DNA from: an uncultured Christensenella sp.
Lineage (GTDB): Bacteria > Bacillota > Clostridia > Christensenellales > UBA1242
DNA: 47,750 nt
Direction: 5' to 3'
Assembly (NCBI GenBank): GCA_949292875.1
Contig: CASFBJ010000021.1
Location: forward strand, 1-47,750
The position numbers and the translations under genes were made by a program. This document shows, one piece after another, positions 1-47,750 of this stretch. Below the pieces are notes generated by a model. The model ran no database searches and was not told where the DNA came from. It saw nothing but the letters and a program-made list of their open reading frames with translations. The stretch's first letter is position 1. The number at the start of each line of letters is the position of its first letter.

Positions 1-30
1 TCGGAAGGTGCGGCTGGATCACCTCCTTTT
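1..30 (+). rRNA. rrs: 16S rRNA, 3' end only
   Basis: The window opens with the universally conserved 16S 3' terminus, including GGCTGGATCACCTCCTTT with the anti-Shine-Dalgarno CCTCC. The body of the gene lies before the window. The bases just after it (AAGGAG) can pair with the anti-SD in the precursor, and a GTACC-GCAA-GGTAC hairpin follows at about 37-50. No tRNA or 23S sequence follows; a terminator comes within about 85 bases. Confidence 0.95.
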
Positions 31-112
31 AAGGAGTACCGCAAGGTACAACCTGTCGACGAAGAGAGAAATCTCTGGAAATAAAAAAAGAAATTTTACA
101 CTAAGAAGGTTC

Positions 113-143
113 AAAGGGAAGACGAAAGTCTTTCCTTTTTTTT
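113..143 (+). terminator. Rho-independent terminator after 16S rRNA
   Basis: An 11-bp stem (AAAGGGAAGAC / GTCTTTCCTTT, one G-U pair) is closed by a GAAA tetraloop and followed by a T run. It ends the rRNA transcript without entering a 23S gene. Confidence 0.9.
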
Positions 144-272
144 GTATTTAAGTGTATATATTATATAAGGATAAATCAAAACAAGTTCTATTTTTAGGTT
201 AGGACTTGTGTTAAATAATGTATATTATTTATTTTGTTAAGAGCTTTTAGGTTGTTTTAATAATAGAGGATA

Positions 273-301
273 TTGACAAATTTTTTAAAATACACTAAAA
301 T
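273..301 (+). promoter_or_regulatory. Sigma-A promoter of the leucine-rich-repeat gene
   Basis: TTGACA at 273-278, a 17-bp spacer and TAAAAT at 296-301 put transcription start near 308. A TTG at 273 that would open a longer reading frame is the first half of this -35 box, so translation must start downstream, at 336. Confidence 0.8.
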
Positions 302-335
302 ATATGTTGTAAAAAGAAATAAGAAGGTAAAAATA

Positions 336-1058
336 ATGTATAGAATAGATGGTTATGGTAATGTTTTGATTAATGATGGAATAGAAAAAATAACTTGTAA
401 TATGGTTAATAAGATAGGTAAAGAAAAAATCACTTCTATAACATTTCCTGAAAGTGTTAAAATAGTAGAAGATTATGCTTTTGAAGAGTGTCCTAATCTT
501 GAAAAAGTTGTTTTTGAAGGAGATGTTGAAAAGATAGGATATAGTGCATTCGTTGGGTGCGATAAATTGCAAACTGTTATATGTAATAAAAATGTAAATA
601 CCGTTGATATACAATCTTTTTCGTTATGTCCAAAACTTAGCACTTTCAAAGCATTTGGAAAAGTAGATACTATAAAAGCTTTAGGATTTTATGCAAGTAA
701 ATCTTTAAAAGATGTGAGTTTTATGCAGGGAGTAAAAAATATAGAAGAACAGGCTTTTGGTATGTGTCTTTCTCTTGAAAATATTAGCTTTTATAAAGGT
801 CTTGAAAATGTAGGATATAGAGCTTTTGCTTATTGTATACATTTGAAATCTGTTCGTTTTCCACATACTTTGCAAAGAATGGCAAAAGGCGTATTTGATA
901 ATTGTCATAATCTTGAAAATGTTGTTATTAATGAAAAATTTATAAGAACAAATAATCAAGGAAATTTTCTTGGAGAAACATTTGTAAAACCTAGTGTAAA
1001 GATAAATGGTGGATATGTTACACCTGAATCTGTTATAAATAATATATTGAAAAAATAA
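336..1058 (+). CDS. BspA-type leucine-rich-repeat protein
   Basis: This 240-residue protein is built almost entirely of LRR_5 (BspA/Treponema pallidum type) repeats, with recurrent cores such as 'ITFPESVKIVEDYAF', 'LENISFYKGLENVGYRAF' and 'RFPHTLQRMAKGVF' spaced about 22-24 residues. Such repeats form a solenoid used for protein-protein binding. No signal peptide, membrane segment or cell-wall anchor is visible, so the protein is probably cytoplasmic, unlike many secreted BspA proteins. ATG 336 follows the SD AAGAAGG at 321-327 and lies downstream of a good promoter. The gene is monocistronic and ends at a bidirectional terminator. The binding partner is unknown. Confidence 0.8.
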   Translation: MYRIDGYGNVLINDGIEKITCNMVNKIGKEKITSITFPESVKIVEDYAFEECPNLEKVVFEGDVEKIGYSAFVGCDKLQTVICNKNVNTVDIQSFSLCPKLSTFKAFGKVDTIKALGFYASKSLKDVSFMQGVKNIEEQAFGMCLSLENISFYKGLENVGYRAFAYCIHLKSVRFPHTLQRMAKGVFDNCHNLENVVINEKFIRTNNQGNFLGETFVKPSVKINGGYVTPESVINNILKK

Positions 1059-1074
1059 TATAATTAGTATATAA

Positions 1075-1115
1075 AAAGAACATTACCTTTAGTTATAAGA
1101 TAATGTTCTTTTTTT
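1075..1115. terminator. Bidirectional terminator between convergent genes
   Basis: AAAGAACATTA pairs with TAATGTTCTTT around a 15-base loop, with A and T runs on either side. It can end both the LRR gene (+) and the dipeptidase gene (-). Confidence 0.85.
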
Positions 1116-1121
1116 GTGAAA

Positions 1122-2489
1122 TTAAATGCTTAGTAAAATGTCATCTAGCCATTTTTCTAATTTTGTTAGAGAAGATATTTTCAAACTTTCATTAATAGTA
1201 TGAATAGATTGTAAATCTGCTCCAAGACTTACTACTTGCAAGTCTTTTATTTTACTTGCAAAAACTCCCCCTTCAAGTCCTGCATGTATATCTAAAATGT
1301 TTGGTTTATTATGGAAAAGTTTTATATAAGATTTTTCACAAATTTCTTTTAGTTTACAATTTTCATTGTTTTCAAATAATGGTGCAAAATGTTCAATATT
1401 AAAACTAAAACCATGTTTTGATGCAAGATTTTTGTAAATGTTGTAGTAGTATTCTATATCATTTTGTACATTATTTCTAAGCATTGCCCTTATTATAACT
1501 TTGTTATTGCAAATATTTATTGATGCAAGATTAATAGATGCTATAGGTGCATTTTTTTCATTTGTTTTTAAAACTCCATTTTGAAATTCATTTATAAACG
1601 CAATTATGCTTTCAAAATTAGTAATATATTTGTCTTTTTGTGCTTTTAAGGCTTTAAAACTTGCTTTAATTTCATTTTTATACTTATTTTTAAAATTAGA
1701 TACAAACTGCTCTAATAATGTATTTATATCATTATTTGAGGTAAAAGTTATTTCTGCATTGTTTGGGATAAGATTGTCTTTTGTACCTCCTTTAATGTCT
1801 ATGAGTTTTATATCATTTAGTAAAGATGTAAAATGTATACATTCTTTTATAGCGTTTGCTCGCCCTTTGTTTATGTCTTCGCCACTATGACCGCTTAAAA
1901 GATTACTAATAGAAAATGTATATACATTTTGGTCTTTATTTAATTTTGTATAAGTTATTTCTTTTTCAAATTGTATAAAACTTCCACTTGCACAGGAAAC
2001 TATTATTTCATTGCTGTTTGTACTATCTAAGTTAATAAGCATATTTGACTTTAATGTAGAGCAATCTAATGCTTGTGCACCATACATTCCTATTTCTTCT
2101 TGTGTTGTAAATACTGCTTCTATATTTGGATATCCTTTTTTCATATTCGCAAGTATATTTAAGATTAATGCGACGCCAAAACCATCATCGGCACCTAAAG
2201 TGGTATTTGTTGCTGTAATTGTATCTCCATTTATTATTGGAGTGATAGGTGTATTATCAAAGTCAAAGTGTTTATCAACTGCTTCACATACCATATCTGT
2301 ATGTGCTTGCAGTATAATTGTTTTTTCGCTATTATTATTTGCTTTAATTATAACATTGTGCAATTTGTCTTTGTAAAATTCATAATTTTTTGATTTTGCG
2401 AAATCTACTAAATATTGTGCAATTTTATCTTCTTTTTTAGGTTGTCTTGGTATTTGAGTTATTTGTAAAAAAAAATCTAATGAATTCAT
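1122..2489 (-). CDS. pepD: Beta-Ala-His / Xaa-His dipeptidase (M20 family, PepD type)
   Basis: This 455-residue cytosolic M20/M28-clan metallopeptidase is close to the usual PepD length of about 480. Visible metal and catalytic motifs are QAHTDMVCE (H63, D65), TTLGADDG (bridging D101), TTQEEIG (catalytic E131, metal E132) and LINLDST (D155). The central lid domain is present ('SGHSGEDI'). The family hydrolyses unspecific dipeptides, including X-His, and is Zn-dependent. Start ATG 2489 has the SD AAGGAG. A TTGACA-17-TAAACT promoter lies just upstream, so the gene is monocistronic. 'Aminoacyl-histidine dipeptidase' is the family name; the true substrate range is not shown by sequence. Confidence 0.88.
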   Translation of the reverse strand: MNSLDFFLQITQIPRQPKKEDKIAQYLVDFAKSKNYEFYKDKLHNVIIKANNNSEKTIILQAHTDMVCEAVDKHFDFDNTPITPIINGDTITATNTTLGADDGFGVALILNILANMKKGYPNIEAVFTTQEEIGMYGAQALDCSTLKSNMLINLDSTNSNEIIVSCASGSFIQFEKEITYTKLNKDQNVYTFSISNLLSGHSGEDINKGRANAIKECIHFTSLLNDIKLIDIKGGTKDNLIPNNAEITFTSNNDINTLLEQFVSNFKNKYKNEIKASFKALKAQKDKYITNFESIIAFINEFQNGVLKTNEKNAPIASINLASINICNNKVIIRAMLRNNVQNDIEYYYNIYKNLASKHGFSFNIEHFAPLFENNENCKLKEICEKSYIKLFHNKPNILDIHAGLEGGVFASKIKDLQVVSLGADLQSIHTINESLKISSLTKLEKWLDDILLSI

Positions 2490-2507
2490 TTTTTTCTCCT
2501 TTTTATT

Positions 2508-2536
2508 AGTTTATGCTTTTTATGTGCTTTTGTCAA
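2508..2536 (-). promoter_or_regulatory. Promoter of the PepD-type gene
   Basis: On the minus strand TTGACA (2536-2531), a 17-bp spacer and TAAACT (2513-2508) lie just upstream of the start at 2489. Confidence 0.7.
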
Positions 2537-2587
2537 AACATTTAAGTGTCAAATTTTGTTTTATTTAATACGCTAAATAAAAATTTA

Positions 2588-2616
2588 TTGACTTTTGTTA
2601 AAATTTAAGCAATAAT
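2588..2616 (+). promoter_or_regulatory. Probable promoter of proS
   Basis: TTGACT (2588-2593), 17 bp, then AATAAT (2611-2616). It overlaps the TTG at 2620 that would give a longer frame, which favours translation from ATG 2671. Confidence 0.5.
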
Positions 2617-2670
2617 GTTTTGTATATAAAACAAATTAATTTTATAAATTTTACAAGAGTAGGTATAAGT

Positions 2671-4095
2671 ATGGGAAATAAAGCAATAACAAGTAGAGAT
2701 ATAGATTTTGCAAAATGGTATACTAATGTTGTTCAAGCAGCAAAATTGATTGATTATTCTAGCGTAAAAGGTTGTATGATTTATGAACCTAATGGCTATG
2801 CAATTTGGGAGAAAATGCAAAGTGTATTGGATAAAAAATTTAAGGAAACAGGTCATCAAAATGTATATCTACCTATTTTTATTCCAGAATCTCTTTTTGC
2901 GAAAGAAAGTGAACTCATTGCAGGTTTTGCTCCAGAAGGTGCATGGGTAACGCATGGTGGTGAAAGTAAACTAGAAGAAAGGTTACTTGTAAGACCTACG
3001 AGTGAAACTTTGTTTTGTGATTACTACAGTAAAATAGTTACATCTTACAGAGATTTACCAAAATTGTATAATCAATGGGCAAATGTAGTTAGATGGGAAA
3101 AGGAAACTCGTCCATTCTTGCGTTCTAGAGAGTTTTTATGGCAAGAAGGACATACTATTCATGAAACGGCGAAAGAAGCAGAAGAAGAAACATTAAGAAT
3201 GTTAAATATATATAAAAACTTTTTTGAGGAGTATCTTGCTATACCTGTTATTGTTGGAAGAAAAACTGAAAAAGAAAAGTTTGCCGGCGCAGAGTATACA
3301 TATACAATAGAAAGTCTTACATATAATGGTGTCGCATTACAATCTGGTACTAGTCATTATTTTGGACAAAAGTTTGCAAAAGCTTATGATGTCAAGTTTA
3401 AAAATAGAAACAATGAAGATGAGTATGTATATCAAACTTCTTGGGGAGTTACAACCCGTATGATTGGTGCTTTAATTATGACACATAGTGATGATTTTGG
3501 ACTTGTTTTGCCACCAAAAATTGCTCCAAGACAAGTAGTAATAGTTCCTATTGGTAATGATGAAAAATTATTAAATATTTGCGAAGATTTGTTAAAAAAA
3601 TTAAATAATGCAGGAATTACAACTTTTATAGACAAAACTGAAAAAACTCCTGGTTTTAAGTTTGCTGAACATGAAGTAAATGGTATACCTGTTAGAATAG
3701 AGTTTGGATTAAGAGATTTTGAAAATAAGAAAGTGACGCTCGCTAGAAGAGATACGAGAGAAAGAATACAAGTTGAGTTAGATGACAATATAGTCAATGC
3801 TGTACAAAATCTTTTAGATGATATTCAAGTAAACTTATATAATACTGCTAAAAAGAGAAGAGATGAAAAAACTTATGAATGCCATACCTATGAAGAAGTA
3901 GAAAAAATAATGAATACAAATCCTGGATTTATTAAAGCTATGTGGTGTGGCTTAGAAGAGTGTGAGATTAAAATGAAAGATATAAAAGGCACAAAAAGTA
4001 GATGTATACTTGAAAATGAAAAAGCAATAGATGATAAATGTGTTGTTTGTGGCAAGAGGGCAAATAAATTAGTTGTATGGGGAATACAATATTAA
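2671..4095 (+). CDS. proS: Prolyl-tRNA synthetase, short (archaeal/eukaryotic-type)
   Basis: Class II aminoacyl-tRNA synthetase charging tRNA-Pro. At 474 residues it matches the short ProRS type without the inserted editing domain of E. coli ProRS. Motif 2 reads RWEKETRPFLRSREFLWQEG (about 141-160) and the motif 3 region contains 'MTHSDDFGLVLPP'. The anticodon-binding domain follows (about 290-390). The C-terminal zinc-type domain has paired cysteines (CGLEEC, CVVCGK) and ends in the family-typical tyrosine. ATG 2671 (MGNKAITSRD) aligns with the usual family N terminus, whereas the upstream TTG 2620 falls in the promoter region. The SD is weak (GAGTAGGT). A strong terminator follows, so the gene is monocistronic. 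Confidence 0.95.
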   Translation: MGNKAITSRDIDFAKWYTNVVQAAKLIDYSSVKGCMIYEPNGYAIWEKMQSVLDKKFKETGHQNVYLPIFIPESLFAKESELIAGFAPEGAWVTHGGESKLEERLLVRPTSETLFCDYYSKIVTSYRDLPKLYNQWANVVRWEKETRPFLRSREFLWQEGHTIHETAKEAEEETLRMLNIYKNFFEEYLAIPVIVGRKTEKEKFAGAEYTYTIESLTYNGVALQSGTSHYFGQKFAKAYDVKFKNRNNEDEYVYQTSWGVTTRMIGALIMTHSDDFGLVLPPKIAPRQVVIVPIGNDEKLLNICEDLLKKLNNAGITTFIDKTEKTPGFKFAEHEVNGIPVRIEFGLRDFENKKVTLARRDTRERIQVELDDNIVNAVQNLLDDIQVNLYNTAKKRRDEKTYECHTYEEVEKIMNTNPGFIKAMWCGLEECEIKMKDIKGTKSRCILENEKAIDDKCVVCGKRANKLVVWGIQY

Positions 4096-4142
4096 AAAAG
4101 ACTAAAATTTTAAGTTTTTTAACTTAAAAATAGTCTTTTTTA
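4096..4142 (+). terminator. Terminator after proS
   Basis: AAAAGACTA...TAGTCTTTT encloses a second stem, TTTTAAGTT/AACTTAAAA, and is followed by a T run. Confidence 0.85.
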
Positions 4143-4155
4143 TATATATAGTATA

Positions 4156-4184
4156 TTGACTACATTTGTAAAATATGTTATATT
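4156..4184 (+). promoter_or_regulatory. Promoter of the gene at 4212
   Basis: TTGACT (4156-4161), a 17-bp spacer and TATATT (4179-4184). Predicted transcription start is near 4191, leaving a 20-nt leader with the SD GAGAGG. Confidence 0.75.
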
Positions 4185-4211
4185 ACAAATATAAAAGAGA
4201 GGTAGTATAAT

Positions 4212-4820
4212 ATGAATTTAAGAAAGGTTATAAGTTTAAATGATTTAAGAAAAAATACAGAAATAAATTTAAAAAGATTAAGAGAGCATCAAATAAGTAT
4301 GATGCAAAATGCAGAATTTCTAATAACGCAAATAGTTTTGTCAGCAAATATGGAAATAGATATGGTAGATAGAGAAAATTTAGATATTAAAGACATGTCC
4401 ATAGTTGCGCAAAAGTTGTATAATAATGCTGAACTAGATATACATAGTAGAGAATTTTACGACTTATTAAATGATTGCTTAGGTAAAAGTGAAACTTATG
4501 TGCCTGTTATTGAAGGGGTAAAGAGTGATGATGATAGCGTAAAAGGTGGAAGTCAAGTTCCTACATGTGGAATTCAAACTGAAACAGAACAAGATACTAA
4601 ACCCGAGATTGAAACTGAAACAGAACAAGATACTAAACCTGAAAATGAAGCAGAAACTGAAAAAGAAAAAACTAAAAAAGTTCGCATGAGACATTATTTT
4701 ATTGCAGATGAAATAGATTTGTATGATGAAGGAAAGTATGCTGGAACTATAGAGGTTAAAGTTAAGTTTCCTTACAAAGGTCAAAAAAGAAGAAAGCAAG
4801 ATGCAAAAAAGGAAATGTAA
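4212..4820 (+). CDS. Hypothetical protein with Glu/Thr-rich tandem linker
   Basis: I do not recognise this 202-residue protein. Residues 1-100 look alpha-helical and charged, with no signal peptide. Residues 118-157 are a low-complexity linker with two copies of the 12-residue unit TETEQDTKPEIE. Residues 158-202 form a basic tail that looks beta-structured ('MRHYFIADEIDLYDEGKY') and ends KGQKRRKQDAKKEM. The layout suggests two small domains joined by a flexible acidic linker, possibly nucleic-acid-binding at the C terminus (inference). ATG 4212 has SD GAGAGG and its own promoter, and the gene ends at a bidirectional terminator. Confidence 0.75.
   Translation: MNLRKVISLNDLRKNTEINLKRLREHQISMMQNAEFLITQIVLSANMEIDMVDRENLDIKDMSIVAQKLYNNAELDIHSREFYDLLNDCLGKSETYVPVIEGVKSDDDSVKGGSQVPTCGIQTETEQDTKPEIETETEQDTKPENEAETEKEKTKKVRMRHYFIADEIDLYDEGKYAGTIEVKVKFPYKGQKRRKQDAKKEM
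4578..4649 (+). repeat. Two 36-bp in-frame tandem repeats
   Basis: Two near-identical 36-bp units (4578-4613 and 4614-4649) encode the repeated linker of the hypothetical protein. A third, degraded unit follows (GAAACTGAAAAAG). Copy number is likely to vary between strains by slippage. Confidence 0.85.
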
Positions 4821-4849
4821 AAAAAGTGAGTATTAACTCACTTTTTTTA
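4821..4849. terminator. Bidirectional terminator
   Basis: AAAAAGTGAGT and ACTCACTTTTT form a perfect stem flanked by A and T runs. It serves the + gene ending at 4820 and the convergent COG0523 gene. The 100 bases between it and 4951 are AT-rich and hold nothing else I can support. Confidence 0.88.
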
Positions 4850-4950
4850 CATCATAAATAAATATTTTTAATCTAAAACATTAAAAATATATGTTTTAAT
4901 CAAATATAAAACTTTCTAATTTTAAAATATTAATAAAAATTAAAATTAAT

Positions 4951-6264
4951 TTAAATCTCATCTAGAACCCTAATAATATCATCTTTTGGCATATTTTGTC
5001 CAATGAAAACGAGTTTTATAAGTCTGTCGCCGTATTCATCGTCCCATATCTCCATAAACTTAGGGTCTTTTTTTAGTTGCTCTAATTGATTTTTTGGTAG
5101 TGTTGCATAGAATAAGCCGTTATCTTCTAAAACTTTTTGACTTCCTGCTTGTTCATATATATACATTCGGTCAGGTTCGTTTGAGAAGTATACTAAACCT
5201 TTTGTTCTAATAATCTTTTTACCATAATTTTCTTTCATAAAGTTTTCAAATTTTTCTCTATCAAAAGGTTTTCTTCTATAATAAACAAAAGTATTTATTT
5301 TAAACTCATCTTTTTCGCCTTTGCATTGGTTGCAGGTACAATGTTCACCATGCTCATGGTGATGTCCACAACTGCAATGCTCACCGTGCTTATGATTATG
5401 ATAGCATTCTTCCTTTTCGTGTTTGTGATTGTGCCCACAACTGCAATGCTCATCGTGCTCATGGTCATGATTACAATGACATTTTTCATCATGGTTATGT
5501 TTGTGATGTTTTCTTTCTTTTTCTTCTAATTCTTGTTTATCATTTTCAAATTCTTGTATCCAGCCAGCAGAAGATATAGCTTTATCAAAATCAAAAAGAT
5601 TAGTATCTAAAATATCTTTCAAATCAACTTTTGAATAGTTAGTTTCAATTAGTTTTGCATTTGGTTGTAAAGCTTTAATTATTTGTCTAACTTGATTAAG
5701 TTTTTCTTCATTTATTAGGTTTGACTTATTTAGTATCAAAATGTCGCAAAATTCAATTTGTTTAATAACTATGTTTTCCACATCTTCTTCTTGTACATTG
5801 TGTATAAGTGCGTTGCCATTATCAAACTCTTCACTCATTCTAAATGCGTCAACTACAGAAATAACTGCATCTAATTTGCAAGGGATAATGCCGTATTGCT
5901 CTCTGCAACTATTTTCTATAAAACATATAGATTGTGCAATAGGTATAGGTTCGCATATACCACTTGCTTCTATGAAAATATGGTCAAATTTGTCTGAACT
6001 TACAAGTTGCATTATTTGCTCAATTAAATCTTTTCTTAGCGTACAACATATACAGCCGTTTGAAAGAGAAACTAAATCTTCATTTTTATTTGATACAACT
6101 CCGCCTTTTTCTATTAATTCGGCATCAATATTTACTTCTCCTATATCGTTTACAATAACAGCTATTTTGTAGCCTTCTGCATTTGTTAAAATATGATTAA
6201 TTAGTGTTGTTTTTCCACTTCCTAGATAACCCGTTATTATTGAAATAGGTACATTTGTCTTCAT
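4951..6264 (-). CDS. COG0523 (CobW/ZNG-type) G3E GTPase metallochaperone with His/Cys-rich region
   Basis: The 437-residue protein has the G3E GTPase core: Walker A GYLGSGKTT (12-20), the metal-binding CxCC motif GCICC (70-74), 'IEASGICEP' (98-106) and the guanine-recognition region LNKSN (178-182), where the usual Asp of NKxD is Asn. Residues about 252-315 are a tandem His/Cys-rich segment with repeats of the type HEHxEHCSCGHxH, ending CTCNQC. The C-terminal CobW_C domain follows (about 323-437). COG0523 proteins deliver Zn, Co or other metals to client enzymes using GTP hydrolysis. The His/Cys tract suggests metal loading or storage, most likely Zn (inference). SD AAGGAG; own promoter at 6322-6295. 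No Zur box was found by eye. Confidence 0.9.
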   Translation of the reverse strand: MKTNVPISIITGYLGSGKTTLINHILTNAEGYKIAVIVNDIGEVNIDAELIEKGGVVSNKNEDLVSLSNGCICCTLRKDLIEQIMQLVSSDKFDHIFIEASGICEPIPIAQSICFIENSCREQYGIIPCKLDAVISVVDAFRMSEEFDNGNALIHNVQEEDVENIVIKQIEFCDILILNKSNLINEEKLNQVRQIIKALQPNAKLIETNYSKVDLKDILDTNLFDFDKAISSAGWIQEFENDKQELEEKERKHHKHNHDEKCHCNHDHEHDEHCSCGHNHKHEKEECYHNHKHGEHCSCGHHHEHGEHCTCNQCKGEKDEFKINTFVYYRRKPFDREKFENFMKENYGKKIIRTKGLVYFSNEPDRMYIYEQAGSQKVLEDNGLFYATLPKNQLEQLKKDPKFMEIWDDEYGDRLIKLVFIGQNMPKDDIIRVLDEI

Positions 6265-6294
6265 ATACTCTCCTTAAAGATTTGATTAAAATCT

Positions 6295-6322
6295 ATTATA
6301 GCATATTTTTTCAATATGGCAA
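6295..6322 (-). promoter_or_regulatory. Promoter of the COG0523 gene
   Basis: On the minus strand TTGCCA (6322-6317), a 16-bp spacer and TATAAT (6300-6295). Confidence 0.6.
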
Positions 6323-6330
6323 CTAAATAA

Positions 6331-6354
6331 AAAAGATAGTATGAACTATCTTTT
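6331..6354 (-). terminator. Terminator overlapping the stop codon of the gene at 6353
   Basis: Read on the minus strand, AAAAGATAGT-TCAT-ACTATCTTTT is followed by a T-rich tract. The stem begins inside the stop codon at 6355-6353. Confidence 0.8.
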
Positions 6355-6931
6355 AATCACGAGATTTAACGCGTGTTTTTAATGAATATTTTGGATTTCC
6401 ATCTATTAGGGCTTGATATTTTTCTGCGCTTGAAATCTCTATTTCTTCTAAAGTATGAACATGTACTAGTTCACCTTTCATATTTAATTTGAAAGCATAA
6501 GTGTCGCTATCTGCGATAAAAGGTTTTCCTTCAATTACAAAAATTCCATTTTTATCACGATTTACGGCTTCGGTTAAACATGATTCATATCTTGAGTAGT
6601 ATTTTGGAGATATACCTACTTCTTTTAATTTACCTTTATCTAATGCCTGTATTGCTTGATATAAGGGTATGTATTCACCGTCAAAAAGTACTGAAACTAA
6701 TCTAAGATTTTTTTCTTCAATATTTGCTTTAAAACTAGTCAATGCTTTTTCTTGTGTATAATATTCAATTAGTTTTATGCCTTGTGGAAATCTAAAATTT
6801 TCACAGTCCTCTTGATACGCAAAACCTTTAATATATTCTGTATCATTCAATCCATATTTGAATACATATTTTATTTCAGATTGGTCTTGCAAAGTATTTC
6901 TTATTTTCATTCTTCTTAAAAATCCTAGCAT
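6353..6931 (-). CDS. Hypothetical protein, 192 aa
   Basis: I do not recognise this protein. It starts with a basic stretch (MLGFLRRMKIRNTL) and is then mixed alpha/beta, with no signal peptide, membrane segment or metal motif. Segments such as 'IFVIEGKPFIADSDTYAFKLN' and 'GELVHVHTLEEIEI' look beta-rich. SD GAGGT precedes ATG 6931. A TTGACA-16-TTATAC promoter lies 30-57 bases upstream, and the terminator overlaps the stop codon, so it is a monocistronic unit. Confidence 0.75.
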   Translation of the reverse strand: MLGFLRRMKIRNTLQDQSEIKYVFKYGLNDTEYIKGFAYQEDCENFRFPQGIKLIEYYTQEKALTSFKANIEEKNLRLVSVLFDGEYIPLYQAIQALDKGKLKEVGISPKYYSRYESCLTEAVNRDKNGIFVIEGKPFIADSDTYAFKLNMKGELVHVHTLEEIEISSAEKYQALIDGNPKYSLKTRVKSRD

Positions 6932-6960
6932 TTATTTTACCTCGCTACTTTATGTAAAAA

Positions 6961-6988
6961 GTATAACACAAAGATTTTTAGTTGTCAA
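6961..6988 (-). promoter_or_regulatory. Promoter of the hypothetical gene at 6353-6931
   Basis: On the minus strand TTGACA (6988-6983), a 16-bp spacer and TTATAC (6966-6961). Confidence 0.7.
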
Positions 6989-7015
6989 TACCTTGCAAAA
7001 CTAGATAATTTTGGT

Positions 7016-7096
7016 TTATTGGTCTTTTTTTCTTCTAAATAAAAGTTTAAATGGAGCGCTTATAAATTTAGGCAATTTTATGCAAATAATTCTCAT
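7016..7096 (-). CDS. spoVM: SpoVM-like 26-residue sporulation peptide
   Basis: A 26-codon frame starts at ATG 7096 after the SD GAGGTG and ends at TAA 7018-7016. The peptide begins MRIICIKLPKFISAPF and ends in a basic tail. Its length and the IKLPKF core, including the proline at position 9, match B. subtilis SpoVM (26 residues, core IKLPKFLGG), an amphipathic helix that recognises the curved forespore membrane and anchors SpoIVA and the spore coat. Context agrees: in B. subtilis spoVM lies close to the priA-...-rsgA-rpe run, and here it is divergent from priA. It is expected to be SigE-controlled; a CATAGTAT element upstream resembles a SigE -10, but no convincing -35 at the right spacing was found. 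It is too short for routine ORF calling. Confidence 0.82.
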   Translation of the reverse strand: MRIICIKLPKFISAPFKLLFRRKKDQ

Positions 7097-7161
7097 ATTC
7101 ACCTCACTTTATTTTAATTATAATATACTATGAAACTTATTTTAATATTGTGATTATGTTA

Positions 7162-7190
7162 TTGATTTTTTTCTCTCTATGTGATATAAT
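7162..7190 (+). promoter_or_regulatory. Promoter of the priA operon (predicted leaderless)
   Basis: TTGATT (7162-7167), 17 bp, TATAAT (7185-7190), then TTTTTT and the ATG of priA at 7197. The expected start site coincides with the first base of the start codon, and no SD is present. Confidence 0.8.
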
Positions 7191-7196
7191 TTTTTT

Positions 7197-9398
7197 ATGT
7201 TAGCAAGTGTAATAGTTGATATACCAAATAGCGAAGTTGATAGAGTTTTTGACTATAATATACCTATACAAATGCCTCTTTTAGTTGGTCATAGGGTACT
7301 AGTGCCCTTTGGAAGCAAAAAAATAGAAGGCTTTGTTGTAGAGATAAAAGACAAGACAGATATAGAAGAAAGCAAGATAAAAGATATTATTTCTATACTT
7401 GACGATGAACCTATAATAAAAAAAGAAATGTTTAATCTTTTAGACTACATGGTAGGTAGATATCATTTAAGAAAAATAGATGTTATTAGGCTTTTTATAC
7501 CTAGTCAGTTACGAAGTGGAAAAGTAAAAAAACTTTTAAAGTTTGCTGTAGGTTTAAATGATTCTAATGCAATAAAAAATTTTGTAGACAATGCTAACAA
7601 AAGACAAAAAAATCATCTACAAATTATAGAATATTTGCAAAAAAATGGAGAAATACTCTTAAGCGAATTAAGTAAAATTTTTCCCATAAGTGCAATTAAA
7701 AAACTTGAAAGTGATGGAGTGCTTTGTATATATCAAAAACAAGTGAAGCGTAGTCCAAACTTTGCTAAAAAAGAAGATAAAAAAATAGAACTTAATAATG
7801 CTCAAAAGCAAGCAATGGACATTATTCAAAATGCGCAAGGCAGTACAGTTCTTTTATATGGTGTTACAGGAAGTGGTAAAACTGAAGTTTATATGCATTC
7901 TATAGAACAAGCAATAAAAAATGGTAAAAATGCAATAATGTTAGTACCGGAGATTTCTTTAACACCACAAGTTTTAAGTAACTTTAAGGCGAGATTTGGT
8001 GATATGGTTGCAATACTACATAGTGGGTTAAGTGCTGGAGAAAGGCTTGATGAATGGGAAAAACTTCTTCATGGTGAAGCAAAAATTGCGGTAGGTGCAA
8101 GGTCTGCGATTTTTGCACCGCTTGACAATATAGGACTAATAGTTATAGATGAGGAACATGACTCAAGTTATACAAGCGATAGTAATCCAAGGTACAATAC
8201 TATTGAAGTTGCGCAATTTAGAAGCAAGTACAATAATTGTCCTGTTATTTTGGGAAGTGCAACGCCGAGCATAGAAAGTTATTTTAAAGCAAAAAATGGA
8301 GAATACAGGCTTGCTACATTGCCTACAAGAGTTAACAAAAAAAATATGCCTGAGATACATAGTGTAAATATGTATGAAGCTGTTTTGCAAGGAGAATATG
8401 GAGCAATATCATCACATCTAGCTGGAAAATTAGACGAATGTATTAAGAATAATAATCAAGCAATTATTTTTATAAATAGGCGAGGCTTTGTTTCATTTTT
8501 AACTTGCAAAAAATGTGGATATACACCAACTTGTACTGATTGCGAAGTTTCTCTTGTTTATCATAAAGAAGACAATCAATTAAAATGTCATTTTTGTGAT
8601 AAAAGGTATCATGTAATAAATGTTTGCCCAAATTGTAAATCTAGAGATTTTAGAGTTGGTGCAATGGGCACTCAAAAGATTGTTGAAGAAATAAGAAACT
8701 TATTTCCTGATGTTCCTATTTTTAGAATGGATAATGATACTACAAGTACAAAAGATAGCCATATAGAAATATTATCAAAATTTGCTCAAACTAAACCTAG
8801 CATACTTGTAGGTACACAAATGATTGCTAAAGGACACGATTTTCCAAATGTTTCATTAGTTGGAATAGTAGATGCAGATATAAGCTTGCATCAAACAGAT
8901 TTTAGAGCAAATGAAAGAACTTTCCAACTGGTTACGCAAGTTGCAGGAAGAGCAGGAAGGGCAGATGTAGAAGGTGAAGTTGTTTTACAAAGTTATAAAC
9001 CAAAATATTATGTATACAGATATGCAAGTAACTACGATTATGAAGGTTTTTATGAAAGAGAGATTGCTTTAAGGAAAACAACAAATTTTCCGCCATTTAC
9101 CACTATAATTAGGATATTATTTAGTAGTGAAGATAAGGAGAAAGCTTTACAATCTGTGCAAGAATGTTATAGCAAAGTACTTGAACTTAAAGATAGATAT
9201 ATGCAAGATTTTAATTTTTGTAAAGCAGTCGCTTGTCCTGTGAAAAGAATTAAAACAAAGTACAGATATCAAATACTTATAAAAATTAAAAATGAAAACA
9301 AAGAAAAAATAATAAAAAATATTTATACTATAGTTGATAATAGTAGAGATAAAAAGGTTAGTGTGTTTGTTGAAACTAATCCGCAAAACTTAAGTTAA
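7197..9398 (+). CDS. priA: Primosomal replication-restart helicase PriA
   Basis: Full-length (733 aa) superfamily 2 3'-5' DNA helicase that reloads the replisome at stalled forks. The N-terminal 3'-DNA-binding domain starts 'VIVDIPNSEVDRVFDY'. Walker A is GVTGSGKT (222-229) and Walker B DEEH (318-321). Eight zinc-binding cysteines of the strand-separation domain are at 437, 440, 446, 449, 464, 467, 477 and 480. The conserved helicase motif VTQVAGRAGRA is present. The N terminus aligns with the family at ATG 7197, yet there is no SD and the -10 box ends 6 nt upstream, so the mRNA is probably leaderless. It is the first gene of an operon continuing into def after 11 bases. Confidence 0.97.
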   Translation: MLASVIVDIPNSEVDRVFDYNIPIQMPLLVGHRVLVPFGSKKIEGFVVEIKDKTDIEESKIKDIISILDDEPIIKKEMFNLLDYMVGRYHLRKIDVIRLFIPSQLRSGKVKKLLKFAVGLNDSNAIKNFVDNANKRQKNHLQIIEYLQKNGEILLSELSKIFPISAIKKLESDGVLCIYQKQVKRSPNFAKKEDKKIELNNAQKQAMDIIQNAQGSTVLLYGVTGSGKTEVYMHSIEQAIKNGKNAIMLVPEISLTPQVLSNFKARFGDMVAILHSGLSAGERLDEWEKLLHGEAKIAVGARSAIFAPLDNIGLIVIDEEHDSSYTSDSNPRYNTIEVAQFRSKYNNCPVILGSATPSIESYFKAKNGEYRLATLPTRVNKKNMPEIHSVNMYEAVLQGEYGAISSHLAGKLDECIKNNNQAIIFINRRGFVSFLTCKKCGYTPTCTDCEVSLVYHKEDNQLKCHFCDKRYHVINVCPNCKSRDFRVGAMGTQKIVEEIRNLFPDVPIFRMDNDTTSTKDSHIEILSKFAQTKPSILVGTQMIAKGHDFPNVSLVGIVDADISLHQTDFRANERTFQLVTQVAGRAGRADVEGEVVLQSYKPKYYVYRYASNYDYEGFYEREIALRKTTNFPPFTTIIRILFSSEDKEKALQSVQECYSKVLELKDRYMQDFNFCKAVACPVKRIKTKYRYQILIKIKNENKEKIIKNIYTIVDNSRDKKVSVFVETNPQNLS

Positions 9399-9409
9399 AA
9401 GGAGAAAAT

Positions 9410-9856
9410 ATGGCGCTTAGAGAAATAGTAAAAGTAGGCGAAGATTTACTTAGAAAAAAGAGTAAACCGGTAAAAAATTTTGATAAAGATTTAAGCACAT
9501 TACTTGATGATATGTATGAGACAATGAGAGTGAATAATGGTTGTGGAATAGCTTGTCCTCAAGTGGGAATACTTTTAAGAGCTTTTATTATTGAAATTGA
9601 AGGTATGAAAGTAGAATTTATCAATCCTGTAATAAGTGATACAAGTGGTTCATGTATACTTAAAGAAGGTTGTTTGTCTGTTCCAAATAGAAGTGAATAT
9701 GTGGAAAGACCTACAAAACTTACTGTGAAAGCTTTTACAAGAGAAGGTACTCCTTTTGAAATGGTGGCAGAAGATTATGTCGCTAGAGTTATATGTCATG
9801 AAAATGACCATTTAGATGGTGTGCTTTATATTGATAAAATAGCAAAAAAGAAATAA
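9410..9856 (+). CDS. def: Peptide deformylase
   Basis: This 148-residue metalloenzyme removes the N-formyl group from nascent proteins. All three family motifs are present: GCGIACPQ (44-51, the usual GxGxAAxQ with the second Ala replaced by Cys), EGCLSVP (86-92, metal ligand C88) and HENDHLDG (130-137, ligands H130 and H134, catalytic E131). The short length fits Clostridia-type deformylases. A strong SD (AAGGAGA) precedes ATG 9410. It is paired with fmt, the enzyme that adds the formyl group, 13 bases downstream. Confidence 0.96.
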   Translation: MALREIVKVGEDLLRKKSKPVKNFDKDLSTLLDDMYETMRVNNGCGIACPQVGILLRAFIIEIEGMKVEFINPVISDTSGSCILKEGCLSVPNRSEYVERPTKLTVKAFTREGTPFEMVAEDYVARVICHENDHLDGVLYIDKIAKKK

Positions 9857-9869
9857 AAGGAAATGATAT

Positions 9870-10799
9870 ATGAAGATTATATACATGGGGACTCCGGAAT
9901 TTGCCTTAAAGCCCTTGCAATCTCTATATGATGCCGGACATGAAATACTTGCTGTTGTTTGTCAACCTGACAAAGTAAATGCAAGAGGCGGTAAGATAAT
10001 ATATAGTCCAACAAAAAGATATGCATTAGAAAAAGGTATACCTGTTTTGCAGTATAAAAGCATAAGAAAAGAAGGTGTAGAAGAACTTGCAAAAATAGGC
10101 GCTGATGTAATTGTTACTTGCGCTTATGGACAAATACTTAGTCAAGAAATAATAGATATGTGTAAGTATGGCGTAATAAATATTCATAGTTCAATGCTAT
10201 CAAAATATCGTGGAGCTTCTCCAATGATTGCAAGTTTACTTAATGGTGATGAATTGACAGGTATAAGCATAGTGAAAACTGATATAGGGCTTGATGACGG
10301 AGATATACTTTATAGTAAAACTTTAAGTATAGAAAAAGAAGACAATAGCATTACTTTAAGTGAAAAAATGAGTGAATTAGGCTCTATGTGTATACTTCAT
10401 GTTCTTAGTGATATAGAGTATTTTATCCAAAATAAAAAATCGCAAAATCATGATGAAGCGACTTTTTGTTCAAAAGTTAGTAAGGAAATGGCTAAACTAG
10501 ATTTTTCAAAAAGTGCAATAGAACTTGTTAGAGAAATAAAAGCATTTGCGTTAAATCCGACCTCATATTTTATGTACAATCAAGAAAGGTTTAAAGTATA
10601 CAACGCTGAAATATATGGTGAAATAGAAAAAGAAGCGGGAATTGTGTGTTTTTGTGATAAAACAAATGGTTTAGTTATAGCATGCGGAGATAAAAATGCT
10701 ATAAAAATAACGCAAATTCAATCTCAAAACGGAAAAGTTTTGCCAATTAAGGCTTTTGTGAATGGTAGAAAACTAGAAGTAGGGACAAGGTGCGAGTAG
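9870..10799 (+). CDS. fmt: Methionyl-tRNA formyltransferase
   Basis: This 309-residue enzyme transfers a formyl group from 10-formyl-THF to initiator Met-tRNA. The N-terminal Rossmann domain begins 'KIIYMGTPEFALKPL'. The catalytic region reads 'VINIHSSMLSKYRGASPM' (family NxHxSLLPxxRGAAP), followed by 'TDIGLDDGDIL' in place of the common MDxGD motif, with the key Asp kept. The C-terminal OB-fold domain occupies about 205-309. SD AAAGGA. It lies between def and rlmN, one base before the rlmN start. Confidence 0.95.
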   Translation: MKIIYMGTPEFALKPLQSLYDAGHEILAVVCQPDKVNARGGKIIYSPTKRYALEKGIPVLQYKSIRKEGVEELAKIGADVIVTCAYGQILSQEIIDMCKYGVINIHSSMLSKYRGASPMIASLLNGDELTGISIVKTDIGLDDGDILYSKTLSIEKEDNSITLSEKMSELGSMCILHVLSDIEYFIQNKKSQNHDEATFCSKVSKEMAKLDFSKSAIELVREIKAFALNPTSYFMYNQERFKVYNAEIYGEIEKEAGIVCFCDKTNGLVIACGDKNAIKITQIQSQNGKVLPIKAFVNGRKLEVGTRCE

Positions 10800-10800
10800 A

Positions 10801-11844
10801 ATGCAAAAACAAAAATTGTTAGACAACTCTTTAAATGAGGCAAAAATACTTTTTGAAAGTTTTGGAATAAAAAAGTTTAGAGCTAGTCAAATATATGATG
10901 CTATATATCAGGGAAAAAGTTTGCAAGATATTAAAAATATTCCGCAAAATGATTTGAAAATGATAGATGAACATTTTATTGTAGACATAGCAAAAATTTG
11001 TAAAATTCAAAAAAGTAGCGACGGTACAATAAAGTTTGCAATAAAACTAGCAGATGAAAGCATTATAGAGACTGTACTAATGTCTTATACATATGGCAAA
11101 ACTTTGTGCATATCTACTCAAGTAGGTTGTAGAATGGGATGTAAGTTTTGTGCTTCAACGATTGGTGGACTTGTTAGAAATATGAGCGCAGGAGAAATCT
11201 TGGCTCAAGCCATTGTAGTAAATGCTTATCTTGGTGGAAGTAAAAACAATAGGCAAATAACAAACATTGTTTTAATGGGTTGTGGCGAACCATTAGATAA
11301 TTATGAAGAAGTTACAAAATTTATAAAACTTGTTGAAGATAAAGATTTTTTAAATATTAGTCAAAGAAATATATCATTATCTACTTGTGGTATAGCACCA
11401 AATATTTACAAACTTGCAGATGATGGTTTTAAAGTAAATTTGACAATTTCACTTCATGCTTCTAATGACGAAGATAGAAAAAAGATTATGCCTATAGCAA
11501 GAAAATACTCTATAAATGAAGTTTTAAAAGCTTGTGATTATTATTTTGCTCATAATAATAGAAGAATATATTTTGAATACACTTTAGTACAAGGTGTAAA
11601 CGATAGTGAAAAGCATATTATGGAATTGAAAAATCTATTAAAAAGTAAAGTTTGTCATGTAAATGTTATTGTGCTTAACGAAGTTGCTGAAAGAAGTGTA
11701 AAAGGTGTAAATAGAAAACAAGCTCAAAAGTTTGTTGACAAACTTAATAGTGTAGGTATTAGCGCTACTTTAAGAAGGACTTTGGGTCAAGATATAGATG
11801 GCGCTTGTGGACAATTAAGAAAAAGGTTAGGGGAAAATGATTAA
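10801..11844 (+). CDS. rlmN: Dual-specificity 23S rRNA/tRNA m2A methyltransferase RlmN
   Basis: Radical SAM enzyme (347 aa) making C2-methyladenosine at 23S A2503 and tRNA A37. The cluster motif is CRMGCKFC (C110, C114, C117). 'GCGEPLDNYEEV' is the GGEP-type SAM-binding motif. The C-terminal 'LRRTLGQDIDGACGQLRKR' holds the methyl-carrier cysteine. Start ATG 10801 is one base after the fmt stop, with SD AAGGTG inside fmt. B. subtilis has rsmB between fmt and rlmN; here it is absent. It overlaps argS by 8 bases. Confidence 0.95.
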   Translation: MQKQKLLDNSLNEAKILFESFGIKKFRASQIYDAIYQGKSLQDIKNIPQNDLKMIDEHFIVDIAKICKIQKSSDGTIKFAIKLADESIIETVLMSYTYGKTLCISTQVGCRMGCKFCASTIGGLVRNMSAGEILAQAIVVNAYLGGSKNNRQITNIVLMGCGEPLDNYEEVTKFIKLVEDKDFLNISQRNISLSTCGIAPNIYKLADDGFKVNLTISLHASNDEDRKKIMPIARKYSINEVLKACDYYFAHNNRRIYFEYTLVQGVNDSEKHIMELKNLLKSKVCHVNVIVLNEVAERSVKGVNRKQAQKFVDKLNSVGISATLRRTLGQDIDGACGQLRKRLGEND

Positions 11845-13600
11845 GGTAAAAAAAGACATATATAAAATTTTAGAAAACGCTTTTATAAAATTAGGTTACG
11901 ATAAGGAAGATATAGAATTAAAATTTAGTGCTATGCCTGATTTAGCAGACTTTCAGTGCAATAGTTCTTTTAAGTGTGCAAAAAAGTATGCTAAAAAACC
12001 TTTTGATGTAGCAAATGAAATAGTGGATAATATAGAACAAGATGAAAGATTTTCTTTTTTTGTATCTAATCCTGCATATGTAAATATTAAACTTACAGAT
12101 AAAGGTTATAATTATTATGCAAATTTTATGAAAAATACAACAGATTTAGGCGTTGAAAAAGTGGAAAATCCTAAAAAAATTATTATGGATTATGGCGGTG
12201 CAAATGTTGCAAAAGCTTTACATATGGGGCATTTAAGAAGTCCAATAATAGGGCAAAGCTTGAAAAATCTTTTAGTGCTTAAAGGCAATGAAGTGTATTC
12301 TGATGTGCATTTGGGAGATTTTGGACTACAAATGGGACTTACAGTTGCGCAACTTGAAGAAGATGGATACCTTGATTATTTTTTCAAAAACTCAAATGAA
12401 AAACCAAAACTTAGTTTAGAACTATTGAATGAAGAATACCCTAAAGCGTCTGCAAGAAAGCATGATGAAGATTTTAAGAAAAAAGCCGATGATTATACTT
12501 TAAAAATTCAAAAGAAAATGCAACCTTATTACGATGCATATAAACTTATAAGGGAAGTAAGTGTTAAAGAAATAAAAAAATATTATGAATTGTTAAACAC
12601 TAAGTTTGATTTTTGGTTCGGCGAGAGCGAAGTCGGTGATATAATTGATGATGTAGTACAAATATTTGTAGATAAAGGGCTTGCGTATAAGTCTAATGGC
12701 GCCCTGGTATGTGATGTCGCAGAAGAAGGGGAACATATTCCTTTACCTAGAAAAAGCGAAGATGAACCACAATTATATAAAAATCCTATGCCTCCTGTTT
12801 TGCTTAAAAAATATAATGGCGGAGATTTGTACGCAACTACAGATATTGCCACGGTTTTTATGCGAAACAAAGAGTATAAGCCAGATGAAATTATATATGT
12901 AGCAGATAGTAGACAAAAACAACATTTTACACAGTTTTTTAGAGCTTGTAAGAAAAGTGGTATATCTCCAGAAAGTCAAAAACTAACATATGTATCTTTT
13001 GGTACAATGAATGGAACTGATGGTAAACCATTTAAAACTAGAAGTGGCGATACTGTAAAATTAGAAGATGTGGTAAACCTTGTAACACAAAAAGCAAATA
13101 GCAAACTAGAGAAGAATGGTATATATAATAATAATGAACTCGCTAGAGAAGTGGGAGTTTCCGCTTTAAAATTTGGTGATTTAATTAATTCTGTAAATAA
13201 AGATTATATTTGCGATTTGGATAAATTTTTATCTTTTGAAGGTAAAACAGGCCCTTATATTCAATATAATGGAGCAAGAATACAATCTATACTTGAAAAA
13301 GCAGATATAGCATCAAGTCAGGTAGATATACAAAGTAATGAAGAAAGAAAAGTTATATTAAATATTTTTAAACTTATAGAAAGTTATGACATATGCTTAA
13401 GTGAACTTAGTCTAAATTCTCTATGCTTAAGTTTGTATGATGTGGCAAATGCCTTTGCATTGCTATATAACAATATCCATATATTAAGCGAAAAAGATGA
13501 AAAAAGAAAAGCAAGTTTACTTGGGCTGTGTGAACTAACTTTAAGCGCTTTAAAGCAAGGATTGGATATGCTAGCTATAGATATGCCTAAAAAAATGTAG
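11837..13600 (+). CDS. argS: Arginyl-tRNA synthetase
   Basis: Class I aminoacyl-tRNA synthetase, 587 residues. The N-terminal Add1 domain covers about 1-110. The HIGH-type signature is HMGHLR (129-134). The KMSKS position is the degenerate 'GKPFKTRSGDTVKL', usual for ArgRS, and the C-terminal DALR anticodon-binding domain contains 'GPYIQYNGARIQSI'. The start overlaps the rlmN end by 8 bases, indicating translational coupling, with SD AGGGGA. Its presence inside the priA-rpe cluster is not the B. subtilis arrangement. Confidence 0.96.
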   Translation: MIKVKKDIYKILENAFIKLGYDKEDIELKFSAMPDLADFQCNSSFKCAKKYAKKPFDVANEIVDNIEQDERFSFFVSNPAYVNIKLTDKGYNYYANFMKNTTDLGVEKVENPKKIIMDYGGANVAKALHMGHLRSPIIGQSLKNLLVLKGNEVYSDVHLGDFGLQMGLTVAQLEEDGYLDYFFKNSNEKPKLSLELLNEEYPKASARKHDEDFKKKADDYTLKIQKKMQPYYDAYKLIREVSVKEIKKYYELLNTKFDFWFGESEVGDIIDDVVQIFVDKGLAYKSNGALVCDVAEEGEHIPLPRKSEDEPQLYKNPMPPVLLKKYNGGDLYATTDIATVFMRNKEYKPDEIIYVADSRQKQHFTQFFRACKKSGISPESQKLTYVSFGTMNGTDGKPFKTRSGDTVKLEDVVNLVTQKANSKLEKNGIYNNNELAREVGVSALKFGDLINSVNKDYICDLDKFLSFEGKTGPYIQYNGARIQSILEKADIASSQVDIQSNEERKVILNIFKLIESYDICLSELSLNSLCLSLYDVANAFALLYNNIHILSEKDEKRKASLLGLCELTLSALKQGLDMLAIDMPKKM

Positions 13601-13611
13601 TAGGAGAAATA

Positions 13612-14490
13612 ATGCAGGGTGTAGTTGTTAAAAAAGTTGCAGACCTTTTCAGTGTATACTCTAATGGTGTTTGTTATAATAATGTCGTTGCTCGTGGTGG
13701 CATAAAGAAAAAAGAATCACGCATTTTAGTTGGTGATATAGTTTTTTTTGAGCATGAAAGCAAAGATAAATACATTATAGAAAGTATATGCGAAAGAAAA
13801 AACGAATTGGTGCGTCCACCTCTTGCGAATTTGGATAATCTAATAATAGTTATTACTCAAAAACCATTGCCAGATTTAGTTTTAGTAGATAAGTTAATAA
13901 TAAAATGTAGGTATTTACATATACGACCTATATTGGTTATATCAAAAGCAGATATTTTACAAAATGATTTTATAAATGAATTAAAAAGTCAATATAAAAA
14001 TGTAGTAAAGGATATACTAGTTTTGTCAAGCGTTAGTGGAGAAGGAAAAGAAGACTTGTTAAAACTTATTCAAAATCAAACATCAAGTTTAGTTGGACAA
14101 TCTGCAGTTGGTAAATCTAGTATAATAAATATGCTTGGTGGAAGTGCGCAAGTTGGAGAACTAAGTAAAAAAAGTATGCGCGGTAAAAACACAACAAGGC
14201 ATAGTGAAATATTAGTTTTTGAAAATAATGTACGCATTGCCGATACTTCAGGGTTTTCTCGTTTCGTATTAGATGGTATAAAATATAGTCAATTAATGAG
14301 ATATTATGATGATTTTGAAAAGTTTAGTAAAAAATGCAAATATAGCACTTGTGTACATATACCAGAAATAGAAGATGAGTGTAATGTAAAAAAAGCTTTA
14401 AAAAGTGGTAAAATAAATATAAATAGGTATAATAGATATAAAGCAATATATGAAGAACTAAAATCACAATGGGATAGGAGGTATAACTAA
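13612..14490 (+). CDS. rsgA: Ribosome small-subunit biogenesis GTPase RsgA
   Basis: This 292-residue circularly permuted GTPase acts in 30S maturation (YjeQ/CpgA). It has an N-terminal OB-fold, then G4 SKAD (111-114), G1 GQSAVGKSS (162-170) and G3 DTSGFS (211-216), the permuted order that defines the family. The C-terminal zinc knuckle uses C242, C247, H249 and C257. SD AGGAGA precedes ATG 13612. In B. subtilis the kinase/phosphatase pair prkC/prpC lies immediately upstream; here argS takes that place. Confidence 0.95.
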   Translation: MQGVVVKKVADLFSVYSNGVCYNNVVARGGIKKKESRILVGDIVFFEHESKDKYIIESICERKNELVRPPLANLDNLIIVITQKPLPDLVLVDKLIIKCRYLHIRPILVISKADILQNDFINELKSQYKNVVKDILVLSSVSGEGKEDLLKLIQNQTSSLVGQSAVGKSSIINMLGGSAQVGELSKKSMRGKNTTRHSEILVFENNVRIADTSGFSRFVLDGIKYSQLMRYYDDFEKFSKKCKYSTCVHIPEIEDECNVKKALKSGKININRYNRYKAIYEELKSQWDRRYN

Positions 14491-14493
14491 AAC

Positions 14494-15219
14494 ATGGAAA
14501 ATGAAACTAAAGATAAGGATATGAATAAAGTAGAAGAAAAGATAAAGTTAGTTTCTCCTTCTACAGAACCGGTAGATAAAGCTGATGTTATAGATTATGC
14601 AAGCGAACTTATGCAGATTGGTGCAGACTTTTTGCATTGTGATGTGATGGACGGTGTAGCAGTACCTAAGCAAACTTATAACGAAAAAATGATATTTTTA
14701 TTAAAAAGAAAATTGCCTAAGTTTAAATTAGATGTGCATTTGATGACCGCTGGAGGTAGTTCAACAGTTAAAAGGTATTTAAGAGCAAAGCCTTATGCTA
14801 TAACTATTCAGTATGATTATTTTGAAGATGAAAAAGATTTTATCAAGGCACTTAAAATGATACAAAAAGCAAAAATAAAAGTAGGTGTTAGTCTTTCACC
14901 AAATGTTCCACTATCTTATATAGCACCATATATTAGCTACATAGACCTTATTTTGATAATGGGTGTAAAACCTGGCTTAGGTGGACAAAAAATGATAGAA
15001 AGTACACTTGAAAAAATTAAAGAAGCAAAGCATTTAAAAGATACCCTTAAAAATAGTTTGCTCATAAGTTTTGATGGCGGTGTAAATCTTAAAAATGCAA
15101 GTTCTATTTATGAGGCTGGTGCAGATATAGTAGTAAGTGGAAGTGCAATACACGATTCTTTTGATAGAAGTTATGCTATACGCGCTTTAAAGGCCGGCGG
15201 AGAACCTATAGTTATATAG
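14494..15219 (+). CDS. rpe: Divergent ribulose-phosphate 3-epimerase family protein
   Basis: TIM-barrel epimerase (241 aa) interconverting ribulose-5-P and xylulose-5-P. Preserved motifs are 'SPSTEPVDKADV' (family SPSxLSADF, here altered), HCDVMDG (His/Asp metal and acid-base residues), DVHLM and SFDGGV with the second catalytic Asp. The family position 'ITxHxE' reads 'ITIQYDY', losing a His. The N-terminal 18 residues are an extra charged extension. It lies directly after rsgA as in B. subtilis; the SD AGGAGG is inside rsgA, 12 bases before ATG 14494. The altered motifs could mean a shifted substrate such as another ketose phosphate. Last gene of the operon. Confidence 0.82.
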   Translation: MENETKDKDMNKVEEKIKLVSPSTEPVDKADVIDYASELMQIGADFLHCDVMDGVAVPKQTYNEKMIFLLKRKLPKFKLDVHLMTAGGSSTVKRYLRAKPYAITIQYDYFEDEKDFIKALKMIQKAKIKVGVSLSPNVPLSYIAPYISYIDLILIMGVKPGLGGQKMIESTLEKIKEAKHLKDTLKNSLLISFDGGVNLKNASSIYEAGADIVVSGSAIHDSFDRSYAIRALKAGGEPIVI

Positions 15220-15234
15220 CATATATAAGACAAC

Positions 15235-15264
15235 AAAAAACTCTACAGTGGTAGAGTTTTTTTT
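15235..15264 (+). terminator. Terminator of the priA-rpe operon
   Basis: AAAACTCTAC-AGTG-GTAGAGTTTT followed by a T run. From here to 15503 the sequence is AT-rich and holds nothing I can support. Confidence 0.9.
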
Positions 15265-15503
15265 GTAAAATTTATTTTTTGATTACTTAAAAGCATAAAA
15301 TTTTAATTTTAAAATTTATCTAAAAATTAAAATAAAAAAGAATGTAAAGTCTTTAAAATACGAAATACACTTAAAACTAAAGTTAATTGTTATAATTAAT
15401 GTGTTTTCATATTATTATAATTCTTATAGAAATATTGAACTTTTAAAATGTAAATTATTAGTTTTGTAATGCTGAGTTTTGCGTAGTATTATTTTTTTAA
15501 GTC

Positions 15504-15532
15504 TTGACATAATGATGTTAATGTGTTATAAT
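15504..15532 (+). promoter_or_regulatory. Consensus promoter of ncRNA copy 1
   Basis: A perfect TTGACA (15504-15509), 17-bp spacer and perfect TATAAT (15527-15532) put the start at G15539. No ORF follows on this strand before a terminator. Confidence 0.85.
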
Positions 15533-15538
15533 AAAAAT

Positions 15539-15622
15539 GTTCGTAAAGAACTATGCATTTTTGCATAAGGCTTATAACTTTTGTTTATAAGCACGACCGT
15601 CACTTAGCACGGTCATTTTTTT
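15539..15622 (+). ncRNA. Structured ncRNA, copy 1
   Basis: From the predicted start the RNA is a chain of contiguous hairpins: GUUC/GAAC (15539-15551), UAUGCA/UGCAUA (15552-15567), GCUUAUAAC/GUUUAUAAGC (15570-15592), and a terminator GACCGU/ACGGUC (15595-15614) with eight Ts. The first three hairpins recur in copy 2 at 16805. The GUUC hairpin loop differs (GUAAA versus AUGAU) while the stem is kept, and a length change in the second loop breaks any shared reading frame, so this is RNA, not a peptide gene. The 3' part differs entirely between copies. About 40 bases after the terminator (TTTATAAATCTAA(T/C)ATAAATTTTTATTG) are also shared. I recognise no Rfam family. Confidence 0.7.
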
Positions 15623-15699
15623 TATTTTTATTTATAAATCTAATATAAATTTTTATTGTGCTTTTTTGCATATGTTTTTATTCTTCAATATCTAAATTA

Positions 15700-16143
15700 T
15701 TAAATATAAATAATTGGTTTATTTACTTTTTTAGCATATTTTAGTGTATTATAAGCTCCACTTTTATATGTTTCGTAAATATGACAAACTAAAATATCGC
15801 TATTATCGACAATCCACTCATTTCTCTTAGTAATTTTTATCTTAGGATGGTATTCTTCAATATCTGGCATTATAGAGCCATCATAACATGAAGGTAATTC
15901 CCATTTGTCTTTATTGTGATGATAGTATGTTAGTATTCTATAAATCTTAATTTGGGAATACTGTTTTTTTAATTCAATTACAATACTTGCACTTAATTTA
16001 TCGAAAAAACCTTTTCCACCATCAAAAAAAGTAGTATAACCTTTGTTTATAAGTTTAACAATTTCTTCTTTTAACTTATCTTTGATTTCTATATTTTGAA
16101 AATCATATCTATGACCTGCAAAACACACAATTTTTTCTTTCAT
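15700..16143 (-). CDS. SLOG-superfamily (DUF1273/YpsA-like) protein
   Basis: This 147-residue protein starts 'MKEKIVCFAGHRYDF', the strand-plus-GHR signature of the YpsA/DUF1273 branch of SLOG Rossmann proteins. 'TTFFDGGKGFFDKLSASIV' follows, corresponding to the family GGAxGxD region, and 'NEWIVDNSDILVCHIYETYKSGAYNTLKYAKK', the usual nucleotide-binding end ('SGT.x.T...A'). SLOG domains bind nucleotide-derived ligands and recur in mobile elements and stress or defence systems. SD AGGAGG before ATG 16143. It is divergent from an Xre regulator and lies between two ncRNA copies. Function is not known. Confidence 0.8.
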   Translation of the reverse strand: MKEKIVCFAGHRYDFQNIEIKDKLKEEIVKLINKGYTTFFDGGKGFFDKLSASIVIELKKQYSQIKIYRILTYYHHNKDKWELPSCYDGSIMPDIEEYHPKIKITKRNEWIVDNSDILVCHIYETYKSGAYNTLKYAKKVNKPIIYI

Positions 16144-16152
16144 AACTCCTCC

Positions 16153-16176
16153 TAAATTACAGTTTGCTAAATTACA
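16153..16176. promoter_or_regulatory. Direct repeats in the SLOG-Xre divergent region
   Basis: TAAATTACA occurs at 16153-16161 and again at 16168-16176, a 15-bp period (about 1.5 helical turns), just upstream of the SLOG start codon. It is a candidate operator for the Xre protein encoded next door; inference only. Confidence 0.35.
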
Positions 16177-16304
16177 AGTTTACATTGCTTGTGCAAAATC
16201 CTGAAATCTAAGGAAATTATAGCACATTTTTTAAATTTTACCACCCTACAGTTGAGTATTTTTCTAAAAAATTAGAGATAAACTAATTTTAAGGAGAAAT
16301 ATTT

Positions 16305-16547
16305 ATGAAATTACAAAGGGCTGTCGCTTTAAGAATTAGTGATTTGTTAATTAAAAACAAGATGAGTAGATATAGGCTTTGCCAGAAGATTGTTATGCCT
16401 GAACAAACTTTAAAAAATATTATTGATGAAAGAAATCAAGATATAAAATTATCAACAATTGCTAAAATTGCAGATGGATTTGATATGTCAATAGAACAGT
16501 TTTTTCAAGATGCACTTTTTGAAAGAAAAACTTTAGATATCGACTAA
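16305..16547 (+). CDS. Xre/Cro-type helix-turn-helix regulator
   Basis: An 80-residue protein that is a single HTH_3-type DNA-binding domain: 'RISDLLIKNKMSRYRLCQKIVMPEQTLKNIIDERNQDIKLSTIAKIADGFDMSIEQFF' gives the five-helix Cro fold, with 'RYRLCQKIVMPEQTLKNII' as the HTH. No ligand or protease domain is attached. SD AAGGAG at 16291-16296 precedes ATG 16305. It is divergent from the SLOG gene and may regulate the shared intergenic region. A terminator follows at 16574. Confidence 0.88.
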   Translation: MKLQRAVALRISDLLIKNKMSRYRLCQKIVMPEQTLKNIIDERNQDIKLSTIAKIADGFDMSIEQFFQDALFERKTLDID

Positions 16548-16573
16548 ATCTTCAATATTTTTTTAACTAGTTA

Positions 16574-16600
16574 AGAGAAATAATTTATTTCTCTTTTTTG
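16574..16600 (+). terminator. Terminator after the Xre gene
   Basis: AGAGAAATAA / TTATTTCTCT stem followed by TTTTTT. Confidence 0.75.
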
Positions 16601-16610
16601 TTAAAGAAAA

Positions 16611-16660
16611 CCACGGGTTTTATGAAGTGACCCCTTCGGGGTTCACTTCATTACCCGTGG
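16611..16660. repeat. 50-base palindrome sharing the IS3-type tip
   Basis: The base stem CCACGGGT/ACCCGTGG and upper stem GAAGTGACCCC/GGGGTTCACTTC are capped by a UUCG tetraloop. On the minus strand it reads TGAAGTGAACCCC, 4 bases, then GGGGTCACTTCA, i.e. two inverted tips with TG...CA ends. The 12-mer TGAAGTGAACCC also borders the IS at 47584 and the deletion junction at 19913. It could be a MITE-like remnant, or a strong hairpin terminator. Confidence 0.6.
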
Positions 16661-16769
16661 ATTTTTATTATTTTGAAATATATAAAAAATTATATTTTTA
16701 TTTATCTGTTTGTTGTTGGTAAAAAATAAAATAGACAAGTAAATCTTAAAACTTTATTAACAGAAAAAC

Positions 16770-16798
16770 TTGACATATTGAATGAAAGTGAATATAAT
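16770..16798 (+). promoter_or_regulatory. Consensus promoter of ncRNA copy 2
   Basis: A perfect TTGACA (16770-16775), 17-bp spacer and perfect TATAAT (16793-16798); predicted start G16805. The promoter boxes match copy 1 but the spacer and upstream DNA do not. Confidence 0.85.
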
Positions 16799-16804
16799 AA
16801 AAAT

Positions 16805-16921
16805 GTTCATGATGAACTATGCAATTTTTTGCATAAGGCTTATAACTTTTGTTTATAAGCACCAGTCGAGATTTTATTAAATCATATCGACATTGGGCTG
16901 GGTGGTCAATCCCAGTTTTTT
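16805..16921 (+). ncRNA. Structured ncRNA, copy 2
   Basis: The first 58 bases repeat the three-hairpin domain of copy 1: GUUC/GAAC at 16805-16817, UAUGCA/UGCAUA at 16818-16835 and GCUUAUAAC/GUUUAUAAGC at 16838-16860. The 3' domain is different and longer: a GUCGA/UCGAC stem (16865-16891) and a terminator CUGGG/CCCAG (16898-16915) with a T run. The post-terminator AT-rich 40 bases again match copy 1. A constant 5' scaffold with a variable 3' domain suggests two members of one sRNA family with different targets (inference). Confidence 0.7.
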
Positions 16922-16962
16922 TATTTTTTATTTATAAATCTAACATAAATTTTTATTGTGCT

Positions 16963-17079
16963 TTATTTTTGGGGACCCCTTTTTTAATCAGTGGGCCCTA
17001 AATAAAAAACACCTGTTACGGTGTTTAGTTGTTATGGTGGACTTGCGGGGGGTCGAACCCCGGACCCACTGATTAAGAG
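16963..17079. repeat. attL-like copy A of the tRNA-Lys(CTT) 3' half plus its terminator
   Basis: These 117 bases are almost identical to 20619-20736. They hold the tRNA-Lys 3' half (17035-17079, up to the anticodon loop), the tRNA-cluster terminator (AAACACC/GGTGTTT) and the upstream GGGGACCCC tract. The tRNA 5' half is missing, so this is a displaced fragment, as left by tRNA-targeting integrases. A 14-base inverted repeat (TAATCAGTGGGCCC at 16985-16998 against 17062-17075, one mismatch) lies inside. To the right, 17080-17279 is AT-rich with a single TTTTAGACA motif. Confidence 0.8.
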
Positions 17080-17279
17080 GTATGAATAAGGCTTGTTTTT
17101 TAAGTGCTTTTGGTGTTATCAAATCCCCCTACTTCCCTTATTTTACATATAAAAATCGTGTTATATCGTGTTAAACAACTTTTTCTATATTTTTCAAAAA
17201 TTATTTAAGATTTTGCTGTCTAATTTTAGACAGATTGCGAACAAATCAAATAGATTGTGTAAAATTCTGTCACTGTTTC

Positions 17280-17308
17280 TTGAATTTGAGATTTTCATAT
17301 AGTATAAT
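17280..17308 (+). promoter_or_regulatory. Promoter of the prophage remnant genes
   Basis: TTGAAT (17280-17285), 17 bp, TATAAT (17303-17308). AAAGGTT...AACCTTT can pair at 17332-17365 in the leader. Confidence 0.65.
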
Positions 17309-17385
17309 AAATTTGTTATAAATAAAATTTTAAAGGTTGTTCGCGTTTTTTGTGGATAACCTTTTGTATTAATAAGGAGACAATT

Positions 17386-17811
17386 ATGGACAAGTGGGAA
17401 AAAGAAATGATTGAAAACAATAAACGAGCAGCAACAGAGACTGAAAGAATAAATAATGAGATTTTACAAATTCCAAGTTATTTGACTGCTGAAGAAAAAG
17501 TTGCTTATGGTGAAATCGTGCAAACATTAAAAAATAGCATTAAATATAGACTATCTTCAACCGATGCTGAACTTATATGGCAATATTGTCAAATAAAGAT
17601 AATGCGAGATAGGGCTTGGCGAGAATATAATAAAAATCCAGATAGATATATAAGAATTGTTACAGGAATATGTAGTGATGGAAAAACTCCAAAAGTTATG
17701 GTTAAAGAAAACGAGCATTATAAAACCTTAATTGATTGCAATAAACAACTGGAAAAAATATTAAAAGATTTAAGATTGGCACCGGACGCGAGAGCTAAAA
17801 AGAGATTTTAG
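17386..17811 (+). CDS. Phage terminase small subunit, P27 family
   Basis: This 141-residue protein has the P27-type small terminase layout: a charged N terminus, a helical core ('AELIWQYCQIKIMRDRAWREY') and the characteristic tail 'YKTLIDCNKQLEKILKDLRLAPDARAKKRF' (family ...LxLxPxxRAxL). Small terminases recognise phage DNA and recruit the large ATPase/nuclease for packaging. ATG 17386 follows the SD AAGGAGA (17374-17380); a TTG at 17350 gives a longer frame without an SD. No large subunit, portal or capsid gene follows, so the packaging module is incomplete. Confidence 0.78.
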   Translation: MDKWEKEMIENNKRAATETERINNEILQIPSYLTAEEKVAYGEIVQTLKNSIKYRLSSTDAELIWQYCQIKIMRDRAWREYNKNPDRYIRIVTGICSDGKTPKVMVKENEHYKTLIDCNKQLEKILKDLRLAPDARAKKRF

Positions 17812-17852
17812 AACACAACATTTTCTGTTGTGCTCTTTTAAGGAGATTTTAT

Positions 17853-18395
17853 ATGGAAGAATTAAAAATTGAATACATAGAAATTGAAAAATTAAATCAT
17901 TATGAGAATAATTCAAAAATTCACACAAAAGAACAAATTGAGCATATTGCAAATTCAATAAAAGAATTTGGATTTAATGACCCATTAGGAATTGCAGGAG
18001 AAGATAATATTGTTTTAGAAGGAAATGGACGCGTAGAGGCGGCAAGGTTGTTAGGAATGGAAAAACTTCCATGTGTTAGGCTTGACCATTTGACAAAGGA
18101 AGAACAACAAGCTTATGTCATTGCACACAATTCTTTAAATTTAGAAACGGGATTTGATGATGGGATATTATTTCAAGAATTAAAAAGATTGCAAGAATTT
18201 GATTTCACAGACTTTGGCATTGATGCCGATAAATATCTAAAAACATGCATTAGAGTTCAACAAAGATTGTTGAAGCCCATAAAGAAGGTTCACTATTTGA
18301 TTAGTTTAGATATAAATAAAAATGACCAAATAGCACACCTAATTGACAGAATAAAAAGAATTGAAGGAGTAGAAATTGAGTCCACAACCAACTAA
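17853..18395 (+). CDS. ParB/Srx-fold protein, phage type
   Basis: A 180-residue protein. Residues 1-85 carry the ParB N-terminal (ParB/sulfiredoxin) fold: 'IEYIEIEKLNHYENNSKIH', 'IANSIKEFGFNDPLGI', 'VLEGNGRVEAARLLGM' (family GxHRxxAA, here GNGRVEAA) and 'LPCVRL'. 'LTKEEQQAYVIAHNSL' corresponds to the second motif. Phage proteins of this kind often precede or are fused to DNA methyltransferases, and a methyltransferase-like ORF follows. SD AAGGAG precedes ATG 17853. The C terminus overlaps the next gene by 20 bases. The common C-terminal methylase domain is not attached here. Confidence 0.82.
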   Translation: MEELKIEYIEIEKLNHYENNSKIHTKEQIEHIANSIKEFGFNDPLGIAGEDNIVLEGNGRVEAARLLGMEKLPCVRLDHLTKEEQQAYVIAHNSLNLETGFDDGILFQELKRLQEFDFTDFGIDADKYLKTCIRVQQRLLKPIKKVHYLISLDINKNDQIAHLIDRIKRIEGVEIESTTN

Positions 18396-18924
18396 AACAG
18401 ATAATAAATCTATTGCAAATAAGATATTTATCAGAAAAGAAGCAATTAAAAATTTAAAAGAAGTAAGAGTTTTAGACTTGTTCGCTGGCAGGAATGTCCT
18501 TTGGAATAACATAAAGACAGATAAATATTTTGGAATAGATATAGCAACAAATAAAGGCAAGAACTTAAATGCAGACACAAGACAAGTTTTTGATTCAATA
18601 GATCTAAGCGAATTTAATGTGATAGATTGTGATAGTTATGGAATTGCTTTTGATTTATATAAAAAGATATTAACGAATCCAAATATTAAGAAAGGCACAA
18701 TAATCATTTACACTTTAATTACTAACGAATTTACAAAAATTCAAAATGAAGCAAAAAAAGAGTTTAATTTTAAACATTTTTATTATAAAGTCCCTTCCCT
18801 TTTTAACGCTAGAGCTATTGAGTTCTTTTATGAAATGCTAGCAAATTATGAAATTAAAGAAGTAAACTATTATGCTATAAGAGACAAATTTGATAAACAT
18901 TATGGATATTTTGTTATAAATTGA
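18376..18924 (+). CDS. SAM-methyltransferase-like phage protein
   Basis: A 182-residue protein with a Rossmann methyltransferase motif I, 'RVLDLFAGRNVLWNNI', followed by 'YFGIDI' (motif II acidic end) and 'FNVIDCDSYGIAF' where an amino-methyltransferase would have a (D/N)PPY motif. A DPPY catalytic motif is not seen, so catalytic activity is doubtful. The start is TTG 18376, with the SD AAGGAG at 18364-18369 inside the ParB-like gene, giving a 20-base overlap and likely coupling. Possibly a degraded or specialised nucleic-acid methyltransferase. Confidence 0.65.
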   Translation: MSPQPTKTDNKSIANKIFIRKEAIKNLKEVRVLDLFAGRNVLWNNIKTDKYFGIDIATNKGKNLNADTRQVFDSIDLSEFNVIDCDSYGIAFDLYKKILTNPNIKKGTIIIYTLITNEFTKIQNEAKKEFNFKHFYYKVPSLFNARAIEFFYEMLANYEIKEVNYYAIRDKFDKHYGYFVIN

Positions 18925-18947
18925 TATGAAAAATTGTCAATTTATGA

Positions 18948-18953
18948 TATAAT
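18948..18953 (+). promoter_or_regulatory. Extended -10 promoter of the radical SAM gene (predicted leaderless)
   Basis: TGATATAAT is an extended -10; the -35 is poor. Six bases separate TATAAT from ATG 18960, so transcription probably begins at the start codon. No SD is present. Confidence 0.6.
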
Positions 18954-18959
18954 TACCAT

Positions 18960-19796
18960 ATGAGTATAATTTACAGACCTTGTGGAATGGCGAGAGAATA
19001 TAGCCCCTACGCGTTAAATATTTACATAGGTTGCAGTCATAGGTGCAAATATTGCTATGCTCCACATACATTGCAAAAGTCAAGCGAAAGTTATTTTGGA
19101 AAACCTGAGCCAAGAAAAGATATTTTAAAATTACTTGAAAAAGATTTAAAAAAGAACAAATACACCGAACAAGTTCTTTTATCTTTTGTTGGCGATTGTT
19201 ATTGTGACAGTGCAGATAATGGGCAAACGGTTAGAGAGGTTTTAAAATTATTAAATTATTATCACATTCCTGTCGCAGTTCTTTCTAAAGGTGGAAAGAA
19301 AATGTTGAGAGATTTAGATTTGTTTAAAGAGTTTGGAGATAGAATTACTGTGGGGACAACTTTAACCTTTTTAGATGAACATAAATCAAAAGAATGGGAA
19401 CCTTATGCTTCCACTCCAAGTGAAAGATTAGAAACTCTAAAAACACTTCACGATAATGGAATTAAAACCTTTGCTAGTTTTGAACCTACAATTGAACCAG
19501 AAGAAAGTTTGAAATTGATTAAAAAGACATTAGAATTAGACTGCGTTGACCATTACAAAATAGGAAAAATTAACAATTATAAGTCTGCTGATAAGTGGCA
19601 AGATTGGGAAAAATATTTGCAAGACTGCGTTAATTTGTTAAGACCAACAGGAAAGCAAGTTTATTATAAATTTTGCCTAAGAAAACTTGCTCCAGATATA
19701 GAATTAACAGATGCTGAAAAAAATCCCGATGAATACATAGTTCGATATACTCCGAGCGAGCAAATGAGCATTTTTGACAATAAGGATACAAAATGA
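18960..19796 (+). CDS. SPL-like radical SAM protein, phage type
   Basis: This 278-residue radical SAM protein of the COG1533 (spore photoproduct lyase-like) group starts 'MSIIYRPCGMAREYSPYALNIYIGC', with the cluster motif CSHRCKYC (C25, C29, C32). 'LSFVGDCYCDSADN' and 'GTTLTFLDE' are family features, and 'FEPTIEPEESL' is near the SAM site. Genes of this type occur in phages of Bacillota; their reaction is not established. No SD precedes ATG 18960; a TATAAT lies 6 bases upstream. The stop overlaps the next start as ATGA. Confidence 0.82.
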   Translation: MSIIYRPCGMAREYSPYALNIYIGCSHRCKYCYAPHTLQKSSESYFGKPEPRKDILKLLEKDLKKNKYTEQVLLSFVGDCYCDSADNGQTVREVLKLLNYYHIPVAVLSKGGKKMLRDLDLFKEFGDRITVGTTLTFLDEHKSKEWEPYASTPSERLETLKTLHDNGIKTFASFEPTIEPEESLKLIKKTLELDCVDHYKIGKINNYKSADKWQDWEKYLQDCVNLLRPTGKQVYYKFCLRKLAPDIELTDAEKNPDEYIVRYTPSEQMSIFDNKDTK

Positions 19797-19921
19797 AAAC
19801 AGGTTATTTCGCAAAGATGAAAAGTTATCCCAAGACACACGGATATAAATTTATATCAATTGCAAGATTTAATAAATTTTGGAAAGGCGAAGAATTTAAA
19901 AAACTTGCGCCACTGAAGTGA
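19793..19921 (+). pseudogene. Truncated DUF488-like phage protein
   Basis: A 42-codon frame starts in the ATGA overlap with the radical SAM gene: 'MKTGYFAKMKSY' and 'ISIARFNKFWKGEEFKKLAP', then a stop. This resembles the N terminus of DUF488-type phage proteins that often follow such radical SAM genes ('YFAK...ISI...W.G..YKKLAP'). Family members are much longer, and the frame ends just where foreign sequence begins, so it looks cut by a deletion. Confidence 0.6.
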
Positions 19922-20228
19922 ACCCTATTTTAGCACCACAGCCAATATTTATAGCCACTTAGACTATTCAGCAAAACAAAATTCAGCAAATACAATTTCA
20001 AATGTGGTTAACTTTGTTGAAAGTAAAGAAAACAATATCGATAAACAACAATCGACTAAATCACAAGAAGAAAAAGATAAAACCGACAAGACAAAAGAAT
20101 TGGAAGAAAAACTTGCCAAACTTGAACAACAAATAAAAGAGCAAGAAGAAGATGAAGAATATCAAGAATGGTTAAGAGAAAGAGAAGAACGAAGAAAGCG
20201 CAAGAAACAATCTGATATGGAAATGTAA
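19917..20228 (+). pseudogene. Tyrosine recombinase (integrase) C-terminal fragment
   Basis: Reading the frame upstream of the GTG at 20004 back to 19917 gives 'STTANIYSHLDYSAKQNSA', the hallmark C terminus of phage integrases with the catalytic tyrosine in NIYSHL. A charged coiled-coil tail of about 75 residues follows (KTKELEEKLAKLEQQIKEQE). The N-terminal and catalytic R-H-R parts are missing, and a TGA lies in frame at 19914. The integrase of this element was therefore lost by a deletion joining it to the DUF488-like gene. Confidence 0.7.
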
Positions 20229-20276
20229 GAACAAGCATGTTTTTGCGCACCTAAAAAAATTTAAAAAAATTAAATC

Positions 20277-20312
20277 GGCTGGGAATTCTAACAAGTTCTC
20301 AGCTATTTTTTA
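20277..20312 (+). terminator. Terminator after the integrase remnant
   Basis: GCTGGGAA/TTCTCAGC stem (8 bp, one G-U) followed by ATTTTTT. Confidence 0.8.
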
Positions 20313-20330
20313 TGCAAATTTTTCTAAAAA

Positions 20331-20432
20331 TTTTAGACAATTTTTTAGACAGTGCCATTTTTTGCGCATTTTAATAGATTTTTTCTTGTTAAAAATTCTA
20401 AATTATAATATATTAAAACGCCATTTTAGACA
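20331..20432 (+). repeat. TTTTAGACA motif cluster beside the att site
   Basis: TTTTAGACA occurs at 20331, 20343 and 20424, and once near the other att copy at 17224. This could be an arm-type binding site of the lost integrase (inference). The rest of 20313-20467 is AT-rich with no gene. Confidence 0.4.
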
Positions 20433-20467
20433 CTTTTGGGTGTTTCTAAAGAGTATCTAATATTAAA

Positions 20468-20494
20468 AAATCCCTTTAAAATAAAGGGATTTAG
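20468..20494 (-). terminator. Hairpin next to att copy B
   Basis: On the minus strand AAATCCCTTT / AAAGGGATTT is followed by TTT. It lies directly after the partial tRNA-Lys 3' end, as a terminator would. Confidence 0.65.
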
Positions 20495-20496
20495 CG

Positions 20497-20529
20497 TGGT
20501 GGACTTGCGGGGGGTCGAACCCCGGACCC
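20497..20529. repeat. att copy B: 33-base tRNA-Lys 3' end
   Basis: These 33 bases equal 17035-17067 (copy A) exactly, covering the T-arm, acceptor strand and CCA of tRNA-Lys. The intact tRNA differs by one base (GGGGGA instead of GGGGGG before TCG). A and B therefore match each other better than either matches the intact gene, as expected for a recombined att pair. Positions 20530-20618 hold only short hairpins such as CCTTG/CAAGG. Confidence 0.7.
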
Positions 20530-20618
20530 TGCGGTAAAACATACGCTATTACTTGCTTGCTCCTTGTAGTTGCAAGGCAAGTTTTTCGCTTAGTTTTACC
20601 TTTAACCCCAAAAAAACA

Positions 20619-20736
20619 TTATTTTTGGGGACCCCTTTTTTAATCAGTGGGCCCTACATAAAAAAACACCTGTTACGGTGTTTAGTTGTTATGGTGGACT
20701 TGCGGGGGATCGAACCCCGGACCCACTGATTAAGAG
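20619..20736. repeat. attR-like copy C inside the intact tRNA-Lys gene
   Basis: This is the chromosomal partner of the repeat at 16963-17079. It contains the tRNA 3' half and the tRNA-cluster terminator. Together they bracket about 3.6 kb of prophage remnant. Confidence 0.75.
20659..20683 (-). terminator. Terminator of the tRNA cluster
   Basis: On the minus strand AAACACC-GTAACA-GGTGTTT is followed by a T run, 9 bases after the tRNA-Lys CCA end. Confidence 0.85.
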
Positions 20737-20767
20737 TCAGTTGCTCTGCCAGCTGAGCTACAAGTCC
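20692..20767 (-). tRNA. tRNA-Lys(CTT)
   Basis: 76 nt with encoded CCA. Acceptor GGACTTG/CAAGTCC; anticodon loop CUCUUAA in the stem ACTGA/TCAGT. It is the last tRNA of the array, and its 3' half is the integration target copied at 17035 and 20497. Confidence 0.95.
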
Positions 20768-20770
20768 TTA

Positions 20771-20853
20771 TGGTGCGCATGAGAAGACTTGAACTCCCAC
20801 TCTTTCGAACTAGATCCTAAGTCTAGCGCGTCTACCAGTTCCGCCACATGCGC
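20771..20853 (-). tRNA. tRNA-Leu(TAG)
   Basis: 83 nt with the long variable arm typical of class II tRNAs, acceptor GCGCATG/CATGCGC, anticodon loop CTTAGGA, encoded CCA. Confidence 0.94.
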
Positions 20854-20873
20854 TCAAACCTATCTTTGATAGG

Positions 20874-20949
20874 TGGTGGCCCATCGGAGACTCGAACTCC
20901 GGACACCTTGATTAAAAGTCAAGTGCTCTACCGCCTGAGCTAATGGACC
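20874..20949 (-). tRNA. tRNA-Lys(TTT)
   Basis: 76 nt with acceptor GGTCCAT/ATGGGCC (one G-U), anticodon loop CTTTTAA in TTGA/TCAA, encoded CCA. Confidence 0.95.
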
Positions 20950-20966
20950 ATATATTTTCCCCAAAA

Positions 20967-21041
20967 TGGCTGGGGTGGAAGGATTTGAACCCTCGAATGC
21001 GGGAGTCAGAAACCCGTGCCTTACCACTTGGCGACACCCCA
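20967..21041 (-). tRNA. tRNA-Gln(CTG)
   Basis: 75 nt with U1 start (TGGGGTG/CACCCCA), anticodon loop TTCTGAC, encoded GCCA end. A T-T mismatch closes the anticodon stem. It decodes CAG. Confidence 0.9.
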
Positions 21042-21062
21042 TTAAATGAGGATTTAAAATTA

Positions 21063-21136
21063 TGGCTGGGGTAGCTGGATTTGAACCAACGATGCTAGAG
21101 TCAAAGTCTAGTGCCTTACCGCTTGGCGATACCCCA
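21063..21136 (-). tRNA. tRNA-Gln(TTG)
   Basis: 74 nt with acceptor TGGGGTA/TACCCCA and anticodon stem-loop CTAGA-CTTTGAC-TCTAG. It decodes CAA, and its body is very similar to the CTG isoacceptor next to it, suggesting duplication. Confidence 0.94.
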
Positions 21137-21141
21137 ACAAA

Positions 21142-21219
21142 TGGGGTGGAAGGAGAGTCTCGAACTCACGACCTCCGGGACCACAATCCGGCGCTCTAAC
21201 CAACTGAGCTACATCCACC
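21142..21219 (-). tRNA. tRNA-His(GTG)
   Basis: The extra 5' G(-1) faces discriminator C73, the tRNA-His identity pair. Anticodon loop TTGTGGT, encoded CCA. One T-T mismatch lies in the acceptor stem. Confidence 0.93.
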
Positions 21220-21222
21220 ATA

Positions 21223-21299
21223 TGGTGCGCCAAAAGGGATTCGAACCCCTGGCCCTCGCCTTAGAAGGGCGATGCTCTATCCAGCTGAGCTATTGGCGC
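21223..21299 (-). tRNA. tRNA-Arg(TCT)
   Basis: 77 nt with acceptor GCGCCAA/TTGGCGC and anticodon stem-loop TCGCC-CTTCTAA-GGCGA. It decodes AGA, the main Arg codon in these AT-rich genes. Confidence 0.95.
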
Positions 21300-21303
21300 A
21301 TAA

Positions 21304-21377
21304 TGGAGCGGGTGATGGGAATCGAACCCACGCTACCAGCTTGGAAGGCTGGAGTTCTACCATTGAACTACACCCGC
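21304..21377 (-). tRNA. tRNA-Gly(TCC)
   Basis: 74 nt with acceptor GCGGGTG/CACCCGC, anticodon stem-loop CCAGC-CTTCCAA-GCTGG and encoded end TCCA. First tRNA of the array. Confidence 0.95.
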
Positions 21378-21410
21378 AAACTTACGCTTCTAAATCGTAA
21401 AGACTTAGAC

Positions 21411-21439
21411 ATATTATCACAATAAGTGAGTAATGTCAA
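21411..21439 (-). promoter_or_regulatory. Promoter of the tRNA array
   Basis: On the minus strand TTGACA (21439-21434), 17 bp, TAATAT (21416-21411), about 34 bases before tRNA-Gly. The stretch 21440-21597 is AT-rich and empty. Confidence 0.8.
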
Positions 21440-21597
21440 GTGTAAAAATGGATAGTTATTAAATTTTTTTGAAATTTTTAATAAATTACATAGTTTATAT
21501 TAAAAAGATTAAAAATTATAATAGAAAAAAGAGTGAAATACCATTTACGACTAGAAACTAAGTCAAAAAACATTTTAATAATTAAAAAGTAAAAATG

Positions 21598-22056
21598 TTA
21601 TATCTCTACTATACTATTTACAATCTCAAGCATTTGTTCATTTCTTGTTGGCAAGTCTTCGTTATACATATAGCCAAGACAAACAAGCATATTGTGAATA
21701 GATGTGAAAATATTTGCTATTGTCATTCCTTGAAAATTTATTATAGTTCTAACTATTTTTCTTCCGCTTGGTAAAACAAAATCTTCATTTTTAACAATAG
21801 ACGCACCACTTGCTTTTAGTACACTAATATTTAATTCCACACCTTTAGTTAATGCTTCTTCTTCGTTTTTATAAACAGCATCTCTAGTAATATTGAAAGT
21901 ATCAAAATCTTCATTTTGAGTATTTGCAAAAAGATATATAGTTTGAGTTAGTGCAGGTTCTTTTAATCCTATTTTTTCATAATTTTCTTTTTTAACTAAT
22001 TGGAATTCATCAAAAACATTTATAGTAAACTTAAATTCTTTATTTTCGTATAACAT
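21598..22056 (-). CDS. Hypothetical protein, 152 aa
   Basis: I do not recognise this protein. It is mixed alpha/beta with alternating short strands ('FKFTINVFDEFQLVKKENYEKIG', 'TQTIYLFAN', 'RKIVRTIINFQGMTIANIF') and no signal peptide or metal motif. It loosely resembles small DcrB/PsbP-like beta-sheet folds, but this is weak. SD AGGAGA precedes ATG 22056. It starts 9 bases after the dus stop, so the two form an operon. Confidence 0.7.
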   Translation of the reverse strand: MLYENKEFKFTINVFDEFQLVKKENYEKIGLKEPALTQTIYLFANTQNEDFDTFNITRDAVYKNEEEALTKGVELNISVLKASGASIVKNEDFVLPSGRKIVRTIINFQGMTIANIFTSIHNMLVCLGYMYNEDLPTRNEQMLEIVNSIVEI

Positions 22057-22065
22057 ATTGTTCTC

Positions 22066-22986
22066 CTAAAAAATTTTTTCTACAAGATTTAAAAGTTCTT
22101 CAGTTGAGTTGCATTTTACAATCATTTCTTTATAAATTTTAGCATTGTACATACCGCTTGTGTACCATAAAAGATGTTTGCGCATATGCTTTGAAATAAA
22201 ATTGTCGTTATAATATTTTTGTAGTTCACTTATATGATTTAGTATTGCTTGTTTTTTTGAATATGGAGGATTTTCATTTAGTAAATTACAAAAGATTTCT
22301 GGGTTTCCTAAAGCACCTCGTCCTATCATTACTGCAGAACAACCTGTTTCAAGCATTTTTTCATAAGAATGCTTATCTACTATATCTCCATTACCGATAA
22401 CTGGTATACTTACTGCATTTACAACTTGTTTTATTATATCATAGTCTACTTGTCCGGAGTAAAATTGTTTTCTGGTTCTAGCATGAATAGTTATAGCACT
22501 TGCACCTGCTTCTTCGCACATTTTTGCAAATTCAACAGCGTTAATATGTTCTTTGTCAACTCCGCTTCTAAATTTTACCGTGATAGGTACCGAAGATTTT
22601 TTAACGCACTCACTTATTATTTCTCTTGCAAGGTCTATATTTTGCATAAGAGCAGAGCCGTCACCATTATTGAAAATCTTTGGAGCAGGGCAACCCATGT
22701 TTATATCAATGATATCATATGATTTACTAAGTTCTTTTGCAATGTTAGACATAACTAAGGGGTCATGGCCAAATATTTGCACAACTTTGCATTTGCAATC
22801 TTTAGGGAAAAGAAGCAGATTTTTTGTTTTTTCATTTTCATAAGCAAGAGCTTGAGCGCTTACCATTTCACTAACGCACATTTCTGCACCATAGTCTTGA
22901 CAAACTTTTCTAAAGCCTACTTCAGTTACCCCAGCCATTGGAGCAAGAAAAATATTTTTTTTAAATTCAAAACTGCCTATTTTCAT
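22066..22986 (-). CDS. dusB: tRNA-dihydrouridine synthase, DusB type
   Basis: This 306-residue FMN-dependent flavoenzyme reduces uridines in tRNA. Motifs are 'APMAGVTEVGFRKVCQDYGAE' (N-terminal TIM-barrel), 'INMGCPAPKIFNNGDGSALM' with the catalytic-loop cysteine, 'ITVKFRSG', 'ITIHARTRKQFYSG' and 'VIGNGDI'. A longer frame reaches 23031, but it runs through the -35/-10 region (23031-23003). ATG 22986 (MKIGSFEFKKN) follows GGTGAT and fits the family N terminus. Last residues 'EEFLNLVEKIF'-like are intact. Confidence 0.93.
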   Translation of the reverse strand: MKIGSFEFKKNIFLAPMAGVTEVGFRKVCQDYGAEMCVSEMVSAQALAYENEKTKNLLLFPKDCKCKVVQIFGHDPLVMSNIAKELSKSYDIIDINMGCPAPKIFNNGDGSALMQNIDLAREIISECVKKSSVPITVKFRSGVDKEHINAVEFAKMCEEAGASAITIHARTRKQFYSGQVDYDIIKQVVNAVSIPVIGNGDIVDKHSYEKMLETGCSAVMIGRGALGNPEIFCNLLNENPPYSKKQAILNHISELQKYYNDNFISKHMRKHLLWYTSGMYNAKIYKEMIVKCNSTEELLNLVEKIF

Positions 22987-23002
22987 ATGTATCACCAAAA
23001 TT

Positions 23003-23031
23003 ATTATACTAAAACATAAAAATAAAATCAA
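23003..23031 (-). promoter_or_regulatory. Promoter of the dusB operon
   Basis: On the minus strand TTGATT (23031-23026), 17 bp, TATAAT (23008-23003). The leader is only about 10 nt. Confidence 0.75.
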
Positions 23032-23084
23032 ATAATATTATATTTTTTTTGAACTTTTACTTTTTTTTAAGCATAAGTTAAAAC

Positions 23085-23600
23085 ATGAATATACTTAAAG
23101 CGTATAATGTAGAATTGTTGCAGAGTTTTAACAAAAGTAAAAATTTGCGAAGCGGATTGTATATAATAGATGATTTAAAAAGTAGTATAGATTTAAATAG
23201 TGTAATATATGGCGAAAATGAAAATTTGCAAGATTTATCTAACTTTACAAAAAGCACAAATTCAACATTAATCCTTTTTTCACAGATAAAATACATAGAT
23301 GTTTCTTTAGGTGAAAGCGCTTTTATATTTGATAAGGGCGTTTTTTTAGGATTAAGTGAACCTTATAAGGAAATGAAAGAAAATCAAATAACAGTATTTG
23401 ATACTTTTTTTGGTAGAGTTGGAGTTATCTTTGAACAAGATATATACCAAAACAACATCTTTTACTTGTATGAGAGTTTGTATGTAGATTTTTTAGTGAT
23501 TAAATGTAAAGAAATAGATGTAGCGTATATTTGCAATGAAATTGGGACAATGCCATGTATATTTGTTGTAAACGAAAAGATTTTATTCAATAATATGTAA
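23085..23600 (+). CDS. Hypothetical protein, weakly nitrilase-like
   Basis: This 171-residue protein has no clear family. 'FDTFFGRVGVIFEQDIYQNNIFYLYESLYVDFLVIK' resembles the central strand of the carbon-nitrogen hydrolase fold (TPFGRIGxxICYD...), but the catalytic cysteine position is Phe/Glu and the protein is about 100 residues short. If related, it is probably not catalytic. No SD precedes ATG 23085; TTGAAC (23049) and CATAAG (23072-23077) are spaced 17 bp, so it may be leaderless. The neighbour downstream is the Na/Pi transporter. A hairpin ATACAA/TTGTAT follows the stop but lacks a T run. Confidence 0.6.
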   Translation: MNILKAYNVELLQSFNKSKNLRSGLYIIDDLKSSIDLNSVIYGENENLQDLSNFTKSTNSTLILFSQIKYIDVSLGESAFIFDKGVFLGLSEPYKEMKENQITVFDTFFGRVGVIFEQDIYQNNIFYLYESLYVDFLVIKCKEIDVAYICNEIGTMPCIFVVNEKILFNNM

Positions 23601-23666
23601 AATCATACAAAAATGCTTGTATGAAAATGTTCAAAATGTTACAATTTGTATACATTGGAGGATGAA

Positions 23667-25283
23667 GTGGAAAATATATTTGTATTTTTAGCAGGGATTG
23701 CCCTATTTTTAATGTCTTTTCAATTAGTTGTGAAATACATGCAAAGGTTAATCGGTCGCAAGATTAGTACTACGGTAAAAAAAGCTGGAAATAGTAAAAT
23801 AAAAGCTTTGGGTTTAGGTGCTGGTGCGACCACATTATTTCAAAACAGTACAGCGGTTATAGTGCTTGTTATTAGTTTTGTTGAAATGGGTTTTCTTACT
23901 CTTTTGCAGAGTATGCCATTAGTTTTAGGTATAAATATAGGTGCTTCTTTAACGCTTATATCTATACTATTATCTTCATTTAGCATTTCTGTATATTTTA
24001 GCATTTTGGCACTTATTGGTGCTTTTATAGTTATGCTAGGAAGAACTGAAAAGATTAAAAATATAGGATATCTTTTATTTGGCATAGGTATATTATTTTT
24101 AGGCATGTTTATAATGTCTGACAGTATGTCATTTTTAAAAACTTTACCTTTAGTTCAGTCTATACTCACAACTATTTCTCATCCGCTTGTACTTATTGCT
24201 ATAGGACTACTTTTAGGCACACTTATACAAAGTTCGCTAGCATCTAACGCAATACTTATTACTCTATGTGCTGTAGGAGGAAGTGCTGGGCTTTCAGTAG
24301 TGAGCGCTTTATGGTTAAGTTTTAGTTTTAAGTTAGGTCCAACATTTATGGGTATGATTGCTTCTTTTGGCGGTAAAAAGTCATCACAAGCAGTTGCATT
24401 ATTTCATTTCTTAGTCAACTTACTAATATTAATTATTTTCTCTTTAAGTACGCTCACTGGTTGGCATATAGCGCTTGCAAATGCAATAGTAAATCCGGCA
24501 TTAGTTATAGTGCTTTGCAATATTATAGTTTGTACTTTTACAGTGCTTTTGCTATTACCTTTTTCAAAACTAATAGGTAATGCTTTAGGTAAATGTTTTA
24601 AAGATAAGCAAGATAAATATGCAGATTTTATTATGCAAGAAAGTTCTTTTTCATATACAAACGTTGCATTAGAACTTTTAAGACATCAAGTAAAACTATT
24701 GCAAGATAAAATTGTAGATAATGTTTCTGTATTATTTTCAAATTATTTTATAGAAAGTAAAATAGGTACTATAAAAACTTTAGAGAAAAATAATGAAGAA
24801 TTTCTTTATATGTGCAATCTTTTTACATCTAATCTAGCAAAGTTAAAAACTGAATTAAATGCTCAAGAAAATAGTTTGGTAAGGTATTTTTACAACTTAA
24901 CTAGTAGATATTCATCTATGAGTCATAGGTATGAAAAATTAGTTATTCTTTTAAAAGAAACCAAAAATGGAATGATATTTAAACAAGAAGAACAGGATAG
25001 AGCAAAAGAACTTTTTGAAAGGATTAATGAACTTGCAAATATGAGTAATTGTATGCTTAAATGCTATCTTTCAAGCAATGAAAAAAAGTGTTATTATCTA
25101 AACAATATAATTAAAGTTGATGATGAAGTGGCGAATATGAAGCTTACAATAAAAAAAGAGATGTTTGTAAATTATAGAAAATCAAAAGACAGTGTACAGA
25201 ATACAGAACAATATGCAAGGCTTATAAATGAAACAGAACAGTTAGGCGAGCATTTCACTGCAATAGGCTTAAATATGCTATAA
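23667..25283 (+). CDS. Na+/phosphate cotransporter family protein with PhoU-like tail
   Basis: The 538-residue membrane protein has two Na_Pi_cotrans repeats: 'GAGATTLFQNSTAVIVLVISFVEMGFL' and 'GTLIQSSLASNAILITLCAVGG', each with the family QxSS/QNST motif. About 8-9 hydrophobic segments lie between residues 5 and 300. Residues 320-538 are cytoplasmic and helical, like a PhoU domain. Related NptA-type proteins import phosphate with Na+. The frame upstream to a TTG at 23646 is unlikely: GTG 23667 lies 4 bases after GGAGGA. Confidence 0.88.
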   Translation: MENIFVFLAGIALFLMSFQLVVKYMQRLIGRKISTTVKKAGNSKIKALGLGAGATTLFQNSTAVIVLVISFVEMGFLTLLQSMPLVLGINIGASLTLISILLSSFSISVYFSILALIGAFIVMLGRTEKIKNIGYLLFGIGILFLGMFIMSDSMSFLKTLPLVQSILTTISHPLVLIAIGLLLGTLIQSSLASNAILITLCAVGGSAGLSVVSALWLSFSFKLGPTFMGMIASFGGKKSSQAVALFHFLVNLLILIIFSLSTLTGWHIALANAIVNPALVIVLCNIIVCTFTVLLLLPFSKLIGNALGKCFKDKQDKYADFIMQESSFSYTNVALELLRHQVKLLQDKIVDNVSVLFSNYFIESKIGTIKTLEKNNEEFLYMCNLFTSNLAKLKTELNAQENSLVRYFYNLTSRYSSMSHRYEKLVILLKETKNGMIFKQEEQDRAKELFERINELANMSNCMLKCYLSSNEKKCYYLNNIIKVDDEVANMKLTIKKEMFVNYRKSKDSVQNTEQYARLINETEQLGEHFTAIGLNML

Positions 25284-25356
25284 GATTTGAATTAATATTT
25301 TTCAGTTTTAGCGAAAAAATATAATTAGATTGTAAATTTTGAAAAGAGGTATACTT

Positions 25357-26499
25357 ATGTGTAATTTAAGTAATGTAGATGTAAAAAACAAATGTATTTT
25401 TGTAAGAGTAGACTTTAATGTTCCTATAGATGATAATGGAAATATTACTAGTTTTAAAAGGATAGATGAGACTGTCCCTACTATAGACTATTTACTAAAA
25501 AATGGTGCTAAGATAATTCTATGCTCTCATTTGGGTAGACCAAAAGGACAGAAAGTAGAGTCTTTAAGTTTGTATCCTGTATTTAAGTATCTTGAAAATA
25601 TTTATGGTTCAAATGTAGTTTTGTGGGCAAATGATACGATTGGAGGAACTGTTGATAAAATCAAAAGCAAAATGAAAAGTGGTCAAATATTGCTTTTAGA
25701 AAATGTTCGCTTTTATAAGCAAGAAGAAGACTGTGATAAAGATTTTGCAATCAATCTTGCTAAAGGAGTAGATATATTTGTAGATGAAGCATTTGCAGTT
25801 TCTCATAGGAAAAGCGCTTCAAATTATGGTATTAGTCAAATTTTACCTTCATATGAAGGCTTTTTAATGCAAAAGGAAAAAAAATCTTTATGCTTAAATG
25901 ATAAAAAGAAACCTATTCTTGCTATATTAGGTGGGGCAAAAGTTAGTGATAAAATTAAACTCATTAGTAATCTTATAGATAAGGTAGATTATATATTTGT
26001 TGGCGGTGCCATGGCTTTTACATTCCTTAAAGCACTTGGTAAAAATGTTGGTAAAAGCATTGTGGAAGATGAATGCTTAGAACTTGCAAAAGAGATTATG
26101 AATAAGGCGAAAAATAGTAATGTTGATTTTATCTTGCCAAAAGATGTTGTCGTGTCAACAAGTGTAGATAATGAAAATAATGCAACTATGAAAAATGTAG
26201 AAGATATATCTAGTGTTGATATGGGCTTAGATATAGGAGAGCAAACTATATTAGAACTTAAAAAATATATTGAAAAAGCACAAACTATATTTTGGAATGG
26301 CCCACTAGGCGTATATACAAATAAGGCTTTTGAAAATGGAACTAAGCAAATAGCTATAAGTTTAGCAAAATGTAGCGCGTATACAATAGTTGGTGGCGGA
26401 GATAGTGTTGATGCTATAGAAAAATACAATTTAGAAGAAAAAATAAACTTTGTTTCTACTGGTGGGGGCGCAAGTTTAAAGTATATACAAAACAATTAA
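25357..26499 (+). CDS. pgk: Phosphoglycerate kinase
   Basis: Glycolytic enzyme (380 aa) making ATP from 1,3-bisphosphoglycerate. It shows RVDFNVP near the N terminus, 'SHLGRPKG', 'LLENVRFYKQEE', the hinge 'LGGAKVSDKI' and C-terminal 'VGGGDSVDAIEKYN' and 'STGGGASL' nucleotide-binding loops. ATG 25357 has SD AAAGAGG; an upstream TTG at 25339 is less likely. A TATAAT at 25320-25325 with a poor -35 may be its promoter. First gene of pgk-tpiA-gpmI; gap is not adjacent here. Confidence 0.96.
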   Translation: MCNLSNVDVKNKCIFVRVDFNVPIDDNGNITSFKRIDETVPTIDYLLKNGAKIILCSHLGRPKGQKVESLSLYPVFKYLENIYGSNVVLWANDTIGGTVDKIKSKMKSGQILLLENVRFYKQEEDCDKDFAINLAKGVDIFVDEAFAVSHRKSASNYGISQILPSYEGFLMQKEKKSLCLNDKKKPILAILGGAKVSDKIKLISNLIDKVDYIFVGGAMAFTFLKALGKNVGKSIVEDECLELAKEIMNKAKNSNVDFILPKDVVVSTSVDNENNATMKNVEDISSVDMGLDIGEQTILELKKYIEKAQTIFWNGPLGVYTNKAFENGTKQIAISLAKCSAYTIVGGGDSVDAIEKYNLEEKINFVSTGGGASLKYIQNN

Positions 26500-26509
26500 G
26501 GAGATAAAA

Positions 26510-27238
26510 ATGCTATTTATAGGAAATTTTAAAAATAATATTCCTACACAAGAATATATAGATACAATTACTAATTACAATTATATAGATGAAGTAGGGC
26601 TTGCATTGCCACTAGTATACATTTCTAAATATGCAAAGCAACTTAACGATAATGGTATAAAAGTAGGTGCACAGTGTGTAGATTTAGACGAAGACTTTGC
26701 AAATAGGGGCGAAGTAAATGCTCAAATGCTTAAAGATGTAGGAACTCAGTTTGTTTTTTTAGGTCATAAATTTGATAAGAAGTTAAGTCTTGCGGATTAT
26801 AGTAGACTAAGGAAAAAAATTATAAGTGTAGTAAATGCTGGTATGGTTGCTATAGTTTCTGTAGGCGAAACAATGGAAGAATATGAAACAGGGAAAACTT
26901 GTGCAGTCATAGAAAAGCAAATAAAAGAGATTTTTAAAGGCATTAGCGAAGAATTAAGTTTTGAAAATTTTATAATTGCTTATGAGCCTAAGTGGGCTAT
27001 AGGAACGGGTTTATGTATATGTGTAGATGAACTTAAGTCTGTTATAAGAAATATAAAATCTATGATAGAAGCATATTCTAAAAAGTCTTTTAGAGTGCTA
27101 TTTGGCGGAAGTTGTAATGTACATAATATACCTAAATACGCAAGTGTTGATGGTATAGATGGCTTTGCAGTATCTAGAGCTTGTCTTGAAGCAAAACAAT
27201 TTGCTAGAATTTTGTGCGGAGATAGAAAAAATAGATAG
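26510..27238 (+). CDS. tpiA: Triosephosphate isomerase, divergent
   Basis: 242-residue TIM barrel. Catalytic Lys, His and Glu are at K8 (GNFKNN), H86 (FLGHKFDK) and E159 (IAYEPKWAIGTG). The usual GHSERR is GHKFDK and YGGSV is FGGSCN, so the sequence is divergent while keeping the catalytic set. SD GGAGA precedes ATG 26510. It is 10 bases after pgk and 9 bases before gpmI, so operonic and clearly part of the glycolytic run. Confidence 0.92.
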   Translation: MLFIGNFKNNIPTQEYIDTITNYNYIDEVGLALPLVYISKYAKQLNDNGIKVGAQCVDLDEDFANRGEVNAQMLKDVGTQFVFLGHKFDKKLSLADYSRLRKKIISVVNAGMVAIVSVGETMEEYETGKTCAVIEKQIKEIFKGISEELSFENFIIAYEPKWAIGTGLCICVDELKSVIRNIKSMIEAYSKKSFRVLFGGSCNVHNIPKYASVDGIDGFAVSRACLEAKQFARILCGDRKNR

Positions 27239-27247
27239 GGTGAGTAT

Positions 27248-28759
27248 ATGAAAAAAGTTGTGCTAGCTATATTAGATGGATTTGGTATATTAGAAAAAGC
27301 AAAACCTAAAAATATAAAATGTTTTGATGGCAGTTTAATTAGCGATAAAAAAGAAATTAAAGAAAGAGTATACTCTACAAAAATAAGACTAGGAGACGCT
27401 GTTGCCAAATGTAGCGATTACAATTTTATTAGTCTATTTGAAAAGTATCCGTCTACGCTTTTGTATGCTAGCGGTGAAGCTGTAGGACTTCCAAAAGGTC
27501 AAATGGGAAATAGTGAAGTAGGTCACTTAAATATAGGTGCGGGCAAAGTTGTTTTGCAAGATTTATTAAAGATTTCAAAAGCTTTTGAAGATAAGTCTAT
27601 AATGCAAAATAAAACTTTTTGTAATTTTTTTGAAAACAATGCTGGTAAAAAATTACATATTGTAGGGCTTGTTTCAAATGGTAATGTCCATAGTAGCATA
27701 GAACATCTTATAAACATAATGAGTATTGCTTATTCTTTAAAGGTAAAACTTTACATACATATGATTACAGATGGTAGAGATACAAGCGTAACTAGTGGCA
27801 TTTTATTTGCAAAAAAAATATCTCAATATGCAAAAAAATATGGGTGTGAAATAGCGAGTGTGTGCGGAAGATACTATGCAATGGATAGAGAAAATAATGT
27901 AGATAGAACAAAATTATATTTTGATTGTATTACAGGGATTGGGCAAACAAAAAATGAAAATGTTTTAGATTATATAAAAAATAGTTATAAAAATAATGTT
28001 ACAGATGAGTTTATTTTACCTTGCCTTTTTGATGTAAAGTATAAAATAGAAGATGAAGATAATATACTATTTTTCAATTTTAGAGCAGATAGAATGAGAC
28101 AAATAGTAAAAACTTTTATAGAAAAAACTAAAACTAATATATATACAATGACAGAGTATAACAAAGATTTTGAAAAAGTAAATGTCATTTTTAAGCCAGA
28201 ATACGAAAAAAATGTGCTTAGTGAAATAATAAGTGAAAAAGGATTAAAACAATTAAAAGTCGCAGAAGTTTCTAAGTATGCTCATGTTACATACTTTTTA
28301 AATGGTGGAAGGGAAGAGCCTTTTAATGGCGAAGACAGAGTTTTAGTTGATATGGTAGATGTACCAACTTATGATATGGCTCCTAAAATGAGTGCTGAAA
28401 AGGTAACAAATGAAGTTGTAAATGGAATGAAAAAAGGTTATGATTTAATTTGTGTAAATTATGCAAATTGTGATATGGTAGGGCATACAGGAAACTTTGA
28501 TGCTACATGTATGGCTGTAAAAACTGTTACTAGTGAAGTTCTTAAATTATATAGCGAAGCTTTAAAGCAAGATTATGTACTTATTGTTACTGCTGACCAT
28601 GGAAATGCAGATTGTATGCTTAAAGGGAATGAAGTTTGCACAACACATACAACAAATAGAGTGCCTTTTTTGCTCCTTAATTATGATAATAATATTAGTT
28701 TGAAAAATAATGGCGCACTTTGTAATATAATGCCGACCATACTTGAAATAATGAAATAA
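27248..28759 (+). CDS. gpmI: Cofactor-independent phosphoglycerate mutase
   Basis: A 503-residue Mn-dependent alkaline-phosphatase-superfamily enzyme interconverting 3- and 2-phosphoglycerate. 'LAILDGFG' opens the phosphatase domain. Catalytic Ser89 lies in MGNSEVGHLNIGAG. 'HMITDGRDT' and 'VCGRYYAMDR' are the family signatures, and 'VTADHGNADCM' supplies C-terminal metal ligands. SD GGGTGA precedes ATG 27248. Third gene of the pgk-tpiA-gpmI operon. Confidence 0.96.
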   Translation: MKKVVLAILDGFGILEKAKPKNIKCFDGSLISDKKEIKERVYSTKIRLGDAVAKCSDYNFISLFEKYPSTLLYASGEAVGLPKGQMGNSEVGHLNIGAGKVVLQDLLKISKAFEDKSIMQNKTFCNFFENNAGKKLHIVGLVSNGNVHSSIEHLINIMSIAYSLKVKLYIHMITDGRDTSVTSGILFAKKISQYAKKYGCEIASVCGRYYAMDRENNVDRTKLYFDCITGIGQTKNENVLDYIKNSYKNNVTDEFILPCLFDVKYKIEDEDNILFFNFRADRMRQIVKTFIEKTKTNIYTMTEYNKDFEKVNVIFKPEYEKNVLSEIISEKGLKQLKVAEVSKYAHVTYFLNGGREEPFNGEDRVLVDMVDVPTYDMAPKMSAEKVTNEVVNGMKKGYDLICVNYANCDMVGHTGNFDATCMAVKTVTSEVLKLYSEALKQDYVLIVTADHGNADCMLKGNEVCTTHTTNRVPFLLLNYDNNISLKNNGALCNIMPTILEIMK

Positions 28760-28791
28760 ATTTTAAATATTATGTGTAAAATATTCACTCT

Positions 28792-28821
28792 TTGACAATA
28801 ATTACTTGACTTACATATGAT
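28792..28821 (+). promoter_or_regulatory. Promoter of mazF
   Basis: TTGACA (28792-28797), 18 bp, TATGAT (28816-28821). Confidence 0.6.
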
Positions 28822-28858
28822 GAAGTAATGAAAGTATTTTGTCATGGAGTGTTTTTTT

Positions 28859-29203
28859 ATGGATATAAAAAAAGGAGAAGTATATATGGTGGACTTAAGT
28901 CCAGTTATAGGTAGTGAACAGGGAGGACTAAGACCTGCTGTAATTATTCAAAATGATATAGGTAATAAGTATAGTCCAACTACTATAATTGCCTGTATAA
29001 CAAGTAAGTTACATAAAGCAAAATTACCTACTCATATAGAACTAGACAAAGATGTATGCAACTTAAAACAAGATAGCATTCTTCTTTGTGAACAACTAAG
29101 GACTATAGACAAATCTCGTATACAAGAAAAGGTTTGTACTTTGCCAGATTTTATCATGTCTCAAATAGATAATGCTTTAATGATTAGTTTACAGTTATTT
29201 TAA
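28859..29203 (+). CDS. mazF: MazF/NdoA-type endoribonuclease toxin
   Basis: This 114-residue protein of the PemK/MazF fold starts '[33 protein letters not shown]', matching the family core closely, including the catalytic-region Arg of GGxRP and '[10 protein letters not shown]'. MazF cleaves mRNA at short motifs. The in-frame ATG at 28844 lies before the SD-like TGGAG, so 28859 is preferred. Only 100 bases separate gpmI from it, without room for an antitoxin of the ndoAI type, and none follows, so the toxin is orphan here. Chromosomal NdoA homologues in Bacillota are normally paired. Confidence 0.9.
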
Positions 29204-29239
29204 ATATAAAAATATATTTTTGTCCTTAAAAATATAAAA

Positions 29240-29262
29240 AAAGTACCGCAAGTATGCGGTAA
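29240..29262 (+). terminator. Probable terminator after mazF
   Basis: TACCGC/GCGGTA stem-loop followed by the weak T tract ATTTTATTTTA. Confidence 0.55.
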
Positions 29263-29288
29263 TTTTATTTTATTTACAAAAATTAAAA

Positions 29289-29711
29289 TTAAATTTCGCT
29301 TAACATATTAACTCTTTTTTCATGTCTTGCACCTTCAAAACTAGTTAGCAAAAATGTTTTTAGTATGGAAATGTTTTTTAGATAACACATATCTCTGCCT
29401 TGTAATACTAGAACATTTGCATTGTTGTGTCTTCTTGTCATTTCTGCTTGTTTTTTAGTTGTGCATAGTCCTGCTCTTATATGTTTAAATCTATTTGCTG
29501 CTATACTCATTCCTATGCCTGTGCCACAAATAAGAATGCCTATATCATCATTTGTTATCTTTTCACATAAAGATTTTGCAATTATGGGATAATCGCATCT
29601 TTCTATACTATGAGTGCCTACATCTTCAAAACAATATGAATTTTTTGTTAAGTAATTTTTTAATTTTTCTTTCATTTGAAATCCAGCATGGTCGCTACCT
29701 ATATATATCAT
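29289..29711 (-). CDS. rpiB: Ribose-5-phosphate isomerase B
   Basis: This 140-residue RpiB/LacAB isomerase interconverts ribose-5-P and ribulose-5-P. 'MIYIGSDHAGFQMK' carries the D7-H8 pair. The catalytic base Cys62 is in ICGTGIGMS. 'RAGLCTTKKQAEMTRRHNNANVLVLQGR' holds the phosphate-binding Arg residues. SD AGGAGA. It pairs functionally with the epimerase at 14494 in the non-oxidative pentose-phosphate route. Confidence 0.95.
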   Translation of the reverse strand: MIYIGSDHAGFQMKEKLKNYLTKNSYCFEDVGTHSIERCDYPIIAKSLCEKITNDDIGILICGTGIGMSIAANRFKHIRAGLCTTKKQAEMTRRHNNANVLVLQGRDMCYLKNISILKTFLLTSFEGARHEKRVNMLSEI

Positions 29712-29793
29712 ACAAATCTCCTAACTCTTTATACCTTTATCTTAACTCATATTTTTTAATAATGCAAAATTTTATAATAGATTTTAAATAGAT

Positions 29794-30405
29794 TTAGTTG
29801 ATGCTTGGTAACGATTTTTGAAATTCTATGTCTTTAGGTCTAAGAACTGGGTCGTAAGGAGTCTTTCTTTTTCTGCTATCAAATTCATCAAGTAAACTTA
29901 TTTCATGACGAGTATATAATTCTAAAAATTCTTCAATAGTATCAAATACTTGTACTGGTTTCATATTAAGCATATCAAGTAAGTAAAATTTACCCATTTC
30001 TTTTTGATTATAATAAAGGTAAAAAGCGTGTTTATAATCACCGCAGAAGACTATGTCATCATAAGGTAATCCAGCGTTGTATAAATCTGCTCTTGTATTT
30101 GTTGTAGTTAAAACAATGTTGTATGGTAATGGTACATCTATATAGTCTGCATAATATCCATAAATAGCTATGTAATCATTTAATAATTTAACACCATTAT
30201 ATTTTTTATAGAATTCTAATAGGTTAGGGTGAATAGCAAAGTAAGTGGTATCTATTTCTTTTTTTAAAACATCTTGTGGAAGTGGGTCAAATAAAAAATT
30301 ACGATAAAAATTACCTTCTTTATAGTCAATTTTACCATATACTGTTGCACCTTGTACAGTATTTTTTTTCCATCTCTCACTTAAAAGTTCTTCAAATTTT
30401 ATCAT
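29794..30405 (-). CDS. SUKH (SMI1/KNR4)-type immunity protein, paralogue 2
   Basis: The 203-residue protein contains a SUKH-type fold: 'PLPQDVLKKEIDTTYFAIHPNLLEFYKKYNGVKL' is the helix-turn-helix-like start, then 'YIAIYGYYADYIDVPLPYNIV', a strand-rich centre and 'VFDTIEEFLELYTRH', the usual SUKH terminal helix. It is mostly identical to the copy at 30456. SUKH proteins neutralise cognate secreted nuclease toxins. It is last of the toxin operon, 50 bases after the first copy. The C-terminal 'DSRKRKTPYDP' tail is shared. Confidence 0.85.
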   Translation of the reverse strand: MIKFEELLSERWKKNTVQGATVYGKIDYKEGNFYRNFLFDPLPQDVLKKEIDTTYFAIHPNLLEFYKKYNGVKLLNDYIAIYGYYADYIDVPLPYNIVLTTTNTRADLYNAGLPYDDIVFCGDYKHAFYLYYNQKEMGKFYLLDMLNMKPVQVFDTIEEFLELYTRHEISLLDEFDSRKRKTPYDPVLRPKDIEFQKSLPSIN

Positions 30406-30455
30406 ATGACTATTACAACTCTCTTTCTTGTTTTTGTATATACTGAGTTTTGCAC

Positions 30456-31067
30456 TCAGTGGACGCTGGGTAACGATTTTTGAAATTCTATGTCTTTAGG
30501 CCTAAGAATTGGGTCGTAAGGGGTCTTTCTTTTTCTGCTATCAAATTCATCAAGTAAACTAAGTTCGTGACGAGTATATAGTTCTAAAAATTCTTCAATA
30601 GTATCAAATATTTGAATAATTTTAAAGGTACTCATATCAATTAAGTAGAAATTACCCATTTCTTTTTGGTTATAAAATAAGTAATATGTTCTTACATAGT
30701 CTCCACAAAAGACTATATCTTCATAGGGTAATCCTGCATTATATAAACTTGCTCTTTTATTAGTTGTAGTTAAAACTATATTATATGGTAATGGTACATC
30801 TATATAGTCTGCGTAGTAACCATAAATAGAAATTAAATGAGAAGTGAGTTTAACACCATTATATTTTTTATAGAATTCTAATAGGTTTGGATGAATAGCA
30901 AAGTAAGTGGTGTCTATTTCTTTTTTTAAAACATCTTCAGGAAGTGGATTATATAAGTAATTACGATATTGTTCATCTTCTTCATATTCAATTTTACCAT
31001 ATACTGTTGCACCTGACACAGTATTTTTTTTCCATCTTTCACCTAAAAGTTTTTCAAATTTCATCAT
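30456..31067 (-). CDS. SUKH (SMI1/KNR4)-type immunity protein, paralogue 1
   Basis: A 203-residue paralogue of the downstream gene, with the same ends and divergence mainly at about 21-34, 77-87 and 121-151. Duplicated immunity genes with local divergence fit either variation against related toxins or redundancy. It starts 12 bases after the toxin gene with SD AGGAGA, so it is cotranscribed and available with the toxin. Confidence 0.87.
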   Translation of the reverse strand: MMKFEKLLGERWKKNTVSGATVYGKIEYEEDEQYRNYLYNPLPEDVLKKEIDTTYFAIHPNLLEFYKKYNGVKLTSHLISIYGYYADYIDVPLPYNIVLTTTNKRASLYNAGLPYEDIVFCGDYVRTYYLFYNQKEMGNFYLIDMSTFKIIQIFDTIEEFLELYTRHELSLLDEFDSRKRKTPYDPILRPKDIEFQKSLPSVH

Positions 31068-31079
31068 GTGACTTTCTCC

Positions 31080-33722
31080 TTACAACATATAGTTTGCATA
31101 TCTTTGAAATAAATCTTTATATATAGGGTCATTAAGCATTTGTTTTAGTTTGTTATTTGTAGTATGAGTAAACTTTTCCATAAGTTCTATATTACTAGAG
31201 TTTTTCCATACATTTGCATTGTTTCCTTTACCTAAGGCGTGTACAAGCCTATGTTGTCCATTTACTGCATTGGTTGCACCTCGGTTAGTTTGTTTTAAAA
31301 ATACCACATTTCTGCCATCAGATACAAGCGATTTTATTGCTTCTAATAAATCTTGTATTTTTTCACCTGCATTTTTCCCAACTGCTTGAAATATTTCTTT
31401 ACAAGTTTTTACATCTATAATATGTGCTCCATCGTAACCTTTTACTTTTTTATTGACAAGTAGTTGTGCAAGTTCGCTATCACCGGGGTCTACATATTTG
31501 TTATTAAAAACTTTGTCTAATATCCATTCTTTACTTTTATTTGTTTGCCTTGCTTGTTTTATATAGTTTTTTATATCAGCAATGTCCTTGTTAGAAAGTT
31601 TTTTAAAGATATTATTTGAACTATCAAATATATCTTCTAAAATATCATCTAATTTTATATTAGGATTTTTTATATCATCAACAGATTTAATTATTTTTTC
31701 TCCTTTTTTGCTAAAGTCATCCCACTGTTGTGTAACGGATTTTTTATTCAATAAATCAATTCTTTCTTGCTTATAAGAGTTTTTAACTCCTTTACTGCGT
31801 AACGCTTTAAAGTTTGCACAACTATTATGTACAAGTATTTGTGATTCTCCAACATAGAAAGTGTGGAAGTTTTCGCTGTCTGGGTTGCCTACATCAAGGT
31901 TGTATGTAGCGATAGGTTTATCTAGTATTTCATTTTCTATTTCACTTATGCTGAGAGTTTGTCCTTCTAGAGTAAGTACCTTATCGTTTTCGCATATGTA
32001 TTCGGCAGGAAGCCAACCTTTTCCTACTACAAACCATTTATGATTAAATGTGCTAGAAACTTTCGTTTGGTCTTCAAAAGTAAAATTGTACATACTTATA
32101 GAAGAACTGACACTCACATTATTTACAGGGAGAAGTGCGGTAGTATTTGTTATGCTATCATAACTATATACAAGGTCGCCTTTAGAAATATTTTGTATAG
32201 GTTCAAGTCCATTTGCTGTAGAAACTAAAGTATCTTCTGCAAAACAAAACTTCCATAATTTTGCAATAGTGCCAAAGCCACCTAAAGCAGCACCAAAAAG
32301 TAAACCATCTGCTATTGCTTGAAGGTCTGTAGCTTGACTCCAAGCGAAAGAAATAGCATCTTTAAATGAAGCACCTTGACCCATTGCTAAAGCGGTTACA
32401 AATGCTGTAGTTACTAGAGTGTCTACTATAAGAGTGGTAATAGCAAATTTTACAAGACCTATAAGAGTTGCTGCTAATCCGCAAGTAGCGAAAGATGAAA
32501 TGATAGATACAACAACTATAACTCCTGCTATTACCCTAAGGGCATTCATAATCCAGCCTGGAACATCATCGGTAGGCTCTGTAAGTTCACCATCTTTAAT
32601 TTCTACAGATATAGCATTGCTTTCATCTCCAAAAATATTTTTTAAAGTTTCGGAGTCATAGCCATAAAAAGTTTCAGGTTGTCCTTTTTCATAATATTCT
32701 TCAATTAATTCAGTGCTTATTAGGGTTATCGTTACATCGCTTACAGCATAGCCTAGTTTTCTTTGTTCTTCAGCAAGCTTATTTACAGTTTCTTGAATTT
32801 GGTCAAAGTTTATATCGTCAAATAAGCTAGTAACTTCTTCAACTTCGTAAGTGAAATTTGTGTCGTATATGTATTTTTCAGTATCGTAAGAGTAGAGTGA
32901 ACCTAAGTTCTTGTCATAATTTGCTTCTATATTGTCTTGTATTGTATAACTTATATTTCTTGTACTTTCCCAATAGTATGAAATGTATTTGTTTTTATAT
33001 ACAAAGTGGTTATTTTTCATTTCATTTACAAAATTGTTACATTCGTAAATATTTGTGTCAAGCGCGTTAATTGCTACAGAAAAAATATTGTTATTTTTAT
33101 ACAAATAAGATAAATCTATATATTTTTCTAAGTATTTTGTAATATTAAAGTAAGGATTATATTTTTCTATAATATCAGGGGTGCCTTTAGGCGCTATTTG
33201 TACAAAACCTGCATCTATATGATTTAATCCATAACTATCTTGGTAAAGAGTAGTGTAGTCTGTATATGTTATACCAAAATATTCTTTTTTTAAACTATCA
33301 TATGCAATGCTTTCTATACAAGAAAAACCATTTGTCATAAGTTCGTAAGCTACATCGTTATATATCATGGCTAAAATATTTGTGGTTTCAAATTCTTCTT
33401 GTGTCATTGTAAGATTTTCTTCAGTTTGTTCATCATTTTCATTTTTAGATGATACAAAATTTTCTATATTATCTGCGGTATTAGTACTATTTTCTTTCAC
33501 ATATTGAGTTTTGTTATATTCATTTTTTATTTTGTTTTCTTCGTAAACTTCATAGTTTAGATTTACATCATTACTATTTTTTTCTTGTGCATTTGTTTGT
33601 ATAGGTTGATTAATGGTAGATATTTTTAAATTTAACCAATTTTGTGTTACTCCTATAAAAGTAATAATGCCAAGAAGTATAGCACTTAAAGAAATGATAA
33701 AAATTTTTAATTTTTTAGTCAT
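31080..33722 (-). CDS. Membrane-anchored HINT pretoxin (polymorphic toxin)
   Basis: 880 residues. A hydrophobic N-terminal segment (5-25) acts as signal or anchor, residues 26-385 are an extracellular-type region without a recognised domain, and 388-490 are Ala/Gly-rich hydrophobic segments. Residues 493-635 are a HINT (intein/hedgehog-like) domain: Cys493 in CFAEDTLV, 'HKW' near 561 and the end VHNSC (631-635), the cut site that releases the C terminus. Residues 636-880 are the variable toxin domain with GYDGAHIID (762-770) and NGQHRLVHALG (821-831), a spaced-His layout compatible with a metal-dependent nuclease, but no family is assigned. SUKH genes directly downstream support an interbacterial toxin. 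No LXG/WXG100 or RHS repeats are present. Confidence 0.85.
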   Translation of the reverse strand: MTKKLKIFIISLSAILLGIITFIGVTQNWLNLKISTINQPIQTNAQEKNSNDVNLNYEVYEENKIKNEYNKTQYVKENSTNTADNIENFVSSKNENDEQTEENLTMTQEEFETTNILAMIYNDVAYELMTNGFSCIESIAYDSLKKEYFGITYTDYTTLYQDSYGLNHIDAGFVQIAPKGTPDIIEKYNPYFNITKYLEKYIDLSYLYKNNNIFSVAINALDTNIYECNNFVNEMKNNHFVYKNKYISYYWESTRNISYTIQDNIEANYDKNLGSLYSYDTEKYIYDTNFTYEVEEVTSLFDDINFDQIQETVNKLAEEQRKLGYAVSDVTITLISTELIEEYYEKGQPETFYGYDSETLKNIFGDESNAISVEIKDGELTEPTDDVPGWIMNALRVIAGVIVVVSIISSFATCGLAATLIGLVKFAITTLIVDTLVTTAFVTALAMGQGASFKDAISFAWSQATDLQAIADGLLFGAALGGFGTIAKLWKFCFAEDTLVSTANGLEPIQNISKGDLVYSYDSITNTTALLPVNNVSVSSSISMYNFTFEDQTKVSSTFNHKWFVVGKGWLPAEYICENDKVLTLEGQTLSISEIENEILDKPIATYNLDVGNPDSENFHTFYVGESQILVHNSCANFKALRSKGVKNSYKQERIDLLNKKSVTQQWDDFSKKGEKIIKSVDDIKNPNIKLDDILEDIFDSSNNIFKKLSNKDIADIKNYIKQARQTNKSKEWILDKVFNNKYVDPGDSELAQLLVNKKVKGYDGAHIIDVKTCKEIFQAVGKNAGEKIQDLLEAIKSLVSDGRNVVFLKQTNRGATNAVNGQHRLVHALGKGNNANVWKNSSNIELMEKFTHTTNNKLKQMLNDPIYKDLFQRYANYML

Positions 33723-33731
33723 TTTATCCTC

Positions 33732-36422
33732 CTATTTAAATAAAGATTTAAAGAAATCTTTTACTTTATTTATACCGTTACCAATAGCATTTCCAGCATT
33801 GTGTATGCCATTATTAATAGCATTTCCAGCATTGTGTATGCCATTATTAATAGCATTTCCAGCATTGTTTAAACCATTACTTATAGAGTCTGTTACTTTA
33901 TGTATACCATTTTGGATAGATTTTATAGTGTTATCAACAGATTCTACAAAAGATTCTATAGCATTTCCTGCTTTATCAATGATTGATATATGTAGATTAT
34001 CATCATTATTTGTAGTAAAATTTTTTACTTCACCTATTGTAAGTGTAAAAGTTTTACTTAACCCGCTTTGTTCTGCTATGTATAGGACATATGCACCATT
34101 TTCAAGAGTTACATCTTTAAAACTATCTTGATTATATACAAATGCTTGATTTGTTTGGACATTTATTATCTTTATGTATAGTTGCAAGTTAAAATCATTT
34201 ATTACATTTGTAAATGTTACTTTAGACATGGAAGATATATCTGTTTGAGAAGTTTGAATATCAATGTCGCCTAAAGTGCTATTTTCTGTAAATAGTGTAG
34301 TGTGTAAAGAATGATATACATTTACATAGTATATAGTTTGTTCTCCGTATACATTTGTTTCAGTAATTTCATATATTCCATCTTTTGAAAGTTGCTCTTT
34401 AAGTGGTTTTTCATATAAGATGTCTATAATTTCATTTGTAGAAAGTAATTTTGCTTTAATATTTTGAGATTCGTAGTCTTCTGTTTTTGTAAATTTGAAA
34501 TCTTGTGGTAATATAAGGTCTTCAGTAAAAATATTTTCTAGTTCTGCAAAAGTGCAAACATAAGTGTCTTTTGTTAGTACTAGTTCTCTTATATCTGCTC
34601 CATTTTGAAGTAACTCATATGAATCATCACTGCTATAGAAAAAACCATAATCAATGTAATTTTTTTGTAATTTTGATTCAGCATTGGTGTACAAATCTTG
34701 CGTTAGTTCTTTACTACTTATGTATTCTTTGTCTTTGTATACCCATGTACTGCTTCCTTTTGTTATTACATCTATTTTTTCTAAATTATATGCAAAATCT
34801 AGCGCTGAATTATAACTCTCTGTATCCCAAATAACTATGGCATCATAACCATTATTTGTCTTGTATCTGTATTCTAAAATTTCGCTTTTTACCATAGAAA
34901 AATTTCTTAAATTATCTATAATGGACTTATTTACTTTTGGAGGATATGTAGCATCTTCTTTTATTGTAAATTGGAAAGAGTATACATAAAATGTTCCGCC
35001 AGCATTTGGATTGCCATTATAAAACTCTAATAAATATGAGCCTGGCGAATTTATAAAAGTACTAAAATCTACAGCACTACTATTTATGTTCTTTACTTCA
35101 CCTGTACTTAGGTTGTTAATAGTACCGTATAAGAATGGAACAAGAGAACTATCTACGCCTTTCATATTCAACTTAACTTGTCCTTTATAAGTAGGGTAGG
35201 ATACTGTATCATCATATATTCTATTACCTTCAATCATATTTTCTTTGAAATACAAACTATATCCTTTGTCTTCTATGTTGCTATCAAATATGTATATAGT
35301 CGTAGTAGAAACTTTTCCACTTATACTTATAGCTTTAAAGTCATATCTCCCTGGCTCGGTAAAGGTTTTCTTATATGTATTTTCTGCGTCAATTTTAGAA
35401 GTAAAGTATGTTGTTGGGTCAAAAAGTTTTATTTCATTGCCTTGGTTGTAACTATAGTAAAGGCTAAATCTAGATGTAGGCAAATAAAAACTATTTGTTG
35501 TAAATTGATTGTATACATAGTATGCAGTAAAATTGTAAGGGTTGAGTATATATGTTGAGTATTTGTGTCTGTAGTCAATATTTAATGAAAATCCACTTAA
35601 AACCGTTGCGCCATTTTGAAGCGTTTCTCCTTTCTTTAAAACTTCTATATCTTCATCTGTGAGTGTCGGGTCTTGTTGAATAAGATTATTGTAATAGTCT
35701 TCATCTTTGTCTTTATTAAGAATTTGAAAGTTGTTTGTATCTTTTATAACACAAAACTCATAAACTTCTTTACATTGTTTATATGTTCTGCCAGCACCAA
35801 AAAGAAATTCTGCCCAACTTTTTTTGTATATTTCATAACAAATAACAACTTTTATTTTTGCTCCATTATACATATCTTCGCCACTTAAAGAAAATGTAAA
35901 ATTGTTTCCATTTATTTGCTCTCCTATAGAGTTGCCATTTGCAGTAAATATTCTTTTATATCCGCTATCACTTATAGATTGCATATAAACAAGGATAACG
36001 CCACATTTTACTTGTGCGTTGTTTTTTAACTTTTCATAATTAGCTTCTCTTATTGTATCGTAAGATAGAAACCAGCCATTTGCTATTTCTTCGTTTTCTT
36101 TCATTCTATAACTAGGTTGAAAATTTACTTTAAAACTTCCTTCCTCTGTCACATAAAATAAAGGAATAGAACCTACAGTTCCTGATTGTTTAACATTTGT
36201 TTTAAGTTTTCCTATACTTCTATCACCAAAGGGTAATGAGTTGGAGTAATCGTTAGAAGTGTATTGTTCATTACTTGTACCTGTATACATAGGTGTAATG
36301 TCTTGAATGTAACTTTCGCTATTATCTGCAATAACTTCTAATTTAGGTATGATGGAAGTAATGATTAAAGTTAGTAAACATATGCAAAAACATAATGAAA
36401 TACAAATTATTTTATTTTTCAT
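33732..36422 (-). CDS. Large exported surface protein, toxin-operon partner
   Basis: An 896-residue protein of unknown family. An N-terminal signal/anchor (about 5-30) precedes a long beta-rich, Tyr/Asn/Thr-rich ectodomain with Ig-like segments ('FTEPGRYDFKAISISGK', 'NSPGSYLLEFYNGN', 'LENGAYVLYIAEQSG'). The C terminus (about 840-896) is an amphipathic 11-residue tandem repeat (NNAGNAINNGIH) ending in the basic 'KVKDFFKSLFK'. It starts the four-gene operon, 9 bases before the pretoxin gene, suggesting a delivery, display or assembly role for the toxin (inference). SD AGGAG precedes ATG 36422, and a structured leader lies upstream. Confidence 0.75.
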   Translation of the reverse strand: MKNKIICISLCFCICLLTLIITSIIPKLEVIADNSESYIQDITPMYTGTSNEQYTSNDYSNSLPFGDRSIGKLKTNVKQSGTVGSIPLFYVTEEGSFKVNFQPSYRMKENEEIANGWFLSYDTIREANYEKLKNNAQVKCGVILVYMQSISDSGYKRIFTANGNSIGEQINGNNFTFSLSGEDMYNGAKIKVVICYEIYKKSWAEFLFGAGRTYKQCKEVYEFCVIKDTNNFQILNKDKDEDYYNNLIQQDPTLTDEDIEVLKKGETLQNGATVLSGFSLNIDYRHKYSTYILNPYNFTAYYVYNQFTTNSFYLPTSRFSLYYSYNQGNEIKLFDPTTYFTSKIDAENTYKKTFTEPGRYDFKAISISGKVSTTTIYIFDSNIEDKGYSLYFKENMIEGNRIYDDTVSYPTYKGQVKLNMKGVDSSLVPFLYGTINNLSTGEVKNINSSAVDFSTFINSPGSYLLEFYNGNPNAGGTFYVYSFQFTIKEDATYPPKVNKSIIDNLRNFSMVKSEILEYRYKTNNGYDAIVIWDTESYNSALDFAYNLEKIDVITKGSSTWVYKDKEYISSKELTQDLYTNAESKLQKNYIDYGFFYSSDDSYELLQNGADIRELVLTKDTYVCTFAELENIFTEDLILPQDFKFTKTEDYESQNIKAKLLSTNEIIDILYEKPLKEQLSKDGIYEITETNVYGEQTIYYVNVYHSLHTTLFTENSTLGDIDIQTSQTDISSMSKVTFTNVINDFNLQLYIKIINVQTNQAFVYNQDSFKDVTLENGAYVLYIAEQSGLSKTFTLTIGEVKNFTTNNDDNLHISIIDKAGNAIESFVESVDNTIKSIQNGIHKVTDSISNGLNNAGNAINNGIHNAGNAINNGIHNAGNAIGNGINKVKDFFKSLFK
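33775..33873 (-). repeat. Three 33-bp tandem repeats
   Basis: Units at 33775-33807, 33808-33840 and 33841-33873 encode the 11-residue amphipathic repeats of the exported protein. Units 2 and 3 are nearly identical. There are no spacers, so this is not a CRISPR array. Confidence 0.9.
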
Positions 36423-36559
36423 TTAAAACTCCTAAAATAATATTAAAAAGGTAGACCTAATTTAAGGGGCTATAAAGACACCAGTCATATTATTGCTGGC
36501 AAGATTAGGTTTAAAAAACAAATCTTAAGTCTTTATTTTCTTAAATAGATCTACCATTT
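36423..36559 (-). ncRNA. Structured 5' leader RNA with pseudoknot (riboswitch candidate)
   Basis: The predicted transcript start near 36559 leaves about 137 nt before the exported-protein gene. On the minus strand GGTAGA and TCTACC form a closing stem. Inside are a TTTAAG/CTTAAG hairpin whose loop TAAAGAC pairs perfectly with a later GTCTTTA (pseudoknot), an ACCTAAT/AUUAGGU stem (7 bp) and a GCCAG/CTGGT hairpin. The closing-strand TCTACC is followed by TTTTT, then the SD AGGAG. The fold could hide or expose the downstream region. It does not match the c-di-GMP, purine, preQ1, fluoride or THF patterns I know. Confidence 0.6.
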
Positions 36560-36565
36560 GCTTAT

Positions 36566-36593
36566 ATCGTACTACATTTTTTTCATTTGTCAA
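36566..36593 (-). promoter_or_regulatory. Promoter of the toxin operon
   Basis: TTGACA (36593-36588), 16 bp, TACGAT (36571-36566). The -10 is imperfect, suggesting modest or activated expression. Confidence 0.5.
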
Positions 36594-36626
36594 TATGTAT
36601 TTTTAAAAAATTTTATTTTTTTTTAC

Positions 36627-36656
36627 AAAAAAAACTAGCGGGAAGCTAGTTTTTTG
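36627..36656 (-). terminator. Terminator of the acidic zinc-ribbon gene
   Basis: On the minus strand AAAACTAGC-TTCC-CGCTAGTTTT is followed by T residues; a reverse A run is also present. Confidence 0.8.
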
Positions 36657-36669
36657 TATAAATATGTTG

Positions 36670-37287
36670 CTATTTTCTTTTTGGTTTTATGTCTTCTTCG
36701 TCGTCATCGTAATCATCGTCGTCGTCATCGTAATCATCGTCGTCGTCATCTTCATCATCTTCATCATCAAAATCATCATCATCGTCAAAATCGTCATCAA
36801 AATCATCTTCGTTTTTGTCTAAGTCATCTTCGTTGTATTCGTCTTCGGTGTCTATATCGTCGTCAAATTCGCTTGCATCTATGCCTAAGTCTTCATCTGC
36901 AAATGGCATAAAATCTTCATCATCCATATTTAATCCAAGTTCTTCGTCGTCCATATCTAATATAGAACCATTTTCAACTACATCACTTACTTCGTTTTCA
37001 TCATCTATATTTTCATTTGTTTCTTCAGTATCTTCGTCAAGATAAGATTCCCAATTAGAATCTTCTAAATCTTCTACAGCGTAATCATTTCCTAATTCTT
37101 CTCTGCAGTTTTCACATAAGTCTTCAGATTGTTTTATTAGGATAGAGTGGCATACAGGGCATAGTTTCATATCTGATTCATCTATTATCTCTCCGCTTGC
37201 CTTCATTTCATTTTTGCAAACATTACAAAACTTTTGTTTTTTATCTATATAATTAAGTTCGCATCTAGGACATCTTATATATGTCAT
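36670..37287 (-). CDS. Double zinc-ribbon protein with long Asp-rich tail
   Basis: 205 residues. Two small zinc ribbons (CPRC...CNVC at about 6-26; CPVC...CENC at about 44-64) are followed by a >130-residue acidic tail rich in Asp/Glu, nearly pure Asp near the end ('DDFDDDFDDDDDFDDEDDE'), closing with KPKRK. The tail resembles the delta-subunit tail of Bacillota RNA polymerase or a DNA-mimic, but there is no RpoE domain. ATG 37287 has SD AAGGAAGG; a frame reaching 37371 lacks support. Its DNA is a run of TCGTCATCG repeats prone to slippage. Function unknown. Confidence 0.8.
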   Translation of the reverse strand: MTYIRCPRCELNYIDKKQKFCNVCKNEMKASGEIIDESDMKLCPVCHSILIKQSEDLCENCREELGNDYAVEDLEDSNWESYLDEDTEETNENIDDENEVSDVVENGSILDMDDEELGLNMDDEDFMPFADEDLGIDASEFDDDIDTEDEYNEDDLDKNEDDFDDDFDDDDDFDDEDDEDDDDDDYDDDDDDYDDDEEDIKPKRK

Positions 37288-37416
37288 ATTTAATCCTTCC
37301 TTTAATTCAAAGAATAAAGCATTTATTTGATTGCAATTAATATTGTACTCTACAAATAAACTTAAACACATTATATATATTATATTTGTACTTGTCTAGT
37401 ATTTTTATAAAAATTT

Positions 37417-38607
37417 TTATGCTTTTTTTTGCCAAAAGTCAAATAAGCGCTTAGCAACTATTATTTCTTCGTCTGTAGATATTACATATACATCTATTTT
37501 ACTACTTCTTGTACTTAACTTTCTATCTGGGCATCTATTTATTATTTTATTTAGTTTTTTATCGTACTTTAAGTTAAGGTATGCAAAGTTGTCTAAAACC
37601 ATTTCTCTAACTATGCTAGAGTTTTCGCCAACTCCGCCACCAAAACATATAGCATCTACACCTTGCAGAACAGAAATGTAACTACCTATATATTTAATAA
37701 TACTATAAATATAAACATCTAAAGCTAGCTTGCAATCGGCATTTCCTTCCATCATATGCTTTTCTATATCTCTTAAGTCGCTATATCCGCATATACCTAA
37801 AAGTCCGCTTTGATGGTTAAGCATATGAATAATATAGTCAGGAGTTTTGTTGTATTTATTACATAAAAAAGCAATAATGCTAGGGTCTATATTCCCACTT
37901 CTTGTTCCCATGACAAGTCCTTCAAGAGGAGTGAAGCCCATAGAAGTATCTATACATACTCCATTTTTTATTGCACTAATACTACATCCGTTACCTAGAT
38001 GGCAAGTAATGATTTTCTTAGCATTTTTGTTATATTCTAAAACCTTTTTACTCATGTATTCGTGAGATGAGCCATGAAAACCGTATTTCCTAATATTATA
38101 TTTTTTAGTGTAATCGGTATTTATTGCATAAGTATAGGCATAATCTGGTAGTGTAGAGTGGAAATAGGTATCAAAATACATAATGTTTTCAATATCGGGA
38201 AATGTTTTTTGACATTGCAAAACTATTTCTATATTTTTAGGCATATGTACAGGCGCATATTCTATGGCTGTTTTAAGATATGCAATGCTCTCATCATTTG
38301 CTATTGTTGGATAAAAATATTTTCCGCCGTGCACAAACATGTGACCTATAAAACATATCTCTGTCATTGAAGTAATAAGAGAATTATTTTTATTTGTTAA
38401 CTCGTGAATTATTTGTTCTAAAGCCTCAGTGTGATTTTTAAAAAGTGTCATTTTTTTAATATTTTTATCGCCTATTTTTATAAAAATGAAGCTATCTTTT
38501 AATCCAATTCGTTCACATACACCTTTTGTTATAACTGTATAACTTGGTAATTCGTATAAGCAAAATTTTAAAGAAGAACTACCAGCATTTAAAATCAAAA
38601 TTTTCAT
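37417..38607 (-). CDS. ackA: Acetate kinase
   Basis: This 396-residue ASKHA-fold enzyme makes ATP and acetate from acetyl phosphate. 'ILILNAGSSSLKF' is the N-terminal signature, 'FVHGGKYF' carries the catalytic region, 'GFHGSSHEYMSKK' is the second Prosite signature, and 'HLGNGCSISAI' and 'GTRSGNIDP' complete the family. Length is standard. SD AAGGA; a TTGACA lies at 38663-38658 with no good -10 at standard spacing. A phosphate acetyltransferase gene is not adjacent. It implies acetate-producing fermentation. Confidence 0.96.
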   Translation of the reverse strand: MKILILNAGSSSLKFCLYELPSYTVITKGVCERIGLKDSFIFIKIGDKNIKKMTLFKNHTEALEQIIHELTNKNNSLITSMTEICFIGHMFVHGGKYFYPTIANDESIAYLKTAIEYAPVHMPKNIEIVLQCQKTFPDIENIMYFDTYFHSTLPDYAYTYAINTDYTKKYNIRKYGFHGSSHEYMSKKVLEYNKNAKKIITCHLGNGCSISAIKNGVCIDTSMGFTPLEGLVMGTRSGNIDPSIIAFLCNKYNKTPDYIIHMLNHQSGLLGICGYSDLRDIEKHMMEGNADCKLALDVYIYSIIKYIGSYISVLQGVDAICFGGGVGENSSIVREMVLDNFAYLNLKYDKKLNKIINRCPDRKLSTRSSKIDVYVISTDEEIIVAKRLFDFWQKKA

Positions 38608-38692
38608 ATTTATCCTTTTAATCGTTTTTGTAAATATACATTATTTTTTCTTATATTGTCAAATGTCTAATGATAAAACTGATTTATTTTAA

Positions 38693-38720
38693 AAAACTCA
38701 CATCATGTTTGTGAGTTCTT
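38693..38720 (-). terminator. Terminator overlapping the VanW gene stop
   Basis: On the minus strand ACTCACA-AACATGA-TGTGAGT is followed by TTTTTT. The loop holds the stop codon (38705-38703). Confidence 0.85.
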
Positions 38721-40016
38721 TTTTTCTTCTTTTTCATTTGATTTGTTTTCATTTATTGTTTCAATATCGCTTTTATCTTTTACGCCTTCATATATTATAC
38801 TTTGTGTAGGTGCATATGTTTCCTTTCTTATTAACTTATTTTCAATCATTACACCATCTTTAAATGTTTGTAAATATGCATCTACTTTATATCCATATTG
38901 AGCATATCTTGTAGTATGGTATTCGCCTTTATATGTAATGTAATTTTTATATTTACCTTCTTTATCTGGTATAACTTTTGGTGATGGCGGATTAAGTCTT
39001 TCTACTTGTACACTATGTTTTTTAAATGATATTCCATTTAAAGAAGTGCCATATACTTGTGCGTATGCTCTTTCATTCTTGGCAAATGTTTTGATATAAA
39101 TAGGATAAGAAGTATTGTTTCTAAATCTTAAATCTAATCCGCTATCGTTAACCATTGCGTCAAATCCTCTTTCTACATATCCTACAGGTAATGTATGATT
39201 ATGTACTTCTAATATCTCTAGTCCTGCCATAAGTACTGCATTATATAATGTTGTAGAGGCTTGACAAACACCTCCACCTATACCTTTAACAAATTCCCCA
39301 TTCACAATAACTGTTGCTTTTTGATAGGGTAGGCCATTATCATTTTTATCTAATATATATTGAAAAGAAACTTGCTCGTCTGGCTGAATTATAAGTCCGT
39401 TAAAACAATCTAATGCCTTTATTATATTATATCTTCTACCGCTTTCACTTCCTACAAAACTTGTGCTTTGACTACTTCTTAAATGAGTGTTTTCTAATAG
39501 TTCGTTTTTTGTGTATTTAGGTGTTAATGTATCTACTTTTAATTCAATAAATTTATTACCTAAACTTAAGTTTAAAAGTAAATCTTTTACATCTATTTTT
39601 TTACCTACACTTTCATCATCTATTTTCCACATATCTTCATTATTTGGGTGAAAATGTATTTCGGGTTCTTTGTATTCTTTTTCAATTTCATTTTGAATAT
39701 TTGCAAAAAAAGTTTTAAAATTTGGATATATATATTCAATTATATCTAAATCACTTATACCTTGAGTTTTTAACTTTACAATAGTTTCTCTAAATCCATT
39801 GTTTTTCACTTCATATTCTCTTTGTTGTCTTAATTTATCTATATAAAAATTTTCATAAGGTTTTTTTATATAGTTCCAAGTTTTGTTTTCAAATTCTAGC
39901 GTAAAAGAATCTAATATATCACAACTATTAGCAAGCACTTCCTGACTATTTTCTATATTTGAAAAGAAAAGTGCACTAAAAATAATGCATAATATTACAA
40001 ATGTATATCGTTTCAT
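38703..40016 (-). CDS. VanW family exported protein
   Basis: 437 residues with an N-terminal hydrophobic signal/anchor (MKRYTFVILCIIFSALFF). Residues about 180-310 are the VanW domain: 'NIIKALDCFNGLIIQPDEQVSF', 'GIGGGVCQASTTLYNAVLMAGLE', 'HNHTLPVGYVERGFDAMV'. Following residues resemble a G5-like C-terminal region ('GEYHTTRYAQYGYKVDAYLQ'). VanW proteins accompany cell-wall functions but have no proved activity. ATG 40016 has SD AAGGAG; the frame extends to 40037 without an SD. It is transcribed away from the DnaA-box region. Confidence 0.88.
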   Translation of the reverse strand: MKRYTFVILCIIFSALFFSNIENSQEVLANSCDILDSFTLEFENKTWNYIKKPYENFYIDKLRQQREYEVKNNGFRETIVKLKTQGISDLDIIEYIYPNFKTFFANIQNEIEKEYKEPEIHFHPNNEDMWKIDDESVGKKIDVKDLLLNLSLGNKFIELKVDTLTPKYTKNELLENTHLRSSQSTSFVGSESGRRYNIIKALDCFNGLIIQPDEQVSFQYILDKNDNGLPYQKATVIVNGEFVKGIGGGVCQASTTLYNAVLMAGLEILEVHNHTLPVGYVERGFDAMVNDSGLDLRFRNNTSYPIYIKTFAKNERAYAQVYGTSLNGISFKKHSVQVERLNPPSPKVIPDKEGKYKNYITYKGEYHTTRYAQYGYKVDAYLQTFKDGVMIENKLIRKETYAPTQSIIYEGVKDKSDIETINENKSNEKEEKKNSQT

Positions 40017-40105
40017 TTTTATCTCCTTGTTAAACAATATATAGTTTAACGCAAAAATACATTTTTATACTTGCATATACGCATGAACAAAAAAGGCTTG
40101 TATAC

Positions 40106-40460
40106 ATATCCACAGATTTATGCACAATTTTTAGTTAATAATTTATAAATATTCATAAAGAATTTTGTAAAATTATGTAGAAATTGTATAAAAATACAAA
40201 AAGTTTTCCACTTATCCACATAAATCACAGAGTTATCCACATTAAATATTTGAATAATTGTTCTATATTTACGGTTTTAGCACACTTTTTCGTTCAACAT
40301 TTAAGATTTATCCACATATTAATATTTTTCAAAATGTATATATTCAAAATTTATATTTATTCATTATTTTTAGATGTAAATTATATTTTGATTGGTTTTT
40401 CTTTATATTTTGCTCTGCATAAATATTCATTATTGTTTTTGTCAAATAATAAAATACTAC
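40106..40460 (+). other. oriC: DnaA-box cluster with AT-rich flank: oriC candidate
   Basis: Four boxes match TTATNCACA, all on the plus strand: 40118-40126 (TTATGCACA), 40212-40220, 40233-40241 and 40308-40316 (TTATCCACA). Near matches lie at 40106-40114 (ATATCCACA) and 40204-40212 (TTTTCCACT). An almost pure A/T stretch (about 40317-40400) follows, as a DNA-unwinding element would. The region is the gap between divergent minus-strand (left) and plus-strand (right) genes. dnaA and dnaN are not in the window. The 489-bp region has no other supported feature apart from the mrnC promoter. Confidence 0.6.
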
Positions 40461-40470
40461 ATTAAAGTGC

Positions 40471-40499
40471 TTTACATAACAAACTTTTTTCATTATAAT
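40471..40499 (+). promoter_or_regulatory. Promoter of the mrnC operon (predicted leaderless)
   Basis: TTTACA (40471-40476), 17 bp, TATAAT (40494-40499), then 6 bases and ATG 40506. Confidence 0.75.
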
Positions 40500-40505
40500 A
40501 TATAC

Positions 40506-40934
40506 ATGAAATATTTAGAGGATATATTTGATAAAACAAATGAGAAACCCGAACTTATACATTCATTGTCATTAGCATTTTTAGGAGATGCTATACATTC
40601 ATTGTATATGCGTAACAAACTTGTATGTAGTAAAGACTTTAAGCAAAAAGATATGCAACGAATTACATCGCAGGTTGTTTGTGCGAAAAATCAGGCAAAG
40701 GCTTTTGATTTTATATTTTCAGATTTGCAGTCTAATGAAATGGAAGTTGCTTTACGGGCAAGAAATGCAAAAACTAATAATATTGCAAAAAATAGTTCAA
40801 TAGAGGAATACAAAAAAAGCACTGCTTTTGAAGCTTTGCTTGGCTATGAATATCTAAAGGGTGAAATAGACAGGTTATCATATTTTTTAAATGTTACTTT
40901 GCAAATAGCAAATATAGAAAAGGAAATAATATAA
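40506..40934 (+). CDS. mrnC: Mini-ribonuclease 3
   Basis: This 142-residue RNase III catalytic-domain-only enzyme matures 23S rRNA ends in Bacillota. 'LIHSLSLAFLGDAIHSLYMRNKL' is the signature helix with the acidic metal-binding residues, and 'ALRARNAKTNNIAKNSSIEEYKKSTAFEALLGYEYLKG' is the typical second half. ATG 40506 aligns to the family start. No SD is present, and TATAAT ends 6 bases before, so it should be leaderless; a longer frame to 40392 crosses the promoter. rlmB begins immediately after the stop, a B. subtilis-like order. Confidence 0.94.
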   Translation: MKYLEDIFDKTNEKPELIHSLSLAFLGDAIHSLYMRNKLVCSKDFKQKDMQRITSQVVCAKNQAKAFDFIFSDLQSNEMEVALRARNAKTNNIAKNSSIEEYKKSTAFEALLGYEYLKGEIDRLSYFLNVTLQIANIEKEII

Positions 40935-41669
40935 ATGATTATATTTGGTAGAAATAGTGTAAAAGAAGCACTTTTAAGTGATGCAAATGTGGTAAAAGTG
41001 TATATAAAAGATGGAATAAGTGGGCAAGAGAATCAGGAAGTTATAAACATAATCAAAAATTCTGGTGTAGAGTATAAGTTTTCTCCTAGAGCTTATATGG
41101 ATAAAAGGGCAAACTTCCAAAAACATCAGGGGTTTATTGCTGAAATATCTGATTTTAAATATTGTGAAGTTCAAGATATAATTGATTTTGCTAATGCAAA
41201 AGGTGAACAACTATTTTTGTGTATATTAGATGGCATTGAAGACCCGCATAATTTAGGTAGTATTATTAGAACTTGTGAATGTGCAGGAGTTCATGGTATA
41301 GTGATAGAAAAAAATAGGGCTTGCGATGTAAATAGTACTGTTATTAAGGTGTCTGCAGGTGCTAGTAATCACATGAAGGTGGCAAAAGTTGCTAATATCC
41401 CCCAACTTATAGATAAACTTAAAAAGTCAGGTGTATGGGTATATAGTGTTGAACTTGGTAACACACTTATATATGATACAAACTTAAAGGGCGATTTGGC
41501 ACTTGTGATAGGTTCAGAAGGTAGGGGTACAAGAAGAATAATACTTGATAAATGTGATGCTGTACTTTCTTTGCCTATGTTTGGAAAAGTAAATAGTCTA
41601 AATGCATCAAATGCTTGTGCTATAGCACTATATGAAGCAGTAAGACAAAGAAAGGTGGTGCAAGATTGA
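40935..41669 (+). CDS. rlmB: 23S rRNA 2'-O-ribose methyltransferase, TrmH/RlmB type
   Basis: 244-residue SpoU-family methyltransferase. N-terminal substrate-binding domain (about 1-75), then the knotted domain with motif 1 'LDGIEDPHNLGSIIRTCECAG', motif 2 'LALVIGSEGRGTRR' and motif 3 'LSLPMFGKVNSLNASNACAIALYE'. It methylates the ribose of 23S G2251 or a tRNA/rRNA equivalent. AAGGA lies 12 bases before ATG 40935. It overlaps sigH by 4 bases. Confidence 0.93.
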   Translation: MIIFGRNSVKEALLSDANVVKVYIKDGISGQENQEVINIIKNSGVEYKFSPRAYMDKRANFQKHQGFIAEISDFKYCEVQDIIDFANAKGEQLFLCILDGIEDPHNLGSIIRTCECAGVHGIVIEKNRACDVNSTVIKVSAGASNHMKVAKVANIPQLIDKLKKSGVWVYSVELGNTLIYDTNLKGDLALVIGSEGRGTRRIILDKCDAVLSLPMFGKVNSLNASNACAIALYEAVRQRKVVQD

Positions 41670-42271
41670 AAAATCATACAAAAAAAGAGATATGTGATTT
41701 AGTAAAAAAAGCGCAACAAGGTGATAGGCAAAGTTTTAATTTTCTTTTTGATATTTATAATAATTTTATAAAAAGCATTGCTAGAAGGTATATATTTGTA
41801 GGTGGCGACATAGAAGACTTAATACAAATAGGATTTATAGGAATGTGTGAAGCAATACAAAAATATGATATAAATAGTGATGCAAGTTTTAAAACATTTT
41901 TGTATATATGCGTTCAAGCGGAGATAAAAAATGCGATTACAAAGTCAAATAACAACAAAAATAAAGCACTTCATGATAGTATAAGTTTAGACATAGAAGT
42001 AGACGAAGACGATTCTTGGGCTTATGTACTAGTTAGCGAAGACAAAACACCTGAAGAGCAAACAATACAAAAGCAAAAAATAAAATTGATATTTGATAAA
42101 CTTAAAATGGGGCTGAATGAAAAAGAAAAAAGCATTCTGTTATATTACTTAAAGGGATACAAATATATAGAGATAGCAGAAAAATTGGATGTAGATACAA
42201 AGTATGTAGATAATACACTAACAAAAGCAAAAAAATTATTGCAAAAACTTAAAGCGGAGGAAGATTTATGA
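41666..42271 (+). CDS. sigH: Sigma-H-type (Spo0H) RNA polymerase sigma factor
   Basis: 201 residues of a sigma-70 family factor with regions 2 and 4 only. Region 2: 'ARRYIFVGGDIEDLIQIGFIGMCEAIQKYD' and 'SFKTFLYICVQAEIKNAI', resembling SigH (family 'GxDxEDLIQEGMIGL'). Region 4: 'LNEKEKSILLYYLKGYKYIEIAEKLDVDTKYVDNTLTKAKKLL'. In B. subtilis sigH follows mrnC-rlmB (with yacP between); the same order here, plus SpoVM, supports SigH over an ECF factor. Start TTG 41666 overlaps the rlmB stop; SD AAAGGTGG. It would control post-exponential and early sporulation genes. Confidence 0.83.
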   Translation: MKNHTKKEICDLVKKAQQGDRQSFNFLFDIYNNFIKSIARRYIFVGGDIEDLIQIGFIGMCEAIQKYDINSDASFKTFLYICVQAEIKNAITKSNNNKNKALHDSISLDIEVDEDDSWAYVLVSEDKTPEEQTIQKQKIKLIFDKLKMGLNEKEKSILLYYLKGYKYIEIAEKLDVDTKYVDNTLTKAKKLLQKLKAEEDL

Positions 42272-43716
42272 GTAATTACATTTCATTATATAGAAAGTAT
42301 AGACCTAAAATTTTTGATGAGATAGTAGGACAAGAACATATAGTAAATACTTTAAAAAATCAAATAAAAAATAATGAAATAGCACACGCCTATCTTTTTA
42401 CAGGTACTAGGGGAACAGGTAAAACTTCTTGTGCTAAGATTTTTGCAAAAGCGGTAAATTGTCTACAACCAAAAGATGGTTCGCCTTGTTATGAGTGCTC
42501 AGTATGCAAAGCGCTAGATAATGCAAATATGGATATTATAGAGATAGATGCTGCAAGTAATAATAGTGTAGAAGATATAAGAGAAATGAGAGAAAATATA
42601 AAATTTACACCTGTAAATTGTAGGTATAAGGTTTATATTATTGATGAAGTTCATATGCTTAGTCCTAGTGCCTTTAATGCACTACTTAAAAGCATAGAAG
42701 AACCGCCTTCTCATATAATATTTATACTAGCAACAACTGAAGTGCATAAGATACCTGCAACTATATTAAGTAGAGTTGTGAGATTAGATTTTAGGCTAGT
42801 AGGGCAAGATTGCTTACAGGAACATATAAGGCATATATTTGAAAAAGAAGGCATACAAGCAGATGAACTTTCTATTCGTGAGATTGCAAGATTAGGCGAA
42901 GGTAGTGTAAGAGATGCTTTTAGTATAGCGGAGTGTGTAAATAGTTACGCAAATAAGCATATTAAATACGAAGATGTGCTAGTTTGTATGGGCATTAGTG
43001 GTAGAGATACACTTCAAAGCATAGTTTGTTCTATTTTAGAAAAAGATAAAGGCAAATTTTTTGAAATAGTAAACGAGCTTTATTTGCAAGGTAAAAATTT
43101 TGCACTACTTTCAAAAGAATTAGTTAGTTTTTTAAGAGATATGATGATTTGTAAAACTTGTAAAAATGCTAATGATATATTGCAGTTACCTATCACAGAA
43201 TTTGAAAAGTTGCATGATTTTTCTATTGTATATGAAGAAGACAAAGTTTTTGAAGTTATGACTATGTTCGTTGATGCGGAAAGTGAGTTTAGGTATGCAA
43301 ACAATGCAAAAATGCTTTTTGAAAGCGTAGCTGTACTAAGTATGAATGAAGACTTGGTAAAAAAAAACGAGCAAATAGATGATGAGATAGAAAAAAGGAC
43401 ATATTCTCCTAAAGAAATATGGGGAAAAATAATGTCTTTAGTATACGAAAAAGAATATTTTGCATTACACGCACTTTGTGGAGATTTAACAGATTTAAAA
43501 ATAGAGGGAAAAACTTTAATAGTAGGTACAGACAAAAGAGGGCTAGCAGAAACTTTTGTTAACTTAGGATACAAAGAGATTATGCAAGAAATTATTAAAG
43601 AATTAGGTTTTGATTTTGATGTACAAATGGTTCAAAAGGAAAAAACAAAAACTAAACAAGAAGTCATACATGAAAAACTTACAAAAGTTTTTGGTAAAAA
43701 CATAGTTTTTGAGTAG
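42268..43716 (+). CDS. dnaX: DNA polymerase III tau/gamma subunit
   Basis: This 482-residue AAA+ clamp-loader ATPase has Walker A GTRGTGKT (46-53), zinc module cysteines C65, C74, C77, C80, Walker B 'YIIDEVHML' and the sensor/Arg finger region 'TTEVHKIPATILSRV'. Domain III follows, and the C-terminal tau-like part is short. ATGA overlap with sigH and SD GGAGGAAG. Family members of 480-560 residues are common in Bacillota. Confidence 0.95.
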   Translation: MSNYISLYRKYRPKIFDEIVGQEHIVNTLKNQIKNNEIAHAYLFTGTRGTGKTSCAKIFAKAVNCLQPKDGSPCYECSVCKALDNANMDIIEIDAASNNSVEDIREMRENIKFTPVNCRYKVYIIDEVHMLSPSAFNALLKSIEEPPSHIIFILATTEVHKIPATILSRVVRLDFRLVGQDCLQEHIRHIFEKEGIQADELSIREIARLGEGSVRDAFSIAECVNSYANKHIKYEDVLVCMGISGRDTLQSIVCSILEKDKGKFFEIVNELYLQGKNFALLSKELVSFLRDMMICKTCKNANDILQLPITEFEKLHDFSIVYEEDKVFEVMTMFVDAESEFRYANNAKMLFESVAVLSMNEDLVKKNEQIDDEIEKRTYSPKEIWGKIMSLVYEKEYFALHALCGDLTDLKIEGKTLIVGTDKRGLAETFVNLGYKEIMQEIIKELGFDFDVQMVQKEKTKTKQEVIHEKLTKVFGKNIVFE

Positions 43717-43774
43717 CAATTAGCAAGTAAAATATGTAGAATATGATTGAATATAGAAAAAGGAGTTATTTAAT

Positions 43775-44098
43775 ATGGGATTTAAAGGTGGCTTTGGTGG
43801 CGGATTTAATATGCAAAGTTTAATGCAACAAGCTAAAAAAATGCAAGAGGATATGCAAAAGGCACAAGAAGAACTTGAAACTGAAGTAGTTGAGGCAAGT
43901 GTTGGTGGCGGAATGGTAAGTATTTGTATGAATGGAAAGAAAGAAATAAAAAGCGTGAAAATAAAACCAGAAGCTGTTGACCCTGAAGATATAGAAATGC
44001 TAGAAGATTTGTTAGTTGCAGGGTTTAATGAAGCAAGCGCTAAAGCAGATGAGTTAGCGTCTCAAAAAATGCCACAAGGCTTAAATGGATTGATGTAA
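43775..44098 (+). CDS. YbaB/EbfC nucleoid-associated protein
   Basis: 107-residue DNA-binding protein found between dnaX and recR in most bacteria. 'MQSLMQQAKKMQEDMQKAQEELETEVVEASVGGGMVSICMNGKKEIKSVKI' is the family signature, with a coiled-coil N terminus and an EbfC strand core. SD AAGGAG precedes ATG 43775. recR starts one base after its stop. Confidence 0.95.
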   Translation: MGFKGGFGGGFNMQSLMQQAKKMQEDMQKAQEELETEVVEASVGGGMVSICMNGKKEIKSVKIKPEAVDPEDIEMLEDLLVAGFNEASAKADELASQKMPQGLNGLM

Positions 44099-44099
44099 A

Positions 44100-44693
44100 A
44101 TGAGAGAAGATTTATTACCTATAGAGAAATTGATAGCTTATTTTCAAAAATTAGGTGGAGTAGGTTACAAGACTGCACAAAGATATGCTTATAAAATAAT
44201 AGATATGGATAAAGAAGATGTGACAGAGTTTGCGGACGCATTATTAGATGTGAAGCAAAACATACATTATTGTAAAATTTGTGGTAATTTTACAGATAAA
44301 GAAGTGTGTAATATATGTAATTCTAGAAAAAGTGATATTATTTGTGTTGTGAAAGAACCTAAAGATGTTTTTGCTTTTGAGAAGGTAAAATCACATGATT
44401 TTTTGTATCATGTTTTACATGGTTGTATCTCTCCACTTGAAAACAAGGGTCCAGATGATATAAGGATAAAAGAACTTTTAGAAAGAATAAAGGGCGGAAA
44501 TGTTAAAGAAATATTAGTTGCAACAAACCCAGATGTAGAAGGTGAAGCAACAGCAATGTATATTGCTCAAATATTAAAGCCTTTAAATATTAAATGCACT
44601 AGGCTTGCTCAAGGCATTTCAATGGGTGCAGATATAGAGTATGCAGATGAAGTTACGCTTAATAAAGCGATAGAGTCTAGGACAGAAATGTAA
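44100..44693 (+). CDS. recR: Recombination mediator RecR
   Basis: 197 residues. Helix-hairpin-helix 'KLGGVGYKTAQRYAYKI', a zinc finger with C58, C61, C70, C73, and a Toprim domain ('IICVVKEPKDVFAFEKV', 'EILVATNPDVEGEATAMYI') followed by 'TRLAQGISMGADIEYADEVTL'. It loads RecA with RecF/RecO at gaps. ATG 44100 lies one base after the ybaB stop with only a weak SD, so translation is probably coupled. Confidence 0.95.
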   Translation: MREDLLPIEKLIAYFQKLGGVGYKTAQRYAYKIIDMDKEDVTEFADALLDVKQNIHYCKICGNFTDKEVCNICNSRKSDIICVVKEPKDVFAFEKVKSHDFLYHVLHGCISPLENKGPDDIRIKELLERIKGGNVKEILVATNPDVEGEATAMYIAQILKPLNIKCTRLAQGISMGADIEYADEVTLNKAIESRTEM

Positions 44694-44767
44694 TATTGTT
44701 GAAAAATATTTATTATCATGCAAACGCGAATGAGTTTAACATTGAGTAAAGATTGGGAAGGTGAATT

Positions 44768-45904
44768 ATGGGATTATTTAGTTTTTTAAAAAGGCAACTT
44801 TTAAAAGTTATACAAATGGAAGAAATGCCAGCAAATGTGTTGGTAAAAAAATATAGACTAGAAGATAGAGATGAAATAATGAATAGTTCTAGTCTTGTAG
44901 TTAGACCCGGCCAAGTTGCTATATTTGTTCACAAAGGTGAAATATGCGATGTTTTTGCAGAAGGTACATACAAACTAGCAAGTGAAAATATACCTGTTTT
45001 AACAAAAGTATTGTCATTACCTACAGGTTTTGATAGTCCTATTAAAGCAGATGTGTATTTTGTAAATGTTAGGCAAGTGACAGGATTAAAGTGGGGGACG
45101 CAAAATCCTGTTATGATGAGAGATAAAGAGTTTGGAAATGTGAGAGTAAGAGGCTTTGGTGTATACGCAATGCAAATAATAGACCCTAAAGTTTTCATGC
45201 GTCAAGTTTCAGGTGTAAGTGATTGTACTATAGAAAATGTAGATGGACAATTTAAGCCTATGATTTTAGAAGCTCTTACAGATACTATTGCAGAAAGCAA
45301 AATTTCAGCATTAGACCTTGCTATGAATTACAGAGAATTTTCTGATGAAGTTCTTAAAGTTGCTGAAAATAGTATGTCAAAATTTGGTGTTAAAATTACA
45401 AGTATGGTTATAGAAAATATTTCTTTACCAGAAGAAGTTGAAAAGGCTTTAGACGAGAGAACCAAACTTGGAATACTTAAAGATGAAATGGGTACATATA
45501 CTCAATATCAAGCTGCAAATGCACTTCGTGATGCTGCTCAAAATGAAAGCGATGGAAACCTAGCAGGATTAGGTGTAGGTCTTGGCGCAGGTACAACAAT
45601 GGGTAATATATTTGCTAATGCTTTGGCAGGACAAAATATGCAAAATAATAATCAAAATAATGCACAAGAAAAAGTAGAATGTGTTTGTCCTGGTTGTGGA
45701 GCAAATCTAATGAAAAAAGCAAAGTTTTGTCCAGAATGTGGCGTAAAAATAGTGAAAACTTGTAGTAAATGCGGTCATGAGTTAAAAAATAATCAAAAGT
45801 TCTGTCCTGAATGTGGAACGCCAACTGGTAAAGTGTGCCCTAAGTGCGGTAAGAGCATTTCTAATAAAGCAAAGTTCTGTCCTGAATGTGGAGAAAAATT
45901 TTAG
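44768..45904 (+). CDS. SPFH-domain protein with three C-terminal zinc ribbons (YdjI-like)
   Basis: 378 residues. N-terminal about 30-240 is the SPFH/virion core protein-like domain ('SSLVVRPGQVAIFVHKGEICDVFAEGTYKL', 'KVFMRQVSGVSDCTIENV'). A Gly/Asn-rich linker follows, and residues about 300-378 hold three zinc ribbons of the type CPxCG...FCPECG. The architecture matches B. subtilis YdjI, co-occurring with zinc-ribbon membrane proteins. SPFH proteins organise membrane patches. SD GAAGGTG precedes ATG 44768. First gene of a trio. Confidence 0.87.
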   Translation: MGLFSFLKRQLLKVIQMEEMPANVLVKKYRLEDRDEIMNSSSLVVRPGQVAIFVHKGEICDVFAEGTYKLASENIPVLTKVLSLPTGFDSPIKADVYFVNVRQVTGLKWGTQNPVMMRDKEFGNVRVRGFGVYAMQIIDPKVFMRQVSGVSDCTIENVDGQFKPMILEALTDTIAESKISALDLAMNYREFSDEVLKVAENSMSKFGVKITSMVIENISLPEEVEKALDERTKLGILKDEMGTYTQYQAANALRDAAQNESDGNLAGLGVGLGAGTTMGNIFANALAGQNMQNNNQNNAQEKVECVCPGCGANLMKKAKFCPECGVKIVKTCSKCGHELKNNQKFCPECGTPTGKVCPKCGKSISNKAKFCPECGEKF

Positions 45905-45907
45905 CCT

Positions 45908-46948
45908 ATGAATAAAAATGAATTGCAGAGCATACAAGGGAAATGTGAAAATTGTGGTGCTAATCTAGAATATTCCATAAATAAAAAAGCACTTTTTTGC
46001 GATAGTTGTGGTAGTACTGTGCAAGTAAATGATGAGAACAAGACTGCAAAGCATATTTTGAATGATATAGATGTGCAGAATGAACAAAATGATGAAAATG
46101 TGGTAAATATTTTTAAGTGTGAAAACTGTGGCGCAGATATTACTTTAAATAGTTTTGAAATATCAAAAGGGTGTCCGTATTGTGAAAGTTCTAATGTGAT
46201 TGCTATAGAAGATATTGTAGGTTTAAAACCTGATAAAATAGTTAGGTTTGAGTTTGAAAAAGAAGAAGCAAGCAAAAGATTTGTTGCTCATATAAAAAAG
46301 AAGTTTTTTGTACCTAGGCCATTTAAAAAAAGTACTCCCAAACAAAATATTAGTTCATTATATTTTTCTAGTTTTTCTTTTGATGCAGATTCTCATACAA
46401 GATATAATGGTAGATTATATAGGTATGAAAAAAGAAATGATGAACAAGTTAAAAATGTATTTTATGTAAATGGAAACTTGGCACTAAAGCATAGAGATAT
46501 ATTAGTTGAAAGTAGTAGCAAACTTTCGCAAGCAACTCTTAATTATGTATTGCCATACAATCTAGAAAAAAAAGTAGATTTTAAGCAAGAATATCTTTTA
46601 GGTTTTACAGTAGAAAGGTATGACAATGCTTTTAGAGATAGTGTAAAAAGTTCTAATACAATAATGAAAAGAGATATTGAAAATGCTATTGTAAATAGAT
46701 ATAATGCAGATGGTGTAGAAGAACTTAAAACAAATATTCATTATATAAATAGATTTTACGAATACACAATATTACCTGTTTATTTTGTTGAGTATGAGTA
46801 TAAGAAAAAGAAGTATACAACTTATATGAATGGACAAACGGGTAAAGTTGGTGGAAAATTGCCAAAATCACCGATAAAAATTGCTTTTGTTTCAATTTTG
46901 GGCATTTTAATTTTTGCGTTTTTTGTATTTATATTGCCTATGCTTTAA
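45908..46948 (+). CDS. TFIIB-type zinc-ribbon protein with C-terminal membrane helix
   Basis: 346 residues with two N-terminal zinc ribbons (CENCGANLEYS...FCDSCGST at about 13-35; CENCGADITLN...CPYCESS at about 71-92), a soluble middle domain starting 'DKIVRFEFEKEEASKRF' that is conserved with SPFH-linked YdjH/J-like proteins, and a single C-terminal helix ('IAFVSILGILIFAFFVFILPML'). It starts 3 bases after the SPFH gene, which suggests a complex at the membrane. The SD is not obvious, so it may be coupled. Confidence 0.8.
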   Translation: MNKNELQSIQGKCENCGANLEYSINKKALFCDSCGSTVQVNDENKTAKHILNDIDVQNEQNDENVVNIFKCENCGADITLNSFEISKGCPYCESSNVIAIEDIVGLKPDKIVRFEFEKEEASKRFVAHIKKKFFVPRPFKKSTPKQNISSLYFSSFSFDADSHTRYNGRLYRYEKRNDEQVKNVFYVNGNLALKHRDILVESSSKLSQATLNYVLPYNLEKKVDFKQEYLLGFTVERYDNAFRDSVKSSNTIMKRDIENAIVNRYNADGVEELKTNIHYINRFYEYTILPVYFVEYEYKKKKYTTYMNGQTGKVGGKLPKSPIKIAFVSILGILIFAFFVFILPML

Positions 46949-46972
46949 TTTAGATATATGGAGGAAAATTTT

Positions 46973-47389
46973 ATGAATTATGTTGAAAAAGGAAAAGTTG
47001 CTCTAATACTTTTTGGAGTTGCTCTATTTGTTTTGTGTGCGATTTGTGAAGTTGTTGGTATAGTACTACTTACTAACTATACAGTAACTAACCTAATTTT
47101 TGGTATTATATTAATAATTGTTGGTGTGTTCCTATTGCTTTTAGGTATATATTTTGTATGGGTTGGCGCTTCCCAAAAAGCAACAAAAGGAAGCATAAAA
47201 GAGCAAAATGATATAGCAAAAAATACAGTAAATGCAAAACTATGTTCAAAATGTGGAAATGAAGTGCCTACAGGTGCAGAGTATTGCCCTAAGTGCGGTC
47301 AAACTTCTTCATCTTGTAAAGTTTGTGAATGTGGCGCAGAAAATAACATAGAGAACACAAAGTGCACAAGTTGTGGAAAAGATATATAG
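46973..47389 (+). CDS. Small membrane protein with C-terminal zinc ribbons
   Basis: 138 residues with two adjacent membrane segments (about 9-31 and 40-63) and a cytoplasmic tail with zinc ribbons (CSKCGNEVPTGAEYCPKCG, then CKVCECG and CTSCGKD). ATG 46973 follows GGAGGA (46960-46965); the ATG at 46958 reads through this SD and is less likely. The third protein of the SPFH/zinc-ribbon trio. Confidence 0.8.
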   Translation: MNYVEKGKVALILFGVALFVLCAICEVVGIVLLTNYTVTNLIFGIILIIVGVFLLLLGIYFVWVGASQKATKGSIKEQNDIAKNTVNAKLCSKCGNEVPTGAEYCPKCGQTSSSCKVCECGAENNIENTKCTSCGKDI

Positions 47390-47406
47390 AATTATTAATC
47401 ATATGA

Positions 47407-47440
47407 TAAAAGGTTATAGTTAAATCTATAATCTTTTTTC
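47407..47440 (+). terminator. Terminator of the SPFH trio
   Basis: AAAGGTTATAG-TTAAAT-CTATAATCTTT followed by T residues. The rest to 47581 is AT-rich and empty. Confidence 0.8.
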
Positions 47441-47637
47441 AATTTTAAAATAATTTTATTAATATTTGTTTTTTTGTTAAAAAACATATATTACTTTACA
47501 TTTGTTACATAATAATATAGTTATGGTATTAAAGGCTCAATATAACTAAAATAAATAATAATAAATAAAAATCCACGTAAATGTGAAGTGAACCCAATTT
47601 TTGCTCCGCAAAAATAAAAACCACTTTAATAAAAGTG

Positions 47638-47665
47638 CCTCCTATGATACAATTATCATAGGAGG
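47638..47665 (+). promoter_or_regulatory. RBS-hiding hairpin before the transposase
   Basis: An 11-bp perfect stem (CCTCCTATGAT / ATCATAGGAGG, 6-base loop) buries the AGGAGG ribosome binding site of the transposase gene. This is the usual protection of IS elements against translation from read-through mRNA. Confidence 0.8.
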
Positions 47666-47672
47666 TATTTTT

Positions 47673-47750
47673 ATGGCTAGTAAAGGACAAAAATTTAATT
47701 CTTACTCACCAGAACTAAAACAAGAAATTTTAAATAAATACTTTAATCAA
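47673..47750 (+). CDS. IS3-type transposase OrfA, N-terminal fragment
   Basis: Only 26 residues are in the window: MASKGQKFNSYSPELKQEIL..., the start of an IS3-type OrfA helix-turn-helix ('KGQKFxSYSxELK'). ATG 47673 lies 7 bases after AGGAGG. The frame runs off the window. Confidence 0.8.
   Translation, partial: MASKGQKFNSYSPELKQEILNKYFNQ

Follow-up and report, generated by a model that had tools for sequence, protein, structure and literature searches.

In some type I toxin-antitoxin (TA) systems, such as txpA/RatA, the RNA antitoxin gene is placed convergently at the 3' end of the toxin gene. Type III systems are defined by RNA repeats and a terminator that precede the toxin gene within a single operon (PMC5086642). 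Phage PhiTE carries a pseudo-ToxI, which mimics the host type III RNA antitoxin and acts against the host toxin (PMC3475682). As for the TA modules reported for inoviruses, they belong to type II, with one of type IV, and an RNA antitoxin is not described there (PMC6813254). The locus analysed here encodes two predicted transcripts of an undescribed family of structured RNAs, which have exchangeable 3' modules and their own promoter and terminator. We consider them to be orphan antitoxin-like copies from a MAZ-RNA cassette of filamentous phages that is related to type III TA, with a probability of roughly 0.6.

The window (the whole stretch of DNA that was analysed, 47,750 bases) contains exactly 2 TTGACA-N17-TATAAT sites, one preceding each RNA copy; 0.04 such sites are expected by chance, and none of 100 shuffles contains two. 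The features of both genes are listed below.

15504 to 15532, + strand: sigma70-type promoter preceding RNA copy 1, a perfect match and one of the 2 exact sites in the window
15538 to 15623, + strand: RNA copy 1 (P1-P3, module A terminator hairpin, U-run)
15539-15551, 15552-15567, and 15569-15592, + strand: hairpins P1, P2, and P3 of copy 1
15595-15614, + strand: module A terminator hairpin of copy 1
15616 to 15667, no strand assigned: shared tail behind RNA copy 1 (repeat comparison, family D2)
16770 to 16798, + strand: sigma70-type promoter preceding RNA copy 2, a perfect match and the other exact site in the window
16804 to 16922, + strand: RNA copy 2 (P1-P3, ACC, P4, AUUG, P5 terminator hairpin, U-run), matched by covariance model R2 with 52.6 bits and E 3e-12
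16805-16817, 16818-16835, and 16837-16860, + strand: hairpins P1, P2, and P3 of copy 2
16861-16863 and 16865-16891, + strand: ACC and P4 of copy 2
16892-16895 and 16896-16916, + strand: AUUG and P5 terminator hairpin of copy 2
16916 to 16967, no strand assigned: shared tail behind RNA copy 2, 92% identical to the copy-1 tail over 52 nt and reaching into the first bases of the att-like repeat (start at 16963)

In both copies the three-hairpin scaffold begins at about +1 (15538 and 16804, respectively) and has the same stems, namely GUUC/GAAC in P1, UAUGCA/UGCAUA in P2, and GGCUUAUAA/UUAUAAGC in P3. The P1 stem is retained between the copies with an altered loop, hairpin 2 differs in length by 2 nt, and a stretch of 37 nt that comprises hairpin 3 and its flanks shows no difference. 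Folding gives z-scores of −5.2 and −5.1, a stability that none of the shuffles reaches. The 3' parts of the copies are distinct, each containing a terminator, and the Rfam search of the window RNAs reports no matching family. An earlier sequence-only reading of this DNA had proposed two RNA copies driven by perfect promoters, a constant three-hairpin scaffold with a preserved GUUC/GAAC stem, and sequences that match again behind the 3' domains; the promoter count, the alignment and folding (z of about −5), and the paired tails bear out all of these points. It had also favoured a structured RNA over a peptide, and indeed peptide coding by the scaffold is ruled out by the 2-nt difference in hairpin 2, which disrupts any reading frame.

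Relatives of these RNAs were searched for with two covariance models, with one genome taken per species. The first model (R1), built from the two window copies, was applied to 297 genomes of ~1 Mb from the bacterial family to which the window belongs, and the second one (R2) to 309 genomes. R1 matches below ~30 bits (L049-L064) were judged chance-like and left out. The R1 search, previously suggested as a check, reveals clear members in other genera with covarying stems, and R2 yields 23 strong matches. The family RNAs are ~65-200 nt long, and Rfam contains nothing relevant to them.

The 3' domains of the window copies, earlier described as unrelated, are indeed dissimilar to each other, but each of them has counterparts among phage RNAs in other genera. 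Thus, module A (GACCGU..ACGGUC) of copy 1 is found in the prophage RNA of genome G161, and module B of copy 2 in that of G303. Module C is common to G206, G056, G214, and G051, and module D to G147 and G289. The variable part therefore consists of conserved, exchanged modules rather than free sequence. In an alignment of 12 module-B RNAs, the common order is ACC - P4 - AUUG - P5, the loop being of the UGGU-AAU type, and P4/P5 pairs changed on both sides amount to 11/12 in this alignment, with a covariation score of 0.69 vs 0.27 for shuffled and 0.08-0.17 for slid partners. A possible pairing between ACC and GGU of the P5 loop is present in 11 of these 12 RNAs, one being a GCC:GGC covariant, and modules A, C, and D have no P4/pseudoknot motif. 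Within the close group formed by G302, G288, G306, and G256, P1 and P4 vary, and P3 and P5 are nearly fixed. No tandem repeats beyond T-runs were found in the window copies or in L071 8800-9600; for the other RNAs the check was visual. According to the folding energies of 29 RNAs, the transcribed strand in most cases folds better than its complement (sums of −819 vs −753 kcal/mol), as would be the case for an element that acts as RNA and not as single-stranded DNA.

The modular 3' part also bears on the guide-RNA function suggested from the sequence, as well as on the idea of a functional unit with the SLOG and Xre genes inside a tRNA-linked island. A guide or defence RNA acting with these adjoining genes, whose adjacency to the RNAs is seen in this window only, is largely refuted and highly improbable: neither SLOG nor this Xre gene neighbours any other inspected family member, PADLOC and other libraries assign no defence role to the SLOG protein, and the RNAs have no guide-like free or variable tail, their modules being conserved hairpins and terminators common to several genera. 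Placement inside the island does not hold either. Two 117-nt repeats (16963-17079 and 20619-20736) mark the limits of the tRNA-Lys-linked island, so that both RNAs as well as the SLOG and Xre genes lie outside it, and contact with its edge is confined to the copy-2 tail. These direct repeats include the tRNA-Lys 3' end, and the island (16963-20736) carries genes for a Terminase_4 small subunit, a ParB-like protein, and a radical SAM protein, thus resembling a small phage-satellite-like element. Another feature of this region is a very strong hairpin followed by a T-run, located between the Xre gene and RNA copy 2 (16612-16661); it has the arms CCACGGGT...ACCCGTGG with a CCCC-TTCG-GGGG tip and no Rfam match at gathering score.

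The mobile origin earlier considered possible is supported; most relatives of the RNA reside in inovirus prophages, where the RNA gene lies tail-to-tail with the gene of the MAZ protein. The RNAs of G161, G289, G303, G056, and G214 sit in prophages with filamentous-phage genes, which according to Pfam, PHROGs, and gene maps include a rolling-circle Rep (REP_ORF2-G2P, E 3e-9) and a Zot-like ATPase (PF05707, E 2e-7), as well as an SSB-like gene in the best-covered prophages. The carrier elements thus have both a Zot/pI-type ATPase and a rolling-circle Rep within one small cluster of phage genes, the combination used to recognise inoviruses. Transcription of the RNA in these prophages opposes the phage genes and converges on the MAZ 3' end. 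Protein or RNA relatives were not found in IMG/VR contigs, phage records, or plasmid records, and the known range of MAZ is therefore this order of Clostridia. With four to five Zot-like genes apiece, the small genomes G113 and G155 each hold several inoviruses. Upstream of the RNA promoter, loci L083, L085, L086, L088, and L089 share a conserved imperfect repeat (CAACTTAAACTATTG..GTGCC..GGTCTTACAGT), and most of them also carry the GCGACGTCGC palindrome; these elements perhaps represent the rolling-circle origin of the inoviruses.

The MAZ profile search is positive in 31 of the 309 family genomes, 24 of which are also Zot-positive. Zot-like genes occur in 121 of the 309, and the MAZ-RNA cassette is therefore accessory. 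All 32 MAZ loci inspected in the family have a convergent promoter-hairpins-terminator unit at the MAZ 3' end, and the same unit is observed at 10 MAZ loci from other families of the order, some of which have a broken MAZ. Among the former loci, an automatic count reports a promoter with at most 1 mismatch at the 3' end of 20/32 MAZ genes vs 6/430 other ORFs. In locus L170 (G555, another family of the order), two tandem promoter-RNA units lie behind a MAZ gene that is interrupted by an in-frame stop. The pair occupies at least four phage positions (before SSB, after Rep, between a pIII-like gene and Zot, and after Zot), and no constant protein-gene neighbour exists upstream of MAZ, the neighbours falling into at least 10 unrelated clusters plus singletons. 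Two MAZ genes each are present in G113 (different clades in one prophage), G161, and G217, and every RNA in these genomes is nearest to RNAs of its own MAZ's clade. Regarding overall distances, the correlation of the RNA with MAZ (r 0.41) is no better than that with the Zot protein (r 0.49). Tracking of MAZ alone is thus not upheld, and it is the two-MAZ genomes that carry the argument instead; judged from these sequence distances, the descent of the RNA may in part be that of the phage.

The correlation with the Zot-like ATPase also fits an explanation in which the promoter and hairpins are a phage DNA element, i.e., a minus-strand origin with a primer RNA made by host RNA polymerase or a packaging signal, and the solo copies are debris. 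In M13 the intergenic region follows the last gene and is transcribed against the genes; the RNA unit has the same layout, and in several phages it lies near the plus origin. However, the unit travels with MAZ to at least four positions of the phage genome, MAZ is present in only about a quarter of Zot-positive genomes, and one phage (G113) contains two cassettes. In addition, the unit has a full promoter and terminator, and the RNA strand outfolds the phage plus strand. A fixed minus-strand origin or packaging hairpin is disfavoured by this variable position and accessory status, and a DNA element appears improbable overall.

Given the convergent layout, read-through MAZ mRNA would be complementary to the RNA, which suggests antisense control as another explanation. 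The RNA would then pair with MAZ or phage mRNA, either in a type I-like manner or as a P4 CI-like phage-immunity RNA, and solo copies, which closely match phage modules, would repress an incoming phage in trans. Cognate complementarity to the MAZ start region, however, shows no excess (z −0.6 over 27 pairs), so antisense to the MAZ start is negative, and neither the unpaired conserved motifs (ACC, AUUG, and the UGGU loop) nor the compensated stems are necessary for cis-antisense action. We regard antisense control as rather unlikely, with pairing at the 3' overlap still conceivable.

The antitoxin reading draws on the protein partner as well. MAZ is 130-210 aa long and has a predicted MazF/Kid fold. 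AlphaFold models of two MAZ clades have pLDDT of 90 and 87, and their best structural matches are E. coli MazF/Kid (Z 9.5 and 8.2), with the type III toxins ToxN, AbiQ, and CptN among further matches; MazF ranks above ToxN and CptN. At the sequence level, a search of PDB with MAZ returns nothing, and the score against PemK PF02452 is 21.1 bits, below the Pfam cut-off of 23.1. An arginine (R32) is conserved in 26 of 27 MAZ sequences and a Ser/Thr position in 23 of 27; both fall at positions that probably correspond to the active-site Arg and Ser/Thr of MazF proteins. As for the 52-nt tail shared by the window copies, its interpretation as a remnant of the MAZ C-terminus was dropped, since 593 and 186 of 1000 shuffles score as well.

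In comparison with type III systems (ToxIN, CptIN, TenpIN, and AbiQ; PMC5086642), MAZ has the MazF/ToxN-superfamily fold in predicted structures, its constant neighbour is the gene of a structured RNA, which in the module-B class may form a pseudoknot, and the pair is carried on mobile elements. In contrast to type III, where the RNA lies upstream in one operon and consists of tandem repeats processed into monomers, the RNA of MAZ is located downstream on the opposite strand with its own promoter in all loci examined and is one chain of unlike hairpins; moreover, the MAZ model is nearer to MazF than to ToxN. Because both RNA repeats and an upstream one-operon RNA were looked for and are absent from the RNAs and loci examined, the MAZ-RNA pair is not type III as defined (PMC5086642). 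Type II MazEF/Kid-Kis provides the closest solved structures (Z up to 9.5), but MAZ has no adjoining protein antitoxin gene. The RNA gene converges on the MAZ 3' end as in the type I txpA/RatA, whereas MAZ is a soluble MazF-fold protein of 130-210 aa rather than a small hydrophobic peptide, and its RNA has a conserved fold and no cognate pairing at the MAZ start. Finally, the pair resembles the TA modules of inoviruses (PMC6813254) in being a candidate toxin-antitoxin pair of filamentous phages and differs from them by its RNA partner.

Solo RNAs, i.e., RNAs with no MAZ next door, are found in eleven genomes: the window genome, G206, G147, G288, G306, G256, G302, G120, G136, G119, and G051, in which the copy is decayed. 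The window genome has two RNAs and neither MAZ (by profile search) nor a Zot-like gene. In G306, three complete promoter-RNA-terminator units stand in a row between two host genes (L160 8405-8937; contig 17, about 21404-21936); RNAs 1 and 3 of this array have P1-P3 and P5 in common and differ in P4. A solo RNA of G302 (L163 about 5470-5592, contig 2) has no promoter of its own and lies directly behind one tRNA gene and ahead of a second one, with which it is possibly co-transcribed. G290 contains an intact RNA next to a frameshifted, interrupted MAZ. RNA without MAZ is thus common, whereas MAZ without RNA is absent among all MAZ loci examined, an asymmetry that would be expected of a toxin protein with an RNA antidote. 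Exclusion of phages by solo RNAs is unsupported, since the depletion of Zot-positive genomes among the eleven (3/11) is non-significant (p 0.54).

The absence of MAZ and Zot-like genes from the window genome, the variation of solo sites among genomes, and the decayed copy in G051 would also be consistent with neutral relics, i.e., with window copies that are decaying leftovers devoid of present function, whatever the RNA does in the phage. We find this somewhat doubtful, as in both window copies the promoters are still perfect, the stems are intact with any changes being compensated or neutral, and the terminators are kept, and solo copies occur in about ten genomes, including the intact array of three.

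The home of the RNA family is a two-part cassette of filamentous prophages, in which a MAZ gene is joined tail-to-tail by the RNA gene. According to the preferred antitoxin reading, MAZ would be a MazF/ToxN-type endoribonuclease toxin. The RNA would be made constitutively from its own promoter and fold into hairpins, with a loop pseudoknot in one large class, and we infer that the folded RNA binds and inhibits MAZ as type III antitoxin RNAs do, albeit from a convergent, non-repetitive layout. Such a cassette would stabilise the prophage, and chromosomal solo RNAs would be orphan antitoxins left or captured once the toxin and phage were lost. To the benefit of the host, orphan RNAs could neutralise toxins of related phages that enter the cell, or limit the killing upon loss of such a phage. 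As with pseudo-ToxI of PhiTE, a free-standing antitoxin RNA would shield one party from the toxin of the other; there the phage holds the mimic, and here hosts hold copies of the phage RNA, which makes the proposed arrangement a mirror image. Based on the G306 array and the window pair, it is also conceivable, if unlikely, that host chromosomes gather arrays of orphan phage-antitoxin RNAs as an RNA immunity or anti-addiction repertoire against filamentous phages, in which P4 or the 3' module sets the toxin that is neutralised.

The window RNAs thus lead to a new RNA family that has a partner of predicted MazF fold in filamentous phages of uncultured Clostridia, and its convergent, own-promoter, repeat-free layout escapes the published type III search rule (PMC5086642). 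If the RNA is indeed an antitoxin, RNA-inhibited MazF-fold toxins would be broader than thought, and the chromosomal orphans would represent a simple RNA defence against phage addiction.
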